Below, one piece after another: positions 1 to 52,359 of a stretch of 52,359 nt of DNA. The stretch lies in the NCBI RefSeq assembly GCF_000381045.1, contig NZ_KB905739.1:1-52359 (forward strand). Reading direction: 5' to 3'. The stretch's first letter is position 1; every line of letters starts with the position of its first letter. The DNA is from Thermus scotoductus DSM 8553. GTDB taxonomy: Bacteria; Deinococcota; Deinococci; Deinococcales; Thermaceae. The notes beneath the pieces were generated by a model. It saw nothing but the letters and a program-made list of their open reading frames with translations, had not been told where the DNA came from and did no database searches. A program made the translations under genes and the position numbers.

Positions 1-236
1 GGTGGACACGGATTTGGTACAATGTTCTTGGGGACAAAGTTCCCCGTGGACCTTGAAACTTGGAGTAGGGGGTTCCATCGGGTAGTCCGATGGGTAAAAC
101 TCCAAACGAACACCCGTGGCAGAGCCGGAAGCATTGCGCTCGCCTGCCGATACGGAGTCAAGGTCTTTCTGGGCCCGGACGGGGCCTTCGGGGGAAACCC
201 CGAGAAGCCCCGGACTTTAGTCCGGGGAGTCGTCAC
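1..236 (+). mobile_element. IS200/IS605-type remnant, omega-RNA-like block (copy 1, cut by window start)
   Basis: This block matches the reverse complement of 1272-1507 with only two differences seen by eye. It contains no recognisable transposase. It is a chain of hairpins: CCATCGG/CCGATGG near 76-94, a CTTCGGGG/CCCCGAGAAG stem, and a perfect CCCCGGACT/AGTCCGGGG stem at 208-227. It ends in AGTCGTCAC at 236. IS605-family right ends with TnpB omega-RNA have this form (family knowledge): several stems, then the element end, then the flank that serves as guide. The flank here begins GAGGTCCAGG and lies inside a broken TetR gene. The left end is outside the window. Confidence 0.7.
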
Positions 237-237
237 G

Positions 238-497
238 AGGTCCAGGTAGGCCTCCAAAAGCTCCTTTAGGCCCTCCTCCAAGGGAGCCTCCTCCGCGGGG
301 AGGCGTTCCAGAAACCCCGCCGGGATAAAGCGGGAAAGGGCCGCCCGCAAAAGGGCCTCCTTGCTGCCGAAACGCCGGAAGAGGGTTACCTCGTTCACCC
401 CGACCCGCCGGGCGATCTCCTTGGTGGTGGCCCCCCGGTACCCCCGCTCGGCCAGAAGCTCTAAGGCCGCAAGGAGGAGCCTCTCGCTGGGGTCCAT
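238..497 (-). pseudogene. TetR-family regulator, 3' part lost to the inserted element
   Basis: Reading from the ATG at 497, the product starts MDPSERLLLAALELLAERGY and continues through an HTH with ATTKEIARRVGVNEVTLFRRF, which is the typical N-terminal DNA-binding domain of TetR regulators. After about 86 codons the frame runs into the IS605-type element and into antisense repeat sequence, so the ligand-binding domain is missing here. The rest may lie beyond the left end of the window. An in-frame ATG at 536 would add 13 residues. The gene is divergent from pspA, so the intact regulator may once have controlled that gene; this is inference. Confidence 0.75.
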
Positions 498-612
498 GCC
501 GCCAGCAGCCCCATCCGGTTCTGCAAGCAAGCGCATACTTTCAAGACCAGCCTACCCCCCTTTCCCCTCGAGGGCAAGGGGATGTGGCATACTCAACCTA
601 GGAGGAAAAACC

Positions 613-1275
613 ATGACCCTACTGGACCGCCTAAGCCGTCTCATCCGGGCCAACCTGAGCGACCTGCTGCGCCGGGCCGAGGACCCCGAGAAGATCATCA
701 ACCAGGCCCTGGAGGACATGAAAGAAGCCCTAAGGGAGGCCCGGGAGCAGGTGGCGGCTGCCATGGCTGAGGGCAAGCGCCTGGAACGGGAGGTGGAAAG
801 CCACCTGCAAGAGGCCACCCTCTGGGAGGAGAAGGCCAAGGAGGCCCTGAAGGCAGGCCGGGAAGACCTGGCCAAGGAGGCCTTGAGGCGAAGGAAGCGG
901 GCCCTGGACCTGGCCGAGGGCTTCAAGCAGCAGGCGGAGGAGCAGAAAACCCTTGTGAGCCGCCTCATGACCCAGCTCAAGGCCCTCGAGGCCAAAATAG
1001 ACGAGGCCGAGGCCAGGAAAAAGCTCCTTCTCGCCCGCAAGAAGGGGGTGGAGGCCGCCGAGGCAGTGCGGCGGATGGAATCCAAGCTGGACGCCCACCC
1101 GGCCCTCGAGGCCTTTGAGGAGATGGAGGCCCGCATCCTCTCCATGGAGGACCGGCACGAGGCCCTGAAGGAGCTGGATGGCCAGGACCTGGGAAAGGAG
1201 CTCGCCGCCCTCTCCGCGGAAAAGGAGCTGGAGGAGGAGCTTTCCCGCCTCAAGAAGGAGCTTGGCCAATCGTGA
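613..1275 (+). CDS. pspA: PspA/IM30 family membrane-associated protein
   Basis: The 220-residue product begins MTLLDRLSRLIRANLSDLLR and is almost entirely charged coiled coil, with the early RAEDPEKIINQALEDM segment typical of PspA/IM30/Vipp1 proteins. These bind and stabilise the inner face of the cytoplasmic membrane under envelope stress (family knowledge). AGGAGG at 599-604 supports the ATG at 613 over an upstream frame opening at 361. A CATACT box at 588-593 could be the -10. The length is normal for the family. The stop codon TGA at 1273-1275 lies inside the end of the inverted IS605-type element, so the last residues may have been remodelled by the insertion. Confidence 0.88.
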   Translation: MTLLDRLSRLIRANLSDLLRRAEDPEKIINQALEDMKEALREAREQVAAAMAEGKRLEREVESHLQEATLWEEKAKEALKAGREDLAKEALRRRKRALDLAEGFKQQAEEQKTLVSRLMTQLKALEAKIDEAEARKKLLLARKKGVEAAEAVRRMESKLDAHPALEAFEEMEARILSMEDRHEALKELDGQDLGKELAALSAEKELEEELSRLKKELGQS

Positions 1276-1650
1276 CGACTCCCCGGACTAAAGTCCGGGG
1301 CTTCTCGGGGTCTCCCCCGAAGGCCCCGTCCAGGCCCAGAAAGACCTTGACTCCGTATCGGCAGGCGAGCGCAATGCTTCCGGCTCTGCCACGGGTGTTC
1401 GTTTGGAGTTTTACCCATCGGACTACCCGATGGAACCCCCTACTCCAAGTTTCAAGGTCCACGGGGAACTTTGTCCCCAAGAACATTGTACCAAATCCGT
1501 GTCCACCTGTGGTGGACGTGGGGGAGCTAAGCTCCCTTCGGTCGCATGTAGCTTCGCTGACCCATGTATCCCCGGTTTGGTCAGCCTGTGTCACGCGTTA
1601 GCGTATCTTGAGGGCTATCTTGGAAACCGGGGGATTATAGCTCCCCCACA
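1272..1650 (-). mobile_element. IS200/IS605-type non-autonomous element (copy 2)
   Basis: This fills the gap between pspA and the lipoprotein gene. Positions 1272-1507 repeat copy 1 in inverted orientation, with the terminal hairpin at 1281-1300. Beyond it come a GTCCACC/GGTGGAC hairpin (1501-1517), a GGGAGC/GCTCCC hairpin (1522-1536) and an outer GGGGG/CCCCC hairpin (1629-1647) that share a GGGAGCT-like core, as expected for the subterminal palindromes bound by an IS200/IS605 TnpA. No transposase or tnpB reading frame is present. The flank beyond its GTCAC end begins GATTGGCCAA and lies in the end of pspA. The outer border near 1650 is approximate. Confidence 0.7.
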
Positions 1651-1721
1651 CCCCCTCTTTTCTCTAATCCGGGCATCCCTCCTTGCGGGCAGTGTAGGCC
1701 GGCCCACGGGGGCTTAAGGGG

Positions 1722-1727
1722 TAAACT
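1722..1727 (+). promoter_or_regulatory. -10 box of a leaderless promoter
   Basis: TAAACT lies seven bases before the ATG at 1735, which puts the expected transcription start on the start codon. No clear -35 was seen. Confidence 0.5.
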
Positions 1728-1734
1728 CCGTATC

Positions 1735-2376
1735 ATGAGGCGGTACCTTATGGCCCTCGCCCTCTTTCTGGCCGCCTGTGCCCCCCAGGCCACCCAGGCC
1801 CCCGAGGCCCGGCCCCTTCTTAAGGAAACCGCCTTCTATCCCGCCACCACGGGCCTGGAGTGGGTCTATGTGCCCGAGGGGGAGGCCCTTTCCTCCCCAC
1901 CCTACCGGGTGCGGGTGGAGGGCCCGGCCCTTTACGAGGGGCAGGAGGCGGTGCGCTTCCGAAGCTTCGGCCGGGGGGAGGACAGGGTCTACTACCGGCA
2001 GGTGGGGGCCTTTGGCGTGCGGCTTTTGGGCTTCCAGGACCCCTCCGCCCGGGTGGTCTTCACCCCCCCCATCCTGGAGTACCCCCCGGAGGCCCTCCTA
2101 GCCGTGGGCTACCGCTGGGGGGGCAGGGTGACAGTGCGGGTGGAGCTCCTCACCCCTGGGGGACGAGAGCCCCTGGCCCAGGGGGGCCTGAGCTATACCA
2201 TGGAGGTGCTGGAGGAGCGGGAGGTGCGCCTGCCCGCCGGGGTCTTCCAGGTGTACCGCATCCGCCAGGTCTACCAGGACGAGCGCGGCCAGGATGTCCG
2301 GGAAGTCTGGTTTTCCCCCAGGGTGGGGGAGGTGCGCACCCGGGAAGGCCGCGTTCTGGTGGAGAAGAACTTCTAG
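1735..2376 (+). CDS. Predicted lipoprotein of unknown function
   Basis: The product has 213 residues. A short charged start MRRY and a hydrophobic stretch lead to the lipobox LAAC, with the lipidated cysteine at residue 15, so the mature protein should be membrane anchored outside the cytoplasm. The rest (for example TGLEWVYVPEGE, TYTMEVLEER-like and FSPRVGEVRT segments) suggests a small beta-rich domain with no motif I can name. The start is leaderless-like, with TAAACT seven bases upstream. dxs follows after 13 bases, so both may share a transcript, but no functional link is evident. Confidence 0.75.
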   Translation: MRRYLMALALFLAACAPQATQAPEARPLLKETAFYPATTGLEWVYVPEGEALSSPPYRVRVEGPALYEGQEAVRFRSFGRGEDRVYYRQVGAFGVRLLGFQDPSARVVFTPPILEYPPEALLAVGYRWGGRVTVRVELLTPGGREPLAQGGLSYTMEVLEEREVRLPAGVFQVYRIRQVYQDERGQDVREVWFSPRVGEVRTREGRVLVEKNF

Positions 2377-2389
2377 CTAGGGGGGAGCA

Positions 2390-4237
2390 ATGGTACTGGA
2401 CAAGGTGAATAGCCCGGACGACCTGAAGGGCCTGACCCTCGAGGAGCTCCTGGCCTTGGCCGAGGAAATCCGGAGCGAGATCATCCGGGTCACGGCGCAA
2501 AACGGAGGCCACCTGGCAAGCTCTTTGGGAGCGGTGGAGCTCATCCTGGCCCTGCACAGGGTCTTCCAGTCCCCTAAAGACCGCATCCTCTTCGACGTGG
2601 GCCACCAGGCCTATGCCCACAAGCTCATCACCGGGCGCAAGGACCGCTTCCACACCCTAAGGCAGGAAGGGGGGCTTTCCGGCTTCACCAAGGTTTCCGA
2701 GTCGGAGCACGACGCCATCACCGCCGGGCACGCCAGCACCTCCTTGGCCCATGCCCTGGGCATGGCCATCGCCCGGGACCTGGCGAAGGAGGACTACCAC
2801 GTGGTGGCGGTCATAGGGGATGGGGCCCTCACCGGAGGAATGGCCCTGGCCGCTCTCAACAAGATCGGGGAGCTGGGCAAGAGGATGCTCATCATCCTGA
2901 ACGACAACGAGATGAGCATCTCGGAAAACGTGGGGGCCCTCAACAAGTACTTCAAAGAGCTTCAGATAAGAAAGTGGGTCCAGGACGCCGAGAAGCTGGG
3001 GCGAAGCATCCTGGAGCACATCTCCCCCAAGCTCTTCGGCCTGGTGGACCGGGCCAAGGAAGCGGCCAAGCTCATCCTCCACCAGGAGAATCCCTTCTAC
3101 GCCTGGGGGATCCGCTACATCGGCCCCGTGGACGGCCACGACCTCAAGGGGCTCATCCACATCCTGGAGCACCTCAAGGAGCTGGACGGTCCCACCCTGC
3201 TCCACGTGGTCACCAAGAAGGGCAAAGGCTACAAGGTGGCCGAGGCCGACCCCATCTACTGGCACGGGCCCTCGGGCTTTGACCCCCTCAAGCCGGAGAA
3301 GGTTTCCAAGGGCTACACCTGGAGCCAGGCCTTTGGGGACGCCGTCACGGAGCTGGCCTATCTGGAACCCCGCCTCTTCGTCCTCACCCCGGCCATGCGG
3401 GAGGGGTCGGGCCTGGTGCGTTACTCCGTGGAGCACCCCGACCGCTACCTGGACGTGGGGATCTGCGAGGACGTGGCGGTGACCACGGCCGCGGGCATGG
3501 CCCTACGGGGCCTTAAGCCCATCGTGGCCATCTACTCCACCTTTTTGCAACGGGCCTACGACCAGGTGATCCACGACGTGGCCATAGAGGCCTTGCCCGT
3601 GATCTTCGCCATAGACCGGGCGGGGGTGGTGGGGGCCGACGGAGCCACCCATCACGGGGTTTTTGACATCGCCTACCTGCGCACCATCCCCAACCTGCAG
3701 ATCGCTGCCCCCAAGGATGCCCTGGAGCTAAGGGCCATGCTGAAGAAGGCCTTAGAGATCGGAGGGCCCATCGCCATCCGCTACCCCCGGGACAACGTGG
3801 AACGGGCCCCGGAGGGCGCCTGGCCCGAGATCCCCTGGGGCCGGTGGGAGGTGCTCAAGGAGGGTACCGAGGCCTACATCCTGGCCTTCGGAAAGACCTT
3901 GAAGTACGCCCTCGAGGCCGCCAAGGACGACCCCAGGATCGGGGTGGTGAACGCCCGGTTCCTCAAGCCCCTGGACCGGGAGATGCTCAAGGCGCTTGCC
4001 CACTACCGGCTCCTCACCGTGGAAGACCACCAGCGGATGGGGGGGTTTGGAAGCGCGGTCCTCGAGGCCCTAAACGAGATGGGCTTGAAGCCTCAGGTGA
4101 AGGTCCTGGGCCTGCCCGACCGCTTCCTAGAGCACGGCTCCATCCCAAGCCTCCACCGCCAGGCTGGGATCGACGCCGAGGGCATCCGGAGGGCCCTAGC
4201 GGAAATGGGCGTCCCTCCCACCTATGAGAGGGCTTGA
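2390..4237 (+). CDS. dxs: 1-deoxy-D-xylulose-5-phosphate synthase
   Basis: This cytoplasmic thiamine-diphosphate enzyme condenses pyruvate and glyceraldehyde-3-phosphate, the first step of the MEP isoprenoid pathway, and feeds carotenoid and quinone synthesis. The 615-residue length fits the family. Visible signatures are [15 protein letters not shown] (active-site His, about residue 65), [15 protein letters not shown] followed by NDNEMSIS (cofactor and metal binding), and [17 protein letters not shown] (catalytic Glu region). A GGGGGAG ribosome-binding site precedes the ATG. Its 3' end overlaps the next gene by 14 bases, so at least three genes (to 5845) look co-transcribed. Confidence 0.96.
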
Positions 4238-4838
4238 GGCCCTCCCCTTCGCCGCCAACCTTTACAGGGTTCCCGTAGCGGAAGGGTACTTCCTGGTGGA
4301 CGCCGGGCTTCCCTGGGAGGCGGGAAGGCTTCTAAGGCTCCTCAGGGAACCCCCCAGGCTCCTCTTCCTCACCCACCACCACACGGACCATAGCGGCGGG
4401 GCCCGGGCCCTTTGGGAACAGTTTGGCCTTCCCATCCTGGCCCATCCCAAGGAGTGGCCCTACCTGACCAAGGAAAAGCCCCGCCCTCCCCTACCCATAC
4501 CCCTCCTGGGTCCCTGGCTCGCCAACCTGGCCCCGCCCCTTCCCCGGGAGGCCTTGAGGCCAGTGGAGGAAGGGGAGGAGGTCCTGGGATGGCGGGTGGT
4601 GGAGCTTCCCGGCCACACCCTGGGGCAGGTGGGGCTTTTCCGGGAAGGCCTCCTGATCGCCGGGGATGCCTTAAGGGGCAAGGGCCTTCCCCCCAGGTTC
4701 ATCAACGAGGACCATGCCTTAGCCAAGAAGACCGTGCGCAAGATCCTGGACCTGGGAGCAGAAACCGTCTACCTGGGCCACGGAGGGCCCCTCTCCCGCC
4801 AGGAGGTGGAGGCCTTGGCCCTTAAACTGGGGGTATGA
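4224..4838 (+). CDS. MBL-fold metallo-hydrolase
   Basis: The product has 204 residues with the metal-binding motif [10 protein letters not shown] (HxHxDH) near residue 51. A second histidine site follows in [10 protein letters not shown], an aspartate in IAGDAL, and a late histidine in YLGHGGPL. These are the five standard elements of a dinuclear-metal beta-lactamase-fold hydrolase. The closest general group is glyoxalase II-like or Zn-dependent hydrolases; the substrate cannot be read from the sequence. It overlaps dxs upstream and the secreted protein gene downstream by four bases, so it is translationally coupled. Confidence 0.85.
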
Positions 4839-5845
4839 GAAAAGTCCAAGCGGGCCTCCTAGCCCTCCTCTGGAGCCTGGGCGCCTTGGCCTGGGCCCAG
4901 GAGGTGGTGGTCTACCCCGGCTTCGCTGAGGTCAAGGAACCCGTGCTCCTTCCCCCTTCCGCCTGGGTCTATTTGGCCGGGGAAAAGCTTTCCCGCATGG
5001 CCCCGGGATCCTTAAGGCTCCTTGGGGTGGAGGAAAAGGAGCGCATCAACCAGGGAACGGCGGTCCTTTTCCGCTACCAGGGGGAAGGGCCCGCCACCCT
5101 GCGCTACCTTTACACCGGGCTTTCTGGGGAGGTCTTTTACACCCTGGAGGAGGGAAGGCTTACCCTCTGGGCCCGGCTCCGGCTGGAGGGAGGGCCCCTG
5201 GAAGCCAGAAAGCTCACCCTGCTCGCCGGGGAAGCCCCCCTTCTCGGGGTGGCCGAGGCCAAGGGGATACCCATGCGGGCCTTCGCCGAGGCGCCTTCGG
5301 GGGAAAGCCCCTTTGGCCTCTTCCGCTACCCCCTGCCCCCGGGCCGGCTGGAGCCCGGCACCACGGAGATTCCCGTCCTCAAGGCCCAGGTAAGCCCAAC
5401 CCGGCTTCTTCGCTACCAAGGACCCTTCCGCACGGACAGGCTTCTGGCCCTGGAGCGGGGCTACCGCTTTACGGCACCCTTCCCCCTGGCTCCGGGGAGC
5501 CTCGAGGTGGTGGAGGAAGGCTTCTTCCTGGGCCAGGCCCTGCTTCCCGCCACCCCTGAGGGAGAGGTGGCCGAGGTGTGGCTGGGGCGGGACCTCGAGG
5601 GCCGGCTGGAACGGTCGGTGAACCTGCTCCAGCAAAGCGAAAAGGAGGCCACCTACCGGGTGGAAACCCGCTTCAAAAACCCCTACCCCTACCCCATCGC
5701 CCTCCTCCTTTCGGAAACCTTCCCCCAGCCCTTCCGCCTGGACTTCCCCGAGGCCACCCACCTGCCCCAGGGCTACCGCCTGGAGGTCCCCCTTAAACCC
5801 GGGGAGGCCCTTACCCTGGTCTACCGCCTCACCCTTCTCCGCTAG
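4835..5845 (+). CDS. Secreted protein, DUF4139-like
   Basis: The product has 336 residues and a clear signal peptide ([22 protein letters not shown], with cleavage expected after AWA). The body is beta-rich, and the C-terminal part, with [21 protein letters not shown] and a final [15 protein letters not shown], resembles the end of DUF4139-type proteins. No catalytic motif was recognised. It overlaps the metallo-hydrolase gene by four bases (ATGA), so it is probably the last gene of the dxs operon. The DUF4139 link comes from memory of the family pattern and is moderate only. Confidence 0.6.
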
Positions 5846-5871
5846 GGACATCTAGGCGGCATCCTGGAGGC

Positions 5872-6138
5872 ATGAAGCCCGACCTTCACCGCTTCCCCCT
5901 TCTGGTGGCCTGGGAGATGACCCGGGCCTGCCTTCTCGCCTGCCAGCACTGCCGGGCCTCGGCGGTGCCGGACCCCTTACCCAAGGCCCTTCTCAAGGGC
6001 AAGTGCGGGGTCTGCGAGTACCGGGAGCTTTGCGGGGGAAGCCGGGCCCGGGCCTGGGCGGAAACCGGGGATCACCTGGCCGCCGACCCCCGCTGCGCCT
6101 ACATCCCTAAGGGCCTAGGACAAATGTCCCTGGCCTAA
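5872..6138 (+). pseudogene. Radical SAM/SPASM protein with a large in-frame internal deletion
   Basis: The 88-residue frame joins two ends of a longer protein. Residues 1-33 contain the radical SAM cluster motif CLLACQHC inside the typical start [20 protein letters not shown]. From about residue 38 the sequence reads [20 protein letters not shown], which is the C-terminal SPASM auxiliary-cluster region, ending ADPRCAYIP. Full family members have roughly 350-400 residues, so nearly all of the TIM barrel is gone, yet the frame is kept. A GGAGG site precedes the ATG. It is most likely a relic. Alternatively it could be a small Fe-S peptide that is still translated. Confidence 0.85.
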
Positions 6139-6165
6139 GGGAGCGGGGTTCCCCATAATGGAGCC

Positions 6166-6594
6166 ATGAAGCGCCTCTTGCCCGCCTTGCTCTTCCTGGG
6201 CCTTCTGGCCCTTGGGCAAAGCCCCGGGGCCAAGCTCTACTCCGCCAACTGCCAAAGCTGCCACCAGGCCACGGGGCAAGGGATACCCGGAGCCTTCCCG
6301 CCCCTCACCCACCTGGACCAGGTGGTCCAGGCCAAGGGGGGCCGGGAGTATCTCATCCGGGTAGTCCTCTATGGCCTTCAGGGCCCCCTCACCGTGCAGG
6401 GGAAAACCTATAACGGGGTCATGCCCCCCTTCCGCCAGCTCAAGGACCAGGAGGTGGCCGACCTCCTGAACCACATCCTCACCACCTTCGCCAAGTCCAA
6501 GGCCAAGCCCATAAGCGCCGAGGAGGTGAAGGCGCAAAGGGCCAGGGCCCTCTCCCCCCAGGAGGTCCTCAAGTCCCGTCCCCCGGTCAAGTAG
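6166..6594 (+). CDS. Small c-type cytochrome
   Basis: The 142-residue product has a signal peptide (MKRLLPALLFLGLLALGQ) followed by a single heme-binding motif CQSCH near residue 31. A methionine in NGVMPPF is a good candidate for the distal heme ligand. The protein should be an exported class I cytochrome c carrying electrons in the periplasm; its partner is unknown. CATAAT at 6154-6159, six bases before the ATG, suggests a leaderless start, although GGAG also lies just upstream. A strong terminator follows, so it ends its transcript. Confidence 0.9.
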   Translation: MKRLLPALLFLGLLALGQSPGAKLYSANCQSCHQATGQGIPGAFPPLTHLDQVVQAKGGREYLIRVVLYGLQGPLTVQGKTYNGVMPPFRQLKDQEVADLLNHILTTFAKSKAKPISAEEVKAQRARALSPQEVLKSRPPVK

Positions 6595-6612
6595 ACCGGT
6601 ATACGCCCTCCC

Positions 6613-6645
6613 CCCGGGGCCTAAAGGCCCCGGGCACCTTTTCCT
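6613..6645 (+). terminator. Intrinsic terminator after the cytochrome c gene
   Basis: A perfect 9-bp stem CCCGGGGCC (6613-6621) / GGCCCCGGG (6626-6634) with loop TAAA is followed by CACCTTTTCCTT. This is the clearest intrinsic terminator in the window. Confidence 0.8.
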
Positions 6646-6675
6646 TAGCCTTTGGCGAGGGATAATGGTCTTACC

Positions 6676-7629
6676 GTGGAGCCTGGGTTCCACCTTCTCT
6701 ACGCAAGGCGCCTGGCCTGGCGCCACCGGCTCCTCTTGGCCCTTCCCTTGGCGCTTCTAGGCTTTCTCCACCCCTTCTTCGCCCTGGCCTCCCTCCTACC
6801 CTTTTTGCTTCCCGCCCGACTTTGGGAAGGGCGGGCGCTACGGGAGATCGCCCGGGCCAGCCTGGCCTATCCCACCGCCTTGGCCTACGGGGAAGAACGG
6901 CTTTGGCAGGAAGCCCGCAAGCTGGAGATCCCTCCTCCCCCCTTCCCCCTGGGCCTTCTCGCCCTCTACCTAGTCCTCCTGGCCTTGGCCTTGGGCTCGT
7001 GGACGGGGCTTCCTCCCAGGGAAGCAAGCCCCTTCTGGTCCCTTCCCAACGCCGGGCGCCCCGCAATCCCCCAAACCCCCTTGGAAAGGGAGAAGCCAGC
7101 CGAAGCACCCGGGGCTTCACCTGGGAAAACCACGCCGCCCCCGGATTTCCCAGAGGCCCTCAGGAAGCCGCAAGGGAAGGAGCCAGGCCAGGGCCACCCC
7201 GCCCCAACCTCCCAGGAGGGAAGGGAACCGGAGCCCAGCCCCCAGGGATCTTCCCCCAGGGGTTCCCCCCGGGCCCCGGGGCAGGGCACCCAGGCGCCAA
7301 GCCGAGGGGAAGGAAAGCCAGAAGCCACCCAGGAGGTCCCAGGTCAGGAACCGGGCCAGCCTAAGGAAGCAGGCACCCCCACCCCAGGTGCCTCAGGACC
7401 CTCCCCAACCCTGGAGGCTCCCGCCTCCTTGCCCCTCCCAGAGCCCACCGGTCCCGGGCAGGAGCTCCTCGGGCCCGGCCGGGAAGGAAAGGGCCAGGAC
7501 CTACCCTCCCCTTGGCGGGAGGGAAGCCCTCCAGAGGAAGTGCGCCGGGGAGTAGAGGTCTACCTGGAGCGCACCCCCCTCTCCCCTGAGGCCCGGGAGC
7601 TTTTGCGGCGCTACTTCAGCGGGCCCTAA
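6676..7629 (+). CDS. Membrane protein with proline-rich tail, unknown function
   Basis: From GTG 6676 the product has 317 residues. The N-terminal 120 residues hold two hydrophobic hairpins (LLLALPLALLGFLHPFFALASLLPFLL and LGLLALYLVLLALALGSW, read as separate segments). Residues about 130-270 are low-complexity Pro/Gly/Ser/Glu, probably disordered, and a short conserved-looking end (EEVRRGVEVYLERTPLSPEA) follows. GATAAT at 6661-6666 would place the transcript start near 6673, so the possible TTG at 6652 upstream of it is less likely. The 3' end overlaps the convergent NifX-like gene by 14 bases. I do not recognise the family. Confidence 0.65.
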   Translation: MEPGFHLLYARRLAWRHRLLLALPLALLGFLHPFFALASLLPFLLPARLWEGRALREIARASLAYPTALAYGEERLWQEARKLEIPPPPFPLGLLALYLVLLALALGSWTGLPPREASPFWSLPNAGRPAIPQTPLEREKPAEAPGASPGKTTPPPDFPEALRKPQGKEPGQGHPAPTSQEGREPEPSPQGSSPRGSPRAPGQGTQAPSRGEGKPEATQEVPGQEPGQPKEAGTPTPGASGPSPTLEAPASLPLPEPTGPGQELLGPGREGKGQDLPSPWREGSPPEEVRRGVEVYLERTPLSPEARELLRRYFSGP

Positions 7630-7936
7630 CCTTCTCCAAGGCCTCGGCCACGCTCACCGGCCCCACCTCCAGCCGATCCGCCATGGGGAAGGCCCCCATG
7701 GAACCCCCGTGGCCGAAGCGGGCCCCCACCCGCAGGTCCACATCCTTGAGAAGCTCCCGCATGAGCTCGTGCTTCCTTCCGCCCTCCATGGCGGCGTAGG
7801 GGTTTTCCCGCACCTCGAGGAGGTCAATCCTTCCCCCCTCCCCCACCTCGTAGATGGCGAAGCGGGGAGCATGCCCAAAGGGCCCCGGGTACACCTTCCC
7901 TTCATCGTTTTTGGCTAGAGCGATGGCCACGCGCAT
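7616..7936 (-). CDS. NifX/NifB-type dinitrogenase iron-molybdenum cofactor domain protein
   Basis: The product has 106 residues, starting MRVAIALAKNDEGKVYPGPFGHAPRFAIYEV. This fits the small Nitro_FeMo-Co fold that binds metal clusters. No nitrogenase genes are near, so a role in another metal or cofactor process is more likely. It sits just downstream of moaC, a molybdenum-cofactor gene, which may or may not be meaningful. TATACT at 7943-7948 lies six bases before the ATG at 7936, so the transcript should be leaderless and the in-frame ATG at 7951 is disfavoured. Confidence 0.75.
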   Translation of the reverse strand: MRVAIALAKNDEGKVYPGPFGHAPRFAIYEVGEGGRIDLLEVRENPYAAMEGGRKHELMRELLKDVDLRVGARFGHGGSMGAFPMADRLEVGPVSVAEALEKVRAR

Positions 7937-7942
7937 AGCCTG

Positions 7943-7948
7943 AGTATA
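7943..7948 (-). promoter_or_regulatory. -10 box of a leaderless promoter
   Basis: On the minus strand TATACT sits six bases before the ATG at 7936. It also overlaps the alternative upstream ATG at 7951, which argues against that start. Confidence 0.55.
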
Positions 7949-7961
7949 CACCCCCTGGGTA

Positions 7962-8441
7962 TCAGGGGGCTTCGGACCGCCGCCATTCCCCGCTTTTCCC
8001 CCCCGCCTTGTGCAAAAGCTGGACCCTGGAGATCACCAGGCCCTTGGAGGCCGCCTTCAGCATGTCGTAGACCGTGAGGGCCGCCACGGCGCAGGCGGTC
8101 AGGGCCTCCATCTCCACCCCGGTCTCCGCCTTGGTGCGCACCGTGGCCTCGATGCGCACCCTTTTGGCCTCCTTCTCCAACTCCACCCCCACCTCCACCC
8201 CGGTGAGGGGCAGAGGGTGGCAAAGGGGAATGAGCTCAGAGGTCTTCTTGGCCCCCATGATGCCCGCAAGCTGGGCCACCGTGAGGGGATCCCCCTTCCC
8301 CACACCCCCCTTTTCCAGGGCAGCCAGGGCCTCTTCCGTGAGCTCCACATAGGCCTCGGCGGTGGCGGTGCGGAAGGTGGGGGACTTCTCCGTCACGTCC
8401 ACCATGTGGGGCCTGCCGTCCTTAAAGTGGGTGAGGTCCAT
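7962..8441 (-). CDS. moaC: Cyclic pyranopterin monophosphate synthase
   Basis: MoaC, acting after MoaA, makes cyclic pyranopterin monophosphate, the first stable precursor of molybdenum cofactor. The 159-residue length is normal. Conserved parts are visible: [16 protein letters not shown] near the start, [18 protein letters not shown] (substrate-binding Lys and His region), [14 protein letters not shown] and VYDMLKA. TAGACT directly followed by GGAGGT and the ATG means the -10 and the ribosome-binding site coincide, so the gene can be expressed apart from dctQM, which ends 17 bases upstream. Confidence 0.95.
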
Positions 8442-8457
8442 ACCTCCAGTCTAGAGC

Positions 8458-9957
8458 CTACCCCCCAAAACCCATCCCACTGACAAACCGCAGGATGGGT
8501 TCCCGCAGGAAATACACGAAGACCAGGACCAAAAGCTGAAGACCGATAAAGGGGATCCCCCCCAGGTAGATGTCCGCCGTCTTCACCTCCTTGGGGGCGA
8601 CATTCCGCAAGTAGAAGAGGGCGAAGCCGAAGGGCGGGGTGAGGAAGGAGGTCTGCAGGTTCACCCCCACCAGGAGGCCAAACCAGAGCTTGTCTATGTT
8701 CAAGGCCTCGGCCCCGATGGCCAGAAGGGGCAAGGCGATGAAGGCGATCTCAAAGAAGTCGATGAAGCAGCCCAGCAGGAAGACCAACACCATCACGAAG
8801 AGGATGAAGCCCACCTCCCCGCCCGGCAGGCCCGTGAGGAACCCCTCCACCCAGAGGTCCCCGTCCACGCCGCGGAAGACCAGGCTGAAGAGGGTGGAGC
8901 CGATAAGGATGAAGATGACGAAGGCCGTGAGCTTGGCCGTGCCCTCCATGGCCCCGTAGAGGACCTTGAAGGAAAGCCGGCGGTTCAAAGCCGCCAGGAT
9001 CAAGGCCCCCACCACCCCCATGGCCCCGGCCTCCGTGGGGGTGGCCAGGCCGATGAGCACGGTGCCCAGCACCAGGAAGATCAGCACCAGGGGAGGCACC
9101 ATGGAAAGGAGGGCCCTTCTGAGAAGGAGGTTTTTGCGGATCCAGGGAAGGAGCACCAAGCTCCAGATCCCTAGGGCCAAAAGCACCTCCAGCCACTCCG
9201 CCCAGGCGGGCAGGAAGCGCCCCACCGCATAAGCCCCTACCCCCACCAGCAGATAGGAAAGCAAGGCAAAGGCCGCCTGGGCTTCCTTGCCGGCGTCAGG
9301 CCGGGCTTCCGGAGGAAGGGCAGGAGCCCATTTCGGGCGGAAAAGGGCCACGTAGATCACGTAAAGGAAGTAAAGGCCCACGGTGAGAGCTGAGGGGATC
9401 AGGGCCGCCTTGTACATATCCCCCACGGAAACCCCAAGCTGGTCCGACAACACGATGAGGACCACGCTTGGGGGGATGATCTGGGCCAGGGTGGCCGAGC
9501 CCAGGATCACCCCGCTGGCGAAGCGGGGGTTATAGCCGTACTTCAGCATGATGGGCAGGGAGATAAGGCCCATGGCCATGACGCTGGCCGCCACCACCCC
9601 AGTAGTGGCGGCCAAGATGGCCCCCACGAAAACCACGCTTAGGGCCAAGCCGCCCCTTAAAGGCCCAAAGAGCTTCCCCATGGTGTCCAGGAGGTCTTCG
9701 GCCAGGCCGCTTTTCTCCAGGATGATCCCCATGAAGGTGAAGAAGGGGATGGCCAGGAGAAGCTGGTTGGACATGATGCCGAAGATGCGGTCGGGCATGG
9801 CCTTAAGAAGGGGTGCGGGGAAGATGTCCAGGGCGATGCCCAAAAAGCCGAAAACGATCCCCACCGCCCCCAAGGAGAAGGCCACGGGGTAGCCGGAAAG
9901 CAAAAAGACCACCAGAGCCAAAAACATCAGGGGAGGCATGAGGTTTTCCAGGTTCAT
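8458..9957 (-). CDS. dctM: TRAP transporter large permease
   Basis: The 499-residue product is very hydrophobic, with a dozen or more membrane segments. It starts MNLENLMPPLMFLALVVFLL and has the DctM-type motif FGIMSNQLLLAIPFFTFMG around residue 60. With the small permease DctQ it forms the membrane part of a sodium-driven tripartite uptake system for carboxylates or related solutes (family knowledge). Its start overlaps the dctQ stop (ATGA), and a frame extending upstream to 10332 is only dctQ read out of frame. It is longer than ordinary DctM (about 430). No dctP binding-protein gene is adjacent. Confidence 0.92.
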   Translation of the reverse strand: MNLENLMPPLMFLALVVFLLSGYPVAFSLGAVGIVFGFLGIALDIFPAPLLKAMPDRIFGIMSNQLLLAIPFFTFMGIILEKSGLAEDLLDTMGKLFGPLRGGLALSVVFVGAILAATTGVVAASVMAMGLISLPIMLKYGYNPRFASGVILGSATLAQIIPPSVVLIVLSDQLGVSVGDMYKAALIPSALTVGLYFLYVIYVALFRPKWAPALPPEARPDAGKEAQAAFALLSYLLVGVGAYAVGRFLPAWAEWLEVLLALGIWSLVLLPWIRKNLLLRRALLSMVPPLVLIFLVLGTVLIGLATPTEAGAMGVVGALILAALNRRLSFKVLYGAMEGTAKLTAFVIFILIGSTLFSLVFRGVDGDLWVEGFLTGLPGGEVGFILFVMVLVFLLGCFIDFFEIAFIALPLLAIGAEALNIDKLWFGLLVGVNLQTSFLTPPFGFALFYLRNVAPKEVKTADIYLGGIPFIGLQLLVLVFVYFLREPILRFVSGMGFGG

Positions 9958-10493
9958 TCCACCACCTCCCGTTCCTCCTCCACCAGCTGCAGATGCCCCG
10001 TGAGGTAGGCGATGCGCTTGATCAGCTCGGAGATCCCCTGGAGGGTCAAAAGGGCAAAGCCCAAGGGCAAGGCCAGCTTGATGGGCCAGCGGGGAAGCCC
10101 TCCCACATCGGGGGACATCTCCTTCCCCAAAAAGGAGTTCATGGCCCAGGGCCAGGAGAGGTAGATCACCCCCACCGCCATGGGCAGAAGAAAGAGCACC
10201 GTCCCCACCACGTCGATCCAGGCCTGGGTGCGCTTGGAAAACCGACCGAAGATGAGGTCGATGCGCACGTGGGCGTTGTGCTTTAAGGCGTAGGCCCCGC
10301 CCAGGAGGAAGATGAGGCTGAACAGGTACCACTGGGCCTCGAGGTAAGCATTGGAGCTATAGCTGAACCCGTAGCGCATGATGGCGTTGCCTGCGGAAAG
10401 CAAGGCCACCAAGAGCACCAGCCACACGGTGAGTTTGCCTATGGCCTCAGTTAACGCATCTATGGCTCGCGAAAGACCTAAAAGAAGGCGCAT
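9954..10493 (-). CDS. dctQ: TRAP transporter small permease
   Basis: The 179-residue product starts MRLLLGLSRAIDALTEAIGK and has four predicted membrane segments. The motif AQWYLFSLIFLLGGAYALKHNAHVRIDL is typical of DctQ, whose conserved E/Q-W and H-VRID residues are recognisable. AAGGGGGG lies seven bases before the ATG at 10493, and a very good promoter is just upstream. It is translationally coupled to dctM. The substrate cannot be inferred because the binding protein is not in the neighbourhood. Confidence 0.9.
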   Translation of the reverse strand: MRLLLGLSRAIDALTEAIGKLTVWLVLLVALLSAGNAIMRYGFSYSSNAYLEAQWYLFSLIFLLGGAYALKHNAHVRIDLIFGRFSKRTQAWIDVVGTVLFLLPMAVGVIYLSWPWAMNSFLGKEMSPDVGGLPRWPIKLALPLGFALLTLQGISELIKRIAYLTGHLQLVEEEREVVE

Positions 10494-10519
10494 TCCCAAC
10501 CCCCCTTGAAGCCCGCCCC

Positions 10520-10548
10520 ATCCTACCCAGGGCAATCCGGGATGTCAA
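10520..10548 (-). promoter_or_regulatory. Promoter of dctQM
   Basis: On the minus strand TTGACA (10548-10543), a 17-base spacer and TAGGAT (10525-10520) form a near-consensus housekeeping promoter. The expected start near 10513 gives a 20-base leader with the AAGGGGGG ribosome-binding site. It is one of the few standard leadered promoters in the window. Confidence 0.75.
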
Positions 10549-10601
10549 TGCGGGGTTGCGTCCAGGAGGGATTTTTCCCTGTTGCTTTTCCATTCCAAGT
10601 C

Positions 10602-11810
10602 CTAGCGGGCCCGGCGGATCGGGGCTACCAGGAAGGCCCCCAGGAGAAAGAAGGTCCCCGCCAGCAAAAAGAGCACCAAATACCCCAGGCCCTCCCCCTG
10701 GGCGTTCAGGAGGTCCAAGGGCCGGCCAAAGGCTCCCGCCAGCACCTGCGGCACCACGATGGAGGTCTGCCACAGGCCCATGTCGGTGGCGTGGGCCCCG
10801 GGGTCCCTCAGGACATCCGCCACCAAGGCCCAGTCCACCGCCAGGTAGACCCCGTAGAAGAGGCCAAAGAAGAGGGCCAGGAACAGCAGGGCATCGTAGT
10901 GGGGGAAAAGGAGGATGAAGGGCATCAGAAGGCCCAGACCCACCCCCGAAAGGTAGATGAGGGGTTTGCGTCCCCAGCGGTCCGAGGCCCGACCGGCGGG
11001 GATGCTGGCCAAGGCGGCCCCCAAGGAGATGAGAAGGCCCAAAAGGGCCACCCCCTGGAAGGGCTCCTGGGCGAGGGCCCGCCCGAAGGCCTGGAAGACC
11101 CGCACCACGTCCGCCAGGTAGTACTGCAGGTAGGTCTGGGCCAGGTAGAAGCCCAGCATCACCAGGAAGCGGGTCAGGTAGACCAAAAGGAAGTCCCGGT
11201 CCTGCCAGGGCCTCACCATGGCGGCCAAAAAGGGCCTAGGATTGGCCCTCAGGGGATGGTCGGGGATGACGCGCGCGCTAAGGCCCGCCCCCGCCAGGTT
11301 CAAGAAGGCGGCCAGGTAAGCCTGGAAGGCCAAGGGAAAGAGAAAGCCCACCGCGCCCCCCAGAACCTGGCCGGAAACCTGCAACACCCCCATGTACCCT
11401 GAGGCCACCCCTCTGTTTCCCCGGGGCACCAGGTCGGGGATGAGGGCGGAGTAGGGCCCAGTGGCCAGGTCATCGGCCACCTGCAGAAGCAGATAGGCCA
11501 GGAGCAAAAGGCCATAGCCTGGAGCGTGCACCAAGAGAAAGAGGGCCAGGGCTGTGAGCAGGCTTCCCAAAAGGAGAAAGGGCTTCCTCCGACCCAGGCG
11601 GTCCGAAAGGTAGCCCATGACGGGAGGCCCCAGGATGGCCATCACCGCCCCCAGACCGAAAAGAAAGCCAAGGCGGGTAGCCTTCTCCTCAGGAGGGGAA
11701 AGCTCCGCCACCTTGGCGGGAAGGATCACCAGGAGGACCAAGAACCACTTGAAGCTGGTGGCAAACCAGTAGGCGGAAAGGGAAAGGAACCAGCCAGGCC
11801 CATGGCGCAT
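10602..11810 (-). CDS. MFS transporter
   Basis: The 402-residue product starts MRHGPGWFLSLSAYWFATSF and has about 12 hydrophobic segments. The motif GYLSDRLGRRKPFLLLG between segments 2 and 3 is the major facilitator signature (GxLxDRxGRR), and a second copy ASDRWGRKPLIY follows in the second half. It should be a cytoplasmic-membrane carrier of unknown substrate. An upstream in-frame extension to 11990 overlaps the stress-protein gene and is rejected. GGTAAGG before the ATG at 11810 supports the start, ten bases after the Usp stop. Confidence 0.9.
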   Translation of the reverse strand: MRHGPGWFLSLSAYWFATSFKWFLVLLVILPAKVAELSPPEEKATRLGFLFGLGAVMAILGPPVMGYLSDRLGRRKPFLLLGSLLTALALFLLVHAPGYGLLLLAYLLLQVADDLATGPYSALIPDLVPRGNRGVASGYMGVLQVSGQVLGGAVGFLFPLAFQAYLAAFLNLAGAGLSARVIPDHPLRANPRPFLAAMVRPWQDRDFLLVYLTRFLVMLGFYLAQTYLQYYLADVVRVFQAFGRALAQEPFQGVALLGLLISLGAALASIPAGRASDRWGRKPLIYLSGVGLGLLMPFILLFPHYDALLFLALFFGLFYGVYLAVDWALVADVLRDPGAHATDMGLWQTSIVVPQVLAGAFGRPLDLLNAQGEGLGYLVLFLLAGTFFLLGAFLVAPIRRAR

Positions 11811-11820
11811 GGGCCTTACC

Positions 11821-12654
11821 TTACCAGACCGTGGCCTCGGGAACCACGAGAAGGGGCATGGAGCTTTGGCTGGAGAGCACCTCCACCATGCGCCCAAGCC
11901 GGTGGCGCCAGGTGCTCTTGGCCTTGGAGCCCAGGACCAGAAGATCGGCCTCCCGGGCCTTGGCCAAGCGCAGAAGGTCCAGCTCCTCATCCCCCTTGGA
12001 CACCTCCACCACCCCGGTGGCCTTGAGAAGCTGTTCCAGGTGCGCCTTGGCCTGGGCTAAAACCTCGGTCAGGGCGAGGCCTTCGGGATCCAGATACGTG
12101 GGGAAGCAACACCCCCCTTGCCCGCTCACCAGGTGGAGCCCAAAGACTTCCGCCCCCAAAGCCCTCCCCCAGGCCTCCGCCACCCGGAAGGCGGAGAGGC
12201 TTGCGGGGCTATCGTCCAGTCCCACGGCGATGCGGCGCACCGCCTTCAAGGCCCTGGGGAGCAACAAAACCGGCACCTCCCCCCGGTGCAGGAGGTAGCG
12301 GGCGAGCCCACCCCGGGCCAGGACCTCGAGGGTACCCGTCCCCCGCTGCCCCAGGAGCACCAACCGGCTTTTCAATGCTTCCCCCGCCACCACCTGCGCA
12401 GGGAAACCCCGGAGCACCCGGGCCCTAAGCCCGGTATCCGCCAGGGTCTTTTGCACCTCCTTCTCCACCTGGCTAAGGGCTTCCTCCAGCCCCGGCCTAA
12501 GATGGGGAAAGCGGCGGCCAAGGGCCTCAAAGTAGGGAGTGGGCACCACGTGGAGAAGCTCCGCCGGGATGCCAAGCCCCTCCTGAAGGAAGCGGGCGCT
12601 TTCCACCACCGACTCCAAGCCCTCCCCCAAATCCACCGCGGCCAACAGGCGCAT
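11821..12654 (-). CDS. Universal stress protein, two tandem Usp domains
   Basis: The 277-residue product holds two Usp domains. The first starts MRLLAAVDLGEGLESVVESA and ends LLGQRGTGTLEVLARG...PVLLLP. The second starts RRIAVGLDDSPASLSAFRVA and ends LLVLGSKAKSTWRHRLG...PLLVVP. The first keeps most of the nucleotide-binding G-x2-G pattern, while the second has lost several glycines. Such proteins are cytoplasmic and linked to stress tolerance. The gene diverges from folP over only 32 bp and may be co-transcribed with the downstream MFS gene. Confidence 0.88.
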   Translation of the reverse strand: MRLLAAVDLGEGLESVVESARFLQEGLGIPAELLHVVPTPYFEALGRRFPHLRPGLEEALSQVEKEVQKTLADTGLRARVLRGFPAQVVAGEALKSRLVLLGQRGTGTLEVLARGGLARYLLHRGEVPVLLLPRALKAVRRIAVGLDDSPASLSAFRVAEAWGRALGAEVFGLHLVSGQGGCCFPTYLDPEGLALTEVLAQAKAHLEQLLKATGVVEVSKGDEELDLLRLAKAREADLLVLGSKAKSTWRHRLGRMVEVLSSQSSMPLLVVPEATVW

Positions 12655-12674
12655 GCTTCACCCCCTGGCCCCAA

Positions 12675-12680
12675 TATAAT
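12675..12680 (+). promoter_or_regulatory. Consensus TATAAT -10 of folP (leaderless)
   Basis: A perfect TATAAT ends six bases before the GTG at 12687, which puts the transcript start on the start codon. This supports GTG 12687 even though no Shine-Dalgarno sequence is present. Confidence 0.65.
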
Positions 12681-12686
12681 CCTTGC

Positions 12687-13505
12687 GTGCTCTGGCTTCG
12701 CGACCGCGCCCTGGACCTCTCCCGCCCTAGGATCATGGGCATCCTCAACCTCACCCCCGACTCCTTCTCCGATGGCGGCCTTTACCTGGACCCGGAAAAG
12801 GCCCTAAAGCAAGCCCGGACCCTGGTGGCCGAGGGGGCAGACCTCCTGGACCTGGGGGCTGAATCCACCCGCCCGGGAGCGGAGCCCGTGCCCGTGGAGG
12901 AGGAAAAAAGGAGGCTTTTGCCGGTGTTGGAGGCGGTCTTGGAGCTAGGGGTGCCGGTGAGCGTGGATACCCGCAAGCCCGAGGTGGCGGAGGAGGCCCT
13001 GAAGCTAGGAGCGCACCTCATCAACGACGTGACGGGCCTTCGGGACGAACGCATGGTGGCCCTTTGCGCCCGATACGGGGTGGCGACGGTGGTCATGCAC
13101 ATGCCCGTGCCCGACCCCAAGACCATGATGGCCCATGCCCGCTACGGGGACGTGGTGGCCGAGGTGAAGACCTTCCTCAAGGCCCAGGCGGAAAACGCCC
13201 TGAGGGCCGGGGTGCCCCAGGTGGTCCTGGACCCGGGGTTCGGCTTCGGGAAACTGCTGGAGCACAACCTGGCCCTCCTTAAACACCTGGAGGAGATCGT
13301 GGCCCTGGGCCACCCCGTTTTGGTGGGGCTTTCCCGGAAGCGCTCCATCGGGGAGCTCACGGGGGTGGAGGAACCGGCAAAAAGGGTCCTTGGCTCCGTG
13401 GCCGCCCACCTTTTCGCCGCCATGAAGGGGGCCAGGATCCTTCGCGTCCACGACGTGGCCGCCCACCGGGAGGCCCTTGCGGTGTGGAACGCCCTTTGGG
13501 AATAG
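12687..13505 (+). CDS. folP: Dihydropteroate synthase
   Basis: FolP joins p-aminobenzoate to dihydropterin pyrophosphate in folate synthesis. The 272-residue product has the two classical signatures, IMGILNLTPDSFSDGG near residue 12 and LGAESTRPGAEPV near residue 55. It also has the phosphate- and pterin-binding stretches DPGFGFGKLLEHN and GLSRKRSIGELTG. Translation starts at GTG on a leaderless message (TATAAT six bases upstream). folB follows after two bases. folK and other folate genes are not in the window. Confidence 0.95.
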   Translation: MLWLRDRALDLSRPRIMGILNLTPDSFSDGGLYLDPEKALKQARTLVAEGADLLDLGAESTRPGAEPVPVEEEKRRLLPVLEAVLELGVPVSVDTRKPEVAEEALKLGAHLINDVTGLRDERMVALCARYGVATVVMHMPVPDPKTMMAHARYGDVVAEVKTFLKAQAENALRAGVPQVVLDPGFGFGKLLEHNLALLKHLEEIVALGHPVLVGLSRKRSIGELTGVEEPAKRVLGSVAAHLFAAMKGARILRVHDVAAHREALAVWNALWE

Positions 13506-13507
13506 AT

Positions 13508-13864
13508 ATGGGGGAGATCGCCCTTTTAGGTTTGGAGTTCTACGGTCGCCACGGGGTGAGGCCCGAGGAAGGCCGGCTTGGAGCCCGGTTTGTGGTGGAC
13601 CTCTGGCTTAAGGTGCCCTTTGAGGGCAGGGGGGACCGGCTGGAGGAAACCGTGGACTACGCCGCCGTCTACGCCCTGGTGGAGGAGGTGGTGCGCCACC
13701 GCCGCTTCTACCTGATCGAGGCCCTGGCCGACCACCTGGCGGAAGCCCTCCTGCAAGCTTTCCCTCGCCTCGAGGGGGTGCGGGTGCGGGTGCACAAGCC
13801 CCACGCCCCCATCCCCGGGGTTTTTCGCGACGTGTACGCGGAAACGGAAAAAACGCGCTCCTAG
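13508..13864 (+). CDS. folB: Dihydroneopterin aldolase
   Basis: The 118-residue product, starting MGEIALLGLEFYGRHGVRPEEGRLGARFVVDL, carries the FolB core: a conserved Tyr-Gly-x-His-Gly, the ETVDYAAVY stretch, and the catalytic-lysine region VHKPHAPI. It cleaves dihydroneopterin to glycolaldehyde and hydroxymethyl-dihydropterin, the substrate supply for FolP, so the pair is functionally coherent. The ATG at 13508 is chosen because it directly follows the folP stop. An upstream in-frame ATG at 13484 would overlap folP by 22 bases. Confidence 0.93.
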   Translation: MGEIALLGLEFYGRHGVRPEEGRLGARFVVDLWLKVPFEGRGDRLEETVDYAAVYALVEEVVRHRRFYLIEALADHLAEALLQAFPRLEGVRVRVHKPHAPIPGVFRDVYAETEKTRS

Positions 13865-13885
13865 AAACCGTTTCGGCCACTCATC

Positions 13886-13914
13886 TTGCGCTCATGGGAA
13901 AACCGTGGTAGGAT
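13886..13914 (+). promoter_or_regulatory. Promoter in front of the candidate structured RNA
   Basis: TTGCGC (13886-13891), exactly 17 bases, then TAGGAT (13909-13914). The expected start is near 13921, which is the first base of a long self-complementary region and 120 bases ahead of the next gene. Confidence 0.65.
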
Positions 13915-13920
13915 AGCCCC

Positions 13921-14009
13921 GCCCAAAAGGGCTACGTGGAGAAGACCTATCCCTTCCCCCACTGCTCCCCAGGGAGCGGTGGGTTATAAACATTCTCACC
14001 CCCTTGGGC
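13921..14009 (+). ncRNA. Candidate structured RNA or 5' leader of unknown class
   Basis: The 180-base gap between folB and the NYN gene folds into three nested helices. GCCCAA (13921-13926) pairs with TTGGGC (14004-14009). GTGGAGAA (13936-13943) pairs with TTCTCAC (13993-13999), with one bulged G. A 12-position stem CCCACTGCTCCC / GGGAGCGGTGGG (13958-13983, one G-U pair) caps the structure. The internal loops are a pyrimidine-rich stretch on one side and TTATAAACA on the other. A competing GCCC/GGGC hairpin exists at the 5' end. With a good promoter at its edge it could be a free small RNA or a regulatory leader. No known class was recognised. Confidence 0.5.
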
Positions 14010-14044
14010 TAAACTGAAGGAGCCCGGCAAGGGGCGGGTCTATT

Positions 14045-14590
14045 ATGGAAAGGGTAGCAATATTCATTGACGGCTCCAACCTGTACAAGGGGTTGGTGCA
14101 GCACCTAGGGGCGGATTATCGGCTAAACTTCGTGGAGTTTATCAGCCTTCTCACCGCTGGGCGCAGGCTTTTGCGCGCCTACTACTACAACGCCCCCCTC
14201 CCTCCGGAAGACCCGGCTGCCAAGGCCCACCAGAGCTTTCTCAACTACCTGAAGCGGGTGCCCTATGTGGCCGTGCGCCTGGGAAGGCTGGAAAGGCGGG
14301 CGGATGGCTTCGTGGAAAAGGGGGTGGATATCCAGATCGCCATAGACATCCTGCGCCTGGCCTATGCCGACGCCTATGACGTGGCGGTGCTGGTCTCCGG
14401 GGATGGGGACTTCGCCGAGGTGGTCAAGGTAGTCCAGGACATGGGCAAGCAGGTGGAGAACACCACCTTCCACGCCCTTTCCTCCCACCGCCTGGCCCAG
14501 CAGGCGGACCGCTTTTATCCCCTGGACGACTTCCCCTGGGAGCGCCTCCGGGCGCAGAGCCTGCCCCAGGCCCCCGAAAGCGGCGAGTAA
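14045..14590 (+). CDS. NYN-domain (LabA/DUF88-type) predicted nuclease
   Basis: The 181-residue product starts MERVAIFIDGSNLYKGLVQH. The conserved acidic residues of the PIN-like NYN fold are visible: IDGSN (Asp 9, Asn 12), KGVDIQIAIDILRLAY near residue 97, and VSGDGDFAEVV near residue 118. Family knowledge suggests a metal-dependent ribonuclease or RNA-processing role. TAAACT at 14010-14015 gives a possible private promoter with a 23-base leader containing GGGGCGGG. The unusual structured region directly upstream could also be its 5' leader. Confidence 0.85.
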   Translation: MERVAIFIDGSNLYKGLVQHLGADYRLNFVEFISLLTAGRRLLRAYYYNAPLPPEDPAAKAHQSFLNYLKRVPYVAVRLGRLERRADGFVEKGVDIQIAIDILRLAYADAYDVAVLVSGDGDFAEVVKVVQDMGKQVENTTFHALSSHRLAQQADRFYPLDDFPWERLRAQSLPQAPESGE

Positions 14591-14598
14591 ACCCCGGC

Positions 14599-15012
14599 CT
14601 AGAGGAGTTCCTCGGGTCGGAAGAAAAGGGCGATCTCCCGGCTTGCGTCCTCGAGGCTCGCCGAGCCGTGGATCACGTTCTCGTCGATGGTGGTGGCAAA
14701 ATCCCCCCGGATGGTGCCGGGAAGGGCGTCCTTGGGGTGGGTGGCCCCCATCATCTTCCGCACCTCGGCCACCACGTTCGGCCCCTCCAGCACCATGGCC
14801 ACCACTGGCCCTGAGGTGATGAAGCTCACCAGGCCGGGGAAGAAGGGTTTCTCCCGGTGCTCGGCGTAATGCCTTTCCGCAAGCTCCTGGCTGATCTGTA
14901 AAAGCTTAAGCCCCACGATACGAAAACCCTTCCGCTCAAAGCGGGCAAGGATCTCCCCCACCAGACCCCTTCGCACGCCGTCGGGTTTCACCATGACAAA
15001 GGTGCGCTCCAT
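14599..15012 (-). CDS. ndk: Nucleoside diphosphate kinase
   Basis: Ndk transfers the gamma phosphate between nucleoside triphosphates and diphosphates through a phosphohistidine. The 137-residue product is full length, with [20 protein letters not shown] at the start and the catalytic-histidine motif [17 protein letters not shown] near residue 112. TAAACT at 15027-15022, nine bases before the ATG, is a likely -10, giving an almost leaderless message. It is transcribed toward the NYN gene; their stops are only eight bases apart. Confidence 0.96.
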
Positions 15013-15033
15013 ACCCCTAGGAGTTTAGCAGGT

Positions 15034-15966
15034 CTAGGGCCTTTTGAAGTAGCCCAGCAGGATGTAGGCCACCACCACCACCCAAAGGAGCACCAAAAGG
15101 GCATCCCGCCAGTTCAGGCGAACCCGGGGACGCTTGGGCTCCAGCACCTGGGTGGGCAGTTCCTCAGGCTCCTCCCCAAGCTTCAGGCGCACCGGGGCTC
15201 CTTTTGCCGCCTCGAGGGGCAAGGCATAGGGGCGACCCCCCTGGGGAAGCTCCTCGGGCACCCGCACCACGATGGCGCTCACGTTATCGGGGCCTCCCCA
15301 CTCGTTGGCCAAGGCCACCAGACGCCTGGCCGCCTCCTCCGGGGGAAAGCTCTTCAGAACTTCCCCCAGGGTGCGGTCCTCCAACACCCCGGAAAGGCCA
15401 TCGCTGCAAAGCAAAAACACATCCCCAGGCTCCAGCTTAAGCCCCATGAGGTCCACCCGGGCCTGGGGAAAGGAGCCCAGGGCGTTGGTGATCACGTTGC
15501 GCCAGCGATGGGCCTTGGCCTCCTCGGGGCTCAAAAGGCCCTGGCGCACCCTTTCCGCCACCCAGGAGTGATCCTCGGTGAGGAGGGTAAGCTCCCCTTT
15601 CCTGAGAAGGTAGGCCCTCGAGTCCCCCACATGGGCGATCAAGGCATAGGGAAGATCCAAAAGAAGGCAGGTGGCGGTGGTGCCCATACCCCGGTTCTCG
15701 GGGCGTTGCGCCTCCTGGTAGATGCGCTCGTTGGCCTTTTCAAAGGCTTGAAGGAGGGCCCTCGGGCTTGGGTCTACATTGCGCAGGTTCTCCAGGATCA
15801 TCTCCACGGCCAGCCTGGCCGCCACTTCCCCTGTGCGGTGCCCCCCCACCCCATCCGCCACCACGAAGACCCCTCCCCAGGGGGTGAGGGCGTGGCCCAC
15901 GGCGTCCTCATTTTTGGGCCGCTTGAGGCCGGGGTGGGTTTCCAGGGCGAAGGCCAGACTGGACAC
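15034..15966 (-). CDS. PP2C-type Ser/Thr protein phosphatase with C-terminal membrane anchor
   Basis: The 310-residue product shows the metal-binding PP2C motifs in order: RPKNEDAVGH (about 17), VVADGVGGHRTGE (about 36), HVGDSRAYLL (about 115), LLCSDGLSGVLED (about 182) and GGPDNVSAIVVRV (about 230). A linker and one membrane helix (ALLVLLWVVVVAYILLGYF) end the protein, placing the catalytic domain inside the cell. It should reverse the action of Hanks-type kinases; no kinase gene is in the window. It starts at GTG 15966, with TAAAAT six bases upstream (leaderless). Confidence 0.92.
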   Translation of the reverse strand: MSSLAFALETHPGLKRPKNEDAVGHALTPWGGVFVVADGVGGHRTGEVAARLAVEMILENLRNVDPSPRALLQAFEKANERIYQEAQRPENRGMGTTATCLLLDLPYALIAHVGDSRAYLLRKGELTLLTEDHSWVAERVRQGLLSPEEAKAHRWRNVITNALGSFPQARVDLMGLKLEPGDVFLLCSDGLSGVLEDRTLGEVLKSFPPEEAARRLVALANEWGGPDNVSAIVVRVPEELPQGGRPYALPLEAAKGAPVRLKLGEEPEELPTQVLEPKRPRVRLNWRDALLVLLWVVVVAYILLGYFKRP

Positions 15967-15972
15967 GGGGGG

Positions 15973-16017
15973 ATTTTACCGCATAGCCTTGACGCATACC
16001 GCATACCGCGGTAGCTT
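15973..16017. promoter_or_regulatory. Divergent control region between the PP2C gene and rtcB
   Basis: On the minus strand TAAAAT (15978-15973) serves the PP2C gene. On the plus strand TTGACG (15989-15994), 17 bases, then TAGCTT (16012-16017) could serve rtcB. Between them ACCGCAT-type units are repeated three times (from about 15978, 15998 and 16005), ending in the 10-bp palindrome TACCGCGGTA (16004-16013). This looks like a regulator-binding site. The regulator is unknown. Confidence 0.5.
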
Positions 16018-16028
16018 GAGAATAAGCC

Positions 16029-16050
16029 CGGGCCCGCAAGCCCGGCCTTT
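16029..16050 (+). terminator. Terminator-like hairpin in the rtcB leader
   Basis: CCGGGC (16029-16034) and GCCCGG (16041-16046) form a stem followed by CCTTTT. It lies just after the predicted rtcB transcript start and 46 bases before the ATG. It could be an attenuator, or a terminator of read-through; no plus-strand gene ends upstream. Confidence 0.4.
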
Positions 16051-16095
16051 TGCTTTGGGTTGCTTGGCCCGGAGGGCCAACACATGGAGGGCGCC

Positions 16096-18972
16096 ATGCG
16101 CTTTGAGAAAATCGCCCCCTACACCTACCGCATCCCCCGGCAGGGGAAGATGCGGGTGGATGCGGTATTTTTCGCCTCGGAGGAGATCTTAAAGGACCTC
16201 GAGGGGGAAAACTACGCCTCCTTACAGCAGCTCATGAACGTGGCCACCTTGCCGGGGATCGTGGAACCCGCCCTGGCCATGCCCGACATCCACTGGGGCT
16301 ACGGCTTCCCCATCGGGGGGGTGGCGGCCTTCAACCCCGAGGAAGGAGGGGTGGTGAGCCCGGGAGGGGTGGGTTTTGACATCAACTGCCTTCCTGCCGG
16401 CACCCGCGTACTCTTTCATGACCGCTACACCCGCCCCATAGAGGAGGTGGCGAGGGAACAAGAACCCCTCCTCACCGTGTGGCGGCTTGGGGAAAAAGCC
16501 GAGGCAGGCAAAGCCTTTCTCCTCCTCTCCCGAGAAGCGGAAACCCTGGTGCGCCTCCGCACCGAGGGAGGGTTCATCCTGGAGGCCACCCCCGATCATC
16601 CCGTCTACACCCCCTCGGGAATGCGTCCCATAGGCACCCTGAAAAAGGGAGACCAGGTGGCCGTCCACCCCTTCCAGGGCTTTCCCCACGAACCCCCTCC
16701 GTCCCTGACCCTTCTAAGCGAGGAAAGGGCCCAAGCCCTAGGCCTTGCCCTGGGGTTTCCCCGAGCGGCAGATGTGCTGAAAGAGAAGGGGCTCCTTCCC
16801 CTACAGGCGGACCACCCTCACTTGCCAGCTATCCTACGCCTCTTGGGCTACGCCTTGGGGGATGGAACCCTTTACCGGTCCCGGGGCAGGGGGTACCTGG
16901 TGCTCTATGGGGACGAAGAAGGACTCCTGGAAGCCAAGGAGGACCTTAAGCGTCTGGGCTTCCAGGCTGGGGGCCCTTACGTTCGGGTACGAAACCACAG
17001 CTTCCGAGGACGGACCTTCACCTACCGAGAGGCTAGCCTTAAGGCCTCCTCCCGGGCTTTGTTCCTCCTTCTCCACGCCTTAGGCCTTCCCGAGGGCCCC
17101 AAGGCGCAAACGGCTTTTGCCTTACCTCATTGGCTCTTCTTCATTCCCGCTTGGCTTAAAGCCAACTTTTTAGCAGGACTATTCGGAGCGGAGCTCTCCG
17201 CGCCGAAGTGGGTAAGCGGACATGGGTACAACCTCGCCTCTCCTGTGCTCTCCCAGTCCAAACGGAAAAGCCTTTTGGGGATTGGCCGGACCTTCATGGA
17301 AGATCTGGCCCGCTTAATGGAAAGCTTGGGCCTGGAAGTCCAGTCCCTGCGTGAGGAACTGGATTGGGAGGAACCCGCTGATCCTTCCCACCGCTTCAAA
17401 CTGATCCTCCGGAGTACACCGGAAAACCTCAGCCTCCTTTACGAGAGGGTGGGCTATGCCTACGCTCCCCAAAAAGCCTGGCTAGCCCAGGCGGCTGCTT
17501 TCTACCTGCGCCTGAAAAAGGCCCACTTAGAAGCTCGGGAAACCCAGGCCGAGGAGGTCTTGGCCCTACGACAGGCAGGCCTAGGACCAAAACGCATCGC
17601 CGCCACCCTAGGCCTTCCTCGGCGCTTCGTGGAGCGTACCCTTTACGAGAAGCGAGGTGGATTCCGCCCCTGGGGATTTCCCACCTTCCCTGAGTTCCTC
17701 CAAAGGGCCGGCCCCATGCTTTTTGACAGGGTAGTGGCTATGGAAACCGTTCCCCACGGGGGAAGGGTTTACGACCTCTCCATGGCTCATGAGGGACACA
17801 ACTTTGTGGCCGAAGGGTTTGTGGTCTCCAACTGCGGGGTACGCCTTTTGGCCTCCCATCTCACCCTGGAAGACCTTCTCCCCCGCCAACGGGAACTGGC
17901 GGACACCCTCTACCGTCTGATCCCCTCGGGGGTGGGAAGCGAGCGCAAGGACGTGCGCTTCAGCAAAAAGGAGCTCAAGGAAATCCTTAAAGAGGGGGCT
18001 GGCTGGCTCATCCAAAGGGGCTATGGCTACCCCGAGGACCTCCACTTCATCGAGTCGGAAGGCCGCCTGCCCTGGGCCAACCCCGATAAGGTGTCGGAAA
18101 GGGCCTTTGAGCGGGGGGCTCCCCAGATCGGCACCTTAGGAAGCGGGAACCATTTCCTCGAGGTCCAGTACGTGGACCAAATCTATGATGAGGAGGCTGC
18201 CGAGGCCTTCGGGCTTTTCCCCAACCAGATCACCGTCCTCATCCATACGGGAAGCCGGGGCCTGGGCCATCAGGTCTGCCAGGACTATGTGGAGAAATTC
18301 CTTAAAGCCGCCCCCCGCTACGGCATAGAGCTGGTAGACAAGCAGCTGGCCGCAGCCCCCATCCAGAGCCCTGAGGGCCAGGACTACCTCCAGGCCATGG
18401 CCGCCGCCGCCAACTTCGCCTTCGCCAACCGCCAGCTCATCGCCCACTTTGTGCGGGAGGCCTTTGAGGCCGTGGGCTTCCCCCCAAGGGAACATGGCCT
18501 CAGGGTCCTCTACGATCTGGCCCATAACAACGCCAAGTTTGAGGAGCACGGGGGAAGAAGGGTTCTGGTGCACCGCAAGGGGGCTACCCGGGCCTTCGGG
18601 CCGGGAAATCCGGAGATTCCCCTGGAATACCGGCACGTGGGCCAGCCCGTGCTGGTACCCGGGGATATGGGCCGCTACTCCTATGTGCTAGCGGGCACGG
18701 AAAAGGCCATGGCGGTGTCCTTTGGCTCCAGCTGCCACGGGGCCGGACGCAAGATGAGCCGCCACCAGGCCAAGCGGGTGGCCAAGGAGCGCAACCTGGT
18801 GAAGGAGCTTGCGGAAAGGGGCATACTGGTGCGGGCAGCCACCAAGGCTACCGTGGACGAGGAGATGCCCGAGGCCTACAAGGATGTTTCCGTGGTGGTG
18901 GAGGCGGTCCAGGGAGCTGGAATCGGAAAGAAGGTGGCCCGCCTAAGGCCCCTCATCGTGGTCAAGGGATAA
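16096..18972 (+). CDS. rtcB: RNA-splicing ligase RtcB, interrupted by an intein
   Basis: The 958-residue precursor encodes a 476-residue RtcB ligase split by a 482-residue intein. RtcB joins 2',3'-cyclic-phosphate and 5'-OH RNA ends with GTP and Mn2+ in RNA repair and tRNA splicing. Extein signatures are FPIGGVAAFNPEEGGVVSPGGVGFDIN before the intein and CGVRLLASHLTLEDLLPRQR after it. Later come GSGNHFLEVQYVD, HTGSRGLGHQVC, AHNNAKFEEHGGRRVLVHRKGATRAF and a GSSCHGAGRKMSR tail that includes the guanylylated histidine. GGAGG at 16086-16090 fixes the ATG at 16096. The cysteine after the intein is the metal-binding Cys of the active site. Confidence 0.95.
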   Translation: MRFEKIAPYTYRIPRQGKMRVDAVFFASEEILKDLEGENYASLQQLMNVATLPGIVEPALAMPDIHWGYGFPIGGVAAFNPEEGGVVSPGGVGFDINCLPAGTRVLFHDRYTRPIEEVAREQEPLLTVWRLGEKAEAGKAFLLLSREAETLVRLRTEGGFILEATPDHPVYTPSGMRPIGTLKKGDQVAVHPFQGFPHEPPPSLTLLSEERAQALGLALGFPRAADVLKEKGLLPLQADHPHLPAILRLLGYALGDGTLYRSRGRGYLVLYGDEEGLLEAKEDLKRLGFQAGGPYVRVRNHSFRGRTFTYREASLKASSRALFLLLHALGLPEGPKAQTAFALPHWLFFIPAWLKANFLAGLFGAELSAPKWVSGHGYNLASPVLSQSKRKSLLGIGRTFMEDLARLMESLGLEVQSLREELDWEEPADPSHRFKLILRSTPENLSLLYERVGYAYAPQKAWLAQAAAFYLRLKKAHLEARETQAEEVLALRQAGLGPKRIAATLGLPRRFVERTLYEKRGGFRPWGFPTFPEFLQRAGPMLFDRVVAMETVPHGGRVYDLSMAHEGHNFVAEGFVVSNCGVRLLASHLTLEDLLPRQRELADTLYRLIPSGVGSERKDVRFSKKELKEILKEGAGWLIQRGYGYPEDLHFIESEGRLPWANPDKVSERAFERGAPQIGTLGSGNHFLEVQYVDQIYDEEAAEAFGLFPNQITVLIHTGSRGLGHQVCQDYVEKFLKAAPRYGIELVDKQLAAAPIQSPEGQDYLQAMAAAANFAFANRQLIAHFVREAFEAVGFPPREHGLRVLYDLAHNNAKFEEHGGRRVLVHRKGATRAFGPGNPEIPLEYRHVGQPVLVPGDMGRYSYVLAGTEKAMAVSFGSSCHGAGRKMSRHQAKRVAKERNLVKELAERGILVRAATKATVDEEMPEAYKDVSVVVEAVQGAGIGKKVARLRPLIVVKG
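16387..17832 (+). other. LAGLIDADG-containing intein in RtcB
   Basis: The intein begins with Cys (CLPAGTRVLFHDRYT, block A) and has block B as LEATPDHPVYTP (T-x-x-H). It ends with block F/G MAHEGHNFVAEGFVVSN, followed by +1 Cys. Two dodecapeptides mark a homing endonuclease: LLGYALGDGTLY and FLAGLFGAEL, each keeping its acidic residue. A helix-turn-helix-like stretch (LRQAGLGPKRIAATLGLPRR) lies near the end. The penultimate residue is Ser instead of the usual His, though the final Asn is present. All splicing nucleophiles are intact, so splicing is expected, and the endonuclease may be active. Confidence 0.93.
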
Positions 18973-19013
18973 ACTCTAAGCGCTTTCTCACCGCCATCTG
19001 CTCCCATGGAGGG

Positions 19014-20483
19014 ATGAGGCTCCTAGCTCTCCTCCTTTTCCTCTCCTGCTCCCTGGCCCAGACCCTACTTCCCGCCAGCACCTTTGGCCTTTCCTTTCGG
19101 GAGGAGGCTTCGGCCTGGATTTACGAGGGGGAGGGGGTGCGCTTCGTCTACGCGCCGGGGGTGGGCTGGGCAGAGCCCTTGGACCCCAGACTTCCCCCAC
19201 CCGATGGGGAAAAACTGCCCCTCGAGGCCCTGAAGGCCCTAGGCTTCTTTTTGGTGCCGGAGGCAGGGGTACGCCACGGCATCCAAGGACGGGGCTTCCG
19301 CCTGGTGTTGGACCTTCCGGCAGGGGAGGCTGCCGCCCACCTCCCCCTGGAGGGCCAAGGACAAGGAAGCCTCCTTCTCTCCTTTCCCTATCTGGCCCCG
19401 GGGATGCTCCAAGTGCCCTGGCCCAAAGGGTTAGAAGCCCGGGTGCGGCTTTTACCCAAGGGCACCGAGCTTTTCCTAAGCTTTCCCGGAAGGCTCCTTC
19501 GCTACCGGCTCTTCCCCCTCAAGGAGCCAGATCGGCTGGTCCTCGACCTCTTTGTGCTCGAGGCCGAGGTGGAGGAACCCGTGGCCGCGGGAGTCCGCTA
19601 TCGGGAGATCTGGGCCTTTACCCCAGAGCCCCTAAGGCTTTACCTGGTGGAGGCGGAGAAAGGCAGGCTGGTTCCTGTGGGCAAGCCCGGGGTCCGGGCC
19701 CTACCCAAGGACCTTGCCCCAAACGCCCTGGCGGTGCTGAACGGGGGGTACTTTGACCCCAAAACCGCTACCCCCATCGGCCTCTGGGTCCAGGACGGGG
19801 TTACGGTTTCCTATCCCAGCGGCCGCATGGCTCTCTTATGGGATGGATTCAGCTTCTTCCTGGGGGTTCCCCGGTTTGAGGCAATGGTCCAGGGTCCTTC
19901 CGGAGAGCGGGTGCGGGTGGGCATCAACACCTCCCGGGCCCGCTACACCGCCTACACGGTCCCGGGAACCGTGGGAAGGGAGGGGGAGGAGGTGGCCTTG
20001 GTGATGGGAAACCGGGTACAGGCCATCTTCCCCGCCCCCCAGGAACTTCCCCCTGGGGCCTGGGCCCTTGCCTTCCCCAAGGAGGCACCTCCCTTCCCCC
20101 TTAGGCCAGGGGACTCCTTAAGCCTCTACAGCCGCCTGGACCCCCCCTTCCGCTACGCCCTGGAGGGCGGCCCCCTCTTGGTCAGGGAGGGCCAGTACGC
20201 CTTTGACCCGAGCCAGGAAAACTTCCGCGATAAAAGGCCCCTCGAGGCCATAGCCCCCCAGGCGGCCGTGGCCTGGACCCGGGAAGGGAAGCTTTGGCTT
20301 GTGGTTTCCGAACCCACCACCCCCGGGGTCCTGGCCCGGGCACTTCTCTCCTTAGGGGCCTGGAATGCCCTCCGCATGGATGGGGGCGGGTCTGCCCAGC
20401 TTTGGGTTAAGGGGAGACTGCGAAGCCCTTACAATGGCTCCCCCAGGCCGGTGGTGAGCGCCTTGGCCCTCTACGCTCCTTGA
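19014..20483 (+). CDS. Secreted phosphodiester glycosidase family protein (NAGPA/DUF2233-type)
   Basis: The 489-residue product has a short signal peptide (MRLLALLLFLSCSLAQ). The N-terminal half is a beta-rich region. The C-terminal half carries the NAGPA signature: APNALAVLNGGYFDPKTATPIGLWVQDG near residue 240 and NALRMDGGGSAQLWVKGRL, then NGSPRPVVSALALY, at the end. Such domains act on glycan phosphodiesters or exopolysaccharide, here outside the cytoplasm. GGAGGGATG supports the start. TAAACT overlaps the rtcB stop codon (18970-18975) and is a possible promoter. Confidence 0.85.
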   Translation: MRLLALLLFLSCSLAQTLLPASTFGLSFREEASAWIYEGEGVRFVYAPGVGWAEPLDPRLPPPDGEKLPLEALKALGFFLVPEAGVRHGIQGRGFRLVLDLPAGEAAAHLPLEGQGQGSLLLSFPYLAPGMLQVPWPKGLEARVRLLPKGTELFLSFPGRLLRYRLFPLKEPDRLVLDLFVLEAEVEEPVAAGVRYREIWAFTPEPLRLYLVEAEKGRLVPVGKPGVRALPKDLAPNALAVLNGGYFDPKTATPIGLWVQDGVTVSYPSGRMALLWDGFSFFLGVPRFEAMVQGPSGERVRVGINTSRARYTAYTVPGTVGREGEEVALVMGNRVQAIFPAPQELPPGAWALAFPKEAPPFPLRPGDSLSLYSRLDPPFRYALEGGPLLVREGQYAFDPSQENFRDKRPLEAIAPQAAVAWTREGKLWLVVSEPTTPGVLARALLSLGAWNALRMDGGGSAQLWVKGRLRSPYNGSPRPVVSALALYAP

Positions 20484-20573
20484 AGGTGCCTCCCCCCACG
20501 GGAAGCGGGAAGTTAACCCCACATCCGGACTGCTTTGGGGAGAGTACCCCTGCAAAAAGGCTTTTCCAGGATT

Positions 20574-20598
20574 CCCACCCTGGCACGGCCAGGGTGGG
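20574..20598. terminator. Hairpin between convergent genes
   Basis: A perfect 11-bp stem CCCACCCTGGC / GCCAGGGTGGG with a 3-base loop sits seven bases beyond the pyk stop and 90 bases beyond the glycosidase stop. No T-tract follows on either strand, so the role as a bidirectional terminator is inferred. Confidence 0.5.
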
Positions 20599-20604
20599 GT
20601 GATG

Positions 20605-24453
<3,849 letters not shown>

Positions 24454-24512
24454 GGGGTTTGCCTCCTCTAATCTACTGCTCTTACTATGGGTTTTTTAAA
24501 GATCTTAAAAGA

Positions 24513-24530
24513 TAGTAGTCGTAGTAATAG
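24513..24530 (+). promoter_or_regulatory. DnaA-trio-like tract in the unwinding element
   Basis: Six consecutive triplets TAG TAG TCG TAG TAA TAG end four bases (GGGC) before the outermost box TGTGGATAT (24535). Read 3' to 5' away from the box this is GAT-AAT-GAT-GCT-GAT-GAT, matching the 3'-(G/A)AT-5' DnaA-trio pattern known for loading DnaA on single-stranded DNA. Confidence 0.65.
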
Positions 24531-24630
24531 GGGCTGTGGATATGTGGATAAGGGGTAGAAAATGCTGTGTGGGAGCGAAAAGGGCTTGTGGAAAACCTTT
24601 GTGGATAACTGGCCTTGGGTTGTGGATAAG

Positions 24631-24658
24631 CTGTGGATAACTGGCCAGTTATCCACAG
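24631..24658. repeat. 28-bp perfect palindrome in oriC
   Basis: The arms are two full DnaA boxes in opposite orientation (24632-24640 and 24649-24657) joined by CTGGCCAG. It is the point where box orientation switches, and it is self-complementary over all 28 bases, so it could extrude a cruciform or seat a DnaA dimer. Confidence 0.85.
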
Positions 24659-24756
24659 GCTCCGAAGGGGGGTTGGTTTTCCACAGTTTGTCCACAGGGT
24701 TATCCACAGGAAAATCGGGGTTATCCACAGGGTTATCCACAGGTTATCCACAGGGG

Positions 24757-26070
24757 TCATGTCAGGGCCTCTTTCAGGCTGCGAAGCAGCTTCTGCACCT
24801 CTCGGTCGCTTTCCGAAAGCTCCTGAACCTTTTGGATGGCATAGAGGACGGTGGTATGGTCCCGCCCTCCGAAGAGCTGGCCGATTTCCGGGAGGGAGGA
24901 GCGGGTGAGTTCCCGCACCAGGAACATGGCGATCTGGCGGGGTAAAACCACCTCCTTGCGCCGGCCACCTCCCACCAGGTCCTCCGGGCGCAGGGCGAAG
25001 TACTCCGCCACCTTGCGCACGATCTCGTGGGGATCCACCTCCACCTCCTTGGAGGCGAAGATGTCGGAAAGCGCCTTGGCGGCCACGGCGCGGGTGAGTT
25101 CCACCCCGTTTAGGGAAGCGTAGGCGATCGTGCGCATCAGAGCACCCTCCAGCTCGCGGATGTTGGAGGTCACCTGCCGGGCGATGTACTCCAGCACCTC
25201 CTCGCTGATCCTGAGACCCCGTTGCTCGGCGTTCATCTTGAGGATGGCGATGCGGGTTTCCAGGTCAGGGGGCTGGATGTCGGTGATGAGGCCCCATTCG
25301 AACCGGCTTCGTAAGCGGGCCTCGAGGGTCAGGATATCCTTGGGGGGCCGGTCGGAGGAGAGGATGATCTGCTTGTGGGCCTCGTAGAGGGCGTTGAAGG
25401 TGTGGAAGAACTCCTCCTGGGTGCGCTCCTTGCCGGCGATGAACTGGATGTCGTCCACCAAGAGAAGGTCCACGGAGCGGTACCGCTCGCGGAATTCCGT
25501 CATGCGGTCCTCGCGGATGGCGTTGATGAGCTCGTTGGTGAAGGTTTCCGTGGATACGTACTCGATCTTCAGGTGGGGGAAACGTTTGGCCACGGAGTGC
25601 CCCACGGCGTGCATGAGGTGGGTCTTGCCCAGGCCCACGCCCCCGTAGATGAAAAGGGGGTTGTAGGCGCGCCCCGGGGACTCGGCCACCGCCACCGCCG
25701 CCGCATGGGCCATGGAGTTGTTGGGCCCCACCACGAAGTTTTCAAAGGTGTACTTGGGGTTGAGGTTGGGCTTGGCTGCTTCGGAAGGGGCAGGGGTGTG
25801 GAAGATATCCTCCTGGACGGCCACGCTGGGGACCACCTTGAGCTCAAACCGGGGAGGCTGGGCTCCCAGGAGACCCAGGGCCTCCTGGATCAGCTCGGCG
25901 TAGTGGCGCTTGATCCAGTCCAGGGCGAAGGAGGTGGGCACCGCCAGCTGGAGTACCCCATCCTGGATGCCCAAGGGGCGGATGCGCTCGAACCAGGTGT
26001 GGAACTCCACCTCGGTGATGTTGCGGCGGATGTGCTCCAGGATGTGTTGCCAGACGGCCTCGTGGGTCAA
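24757..26070 (-). CDS. dnaA: Chromosomal replication initiator DnaA
   Basis: The 437-residue product contains domain I ([21 protein letters not shown]), a short linker and the AAA+ core. The core has Walker [14 protein letters not shown], Walker [14 protein letters not shown], and sensor and box motifs with [20 protein letters not shown]. Domain IV has the signature [16 protein letters not shown] that contacts DnaA boxes. TTG at 26070 is chosen because a TAGAAT -10 overlaps the alternative ATG at 26100 and a GGGGGG stretch precedes the TTG. The gene sits directly beside oriC. Confidence 0.96.
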
Positions 26071-26098
26071 GGCTACCCCCCCGCGTTTCCGGAGGAAC

Positions 26099-26104
26099 AT
26101 TCTA
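26099..26104 (-). promoter_or_regulatory. -10 box of dnaA
   Basis: TAGAAT on the minus strand places the transcript start near 26092, 22 bases before the TTG. It overlaps the ATG at 26100, which therefore cannot be translated from this promoter. A plus-strand TAAAGT (26120-26125) may serve mnmG. Confidence 0.5.
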
Positions 26105-26135
26105 CGCCAAGGCCTTGGGTAAAGTGGAGGGTGGG

Positions 26136-27929
26136 ATGCGTTACGACGTGGTGGTGGTGGGAGGTGGGCATGCAGGGCTGGAGGCGGCCTGGGCGGCCGC
26201 GGCCCTCGGAGTGCGGGTGGCCCTGGTCACCATCAACCCCGAGCGCATAGGCATGATGCCCTGCAACCCGGCGGTGGGCGGACCCGGCAAAAGCCAGCTG
26301 GTGGCGGAGCTCACCGCCCTGGGGGGGCTTATGGGCCGGGCGGCGGACGCCACCGCCATCCACACCCGGGTGCTGAACCGCTCCAAGGGACCGGCGGTGC
26401 AAAGCCTTAGGGTCCAGGTGGACCGGGATCTCTACGCCCTTAAGGCCCAGGAAATCCTGGCGGAGAGGCCGGTCGAGGTGATCCGGGGGGAGGTGGTGAG
26501 CCTCTTTGTGGAGGGGGGAAGACTTCTTGGGGTGCGCACCGTGGATGGCCGGGAGATTCCCGCCAAGGCGGTGGTGGTGGCGGGGGGAACCTTCCTGGGA
26601 GGGGTGGTCTGGTACGGAAGGCGTTCCCGGCCAGCGGGACGGCAGGGGGAGCCGCCGGCCCGGTTCCTTTCCCGTAGCCTCGAGGCCGTCGGCCACACCC
26701 TGCGCCGGTTCAAGACGGGGACCCCACCCCGGATCCGGGCGGATTCCGTGGACTTCTCGGAGCTCTTGGTGGTGCCCCCGGAGGTACCCCCGGGAAGCTT
26801 CACGGGAAGCCCGGGACCCCATGCGGCCAAGCTTCCCACGTGGCAGACCCGGACCACATCCCGCACCCACCGCCTGATCCTGGAGAACCTGCACCTGTCT
26901 CCCCTTTATGCCGGGGATATCGTGGGCATCGGTCCCCGCTACTGCCCCTCCATTGAGGATAAGGTGGTGCGCTTTTACGACAAGGATAGCCACCTTCTCT
27001 TCGTGGAGCCCGACGGGCTTGCCACCAGCGAGGTGTACCTGCAGGGGTTCTCCTCCAGCCTGCCGCCGGAGCTCCAGGAGGATATGGTGAAAAGCCTGCC
27101 GGGGTTTGGGCGGGCGGTGATCCAGCGCTACGCTTACGCGGTGGAGTACGACAGCCTGGATCCCACGGAGCTTACCCGGGGGCTCCAGTCCCGCTTCCTC
27201 CCTGGGTTGTTCGCTGCCGGGCAGGTGAACGGCACCTCGGGGTACGAGGAGGCCGCGGCCCAGGGCCTCCTGGCGGGGCTGAACGCTGCCCGGTATGCCC
27301 TGGGCCTCTCAGAGGTGCATCTCCCCCGGGAAAGCGGCTACATCGGGGTGATGGTGGACGACCTGGTGGGCCGGGGTACGGACGAGCCCTACCGGATGAT
27401 GACCTCGAGGGTGGAGCTCCGCCTCCTTTGCCGGGCGGACAATGCGGACGAGCGCCTGGTGCCCTTGGCGGTGGAGTGGGGCCTTAGGCCCAGGGAGGAT
27501 CTGGAAGCGATGAGGGAAAAGTACCGCCGGGTGGAGGCGGAGCTAAGGCGCCTCGAGGCCTTGCGGGTGGATGGGGTGAGCGGCCTGGTGTGGCTGAGGC
27601 GTCCGGGAAACACCTACGGGGCCTTGGCGGAACGCTTTCCCCCACCTGTTCCTTTGAGCCCCGAAGAAGCCTACCAGGTGGAGGTGCGGGCCAAGTACGC
27701 GGGGTACATCGAGCGGCAGGAGCAGCTGCGGAAAAAGCTGAGGGACCTGGAGGGCTTTCGCATACCCGAGGGTTTGGAGTTCCCCCGGATCCCGGGCCTT
27801 TCCCGGGAGGCCGTGGAAAAGCTTTCCCGGGTGAGGCCCCGGACCGTGGCGGAGGCTGCCCGGGTCCCTGGGATACGGGACTCGGACCTCACGGCCCTGT
27901 TGGTGCACCTCAGGGTGCTTTCCCGGTGA
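26136..27929 (+). CDS. mnmG: tRNA uridine 5-carboxymethylaminomethyl modification enzyme MnmG
   Basis: MnmG (GidA), with MnmE, modifies the wobble uridine (xnm5U34) of tRNAs using FAD, NADH and folate. The 597-residue product has the FAD dinucleotide-binding start [20 protein letters not shown]. It also has the family motifs [24 protein letters not shown] and [24 protein letters not shown] at 26126-26130 supports ATG 26136; the upstream ATG at 26115 has no support. It diverges from dnaA over 65 bp. Linkage to rsmG and parAB is the usual origin-proximal gene order. Confidence 0.96.
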
Positions 27930-29423
<1,494 letters not shown>

Positions 29424-29440
<17 letters not shown>

Positions 29441-30236
29441 CGGTTTAGGGAGGGGCCTCGAGGCCCTCCTGCCCAAGGGCGGCGGAGGGGTGGTCCGGCT
29501 TCCCCTGTCCGCCATCCGGCCCAACCCCCACCAGCCTCGCCGGAGGTTCTCCCAGGAGGGTCTGGAGGAGCTTGCGGCTTCCATTCGGGAGAAAGGCCTG
29601 CTTCAACCCCTGGTGGTGCGTCCCAAGGGGGAGGGATACGAATTGGTGGCCGGGGAGAGGCGCCTTAGGGCCGCGGAGATGGCGGGCCTGAAGGAGATTC
29701 CCGTCATCATCCGCGACCTCACGGACCAGGAGGCCATGGAGGTGGCCCTGGTGGAGAACCTCCAGCGGGAGGACCTCACCCCGTTGGAGGAGGCCCGGGG
29801 TTACCAGGCCCTCTTGGGTCTGGGCCTCACCCAGGAGGAGGTGGCCAAGCGGGTGGGTAAGGCCCGCTCCACGGTGGCCAACGCCCTGAGGCTTTTGCAG
29901 CTTCCCGAGGAGGTTTTGGAGGTCTTGGAACAGGGGCTCATCAGCGCAGGCCACGCCCGGGCCCTTTTGATGCTGGAGCCTGAGGACCGGCTTTGGGGCC
30001 TGAGGGAGATCCTGGAAAAAGGGCTTTCCGTACGCCAGGCGGAGGCCTTGCGGGAGCGTTTGGTGCGGGAACAGGAGCGCAAAACCCAGGAACCCTCTCC
30101 CCTTTCCCTGGAGCTTTCCCGGCACCTGGGCCTGCCGGTGAGGGTGGTGGGGGGAAGGCGGGGGAAGGTGGTCATCCACTACCGCTCCCTGGAGGAGCTG
30201 GAGGCCCTTTTAGAGCGGCTGGGTTACCAGGCGTAG
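29424..30236 (+). CDS. parB: Chromosome partitioning protein ParB (Spo0J)
   Basis: The 270-residue product starts [18 protein letters not shown] at a GTG inside parA. It carries the CTP-binding N domain ([47 protein letters not shown]). A helix-turn-helix for parS follows ([23 protein letters not shown]), then a C-terminal dimer domain. It should load on the parS site 1.5 kb upstream and slide as a CTP-dependent clamp. Its 3' end overlaps the convergent comEC by 13 bases. Confidence 0.96.
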
Positions 30237-32287
30237 CCAAAGAGGACCCGCACCGCGCCGTTTTGGTCGGTGCGGTAGACCCTTACCCCATGCTGGTCCA
30301 GGCGCTCCAAGACCTCGGGGTGGGGGTGGCCATGGGGGTTCCTTCCCACGCCTATCAAGGCCACCTGGGGTCGGGTGCGTTCCAGGAGGTCCTCGTCCGT
30401 GCCCGTGCGGGAACCGTGGTGGCTAACCTTAACCACCGCCACCTGCGGGGGAGTGAGCCTTTCCTCCACCTCCCCGGGCACGTCTGCCAGGAGAAGGGCT
30501 TTGGGCCCGACGAAGTCCAGGAGGAGGACCAGACCGCCTTGGTTGTCGTCTGCTTGCGGGCCAGGAGGCCAGAGGACCTCGAGGCTCCCCCGCCCCACCC
30601 TGAGCCGCGTGCCCGCGCCGGGGTAGCGGATGGGTACCCCCTTGGCCTCCAGAGCCCGCACCAAGGGGTGATCCCGGGGAAAGGCCGGGGAGAGGAGGGC
30701 CAGGCCCACCGGGAGCTCGGCCACCACCTGGAGGAGCCCGCCGTAGTGGTCCACGTCGGGGTGGGTGGCCACCAGGACCTCGAGGGCTTCCACCCCCAGG
30801 GCCCTTAGGGCCCGCACCACCTTTTCCCCCTGCTCGGGCCGGCCCCCGTCCACCAGCACCTCGGCCCCACCCAGCCGGGCCAGCAGGGCATCCCCCTGGC
30901 CCACGTCCAGGGCCCAGAGGTCCAAGGGTTTGGGCCAGCCGGCGGCGAGGCCAGCCAGGACGGGCAGGGTGGCGAGGAGGAGGGCCTTGCGCCAGGGGAA
31001 GAGCCCGCGGAGGACGAGGAAGGGAGGCAGGAGGGCCAGGTAGTAAAGGGCAAAGCCCGGGGGCGAGACCTCCCCCCACCGGAGCAGGGGTCCTTGGGAG
31101 GCGACCTGAGCCAGGGCCAGGAGGGCTCGGGCCAGGGCTTCCACCAGGGGCGCCAGGACTCCCCCAAGGAGGAGCTTCAGAAGACCCAGGGGCACGAGGA
31201 GGGCCGCCAGGGGGAGGGCAAGGAGGTTGACCAGGGGGGCGAGGAGGGGGAGGAAGGCGAAGTGGTGGAGGAGGAGGGGGATAAGGGGGAGCTGGGCGGC
31301 CAGGCTGGCGGCGAGGCCCCCGAGGAGCCAGCCCCGGGCCCCTGAGGGAAGGGCCAAGGCGGGGAGGACCAGGGCCAGGCCCAGCACCGCCAGGTAGGAG
31401 AGCTGGAAGCCTAGGCCCAGGAGGGCCTCGGGGCGGAGGAGGAGTTGGAGGAAAAGGGCCAACCCCAAGGCCTGGAAGACCCCCGCGGCTCCCAGGCCGA
31501 GGAAGAGCCCCAGGAGGGAAAGGCCCGCCATGAGGCTCGCCCGCAGCAGGGAGGGGCTGGGGCCTGCCAGCCACAGGTAGGCGGGGAGAAGGAGGAGGGC
31601 GAGGAGGTAGCGCCACCGCCCCAGGGGAAGAAGGGCTAGGGTCGCCGCCAAATAGCCCACGTTCTGCCCGGAGACCGCAAGGAGGTGGGCGAGGCCCGCT
31701 TTCTGGAAGAGGGGGTAGGCGTCCTCGAGGCCCCTTTTGTCCCCTAGGACCAGGCCCTCCACCACTTCCCCGACCTGGGGGGAGAGGCCCGCGGTGAGGC
31801 GCTCTCGCCAGGGTGCCCGAGGATCGGGTAGGGGGGCCAGGGCCTCCGCCCGTTCCACGTGAAACACCCCTCTTATCCCCCGGGAGAGGAGCCAGGTGCG
31901 CTGGTCAAAGCCCCCGGGGTTGCGCTTGCCCTGGGGTGGAGCCAGGTACCCCCTCAGCCGGTAGCGGCCATCCTCCAGGCCCGGGTAGTGCTGCACCCAG
32001 AGCCTGTGCCCCTGCCAGAGGATGGTGCCTTGGTGGAGGGTGAAGACACCCTCGAGGCGGGTGCCGTAAGGGGGTTCCGGTACGGGGAAGAGGAGGCCCC
32101 GGAGGAGGACAAAAACGAGCCCAAGGGCGAAGGGAAGCCGGAGGAAGGGGAGGAGTAAGGGCGCCAGGAGAAGGACCCAGGGATGGAAAAGCCCCCAGGC
32201 TCCCAGGAGCCCGCCTAGACCCAGGCCTACCCCTGGACCCCAGGTAGAGAGGGGAGGCTTGGGGAAGAATGCCCTAGGGCCGGACAT
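30224..32287 (-). CDS. comEC: Competence protein ComEC/Rec2 (DNA uptake channel)
   Basis: The 687-residue product has an N-terminal soluble region and a large block of hydrophobic segments containing [22 protein letters not shown] (read in parts). It ends in a metallo-beta-lactamase-like domain with [22 protein letters not shown] and [13 protein letters not shown]. That is the full ComEC layout: channel plus putative nuclease for bringing single-stranded DNA across the inner membrane. It overlaps comEA by 14 bases. A parS-like sequence lies within its coding region near 31851. Confidence 0.95.
31851..31866. promoter_or_regulatory. Second parS-like site inside comEC
   Basis: CGTTCCACGTGAAACA matches the parS consensus at 14 of 16 positions, with the central CACGTGAAACA intact. 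It lies 3.9 kb from the better site. Being inside a coding region does not exclude function, since parS sites in other bacteria often lie within genes. Confidence 0.55.
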
Positions 32288-32582
32288 AGGGCCTGAGCCG
32301 TTCCAGGGTGGCGGGGCCGATGCCCTTGACCCTCAGGAGGTCCTCCACCCGGGCGTAGGGTCTTCCCGCCACGATCCTCTGGGCCAGCACGGGGCCGACC
32401 CCAGGGAGGCTCATGAGCTCCTCGAGGCTGGCTTGGTTCAAGCTAATGGGCTCAGGGGCTGGGGGCTCAAAGCTGGCCTCCGCCAGGGTTTCCACCCACA
32501 CCGGCTGGGGTTTCGGGACCAGCTTGGGCCAGAGGCTGGAAAGACCCAGGAGGGCTACCGCGAGGAGGTAGAGGAGGACCAC
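32274..32582 (-). CDS. comEA: Competence protein ComEA (DNA-binding, helix-hairpin-helix)
   Basis: The product has about 102 residues. An N-terminal membrane helix (VVLLYLLAVALLGLSSLW) and a short linker lead to two helix-hairpin-helix units, SLNQASLEELMSLPGVGPVLAQRIV and [22 protein letters not shown] (given in parts). It is the envelope DNA receptor that hands DNA to ComEC. GTG 32582 is chosen because the protein then starts at its membrane helix; an upstream frame is antisense to the preceding gene. It overlaps that gene by 28 bases and comEC by 14. Confidence 0.88.
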   Translation of the reverse strand: MVLLYLLAVALLGLSSLWPKLVPKPQPVWVETLAEASFEPPAPEPISLNQASLEELMSLPGVGPVLAQRIVAGRPYARVEDLLRVKGIGPATLERLRPYVRP

Positions 32583-33205
32583 TCCGTCAAGGCCAGACCA
32601 AGCCCGCCTAGGAGAACCCCGGCCAGGACCCAAGGATCCACCCCGGGGTTCAGGGCCACGAAGGCCACGGTGTAGGCCAGGGTGAGGAGGGAGAGGACCT
32701 TTAAGGGGAGGGCCAAAGGGTTTCTCCCTCCCTGGGCCTTGGGCGTGGGGGCTTGGGGAGGGGACTCCGGCTCCGGGGCTAGCTCCACCGAATCCCGCTT
32801 GGGAGGGAGTTCCTCTTCCCACACCGGGGCCTTCGGGGGCTCGGGAGGAGGGGGTGGGGGAGGGGTTTCCTGGGTCAGGGGAGCCTTGGGGGCGGGGGCG
32901 GGAGCCGAGGTGGCCTTGCGGGCCCGGGCCACGTGAGGTTTCAACCCTTCCAGAAAGACCTTGAGCTCCTCCAGGGGGAAGGCCTTCAGGGGGAGGACCA
33001 GGGAATCCTCCTCCCCTTGCACCAGGAGGGTGCCGGCCTCTCCCTTGCCCACCCGGCGGATCCGGGAAAGCTCCAGGCGCTTTACCCCGGCGTCGTCCAC
33101 GAAGACCAGGTGGGCCTCGGTGACGGCCAGAAAGCCACCCGGCCCTTCCAGCTTGACCAGAGCCTCCTCGCCCAGGCGGGAAAACGCCGCTTCATACTTG
33201 CCCAT
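32555..33205 (-). CDS. Unknown membrane protein coupled to comEA-comEC
   Basis: The 216-residue product has three parts. Residues 1-95 (VKLEGPGGFLAVTEAHLVFVDDAGVKRLEL as a guide, in parts) look like a small PH/GRAM-like beta domain. Residues about 96-165 are Pro/Ala/Glu-rich linker with a run of prolines. The end has two membrane helices (LKVLSLLTLAYTVAFVAL and PWVLAGVLLGGLGLALT). TACAAT six bases before ATG 33205 gives a leaderless start. Its 3' end overlaps comEA, so it heads a three-gene competence operon. The family was not recognised. Confidence 0.8.
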   Translation of the reverse strand: MGKYEAAFSRLGEEALVKLEGPGGFLAVTEAHLVFVDDAGVKRLELSRIRRVGKGEAGTLLVQGEEDSLVLPLKAFPLEELKVFLEGLKPHVARARKATSAPAPAPKAPLTQETPPPPPPPEPPKAPVWEEELPPKRDSVELAPEPESPPQAPTPKAQGGRNPLALPLKVLSLLTLAYTVAFVALNPGVDPWVLAGVLLGGLGLALTEWSSSTSSR

Positions 33206-33211
33206 GGCTCC

Positions 33212-33221
33212 ATTGTATACT
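33212..33221. promoter_or_regulatory. Overlapping divergent -10 boxes
   Basis: Within ten bases, TACAAT on the minus strand (33217-33212) and TATACT on the plus strand (33216-33221) share a GTATAC core. Each is six or seven bases from its own start codon (ATG 33205 and GTG 33229), so the competence operon and glpQ appear to be leaderless and cannot both be opened by polymerase at once. Confidence 0.6.
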
Positions 33222-33228
33222 TCCCCTC

Positions 33229-33879
33229 GTGCCCTTGCGCTTGGGACACCGCGGCGCCCCTCGCCTGGCGGAAGGCGAGGCCCAGGTCTATGTGGAAAAT
33301 ACCCTGGAGGCATTCCGCCAGGCCTTGGAGGCTGGGCTGGACGGCTTTGAGCTAGACGTCCACCTCACCCGGGACGGGGTCTTGGTGGTGCACCACGACT
33401 TCACCCTAGAGGGCGTCCCCTTGGCCTCCTTGGCCTTCAGGGAGCTTCCGGCCTATGTGCCCACCCTCGAGGAGGTGCTGAGGACCTTCCCCGAAGCCTG
33501 GATCAACGTGGAGCTGAAAAGCCTTCCCCCGGAAACCGACGGCCGGGAGGAGGCCTTGGCCAGGCTCCTGGCCCGTTACCCCTCGGATAGGATCTGGGTG
33601 AGCTCCTTTGATCCCTTGGCCCTGGTGCGCCTTAAACGGCTTGGGGTGGGGCCCCTGGGCCTTCTTTATGAACACGAGGAGGCGGAGGCCCTGGCCCCCT
33701 GCCTGGGGGTGGAATGGGTGCATCCCGAGGCCTCTTTGCTCAGCGAGGCCAAGGTGAGGAAGCTAAGGACCCGCTACCGGGTACTGGTCTGGACGGTGAA
33801 CCGCCGCCAGCAAGCCCAGGAACTGGCCGCCTGGGGGGTGGATGCCCTGGTCACCGATTTCCCGGGGGTCCTCGTATAA
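33229..33879 (+). CDS. glpQ: Glycerophosphodiester phosphodiesterase
   Basis: The 216-residue product begins MPLRLGHRGAPRLAEGE and has the GDPD catalytic motif LGHRG. It is followed by NTLEAFRQALEAGLDGFELDVHLTRDGVLVVHHD (read in parts: metal ligands in ELDVHLT and the general acid His in VVHHD) and NVELKSLP. It hydrolyses glycerophosphodiesters to glycerol-3-phosphate and an alcohol. No signal peptide is seen, so it is cytoplasmic. GTG start, with TATACT seven bases upstream. Its stop codon TAA forms part of the -10 of ppa. Confidence 0.92.
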   Translation: MPLRLGHRGAPRLAEGEAQVYVENTLEAFRQALEAGLDGFELDVHLTRDGVLVVHHDFTLEGVPLASLAFRELPAYVPTLEEVLRTFPEAWINVELKSLPPETDGREEALARLLARYPSDRIWVSSFDPLALVRLKRLGVGPLGLLYEHEEAEALAPCLGVEWVHPEASLLSEAKVRKLRTRYRVLVWTVNRRQQAQELAAWGVDALVTDFPGVLV

Positions 33880-33880
33880 T
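33875..33880 (+). promoter_or_regulatory. Consensus TATAAT of ppa overlapping the glpQ stop
   Basis: A perfect TATAAT contains the TAA stop of glpQ (33877-33879) and lies nine bases before the ppa ATG at 33890, giving an almost leaderless message. Confidence 0.6.
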
Positions 33881-33889
33881 GGGGGGGCT

Positions 33890-34420
33890 ATGGCGAACCT
33901 GAAGAGCCTTCCCGTGGGTAAGGGTGCTCCCGAGGTGGTGAACATGGTCATCGAGGTGCCCAGGGGTTCCGGCAACAAGTACGAGTACGATCCGGAGCTT
34001 GGGGTTATCAAGCTGGACCGGGTCCTTCCCGGAGCCCAGTTCTATCCCGGGGACTACGGGTTCATTCCCTCCACCCTGGCCGAGGATGGGGATCCCCTGG
34101 ACGGCCTGGTTCTCTCCACCTACCCCCTTTTGCCCGGCGTGGTGGTGGAGGTGCGGGTGGTGGGCCTTCTGCTCATGGAGGACGAGAAGGGCGGGGACGC
34201 CAAGGTCATCGGGGTGGTGGCGGAGGACCAGCGCCTGGACCATATCCGGGATATTGCCGATGTTCCCGAAGGGGTGAGGCAGGAGATCCAGCACTTCTTT
34301 GAAACCTATAAGGCCCTCGAGGCCAAAAAGGGCAAGTGGGTCAGGGTGACGGGCTGGCGGGACCGGCAGGCGGCCCTGGAGGAGGTAAGGGCCTGCATCG
34401 CCCGCTACCAGGCCCATTGA
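33890..34420 (+). CDS. ppa: Inorganic pyrophosphatase
   Basis: The 176-residue product starts MANLKSLPVGKGAPEVVNMV. It has the family I pyrophosphatase active-site residues in RGSGNKYEYDPELG, YPGDYGFIP, DGDPLDGLVL (metal-binding aspartates) and GGDAKVIGVV. It pulls biosynthetic reactions forward by hydrolysing pyrophosphate, and the length and sequence match the well-known thermostable Thermus enzyme. The ATG at 33890 is supported by the known N-terminal sequence and by the TATAAT nine bases upstream. Confidence 0.97.
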   Translation: MANLKSLPVGKGAPEVVNMVIEVPRGSGNKYEYDPELGVIKLDRVLPGAQFYPGDYGFIPSTLAEDGDPLDGLVLSTYPLLPGVVVEVRVVGLLLMEDEKGGDAKVIGVVAEDQRLDHIRDIADVPEGVRQEIQHFFETYKALEAKKGKWVRVTGWRDRQAALEEVRACIARYQAH

Positions 34421-34488
34421 GGTGGGTTTTGAGAAAGCGTGGCCTGGCCCTTTTTCTTTAGGCTTACAATGAAGCCAGGAGGACGCTT

Positions 34489-34986
34489 ATGGTCTGCCCG
34501 GCATGCGGGGAAACCCTAGAGCTTGCGGGGTACGAGGCGGGGGACCTCCTGGACTGCGAGGCCTGCGGGGCGGTCTTGCGCCTGCTTTCCGACGGCACCC
34601 TGGAGCTGGTGGAGGCCCCCCCCGAGGAGGAAGGAGAGGCCCTTTGGGGGCTTACCGCCTATGGGGAAGGGGAGGAGGCGGTTCTGGTTTTTTCCGACGG
34701 CACCTTGGAGGAGGAGGTGCGAACCCTCAAGGCCGACCTCCTGGAAGCCCTTCGCCGCCTGGAGGAGGGGGTGGGGGAGGAACCTCCCAAGGAAGCGGAG
34801 GATGAACCCAACCTGGAGCCCGACTACGTGACGGTCCATGTGGAAACCGATGGGGGCCCCATGGCCCTGCGCCGCATCCTTTTCCCGGGAAGCCCGGACC
34901 TTTTGGAGTTCACCCTGCCCTCGGGCTCGGTGTACCAGTTCCCCTTCCGCGAGGTCCAGGAGCTTCTCAAGCCCATCCTCCTCTAA
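34489..34986 (+). CDS. Zinc-ribbon protein with LysW-like N-terminus, unknown function
   Basis: The 165-residue product starts MVCPACGETLELAGYEAGDLLDCEACGAVL, a CxxC...CxxC zinc ribbon with the LysW/ArgW-type spacing. It continues into an acidic central part and a C-terminal region (DYVTVHVETDGGPMALRRILF, LLEFTLPSGSVYQFPF). It lacks the acidic C-terminal glutamate end of true amino-group carriers, so a different role is likely. AGGAGG precedes the ATG, and a TACAAT box lies near 34464. rsmI begins one base after its stop, so the two are co-transcribed. Confidence 0.75.
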   Translation: MVCPACGETLELAGYEAGDLLDCEACGAVLRLLSDGTLELVEAPPEEEGEALWGLTAYGEGEEAVLVFSDGTLEEEVRTLKADLLEALRRLEEGVGEEPPKEAEDEPNLEPDYVTVHVETDGGPMALRRILFPGSPDLLEFTLPSGSVYQFPFREVQELLKPILL

Positions 34987-34987
34987 G

Positions 34988-35800
34988 GTGCGCCTGGTCC
35001 TGGTACCCACCCCCATCGGCAACCTGGAGGACATCACCCTAAGGGCCCTGAGGGTGCTCAAGGAGGTGGAGGTGGTGGCCTGTGAAGACACCCGGCGTAC
35101 CGGGCTTCTCCTCCGCCACTACGGCATCCCTACCCCCACCCTGCGCTTGGACCAGCACACGATGGGAAAGGCCAGGGAACTCCTTTCCCCTTACGCTTAC
35201 GTGGCCTACGCCACGGACGCCGGCACCCCGGGCATCTCCGATCCCGGGGCGGATCTGGTGCGGCTGGCGTTAGAATGGGGCTGGCGGGTGGAAGCGCTTC
35301 CGGGTCCCACCGCCCTCATCCCCGCCCTGGTGGCCTCGGGCCTGCCCACCCACCGCTTCACCTTTGAGGGGTTTCTGCCCAAGGGGGGCAAGGAGCGCAA
35401 GGAACGGCTTTGGGCCCTGGCCCGGGAAGGGAGGACCGCGGTGCTGTACGAAAGCCCCCATCGCCTGCAAAAAACCCTGGAGGACCTCATGGGGGTCTAC
35501 GGCCCCGGGCATCCCGTGGCCGTGGCCCGGGAGATCAGCAAGGTGCACGAGGAGATCTTCCGGGGGACCCTGGAGGAGGCCTGGAGGCACTTTCAAAACT
35601 CAAGGGGCGAGTTCGTTTTGGTGCTGGGACCCAAGGAGGCGCCACCCGTGGAGGCCAACCAGCTCTTGGAGGAGCTAAAAGCCCAGGGCCTTAAGGGTAA
35701 GGCCCTTTTCCGGGCCCTTCTGCAGAGGGGGGTTCCCAGGAACGAGGCCTATCGCCTGGCTTTGGAGGGGGAGAAGAAGCCCTTTGAGGAGGGAGAATGA
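34988..35800 (+). CDS. rsmI: 16S rRNA (cytidine-1402-2'-O) methyltransferase
   Basis: The 270-residue product starts VRLVLVPTPIGNLEDITLRAL at GTG 34988. It has the tetrapyrrole-methylase fold signatures (PTPIGNLEDIT, ACEDTRRTG, ATDAGTPGISDPGADLV, LPGPTALIPALVASGLP). RsmI methylates the ribose of C1402 in the ribosomal P site, using S-adenosylmethionine. The longer open frame upstream is the zinc-ribbon gene read out of frame. It overlaps pfkA by four bases (ATGA). Confidence 0.95.
   Translation: MRLVLVPTPIGNLEDITLRALRVLKEVEVVACEDTRRTGLLLRHYGIPTPTLRLDQHTMGKARELLSPYAYVAYATDAGTPGISDPGADLVRLALEWGWRVEALPGPTALIPALVASGLPTHRFTFEGFLPKGGKERKERLWALAREGRTAVLYESPHRLQKTLEDLMGVYGPGHPVAVAREISKVHEEIFRGTLEEAWRHFQNSRGEFVLVLGPKEAPPVEANQLLEELKAQGLKGKALFRALLQRGVPRNEAYRLALEGEKKPFEEGE
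35289..35302. promoter_or_regulatory. Second copy of the LacI-type palindrome, within rsmI
   Basis: TGGAAGCGCTTCCG contains the same 12-bp palindrome (GGAAGCGCTTCC, 35290-35301) found in front of eno-pyk. It lies inside the rsmI coding region, 495 bases ahead of pfkA. It could be an upstream operator for pfkA or chance; no promoter is visible beside it. Confidence 0.3.
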
Positions 35801-36765
35801 AGCGCATAGGGGTGTTTACTTCCGGCGGCGACGCCCCGGGGATGAATGCGGCCATCAGGGCGGTGGTGCGCCAGGCCTATGCCTTGGGCCTCGAGGTGAT
35901 CGGCATCCGCCGCGGCTATGCGGGCATGATCCTGGGGGAGATGGTGCCCTTGGGGGTGCGGGATGTGGCCAACATCCTTCAGCGGGGGGGAACCGTTCTC
36001 CTCACCGCAAGAAGCCAGGAGTTCCTCACGGAAGAGGGCCGGGCCAAGGCGGCGGAGAAGCTCAAAGCGGCGGGCATCGAGGGCCTGGTGGCCATCGGAG
36101 GGGACGGTACCTTTCGCGGAGCCATGCGCCTTTCGGAGGAGCACCGGATTCCCGTGGTGGGGGTGCCCGGCACCATTGACAACGACCTTTACGGCACCGA
36201 TTACACCATCGGCTTTGATACCGCGGTGAACACCGCCCTCGAGGCCATAGACCGCATCCGGGACACCGCGGCCAGCCACGAGCGGGTCTTCTTCATTGAA
36301 GTTATGGGGCGCTCCTCGGGCTTCATCGCCTTGGACGTGGGCCTGGCGGGAGGGGCGGAGGTGATCGCCGTTCCCGAGGAGCCCTTGGACCCCAAGACCA
36401 TCGCCGAGGGGCTCATGGAGTCCTTGCGGCGGGGAAAATCCAGCTCCATCGTGGTGGTGGCCGAGGGCGCCTACCCCGGGGGGGCGGCGGGGCTTCTTGC
36501 CGCCATCCAGGAGCACGTGCGGGTGGAGGCCCGGGTCACCGTCTTGGGCCATATCCAGCGGGGCGGGAGCCCCACCGCCAAGGACCGCATCCTGGCAAGC
36601 CGCCTGGGGGCGGCGGCGGTGGAGGCCCTGGCCGGGGGGACCAGCGGGGTCATGGTGGGGGAGGTGGAGGGGGAGGTGGAGCTCACCCCCCTCAAGGAGG
36701 CGGTGGAGCGTAAGAAGGACATCAACCGCTCCCTTCTGGCCCTGTCGCGGATTCTGGCCCTCTAG
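35797..36765 (+). CDS. pfkA: ATP-dependent 6-phosphofructokinase
   Basis: PfkA phosphorylates fructose-6-phosphate, the committed glycolytic step. The 322-residue product starts MKRIGVFTSGGDAPGMNAAI. Substrate and ATP sites are seen in GGDGTFRGA, PGTIDNDLYGTDYTIGFDTA (catalytic Asp in TIDND), FFIEVMGRSSGFIAL and GHIQRGGSPTAKDR. The ATG overlaps the rsmI stop, so no separate promoter is obvious. Its stop codon TAG is part of the first unit of a 21-bp tandem repeat. Confidence 0.97.
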   Translation: MKRIGVFTSGGDAPGMNAAIRAVVRQAYALGLEVIGIRRGYAGMILGEMVPLGVRDVANILQRGGTVLLTARSQEFLTEEGRAKAAEKLKAAGIEGLVAIGGDGTFRGAMRLSEEHRIPVVGVPGTIDNDLYGTDYTIGFDTAVNTALEAIDRIRDTAASHERVFFIEVMGRSSGFIALDVGLAGGAEVIAVPEEPLDPKTIAEGLMESLRRGKSSSIVVVAEGAYPGGAAGLLAAIQEHVRVEARVTVLGHIQRGGSPTAKDRILASRLGAAAVEALAGGTSGVMVGEVEGEVELTPLKEAVERKKDINRSLLALSRILAL

Positions 36766-36845
36766 ATAGCCTTGCGGCTGACCTAGATAGCCTTGCGGCT
36801 GACCTAGATAGCCTTGCGGCTGACCTAGATAGCCTTACGGCCGAT
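36762..36845. repeat. Four tandem copies of a 21-bp unit between convergent genes
   Basis: Units start at 36762, 36783, 36804 and 36825. The first three are identical (CTAGATAGCCTTGCGGCTGA plus C) and the fourth has three changes. Each unit on the minus strand can form AGCC-GCAA-GGCT, a GNRA-capped stem extended by flanking CTAG ends. Unit 1 supplies the pfkA stop and unit 4 the cvpA stop. Confidence 0.9.
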
Positions 36846-37290
36846 CTAGGCCCAGGGCCCGCCTGAGCCATGGGGAGGTCCAGGCCAGGCGGAAGGCTTC
36901 CCGGGCAAAGGGGCTCTGGCTCACCCCGTCGTAGACCGGGGTGGGAAGGTTCAGGGAGGGGTAGCGGAGGCTCCCGGCGGCGGTTTTTTCCCAGGGATAG
37001 CCGGTCCAGATGGCCAGGGCCACGAAGAGGCCCAAAAGGAACCCTCCCAGGGAGCCCAGGAGGGCCTCGAGGCCCTGGGAAAGGGAGGGAAGGGGGAGGC
37101 TTTTGGCCAGAAGCCCCAGGAGAAGCCCGAGGCCAAGACCCCACCAGGGGCCGGCAAACCCCACCTGGGCCAGGAGGAGGTAGAGCACCACCCCAAGCCC
37201 GGCGAAGGCCCCCTGGAGGCCGCTCCGGTAGCCCCAGGCCAGGGCCACGGCCAAGCCTAGCAGGGCCAGGAGATCCACCCAGGTGAGCAT
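36835..37290 (-). CDS. cvpA: CvpA family membrane protein
   Basis: The 151-residue product starts MLTWVDLLALLGLAVALAWG. It has four hydrophobic segments with the CvpA-like pattern (WGYRSGLQGAFAGLGVVLYLL and LGGFLLGLFVALAIW) and a soluble end. CvpA proteins are linked to envelope function and, in enterics, colicin V production. TAAACT six bases before the ATG indicates a leaderless start. The stop TAA is created by a change in the last unit of the adjacent tandem repeat; without it the frame would continue through heptapeptides of the GYLGQPQ type. Confidence 0.8.
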   Translation of the reverse strand: MLTWVDLLALLGLAVALAWGYRSGLQGAFAGLGVVLYLLLAQVGFAGPWWGLGLGLLLGLLAKSLPLPSLSQGLEALLGSLGGFLLGLFVALAIWTGYPWEKTAAGSLRYPSLNLPTPVYDGVSQSPFAREAFRLAWTSPWLRRALGLDRP

Positions 37291-37296
37291 GGCCTC

Positions 37297-37302
37297 AGTT
37301 TA
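37297..37302 (-). promoter_or_regulatory. -10 box of cvpA (leaderless)
   Basis: TAAACT on the minus strand, six bases before the ATG at 37290 and only five bases from the pheT stop. Confidence 0.5.
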
Positions 37303-37306
37303 CCGC

Positions 37307-40716
<3,410 letters not shown>

Positions 40717-40726
40717 TTAGAGAATA

Positions 40727-40795
40727 CCTTGCCCCGTCCCGGGCGTGGGGAGGGTGGGGCAAGGAGATGGCGGCACCCCCTTACGCTCCTTCCCC
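40727..40795 (-). promoter_or_regulatory. Attenuator-like leader of pheST
   Basis: On the minus strand GGGGAAGGAG (40795-40786) can pair with CTCCTTGCCCC (40766-40756). Alternatively CCTTGCCCC (40764-40756) pairs perfectly with GGGGCAAGG (40735-40727). The two folds exclude each other, as in antiterminator/terminator switches. The first stem's loop holds AAGGGGGTGCCGCC, which resembles the T-box bulge consensus with one base missing. No T-run follows the second stem, no stem I was seen, and no Phe-rich leader peptide is present. Confidence 0.45.
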
Positions 40796-40832
40796 GGACA
40801 GGTCGAGGACTCCGTTTCCACTCGCTTACTAA

Positions 40833-41492
40833 CTAAAGCGCCTCGGCGAGCTTCCGGAAGGCCTCTGGAGGCTCCGGGGCCCTGCCCCCATCCGCCCAGG
40901 AGAAGCGAAGGTCCTTGAGAGGACCCTCCCCCACCCCCATCCCCTGGGGGAAGAGGGGCCGCAGGTCCAGGGGTCTGGCCTCCTCCCCGCCGAAGGCCTC
41001 TTGGAAGCGGGCCACCTCCTTCTCGTGGCCGAAGTGAAAGGCGTAAAGCCACCACCTCCCTTCCTCCAGGAGGGCAAAGAGGAAGCGGGGATGGGGAGTA
41101 AGCTCGGGAAATTCTCCGGTGAAGGGCCTCTTTAGAAAGACGGAGGCCTGCCCCGGCCTCAGGCGAAAGACCACCTCGAGGACCTTTCCCAACAGGCCAA
41201 AACTCCCCACAAAGGGCCGCACCAGGTCGTAGCCTTGCACGTTCTTCACCACCACCCCCCCGGCCCGCACCACCCTTCCCTTGGGGGTCTTAAAGGTCAG
41301 GCCCAGGACCTCCGCCGGAAAGAAAAAGGTCTGGCCAAAGCCCCCCCGTTCCAAAAGCCCCCCCACCCCGCCAGGGAGCTCCACCGGGGGGAAAGGGGGA
41401 TAGAGCCGGGTGCCGGAAAGCCTTTCGTACACGAAAAGAAGCCCGGCCTCCCCAGGGGCTACCAGGTACTGGTCGGCGGCATGGAGCTCCAT
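40833..41492 (-). CDS. Short FAD-binding oxidase protein, GlcE-like
   Basis: The 219-residue product starts [20 protein letters not shown]. It has the FAD-binding signature of the glycolate-oxidase/FAD_binding_4 group: [16 protein letters not shown], then [34 protein letters not shown] (in parts). Family GlcE proteins have about 350 residues; the N-terminal part is abridged here. No glcD or glcF is nearby. TACCAT six bases before ATG 41492 supports that start over the more distant 41531. The 119 bases after its stop hold the pheST leader. Confidence 0.7.
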
Positions 41493-41536
41493 GGGGTTAT
41501 GGTAGCGCGGGTAGGAGGGTTCCGGGACCAAAGAGC

Positions 41537-42586
41537 CTACCTGACGGGGGCCAGGAGGAGGTTGAGAAGGGCCAGGGCCACGCCCACCGCCACCGCCAGG
41601 GGGAAGCTATGAAGGAAGAAGGGATAAAGAAGCCCGGCCAGGGTGCCCCCCAGGTAAAAGGCGGCCACGTAGGTGCCGCTTACCCCCGCTCCCCTTCTTC
41701 CTGCAGCTCCTGAGGCCAGGCTTTGGGCGGTGAAGAGGGCGGCCATGAGGAGCACGAATCCCAGAACCAGGCCTGGGGGTGGCAGGAGCAAAAGCCCCAG
41801 GGCGAGGAGGACCAGGGAGAAGGCCAGGCGAAAGGTGGCCACCGCCCCGAACCGGCGGGCCAGAAGCCCCGAAAGGGCGCTTCCCGGGATGCCGAAGAGG
41901 TAGGCCAGGTACACGAGCCCCACCTCGCCTGGGCGGAAGCCCAGCTCCAGAAGGCGGTAGGGGAGGAGGTTGGCCAGGAAGAGGTTCAGGAAAAGGAGGA
42001 TGAAACCCGCCAGGTACAAGGGAAAGGCGGAAAGGTCGTATTGCGGCCTACCCAGGGCGGGAAGCCCCGCAGGAGCCCGGATGAGGAGGAGACCCAGGAG
42101 AAAAGCGGGCAGGGAAAGGAGGAAGAGGGCCTCCCTCACCCCGACGACCTCGGCCAAAACCCCTGCCAGCACCCGGCCCATGCCCCCGCCCAGAACATTC
42201 CCCGCCATGTATACCCCGGCCATCTCCCAGGCCTTTTGGGGGAAGAGAAGGGGAATGAGGGCGATGGCCAAGGTGGGCACGAGGGCGGCCCCAACCCCCT
42301 GGAGGATGCGGCAAAGGGTCCAGGGGAAAAGGCTTGGGCTAAAGGCCCCGAGCACCCCCCCTAGGCCCACCAAGAGAAGGCCCCCGCCCAACAGGGCGCC
42401 TGCCGGCAGGCCCAGGCGGGGTACCCAGGGGGAAAGGAGCACCAGAAGCAAAAGGGGCAGGCCCATGCCTGGACCCGCAGCCCCCGGAGGGACAGCGAAG
42501 AGCTTTTCCAAAAGGGGAAGCAAGGGCACCACCGCGTAGAGGGCGCTGTAAAGGGCTACCCCAGAGAGCACCACCGCCCACCGCAT
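41537..42586 (-). CDS. MFS transporter
   Basis: The 349-residue product is almost entirely hydrophobic, with about 11-12 segments. The motif CRILQGVGAALVPTLAIALIPLLF and the second-half GIPGSALSGLLARRFGAVATFRLAF (in parts) are typical of major facilitator drug or sugar efflux carriers. It is somewhat shorter than usual (about 400) but shows no frameshift. TAGGAT seven bases before the ATG gives a leaderless start, in a -10 region shared with the divergent priA. Its stop lies 44 bases before the flavoprotein gene. Confidence 0.85.
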   Translation of the reverse strand: MRWAVVLSGVALYSALYAVVPLLPLLEKLFAVPPGAAGPGMGLPLLLLVLLSPWVPRLGLPAGALLGGGLLLVGLGGVLGAFSPSLFPWTLCRILQGVGAALVPTLAIALIPLLFPQKAWEMAGVYMAGNVLGGGMGRVLAGVLAEVVGVREALFLLSLPAFLLGLLLIRAPAGLPALGRPQYDLSAFPLYLAGFILLFLNLFLANLLPYRLLELGFRPGEVGLVYLAYLFGIPGSALSGLLARRFGAVATFRLAFSLVLLALGLLLLPPPGLVLGFVLLMAALFTAQSLASGAAGRRGAGVSGTYVAAFYLGGTLAGLLYPFFLHSFPLAVAVGVALALLNLLLAPVR

Positions 42587-42592
42587 CCCCCT

Positions 42593-42599
42593 TATCCTA
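42593..42599. promoter_or_regulatory. Overlapping divergent -10 boxes for the MFS gene and priA
   Basis: TATCCT on the plus strand (42593-42598) and TAGGAT on the minus strand (42599-42594) overlap by five bases in a 21-bp intergenic gap. Each is seven to nine bases from its start codon. Confidence 0.55.
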
Positions 42600-42607
42600 T
42601 GGGCAGC

Positions 42608-44734
42608 ATGCGCCTTCTTCAGGTGGCCTTACCCCTGCCCCTTCCCCCCATGACCTACCTGCCTCCCCTGGGCCAGGAGGGTGTAGACGGGGAAGAAGCC
42701 CTGGGGAAACGGGTGGCGGTGCCCTGGCGGGGGGAGGTGCGGGTGGGGGTGGTGGTGGGGGAAGGGGGCAGGCCGAGCCATGCCTTGCGGCACGCCATCG
42801 CCTATCTGGACTCGAGGCCCTATTTGCGCCCGGAGGAGATCCTGTTTCTGGAGGAAGCCGCCCGCTACCTCTTTGCTCCCTTGGGCCAGGTGCTTGCCGA
42901 TTTCCTGCCCCCTTTTCCCGAACTAAGGCACCGGGTGCGCCTCTACCCGGGGGCGGACCCAGCCCTTTTGCCCAAGGGGTTGGAGGGCCTTGTCACCTGG
43001 CAAGAGGCTAAGGGGTTTGACCCCAAGCTTTTGGATTACCTGCGGGAGGCTGGGGTCTTGCAGGAGGAGGTGGCCTTTAAGGAGGGGAGAAGGGTTCTCA
43101 TCCCCCTGGAGAAGCGGCATCCAGACCCTCTTCTGAACGCTGTTTTGCAGGTCCTTTGGACCCTGGGCCAGGCGGAGAGTTTGGCAGCCTTGGCCCGGGC
43201 TGCTGGGGTAGGGGTGGGCCGGGTAAAGAGGCTTCTCGCCGAGGGGGATATCGGCTACGGGACTCCTAGGGAGCCTTCCCCTGCGGGCGAGCCCCTAAAA
43301 CCCCTCTTCCTTCCGGAAAGGCCCGAAAGGCTGAACGGGGGGAGGCTTGGGGAGAGGATGCGTTTCCTGGCGGGCCTGGTGGCCAAGGGAAGCCACCTGG
43401 TGCTCTTTCCCGAGGTAAGCCTTTTGGAACGCTTCCTCCGCCACTTCCCCCAGGCCCGGCCGTACCATGGGGGCCTTTCCCGGGAGGTGCGGGAGGCCCT
43501 TTTTCGGCAGCCTGGGGGCTTGATTTTCGCCACCTATGGCGGGCTTCTCCTCCCCTTCACCCCGGATTCCCTGGTGGTGGTGGAAGAGGGAAGCGAGAGC
43601 TACAAGCTTCCCTCGGGGACCCGGGCCTTTGTGCCTCCCTTGGCGGAGCTCAGGGCAAGGCTTTTGGGCGTGCCCCTCACCTACCTTTCCCTGGTGCCCG
43701 CGGTGGAGGTCTTGGAAAAGCCGGGCCTGGCCTTCCCTGTACCCAAGCCGAGGGTTCTCCTGTTGGACTTGAGGAAGGAGAAGGGGTATCCCCTGGTGGG
43801 AAGGGCCTGGGCCCTTTTGAGGCAGGTGGAGGAGAAGGGGCGGCAGGCCCTGGTCCTTTCTCCCCGCTTGGGCTATAGCGCCCTCCTCCTCTGCGCCGAC
43901 TGCGGGTACAAGCCCACCTGCCCCAACTGCGCCCTTCCCTTGCGCTACCACAAGGGGGGCAGGGGGGAACTGGTCTGCCACCAGTGCGGCCACCGCGAGC
44001 CTCCCCCGGTTCTGTGCCCGGAGTGCGGTTCCCCCCTCCTCGAGCCCAAGGGACCAGGGCTGGAATGGCTGCAGGAAGAACTAAGGGGGCGCCTTTCCCT
44101 ACCCGTGTACCGCTACTCCAAGGAGGGGAAGGACGACCTGGGCCCCCTGCTCAAGGGAGAACCAGGGGTGGTGGTGGGCACCACCGCGTTTCTCCGGGGC
44201 CCGGTGCTCCCCGAGCTGGCCTTGGTCCTCCTGCCCTATGCCGATGGCTTCCTCTACGATTCCGATTTCCGCGCCGCCGAGCGGTACCATCGCCTGCTTT
44301 GGGCCCTCACCGAGCTGAGGCCGGGGAGAAGGCCCCTTCTGGTCCTCCAGACCTACACCCCCGACCACCCTGCTCACCAGGCGCTTTTGGAGGGAAGCGT
44401 GGAGGTCTTTCCCTGGAGGGAAAAGGCCCTGCGGGAGGCTCTGGATTACCCTCCCAAGGTGCGGATGGTGAAGCTGGAGGTTGCCCACCGCAAGGAGGAG
44501 CGGGCCCTCGAGGAGGCCTATGGCCTCCTTTCCGCCCTGAAGGGGGTGGCCCGGGAAGGGGAGGTGCTGGGTCCGGCCCCTGCCCCGGTGCCCCGGGTGA
44601 AGGGGATGTACATCTTCCACCTTCTCCTGAAGGGAAGCACGGAGCGGCTTTGGGAGCTTCTTTCCCGCCTGGACCGCCGTCGCTTTAAGCTGGATCCCGA
44701 TCCCCACCGCTTTGTGGGGCTTTTGGAGGATTAG
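42608..44734 (+). CDS. priA: Primosomal protein PriA, helicase motifs lost
   Basis: The 708-residue product starts MRLLQVALPLPLPPMTYLPP. It keeps the 3'-DNA-binding domain, a winged helix, the eight-cysteine zinc region (CADCGYKPTCPNCALPLRY, then CHQCGH and CPECGS) and a PriA C-terminal end (HPAHQALLEGSVEVFPWREKALREALDYPPKVRM, in parts). Walker A (normally GxTGSGKT) is absent: the region reads GERMRFLAGLVAKGSHLVLFPEVS. DEEH is replaced by VVEEGSES, and the AGRAGR finger is missing. So it can bind forks but cannot be an ATP-driven helicase. ATG 42599 is an alternative start. Confidence 0.93.
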   Translation: MRLLQVALPLPLPPMTYLPPLGQEGVDGEEALGKRVAVPWRGEVRVGVVVGEGGRPSHALRHAIAYLDSRPYLRPEEILFLEEAARYLFAPLGQVLADFLPPFPELRHRVRLYPGADPALLPKGLEGLVTWQEAKGFDPKLLDYLREAGVLQEEVAFKEGRRVLIPLEKRHPDPLLNAVLQVLWTLGQAESLAALARAAGVGVGRVKRLLAEGDIGYGTPREPSPAGEPLKPLFLPERPERLNGGRLGERMRFLAGLVAKGSHLVLFPEVSLLERFLRHFPQARPYHGGLSREVREALFRQPGGLIFATYGGLLLPFTPDSLVVVEEGSESYKLPSGTRAFVPPLAELRARLLGVPLTYLSLVPAVEVLEKPGLAFPVPKPRVLLLDLRKEKGYPLVGRAWALLRQVEEKGRQALVLSPRLGYSALLLCADCGYKPTCPNCALPLRYHKGGRGELVCHQCGHREPPPVLCPECGSPLLEPKGPGLEWLQEELRGRLSLPVYRYSKEGKDDLGPLLKGEPGVVVGTTAFLRGPVLPELALVLLPYADGFLYDSDFRAAERYHRLLWALTELRPGRRPLLVLQTYTPDHPAHQALLEGSVEVFPWREKALREALDYPPKVRMVKLEVAHRKEERALEEAYGLLSALKGVAREGEVLGPAPAPVPRVKGMYIFHLLLKGSTERLWELLSRLDRRRFKLDPDPHRFVGLLED

Positions 44735-44735
44735 C

Positions 44736-45836
44736 ATGGGTCACGCCACAGCGTACCTCAAGACCCGTGCCTGGATAGAGGTGGACCTTAAGGCCCTCGA
44801 GGCCAACTGGCTCCTCCTTAAGGCCAAGGCCAGGGGAGAGGTCATCCCGGTCCTCAAGGCCGAGGCCTATGGGCATGGAGCCTTACCCCTGGCCCGCTTC
44901 CTCTTCCAAAAGGGGGCCAGGTGGGTGGCGGTGGCCACGGTGAGCGAGGGAAGGACCCTGCGGGAAGGCGGGGTGGAGGGGGAGATCCTCCTGTTGGGAA
45001 GCCTCCATCCCCTGGAGGCGGAGGAGGTGTTGCGCCTTAACCTGCTGCCCACCCTCTCCACCCTCGAGGCAGCCCAGGCCCTGGCGGGTAGGGCCCGGGC
45101 CCTGGGCCTAACCCCCAGGGCCCACCTCAAGGTGGACACGGGGATGAACCGGGTGGGCTTTCCCTGGGAGGAGGCCAAGGATGCCCTCCTGGCGGTGGAG
45201 GCCTTGGGGATAAGGGTGGAGGGAGTCTACACCCACCTGGCCACCGCCTCTGAGGACGAGGCTTTCGTGGAGGTGCAGAGAAGCCGCTTCCAAAGGGTGC
45301 GGGAGGCTTTGGGGGAAGGCTACTTCTACCACCTGGAAAACTCCCACGGGCTTCTGCTGCACGGGGGGGAGAACGTGCGGGTGGGACTTGCCCTCTATGG
45401 CCTCATCCCGGGTTTCAGCCTAAAGCCCATCCTCCGCCTTCTCGCCCGGCCCACCCTGGTGAAGCAGCTGGGGCCGGGGGATCGGGTGGGCTACGGAGGG
45501 GAGTACGTGGCCCGGGGTGGGGAGTGGCTTCTGACCTTGCCCGTGGGCTATGCCGACGGTCTTCCCCGGGGGGCGGTGCGCTTCGTGAAGGGTCCCGAAG
45601 GAGGCCTTTACCCGGTGGCGGGCCGCATCTCCATGGACCAGACCACGGTGCTTTCCCCGGGGCCTTTGCCCCTGGAGGCGGTCTTGGAGGTACTCTCCCC
45701 GGATTTCGGCCCCACGGGGCTTTGCGCCTGGGCCGAGGCCCGGGGGACCATCCCTTACGAGGTGGCGGTGCACCTTTCCCGGAGGTTTCCTCGGGTTTAC
45801 CGCTATGGCGAGGAGGTGTGGGAGGTTCTAAACTAG
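44736..45836 (+). CDS. alr: Alanine racemase
   Basis: Alr interconverts L- and D-alanine for peptidoglycan. The 366-residue product starts MGHATAYLKTRAWIEVDLKAL and has the PLP-lysine motif VIPVLKAEAYGHGALPLA. Other signatures are HLKVDTGMNRVGF, GLALYGLIPG and GRISMDQTTVL, with the second catalytic Tyr in GDRVGYGGEY. It begins one base after the priA stop, so the two are co-transcribed. The family motif is usually VKANAYGHG; here Leu precedes the Lys and Glu replaces Asn, a mild variation. Confidence 0.95.
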   Translation: MGHATAYLKTRAWIEVDLKALEANWLLLKAKARGEVIPVLKAEAYGHGALPLARFLFQKGARWVAVATVSEGRTLREGGVEGEILLLGSLHPLEAEEVLRLNLLPTLSTLEAAQALAGRARALGLTPRAHLKVDTGMNRVGFPWEEAKDALLAVEALGIRVEGVYTHLATASEDEAFVEVQRSRFQRVREALGEGYFYHLENSHGLLLHGGENVRVGLALYGLIPGFSLKPILRLLARPTLVKQLGPGDRVGYGGEYVARGGEWLLTLPVGYADGLPRGAVRFVKGPEGGLYPVAGRISMDQTTVLSPGPLPLEAVLEVLSPDFGPTGLCAWAEARGTIPYEVAVHLSRRFPRVYRYGEEVWEVLN

Positions 45837-45840
45837 ACGG

Positions 45841-46161
45841 GTGCAAGCGGTGCGCCTGTTCCAGGGCTACCTTTGGTACCCCAGGGAGCTTGCCCTGGAC
45901 CTGAAAACCCTGCTTCCCCAGGAGGTGGAGGGAGCCAGGCTTCTCCTGGACGAGGTGCCGCCCCCCACACCCTTCTTTGAGGACGGTACCCCCACGCACA
46001 CCCAGCGTTTTTACCAGGTTACCCTTCTTCTCCTCACCGAGGAACCTCCCGAGGCCTTGAAGCCCCTGACGGAAACCCTGGCCCCCATCCTTCGGGGGAT
46101 GCTGGAGGGGCTTCCCAAGGAGGTGGGCTGGCTTCTTCTGGAGGATTTGCGTCCCCTCTAG
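45841..46161 (+). CDS. Hypothetical protein downstream of alr
   Basis: The 106-residue product starts MQAVRLFQGYLWYPRELALDL at GTG 45841, four bases after the alr stop, with no signal peptide or membrane segment. It is acidic, and the second half is predicted helical (EEPPEALKPLTETLAPILRG). No motif was recognised. Codon use is like that of its neighbours, and it probably ends the priA-alr transcript. Its stop overlaps the convergent gene by four bases. Confidence 0.65.
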   Translation: MQAVRLFQGYLWYPRELALDLKTLLPQEVEGARLLLDEVPPPTPFFEDGTPTHTQRFYQVTLLLLTEEPPEALKPLTETLAPILRGMLEGLPKEVGWLLLEDLRPL

Positions 46162-46856
46162 GGCTTGCGGAGGAGGAAGGCCAGGAGGAGGGAGGCCCCA
46201 CCCAGGGCAAAGGCCAGGAGGCTTTCCCTTTTTAGGGCGAATCCCTTGGGCCTTAAGGGCTTCAGGATGCCGGTTTGGTAGGCCTTTACCTGATCCAAGG
46301 GTGCCTCCGCCAAAAGGTCCACCACCGGGGGGCTTCCCGGGGGGGCCCCCAGGGTCCAGGGGCCTCCTTCCGGGCTAGTGGGGCGCAGGTACCAGGGAGC
46401 GAAGGGGTCGAAGAGGCCCACAGCCCCGTAGTAGCCGTAAGGCCCAGGGGGAATCCCAGTGTCCACCGCCACCCATTCCCCTTCCCGCCACACCCTGGCG
46501 GGCGTCCTTTCCCCGGTGGGGGTACGCTTTTCCCCGCCGAATCCCGTGAGGATATAGGCCACCTCAAAGCCTTGGTCAGGAGGGGTGGAAAGCCCGGGAA
46601 GTAAGGCTTCCTCCCCTCCTTCCCCGGTGTCCAACCAGAGGGCCACCGTGGCCAGGCTGAAGCCCAAGGGGCCCTCGAGGGGATTCGGGTAGCGGCTCAG
46701 GCGCACCTTCAGGACCAGCCTCCCTTCCCGTTCTTCCCCTGCCAGGGCCAGAAGGTCGGCATAGCCCTCCCCTGCCTCCTGGAACAGGGCTGCCCGGGGA
46801 TAGCGGTAGGCCAGGCCCTGATCGTCGCCCACGGGGTCCTGGAAGAGAAACAGCAT
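46158..46856 (-). CDS. Glucodextranase C-terminal-like domain protein with membrane tail
   Basis: The 232-residue product starts MLFLFQDPVGDDQGLAYRYP. This resembles the DP-GDDxGxGxYxYP opening of the C-terminal binding module of glucodextranase-type proteins. A beta-rich body and a final hydrophobic helix (LLAFALGGASLLLAFLL) with RKP after it suggest a C-terminal anchor, though no signal peptide is visible. TATAAA (46869-46864), seven bases before ATG 46856, supports that start over ATG 46862 and overlaps the yvcK stop. The role is unknown; carbohydrate binding is a guess from the family. Confidence 0.6.
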   Translation of the reverse strand: MLFLFQDPVGDDQGLAYRYPRAALFQEAGEGYADLLALAGEEREGRLVLKVRLSRYPNPLEGPLGFSLATVALWLDTGEGGEEALLPGLSTPPDQGFEVAYILTGFGGEKRTPTGERTPARVWREGEWVAVDTGIPPGPYGYYGAVGLFDPFAPWYLRPTSPEGGPWTLGAPPGSPPVVDLLAEAPLDQVKAYQTGILKPLRPKGFALKRESLLAFALGGASLLLAFLLRKP

Positions 46857-46864
46857 GCCCATCT

Positions 46865-48118
46865 TTATACCAGGGCCACCAGGGCCCTCACCACCTTTTC
46901 CGGATCGTGCTGGGCCAAGGGGCCCTCCTCCCGGAAATCCCCCGTGATCACCCTCACCCCGTCCGCGGCGAAGGGCCTCGGGTCAAAGGCCACGGGAAAA
47001 CGCCCTTCTGCCGCATACCGCCCTTGGACTTCCTCCGGGATGGGGGCGGTGTGCACCAGGACCACCTCGGGCCTCCTGCCGAGATGGTAGGCGATGGCCT
47101 TGTAGTGGTCGTAAGCGGTGTAGCCATCGGTTTCCCCCGGCTCGGTCATGAGGTTCACCACGTAGACCAGGGGGGCCTTTGCCTTGGCCATGGCCTCCAG
47201 GAGGGGCTTGGGCAGGAAGCTGGGGATGACGCTGGTGTAGAGGCTTCCCGGGCCCAGAACCAGGAGGTCCGCCTGGCGGATGGCCCTGAGGGCTTCCTCC
47301 ATGACCCGCTGGGGCTCGGGTTCCAGGAAGACCTCCTGGATCCGCCCCCTTTTTTCCCGAATGACCACCTCGCCCACCACCTCCGAACCATCGCGGAAGC
47401 GGGCCTTAAGCCGCACCGCCTCGGGGGTGGCGGGAAAGACCTGGCCTCTAAGCTGCAGGATGGCGTTGGCCTCGAGGATGGCCTGGGCGAAATCCCTGGC
47501 TTCCTGGTTCAGGGTCAAGAGGAAGAGGTTGCCGAAGGTGTGGCCCTTAAATTCTCCTTCCTGGAAGCGGTAGTGCAGGAGCTTGGGAAGGGCGGGGTGG
47601 TCGGAAAGCGCCGCCAGGCAGTCCACCAGATCCCCCACCGCCGGCAGGCCGAAAGCTAGCCGGAGCCGGCCTGTGGAGCCCCCGTCGTCGGTCACGGCCA
47701 CGATGGCGGTGGTGTTGGCCGTGTGCTCCTTTAGGCCCCTAAGCACACGGGAGAGCCCGGTCCCGCCGCCAAAGGCCACCACCTTGGGGCCTTGCTCCAG
47801 CCTCCTGCGCACGTAGACCCTTTCCGGCACCGCCTCGGGCTCGGTGAAGGCGGAGAGCATGCTCCGGTTCATGCTCCTTACCCCTCCCACCAAGAGGGTG
47901 AGGCCCAGGAGGACAAGGCCCAGGGCCCAGGGTTCCGGGGGTGGAGGAGGGAGGAAGCGGGCAAGCCCAAAGGCCATGAGGCCTACCCCCAGGCCCGCCA
48001 AGGCGGCGTAGCGCTTGACCCGCATCCCCGGGTGGAGCCAGCGAAGCGGGGGAAAACGCCGGGCAAGCCCTTTGGCTACCCGGTACAATCCCTGGTACTT
48101 ACTCCTCCTTGTCCACAT
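46865..48118 (-). CDS. yvcK: YvcK/CofD-like protein (gluconeogenesis factor family)
   Basis: The 417-residue product has two or three membrane-like segments in its first 85 residues. The YvcK core follows: VVAFGGGTGLSRVLRGLKEHTANTTAIVAVTDDGGSTGRLR (in parts), GDLVDCLAALSD, LVLGPGSLYTSVIPSFL and VVNLMTEPGETDGYTAYDH. Members bind UDP-sugars and support cell-wall synthesis on gluconeogenic carbon (family knowledge). The start ATG overlaps the rapZ end by 20 bases; GGAGGAG further in would also allow a TTG start. rapZ-yvcK is a conserved pair. whiA, often third, is absent. Confidence 0.9.
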   Translation of the reverse strand: MWTRRSKYQGLYRVAKGLARRFPPLRWLHPGMRVKRYAALAGLGVGLMAFGLARFLPPPPPEPWALGLVLLGLTLLVGGVRSMNRSMLSAFTEPEAVPERVYVRRRLEQGPKVVAFGGGTGLSRVLRGLKEHTANTTAIVAVTDDGGSTGRLRLAFGLPAVGDLVDCLAALSDHPALPKLLHYRFQEGEFKGHTFGNLFLLTLNQEARDFAQAILEANAILQLRGQVFPATPEAVRLKARFRDGSEVVGEVVIREKRGRIQEVFLEPEPQRVMEEALRAIRQADLLVLGPGSLYTSVIPSFLPKPLLEAMAKAKAPLVYVVNLMTEPGETDGYTAYDHYKAIAYHLGRRPEVVLVHTAPIPEEVQGRYAAEGRFPVAFDPRPFAADGVRVITGDFREEGPLAQHDPEKVVRALVALV

Positions 48119-48920
48119 CCCGGTGGCTCACCTCCACCCGGAACCGGCTGGAGAGCTCTTCGGCAAGCCGCTCGGCCACGGCCACGCTCCGGTGCCTTCC
48201 CCCGGTGCAGCCCACGGCCACGGTGTAAAAGGCCCTGCCTTCCTTCTGGGCCCCCTCTGCCGCCAACCCCACCACCGCCAGCAGGGCCCGGTAGTAGGGC
48301 TCGTACTCTTCCCGGAACACGTAGGCCTGCACCTCGAGGTCAAGCCCCGTCTTGGGCTTGAGGGTGGGGTCATAGTGAGGGTTTGGCAGGGGGCGCACGT
48401 CCAGGACCAGATCCGCCTCCTGGGGCGGGCCCCACTTGAAGCCAAAGGAGATGAGGCGCAGAAGAAAGCCGGCCTCCTCTCCCAAAAAGCGCACCAGGGC
48501 TTCCTTGAGGGCCCTTGGGGAAAGCTCCGAGGTATCCAGGACCAGGTGGGCCCTGGCCCGTAAAGGACCCAGGATGCGGCGTTCCTCCCCGATCTCCCGC
48601 ATGAGATTTCCCGCTCCCAGGGGGTGGACCCTCCGGGTCAGGTTGTAGCGGCGCAGGAGGACCTCGGGGCGGGCCTCGAGGTAGACCACGGTGGGCTTGA
48701 GCTGGTCCAATACCCTTTCCAGATCCCCGAAGAAGGCCAGGGCCCGGGCGTCCAGCACCACCCCGGCCCGCTCCACCCCCCTTCGGCTCAGTTCCTGCAA
48801 AAGGGCTTCCCACAGACTTGGGGGAAGGTTGTCCACCATGAAGTAGCCCAGGTCCTCAAGGTATCCCCTGGCCGTGGTCTTGCCCGCTCCGGAAAGCCCC
48901 GAAAGCACCAGAAACCGCAT
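48099..48920 (-). CDS. rapZ: RNase adapter protein RapZ / nucleotide-binding YvcJ
   Basis: The 273-residue product starts MRFLVLSGLSGAGKTTARGYLE, with Walker A GLSGAGKT. It has the family marks DNLPPSLWEALL, FLEARPEVLLRRY-like VYLEARPEVLLRRYNLTRRVHPL, SFGFKWGPPQEADLVLDVR, and the C-terminal GCTGGRHRSVAVAERLAEEL. It binds nucleotides and, in enterics, glucosamine-metabolism small RNAs; in Gram-positives it binds UDP-GlcNAc. It is followed by yvcK in the same transcript and comes nine bases after the CPBP gene. Confidence 0.95.
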   Translation of the reverse strand: MRFLVLSGLSGAGKTTARGYLEDLGYFMVDNLPPSLWEALLQELSRRGVERAGVVLDARALAFFGDLERVLDQLKPTVVYLEARPEVLLRRYNLTRRVHPLGAGNLMREIGEERRILGPLRARAHLVLDTSELSPRALKEALVRFLGEEAGFLLRLISFGFKWGPPQEADLVLDVRPLPNPHYDPTLKPKTGLDLEVQAYVFREEYEPYYRALLAVVGLAAEGAQKEGRAFYTVAVGCTGGRHRSVAVAERLAEELSSRFRVEVSHRDVDKEE

Positions 48921-48928
48921 CCCCTTGA

Positions 48929-49723
48929 CTATACCCGCCTTCTGAGCCAGAGGTTGAAGAGGGAAAGGAGGAAAAGCCCAGGAAGCCCCACCACCCCGAT
49001 GAGGAGGTCGTGGGTGCGCTCCACCAGAAGGAGGGAAAGGCCCGCTATGGCGTTTAGGGTTCCGTGGAAGAGGGCTGCCGCCAGCACCGAGCCTGCCTTT
49101 TCCCGGACCCAGAGGAGCCCGGGGGTCAGGGCCAGGGTGAAGAGGATCATCATGGGAACGCCGAGGAGAGGTTCTCTGGGATAGTTATGGCCGGCCAGGA
49201 TAAGGGGAGCATGCCACAGGCCCCACCAGAAGCCGATTTCCAGGCTGGCGGGCCAGAAGCCCCGCACCTTTAGTTTTTCCCACAGGTACCCCCGCCACAA
49301 AAGTTCCTCTCCCAAAGCGGCCAGGAGGTTTACCGTGGCTCCCGCCACCAGGGCGGAGAGGATGAGGACCAGGGGGAAAAGCGCAGAGAGGGTTTCCGGG
49401 ATCGCCTGGGCTGCTTCCTGGGGCGCGGTTTGCCGGAGGGCTTCCCATCCTTTCCAGGCACCGAAGGGAAGGCTTAAGGGAATGGAAAGCAGGGTGAGGG
49501 CCACGGGGAAGAGCCAGGCGAAAAGCCAGTAGCGGTTGAGCCTTAAGGCGAGGGGAAGGCGCACTCCTTCCTTGCGGGCCAAGTAGAGGGCGGTTAGGCC
49601 TGGTATCCACATGTACAGGAGGCCAAAGGCCGCGTAAACAGGGCTACCCACCCGCCCGCCCAGGAGGTGAAAGGCTAAAAAGGCGCTCCAGGAAAGGCCA
49701 AAGGTCCAGTAGAGGGCTTTCAT
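48929..49723 (-). CDS. CPBP-family intramembrane metalloprotease
   Basis: The 264-residue product starts MKALYWTFGLSWSAFLAFHLL and has about eight hydrophobic segments. The CPBP/Rce1-like motifs are intact: LGEELLWRGYLWEKL (EExxxR, near residue 158), GLWHAPLILAGH (second His site) and LFHGTLNAIAG. It should be a membrane-embedded protease of the type II CAAX-prenyl endopeptidase group; the substrate is unknown. AAAGGGG supports ATG 49723 over 49738. It ends nine bases before rapZ. Confidence 0.88.
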   Translation of the reverse strand: MKALYWTFGLSWSAFLAFHLLGGRVGSPVYAAFGLLYMWIPGLTALYLARKEGVRLPLALRLNRYWLFAWLFPVALTLLSIPLSLPFGAWKGWEALRQTAPQEAAQAIPETLSALFPLVLILSALVAGATVNLLAALGEELLWRGYLWEKLKVRGFWPASLEIGFWWGLWHAPLILAGHNYPREPLLGVPMMILFTLALTPGLLWVREKAGSVLAAALFHGTLNAIAGLSLLLVERTHDLLIGVVGLPGLFLLSLFNLWLRRRV

Positions 49724-49739
49724 GCTTCCCCTTTCCACT

Positions 49740-50252
49740 TCAGCAAAGGGGGGGGTCTTCCGGGTTCAGGAGAAGCCCAGAGCCGTTTTTAAGCACGAGA
49801 AGCACGCCCTCCCCCCGCCTTGCCCCTACGAAGGCTTCCACAGGAAGGCCCCCAGGATAGCTCTGCGGACTGAGGCGGAACTTCCTGTGGTGGTAACCGG
49901 GCATGGAGGCTTCTCCCTTGTACCGGTAGCTCCACCACGGAAGGGTGTAGTGGAGAAGCCGCACCTCCGTTACCTCTGAACGGTGGACCGAGCGGCGGCC
50001 GAAGGGCAGGTGGACGGTGAGCACCGGACCGGCCAGCTCGTAGGAAAGCCTTCCCGGAAGACTGGAAAGCCAAAGTAAAAAGGCCCCCGTAAGCGGAATC
50101 TCCAAAAGGAGGAGGGCTAGCAAAAGGGGAAGGCTCTCCGGGTCTTCCCAAAGGGACCAGAAGACCACCCCCAGGGCAGCCAGGGTAGCCAGGATAAAAA
50201 TACCTAGGAAAAATCCCCTAGGATTCCCTTCCCTCTTCGGGTGGAGCCTCAT
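49740..50252 (-). CDS. Membrane protein with PH-like domain
   Basis: The 170-residue product has a basic start (MRLHPKREGNPRG), two membrane helices (FFLGIFILATLAALGVVFW and LLLALLLLEIPLTGAFLLWL) and a beta-rich part (LTVHLPFGRRSVHRSEVTEVRLL). That part resembles the bacterial PH/DUF1648-like modules. The role is unknown. Its first 35 bases overlap the ribbon-helix-helix gene, suggesting coupled translation in the SPFH operon. Confidence 0.65.
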   Translation of the reverse strand: MRLHPKREGNPRGFFLGIFILATLAALGVVFWSLWEDPESLPLLLALLLLEIPLTGAFLLWLSSLPGRLSYELAGPVLTVHLPFGRRSVHRSEVTEVRLLHYTLPWWSYRYKGEASMPGYHHRKFRLSPQSYPGGLPVEAFVGARRGEGVLLVLKNGSGLLLNPEDPPLC

Positions 50253-50406
50253 CCTTCCACCTCCCCGCCTTCTTGGCGGCTTCTTTAAGGAGAAACTCTA
50301 TCTGGGCGTTCACGCTCCTGAGCTCGTCCTGGGCCCATTTCTCCAGCACCCGGTAAAGCCTTGGGTCAAGCCTTAAGAGGAAGCGCTTCTTCTCCTTTTC
50401 TCTCAC
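50218..50406 (-). CDS. Small ribbon-helix-helix (Arc-type) protein
   Basis: The 62-residue product starts at GTG 50406 (MREKEKKRFLLRLDPRLYRVL). A beta strand (KRFLLRLDPRLY) and two helices (VLEKWAQDEL and VNAQIEFLLKEAAKK) form the Arc/MetJ-like ribbon-helix-helix pattern. The tail is charged. Small RHH genes commonly sit next to SPFH genes, as here (10 bases downstream of one), so it may bind DNA to control this operon; this is inference. GGGAGTGGA precedes the start. Confidence 0.78.
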   Translation of the reverse strand: MREKEKKRFLLRLDPRLYRVLEKWAQDELRSVNAQIEFLLKEAAKKAGRWKDEAPPEEGRES

Positions 50407-50416
50407 TCCACTCCCT

Positions 50417-51280
50417 TTAGGTGTACAAAGTGCCCACGTTCACCACCGGTTGGGCCTGGGCCTCGGCCACCAGGGCCACCATGAGGTTGTTCACCATGGC
50501 CGCCTTCCTTTCCTCGTCCAGGGAAAGCCCAGCCTCCTCCAGGCCCTCTAGGGCTTCCCGCACCATCCCCACCGCCGCCTCCACGATGAGCCTGCGGGCG
50601 GCCACCACCGCCAGGGCCTGCTGGCGGCGGAGCATGGCCTGGGCCACCTCGGGGGCGTAGGCCAGATGGGTGAGGCGAGCCTCCAACACCTCCACTCCTG
50701 CCACCTTGAGGCGCTCTTGCGCCTCGGCCTTGAGTTCCTCGGCGATTTCCTCAGGATTTCCCCTCAAGGATTTGCCCTCAGCGTCGTAGGGGTGGCGGCT
50801 CGCCAGGGCCCGGATGGCCGCCTCCGACTGGATGGCCACGAAGCTCTGGTAGTTCTCCACCTGGAAAAGAGCCTTGGCCGTGTCCACCACCCGCCACACC
50901 ACCACGGCGGCGATCTCTATGGGGTTTCCCTGGGCGTCGTTCACCTTGAGCTTGTCCGAGGTGAAGTTGTGGACCCTGAGGGAAACCCGTTTTCGCTGGG
51001 CCAGGGGGTTGGTGAAGTGGAAGCCTTCCTCCCGGACGCTACCCACGTACCGCCCCAGGAAGACTATGGCCACCGCCTCGTTGGGTTGCACGGTGAAAAG
51101 CCCCGCCGCTAAAAGCCCCGAGGCCAGAAGAGCGGGGATGAGGTGCCAGAGGTAGAAAAGCTCCTTCTCGGTCAGCAACCGATACCCTGCCCAGCCCAGC
51201 CAGAGGAGGGCCAGGAGGAGAGCCAAAAGGGCAAGAAAGCCGTTTTGTCGCCACGCCGCAGTTTCCTTTACCTCGCGCAT
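50417..51280 (-). CDS. SPFH-domain (prohibitin/slipin-like) membrane protein
   Basis: The 287-residue product has two N-terminal membrane helices ([19 protein letters not shown] and [16 protein letters not shown]). The SPFH domain follows ([30 protein letters not shown] in parts, then [21 protein letters not shown]). A coiled-coil part comes next ([29 protein letters not shown] in parts), and the end is [12 protein letters not shown]. Such proteins oligomerise on membranes and organise lipid microdomains or proteases. AAAGGAGG supports ATG 51280. It lies downstream of the truncated ABC permease. Confidence 0.9.
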
Positions 51281-51291
51281 ACCGCCTCCTT

Positions 51292-52119
51292 TTAGTTCCT
51301 GAAGACCACCTCTTCCCGGGAGAAGACCCTAACCGCCACCAGGAGGGCAAGCCCGGCGTAGACCAGGGTGGAACCCCAGGTGAGGCCTGCCTGCAGGGGG
51401 CTTGCGCTTCCCTTCAGGAGGGCGTCCATGAGGAGGGCCACGTTGAAGAGGGGCACCAGGTGGTGCCAGGTTTGGAGTTCAAAGAAGCCCCGAAACTGGA
51501 GGAAGATGAGGGGGAGCAAGACGAGAAGCTGGAGGGGGGCCATGTAGCTCTGGGCTTCCTTGAAGCTTCGGGCATAGAGCCCCAGGCTTACCATCACCGC
51601 CCCCATGAAGAGGGCCAGGAGAAGGGCGGTGAGGAAGAGGGCGAGAAAGCTTCCCCAGTCCAGGCTTACCTGGCCTCCCAAGGCCAGGGCCTGGCCCTCT
51701 CCTCCGGAAAGCAGGCCGCCGAAGCGGGCGGTCAAGGCCCCACCCAAGGCCAGGCCCAGAAGGCCCGCTGCCCCCGAGAGGAGGGCCATGGCCACCGTGG
51801 CCAGGGTCTTACCCAAGGCGATCTGCAAAAGGGGCACGGGAGCGGCAAGGAGGGCCTCGAGGGTCCCCTTCTCCTTCTCCCCCGCGGTGGCGTCCACCGC
51901 CACCACCTGCCCCCCTGTGAGGACGAAGACCACCAGGAAGAAAGGAAGGAGGAAGCCCAGAAGCCCCCCGGCCTTCTCCCGCTCGGGGGAGGTGTCCACC
52001 ACCTCCACCTGGAAGGGAGTGAGGACCTGGTGGGGGATTCCCCTCTGGGCCAGGGCCTCGGCCACCTTGGCCTCCTTAAGCAGGACTTTACCCACATCTC
52101 CGTTTCGTGGTAAATCTCC
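51292..52119 (-). pseudogene. ABC-2 type permease (NatB-like), 5' end cut off by an insertion sequence
   Basis: The remaining frame encodes about 275 residues. It contains a segment (VAEALAQRGIPHQVLTPFQVEVVD) typical of the large external domain, then six hydrophobic segments starting GLLGFLLPFFLVVFVLTGGQVVAVDATAGEKEKGTLE (in parts). The motif AGEKEKGTLEALLAAPV is the NatB/ABC-2 sodium-efflux permease signature. Full proteins have about 390-400 residues, so roughly the first 120, with the first membrane helix, are missing. Upstream codons to 52203 are antisense to the transposase. The border near 52119 is approximate. Confidence 0.75.
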
Positions 52120-52359
52120 CCTTGCGGGCGCAGCCCGTATCTGGTACCGGGGGTGATCCATGGACATGCTCAAGGTGGCCGAGGCCAGGCTCCAGGAGTT
52201 CACGGGCCGTTTTGCGAGCGTTTTCCCCCGATAAGCGCCTCCACCGACGGTTTGAAGAGGTGGTGCGGGGCGCCTTGGCCGCAGGCTCAGCCCGGGTGAG
52301 CGAGATGGTGGCCTCGCTCCCTTCTCCCCTCCAGAACCGCTTCCACCAGGCCAAAGCCC
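52120..52359 (+). mobile_element. Left end of an insertion sequence, cut by the window end
   Basis: Similarity to the ABC permease stops near 52100-52125, and a divergently oriented transposase-like start begins at 52160. The terminal inverted repeat and target duplication cannot be defined because the right end is outside the window; the start coordinate is an estimate. Confidence 0.55.
52160..52359 (+). pseudogene. Transposase N-terminus (IS4/DDE-type suspected), frameshifted
   Basis: The frame from ATG 52160 reads MDMLKVAEARLQEFTGRFAS and stops at TAA 52232-52234. One base out of phase the protein continues (DKRLHRRFEEVVRGALAAGS, then ARVSEMVASL and LQNRFHQAKA) to the window end. The junction is a run of five C at 52225-52229; four C would restore GTT TTC CCC GAT and one continuous reading frame. 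The style is that of N-terminal domains of DDE transposases, but no catalytic residue lies in the window, so the family is tentative. Confidence 0.55.

Follow-up and report, generated by a model that had tools for sequence, protein, structure and literature searches.

Organization of the folB–NYN locus

The window (the whole 52,359-nucleotide stretch of DNA that was analyzed, contig C11 of the 2.07 Mb genome G000) carries, in order on the plus strand, folP, folB, a structured element that is single-copy in the genome, and a gene for an NYN-domain protein. Because the next gene, ndk, lies on the opposite strand, the NYN gene is monocistronic. The congeners used for comparison include named Thermus species. 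The features of the locus are as follows.

13886..13891, + strand: -35 element TTGCGC, inside the conserved block TCATCTTGCGCTCAT
13906..13914, + strand: extended -10, TGG plus TAGGAT; TGnTAnnnT recurs in the leaders read from Thermus, G028, and g5
13921..13932, + strand: P1 hairpin GCCC-AAAA-GGGC, at the putative transcription start; 92% of cells paired (a lower bound)
13933..13957, + strand: variable linker ending UAU-n7 before P2; 57% identity, which equals background
13958..13983, + strand: P2 hairpin CCCACTGCTCC-CCAG-GGAGCGGTGGG, the core of the element; 98.6-99.2% paired, with covariation
13984..13998, + strand: TTATAAACATTCTCA, conserved 3' flank of P2 (UAU, then UUCUCA); 84% identity
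14010..14015, + strand: TAAACT, -10-like hexamer (TAnAnT), candidate second promoter of the NYN gene
14022..14039, + strand: short hairpin GCCCG..CGGGT with a Shine-Dalgarno-like AAGGGG (14029-14034) in its loop; 95% paired (alignment A2, Thermus only)
14045..14590, + strand: NYN-domain protein, predicted ribonuclease, 181 aa; Pfam PF01936, E 9e-28

A preliminary description of this DNA had placed a promoter, TTGCGC (13886-13891) and TAGGAT (13909-13914) separated by a 17-nt spacer, just upstream of the structured region. We confirmed this promoter and found the block to be conserved (82% mean identity within Thermus), with an 11-mer, TCTTGCRCTCA, that is unique in the genome. The description had overlooked the TGG at 13906-13908, an extended -10 that is conserved in the relatives read. 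In other genera, the block reads TC[AC]CTTGC[GA]CTCA or TCATCTTGC[GA]CTCA and is followed by a TAnnnT -10. By inference, we place the transcription start near 13921, where P1 begins; this would give a leader of ∼124 nt up to the ATG.

Directly before the NYN gene, ∼22-35 nt 5' of the ATG in the genomes compared, there is a -10-like hexamer, which reads TAAACT, TAGACT, or TACACT in Thermus and TATAGT or TATATT in g5 and Calidithermus. Its form and position suggest a second promoter; no -35 was recognizable for TAAACT. The UUCUCA in the 3' flank of P2 (TTCTCA, 13993-13998) stays 11-12 nt 5' of the TAnAnT hexamer (14010-14015) across genera even though the distance to P2 changes, as it does with the insertions after P2 in G028 and g5. 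This spacing is too short for a -35 element.

The prediction that the downstream gene encodes an RNase agrees with the domain search. The PF01936 match scores 98 bits against a cut-off of 24.2, and D9, N12, D95, D120, and D122 are invariant among seven aligned orthologues, consistent with an NYN-domain ribonuclease with acidic active-site residues. The protein is 79-99% identical across Thermaceae genera, and VPA0982 (2QIP) is the closest relative by sequence that has a solved structure. A survey of Thermus thermophilus RNases lists 15 putative enzymes; the stand-alone NYN protein is not among them, and the NYN domain is mentioned only in a PhoH-like protein (PMC4229858). The same survey gives Thermus an RNase J and an RNase Y, without RNase E (PMC4229858).

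Conserved fold of the element

As first described, the region is strongly self-complementary: its 89 nt have a folding energy of -38.9 kcal/mol (z -3.64), which was matched by 0 of 200 shuffles. The minus strand folds well too (z -2.9), so the z-score alone gives no strand; the strand of the element is set by the conserved promoter.

The originally proposed fold was a nest of three helices, which we scored by counting pairs in 24 distinct sequences. The cap hairpin was retained (99% paired), and the outer and middle helices were not. In the outer helix, GCCCAA/TTGGGC, the GCCC part was paired in 83% and the AA part in 62%; the middle helix, GTGGAGAA/TTCTCAC, was paired in 58%, and its 5' arm falls in the linker, which is conserved no more than background. 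A check for compensatory changes in other Thermus divided the helices in the same way, with the cap passing and the other two failing. The 5' GCCC/GGGC hairpin (13921-13932) had been regarded as a competitor that would break the outer helix; it is instead the conserved form, paired in 92%, a lower bound, as are all pairing counts for P1, because the MAFFT alignment puts P1 in the wrong position in Calidithermus and in three of the Thermus rows. The 5' GCCC is fixed while its partner in the outer helix varies without compensation (GAGC, GGGGA, GGAG, CGCG), always in the company of the conserved 5' hairpin. The conserved arrangement is P1 followed by P2 with no nested stack, and the supposed competitor is therefore the standing form.

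P1 is a 4-bp hairpin at +1 with 88% mean identity; it is near-invariant in Thermus, which by itself carries little information. Hairpins of different sequence occupy this position in other genera: TTGCCC/GGGCAA in g5 and, in Calidithermus, a long one known in two versions that show compensated pairs (GGAC/GUCC in one, GGGA/UCCC in the other). P2 is 11 bp long here (13958-13968/13973-13983), contains CCACCG/CGGUGG, is flanked by UAU, and has 85% mean identity in Thermus; the 5' UAU (13948-13950) is kept a few nucleotides before it in most genera. Across genera, 5 of 10 pairs of P2 have both partners changed (C-G to U-A in four sequences, C-G to A-U, U-A to A-U, A-U to G-C, and C-G to G-C), a count reached by none of 500 shuffles, and sliding the partner strand along abolished the signal. 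The loop ranges from ∼3 to 15 nt.

Mean pairwise identity within Thermus rises and falls by block: 88% at the end of folB, 58% in the gap before the promoter, 82% in the promoter, 88% in P1, 57% in the linker, 85% in P2, 84% in the 15 nt 3' of P2, 59% in the spacer, 81% in the final 35 nt before the ATG, and 89-92% in the NYN coding sequence. The functional pieces are therefore discrete.

The description had recognized no known riboswitch or small-RNA class, and the comparison with Rfam release 15 agrees: at gathering cut-offs there were no matches in the window, and the element belongs to none of the families. The best sub-threshold match in the stretch, tsr31 (18.9 bits versus 50), and several microRNAs were set aside as chance. 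Taken as a whole, the original interpretation is partly supported: the comparison upholds a conserved, structured RNA that has its own promoter and is linked to the NYN gene, and does not uphold the nest of three helices or the switch based on the outer one.

Distribution and linkage to the NYN gene

A 165-nt query, run against congeneric and related genomes, matched the element in 25 of the 26 other congeners and, weakly, in G028, from a sister genus. The one congener without the element (G001) also has no NYN orthologue. The full range covers Thermus, Calidithermus, and two further genera, plus a reduced form in one genus of another family. Two g5 and two Calidithermus genomes carry the promoter block, the start hairpin, and a CCACCG/CGGTGG hairpin followed by nTAT. 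G039, from another family, has a P2 hairpin between UAU flanks, a -10 of the TGATAGCAT type, and no clear P1; some other-family genomes also have a hairpin 5' of the NYN ribosome site. Of 19 Meiothermus genomes, 13 retain the NYN gene, and the genus lacks the element, which is therefore dispensable. The remaining 6 of the 19 (G029, G034, G035, G036, G069, and G070) have no orthologue of a protein that is otherwise 79-99% identical family-wide.

A covariance model of P1 plus P2 gave one strong match per genome, always at the NYN locus, with scores of 48-81 bits. Run with strict filters on 111 genomes of the phylum, the model found no strong match elsewhere and none in Meiothermus; the element therefore does not behave as an independently moving, free-standing gene. 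Short BLAST matches elsewhere in Thermus and its relatives, where inspected, lay in coding sequence (e.g., pilC-like and permease-like genes).

Wherever the element was found, including Calidithermus and g5, the next gene is the NYN orthologue, and the linkage holds where folB has been replaced upstream. In T. composti, the locus is split over two contigs, one ending with the RNA (the end of L026) and another beginning with the NYN gene (L080).

Several genomes have folB replaced directly upstream of the -35 block, as seen in the flanks in L017, L019, L021, L023, and L076. In genome G010, the replacement is an rve/HTH transposase gene (L005:1606-2727, minus strand) that adjoins the -35 block. 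L005, L023, and L076 share a flank (TCTCAAATGTG..) that ends at one point, a pattern that suggests repeated insertion at one site. The T. composti contig ends both carry TTTGGGGGTA and have inverted ends CCCCCCTTCGG/CCGAAAGGGGGG, and there appears to be an insertion between the RNA and the NYN gene. Such an insertion would be a natural test of leader function.

A proposed leader of the NYN mRNA and alternative readings

We favor, at roughly even confidence, a cis-acting and perhaps autoregulatory leader, carried by the mRNA of the NYN nuclease, whose 5' part is the stretch described here. Sequence comparison supports the promoter, P1, P2, the linkage to the NYN gene, and the conservation that runs, block by block, on to its start codon. 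In all lineages that have the leader, it precedes an RNase-family gene, as expected of an autoregulated RNase leader. Three observations weigh against it: Meiothermus does without the element, the further -10-like hexamer that separates the RNA from the gene would render the leader optional, and P2 of Calidithermus roseus resembles an intrinsic terminator.

Transcription would begin at about 13921 from the extended -10 promoter. P1, placed at the very 5' end of the RNA, should hinder 5'-to-3' decay in an organism equipped with RNases J and Y and lacking RNase E. The long, conserved, UAU-flanked P2 would be the regulatory element, a site either for a protein or for partial termination, that most likely adjusts nuclease expression after initiation. 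By one route, the NYN protein (or another RNase) would bind or cut its own leader; by the other, transcription would terminate in part at P2. A second start at TAAACT could then give basal, leaderless expression. We infer these further elements, namely the second promoter, autoregulation (by analogy), and any effects on decay or termination. The NYN enzyme itself would be the most economical candidate for acting at P2, since the hairpin stays with the gene for this enzyme and with no other. If the enzyme does control itself in this way, the hairpin would be its first natural substrate, and a conserved structured leader fixed to the NYN gene offers a concrete handle on the function of the protein.

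The E. coli rne, rnc, and pnp genes have autoregulated leaders, and the present element resembles them in placing a structured 5' UTR, with a hairpin as a possible target of the gene's own enzyme, before an RNase gene. The enzyme family here, NYN, is a different one, and the likeness drawn is one of architecture. Bacterial mRNAs can also carry 5'-stabilizing hairpins, and P1 would sit exactly at the 5' end. Transcription attenuators, which end in an intrinsic terminator, share the order of promoter, leader, GC-rich hairpin, and gene, and in C. roseus the terminator scan calls P2; unlike in attenuators, there is no T-tract in the window. We saw no antiterminator or leader peptide that was conserved. 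The 11-bp P2 provides the GC-rich hairpin of an intrinsic terminator, and the T-rich tract that should come right after it was absent from the window in a terminator scan, present in C. roseus L066, and absent in L077. Candidate antiterminator pairings differ between genomes. Short frames were seen by eye in some Thermus leaders and had no counterpart in the window, and a leader peptide was not adopted.

The main rival is a separate small RNA of ∼75-90 nt that starts at P1, terminates at P2, and acts in trans or on the NYN product, with the NYN gene transcribed from its own promoter at TAAACT. We consider this possible but distinctly less probable than a leader. The C. roseus P2 with its T-rich tail is called as a terminator, the hexamer varies between genomes in the manner of a -10 (the variants given above), and the putative T. 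composti insertion parts the RNA from a gene that keeps TAGACT. However, P2 is followed in Thermus by the tail CUAUAAACUUU, and the scan finds no terminator in the window; the hexamer has no recognizable -35; the element was not found away from the NYN gene; and the unpaired linker, where a seed would be expected, is at background conservation.

Control at the DNA level alone, with the inverted repeat and the promoter blocks serving as protein-binding sites and the RNA fold incidental, strikes us as unlikely. It would account for conservation beyond the hexamers in the -35 block TCATCTTGCGCTCA and in TTCTCA-11-TAnACT. Against it, other genera have a sequence-divergent hairpin at the same place, and the compensatory changes in P2 together with its variable loop point to RNA; a loop of ∼3 to 15 nt is easier to reconcile with a hairpin in RNA than with a DNA operator bound by protein.

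The preliminary description had read the outer helix as part of a switch, and a riboswitch or structural switch of this kind now seems very improbable. There are alternative pairings on which it could draw: GGGC at 14006-14009 can pair with either 13921-13924 or AGCCC at 14021-14025, and a pairing that involves GCCCG (14022-14026) is available around the ribosome site. But many such alternatives are on offer in GC-rich sequence, the GGGC/AGCCC helix is 80% paired, and the outer and middle helices are not maintained. A riboswitch would be expected to show a covarying ligand core and an alternative fold; two simple hairpins alone are maintained, a conserved unpaired core of riboswitch size is absent, and Rfam offers no match. 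Scarcely credible, finally, is a mere terminator of the upstream folB operon: the hairpin does sit between folB and the next gene, but it lies downstream of a conserved promoter, lacks a T-tract here, and stays with the NYN gene where the upstream neighbor differs.

We found no paper covering this locus or leader in the open-access literature on Thermus small RNAs or transcription starts.

A dispersed repeat with a similar hairpin

Some Thermus genomes contain about 20 or more copies of a ∼103-nt intergenic repeat (TAAGTG...GCCCGAAA...CCCCACCGCGG-GAAA-CCGCGGTGGGG-TACTTA), and others contain none (L152-L165, L166-L195). The present genome has its own copy at G000:C3:48657-48737 (minus strand), and the NYN gene of G003 and that of G025 are each followed directly by a copy.

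The repeat carries a 5' GCCCGAAA and a CCCCACCGC hairpin akin to the leader. Compared with P2 of the NYN leader, the repeat hairpin scored z ∼4 in five of six comparisons, the reference being shuffled sequences in which hairpins are lost. We did not adopt derivation of the repeat from the leader, given the nature of these shuffles and an unrelated coding stretch that scores 30 bits with the covariance model. A dispersed-hairpin regulon, in which the NYN protein would recognize CCACCG/CGGUGG in its own leader and the similar hairpin of the scattered repeat would expose other transcripts to it, is a long shot.

As a separate observation, positions 16060-18972 of the window hold a 970-aa frame for an RtcB-like RNA ligase that is apparently interrupted by an intein (...DINCLPAGTRV to ...VVSNCGVRLL).
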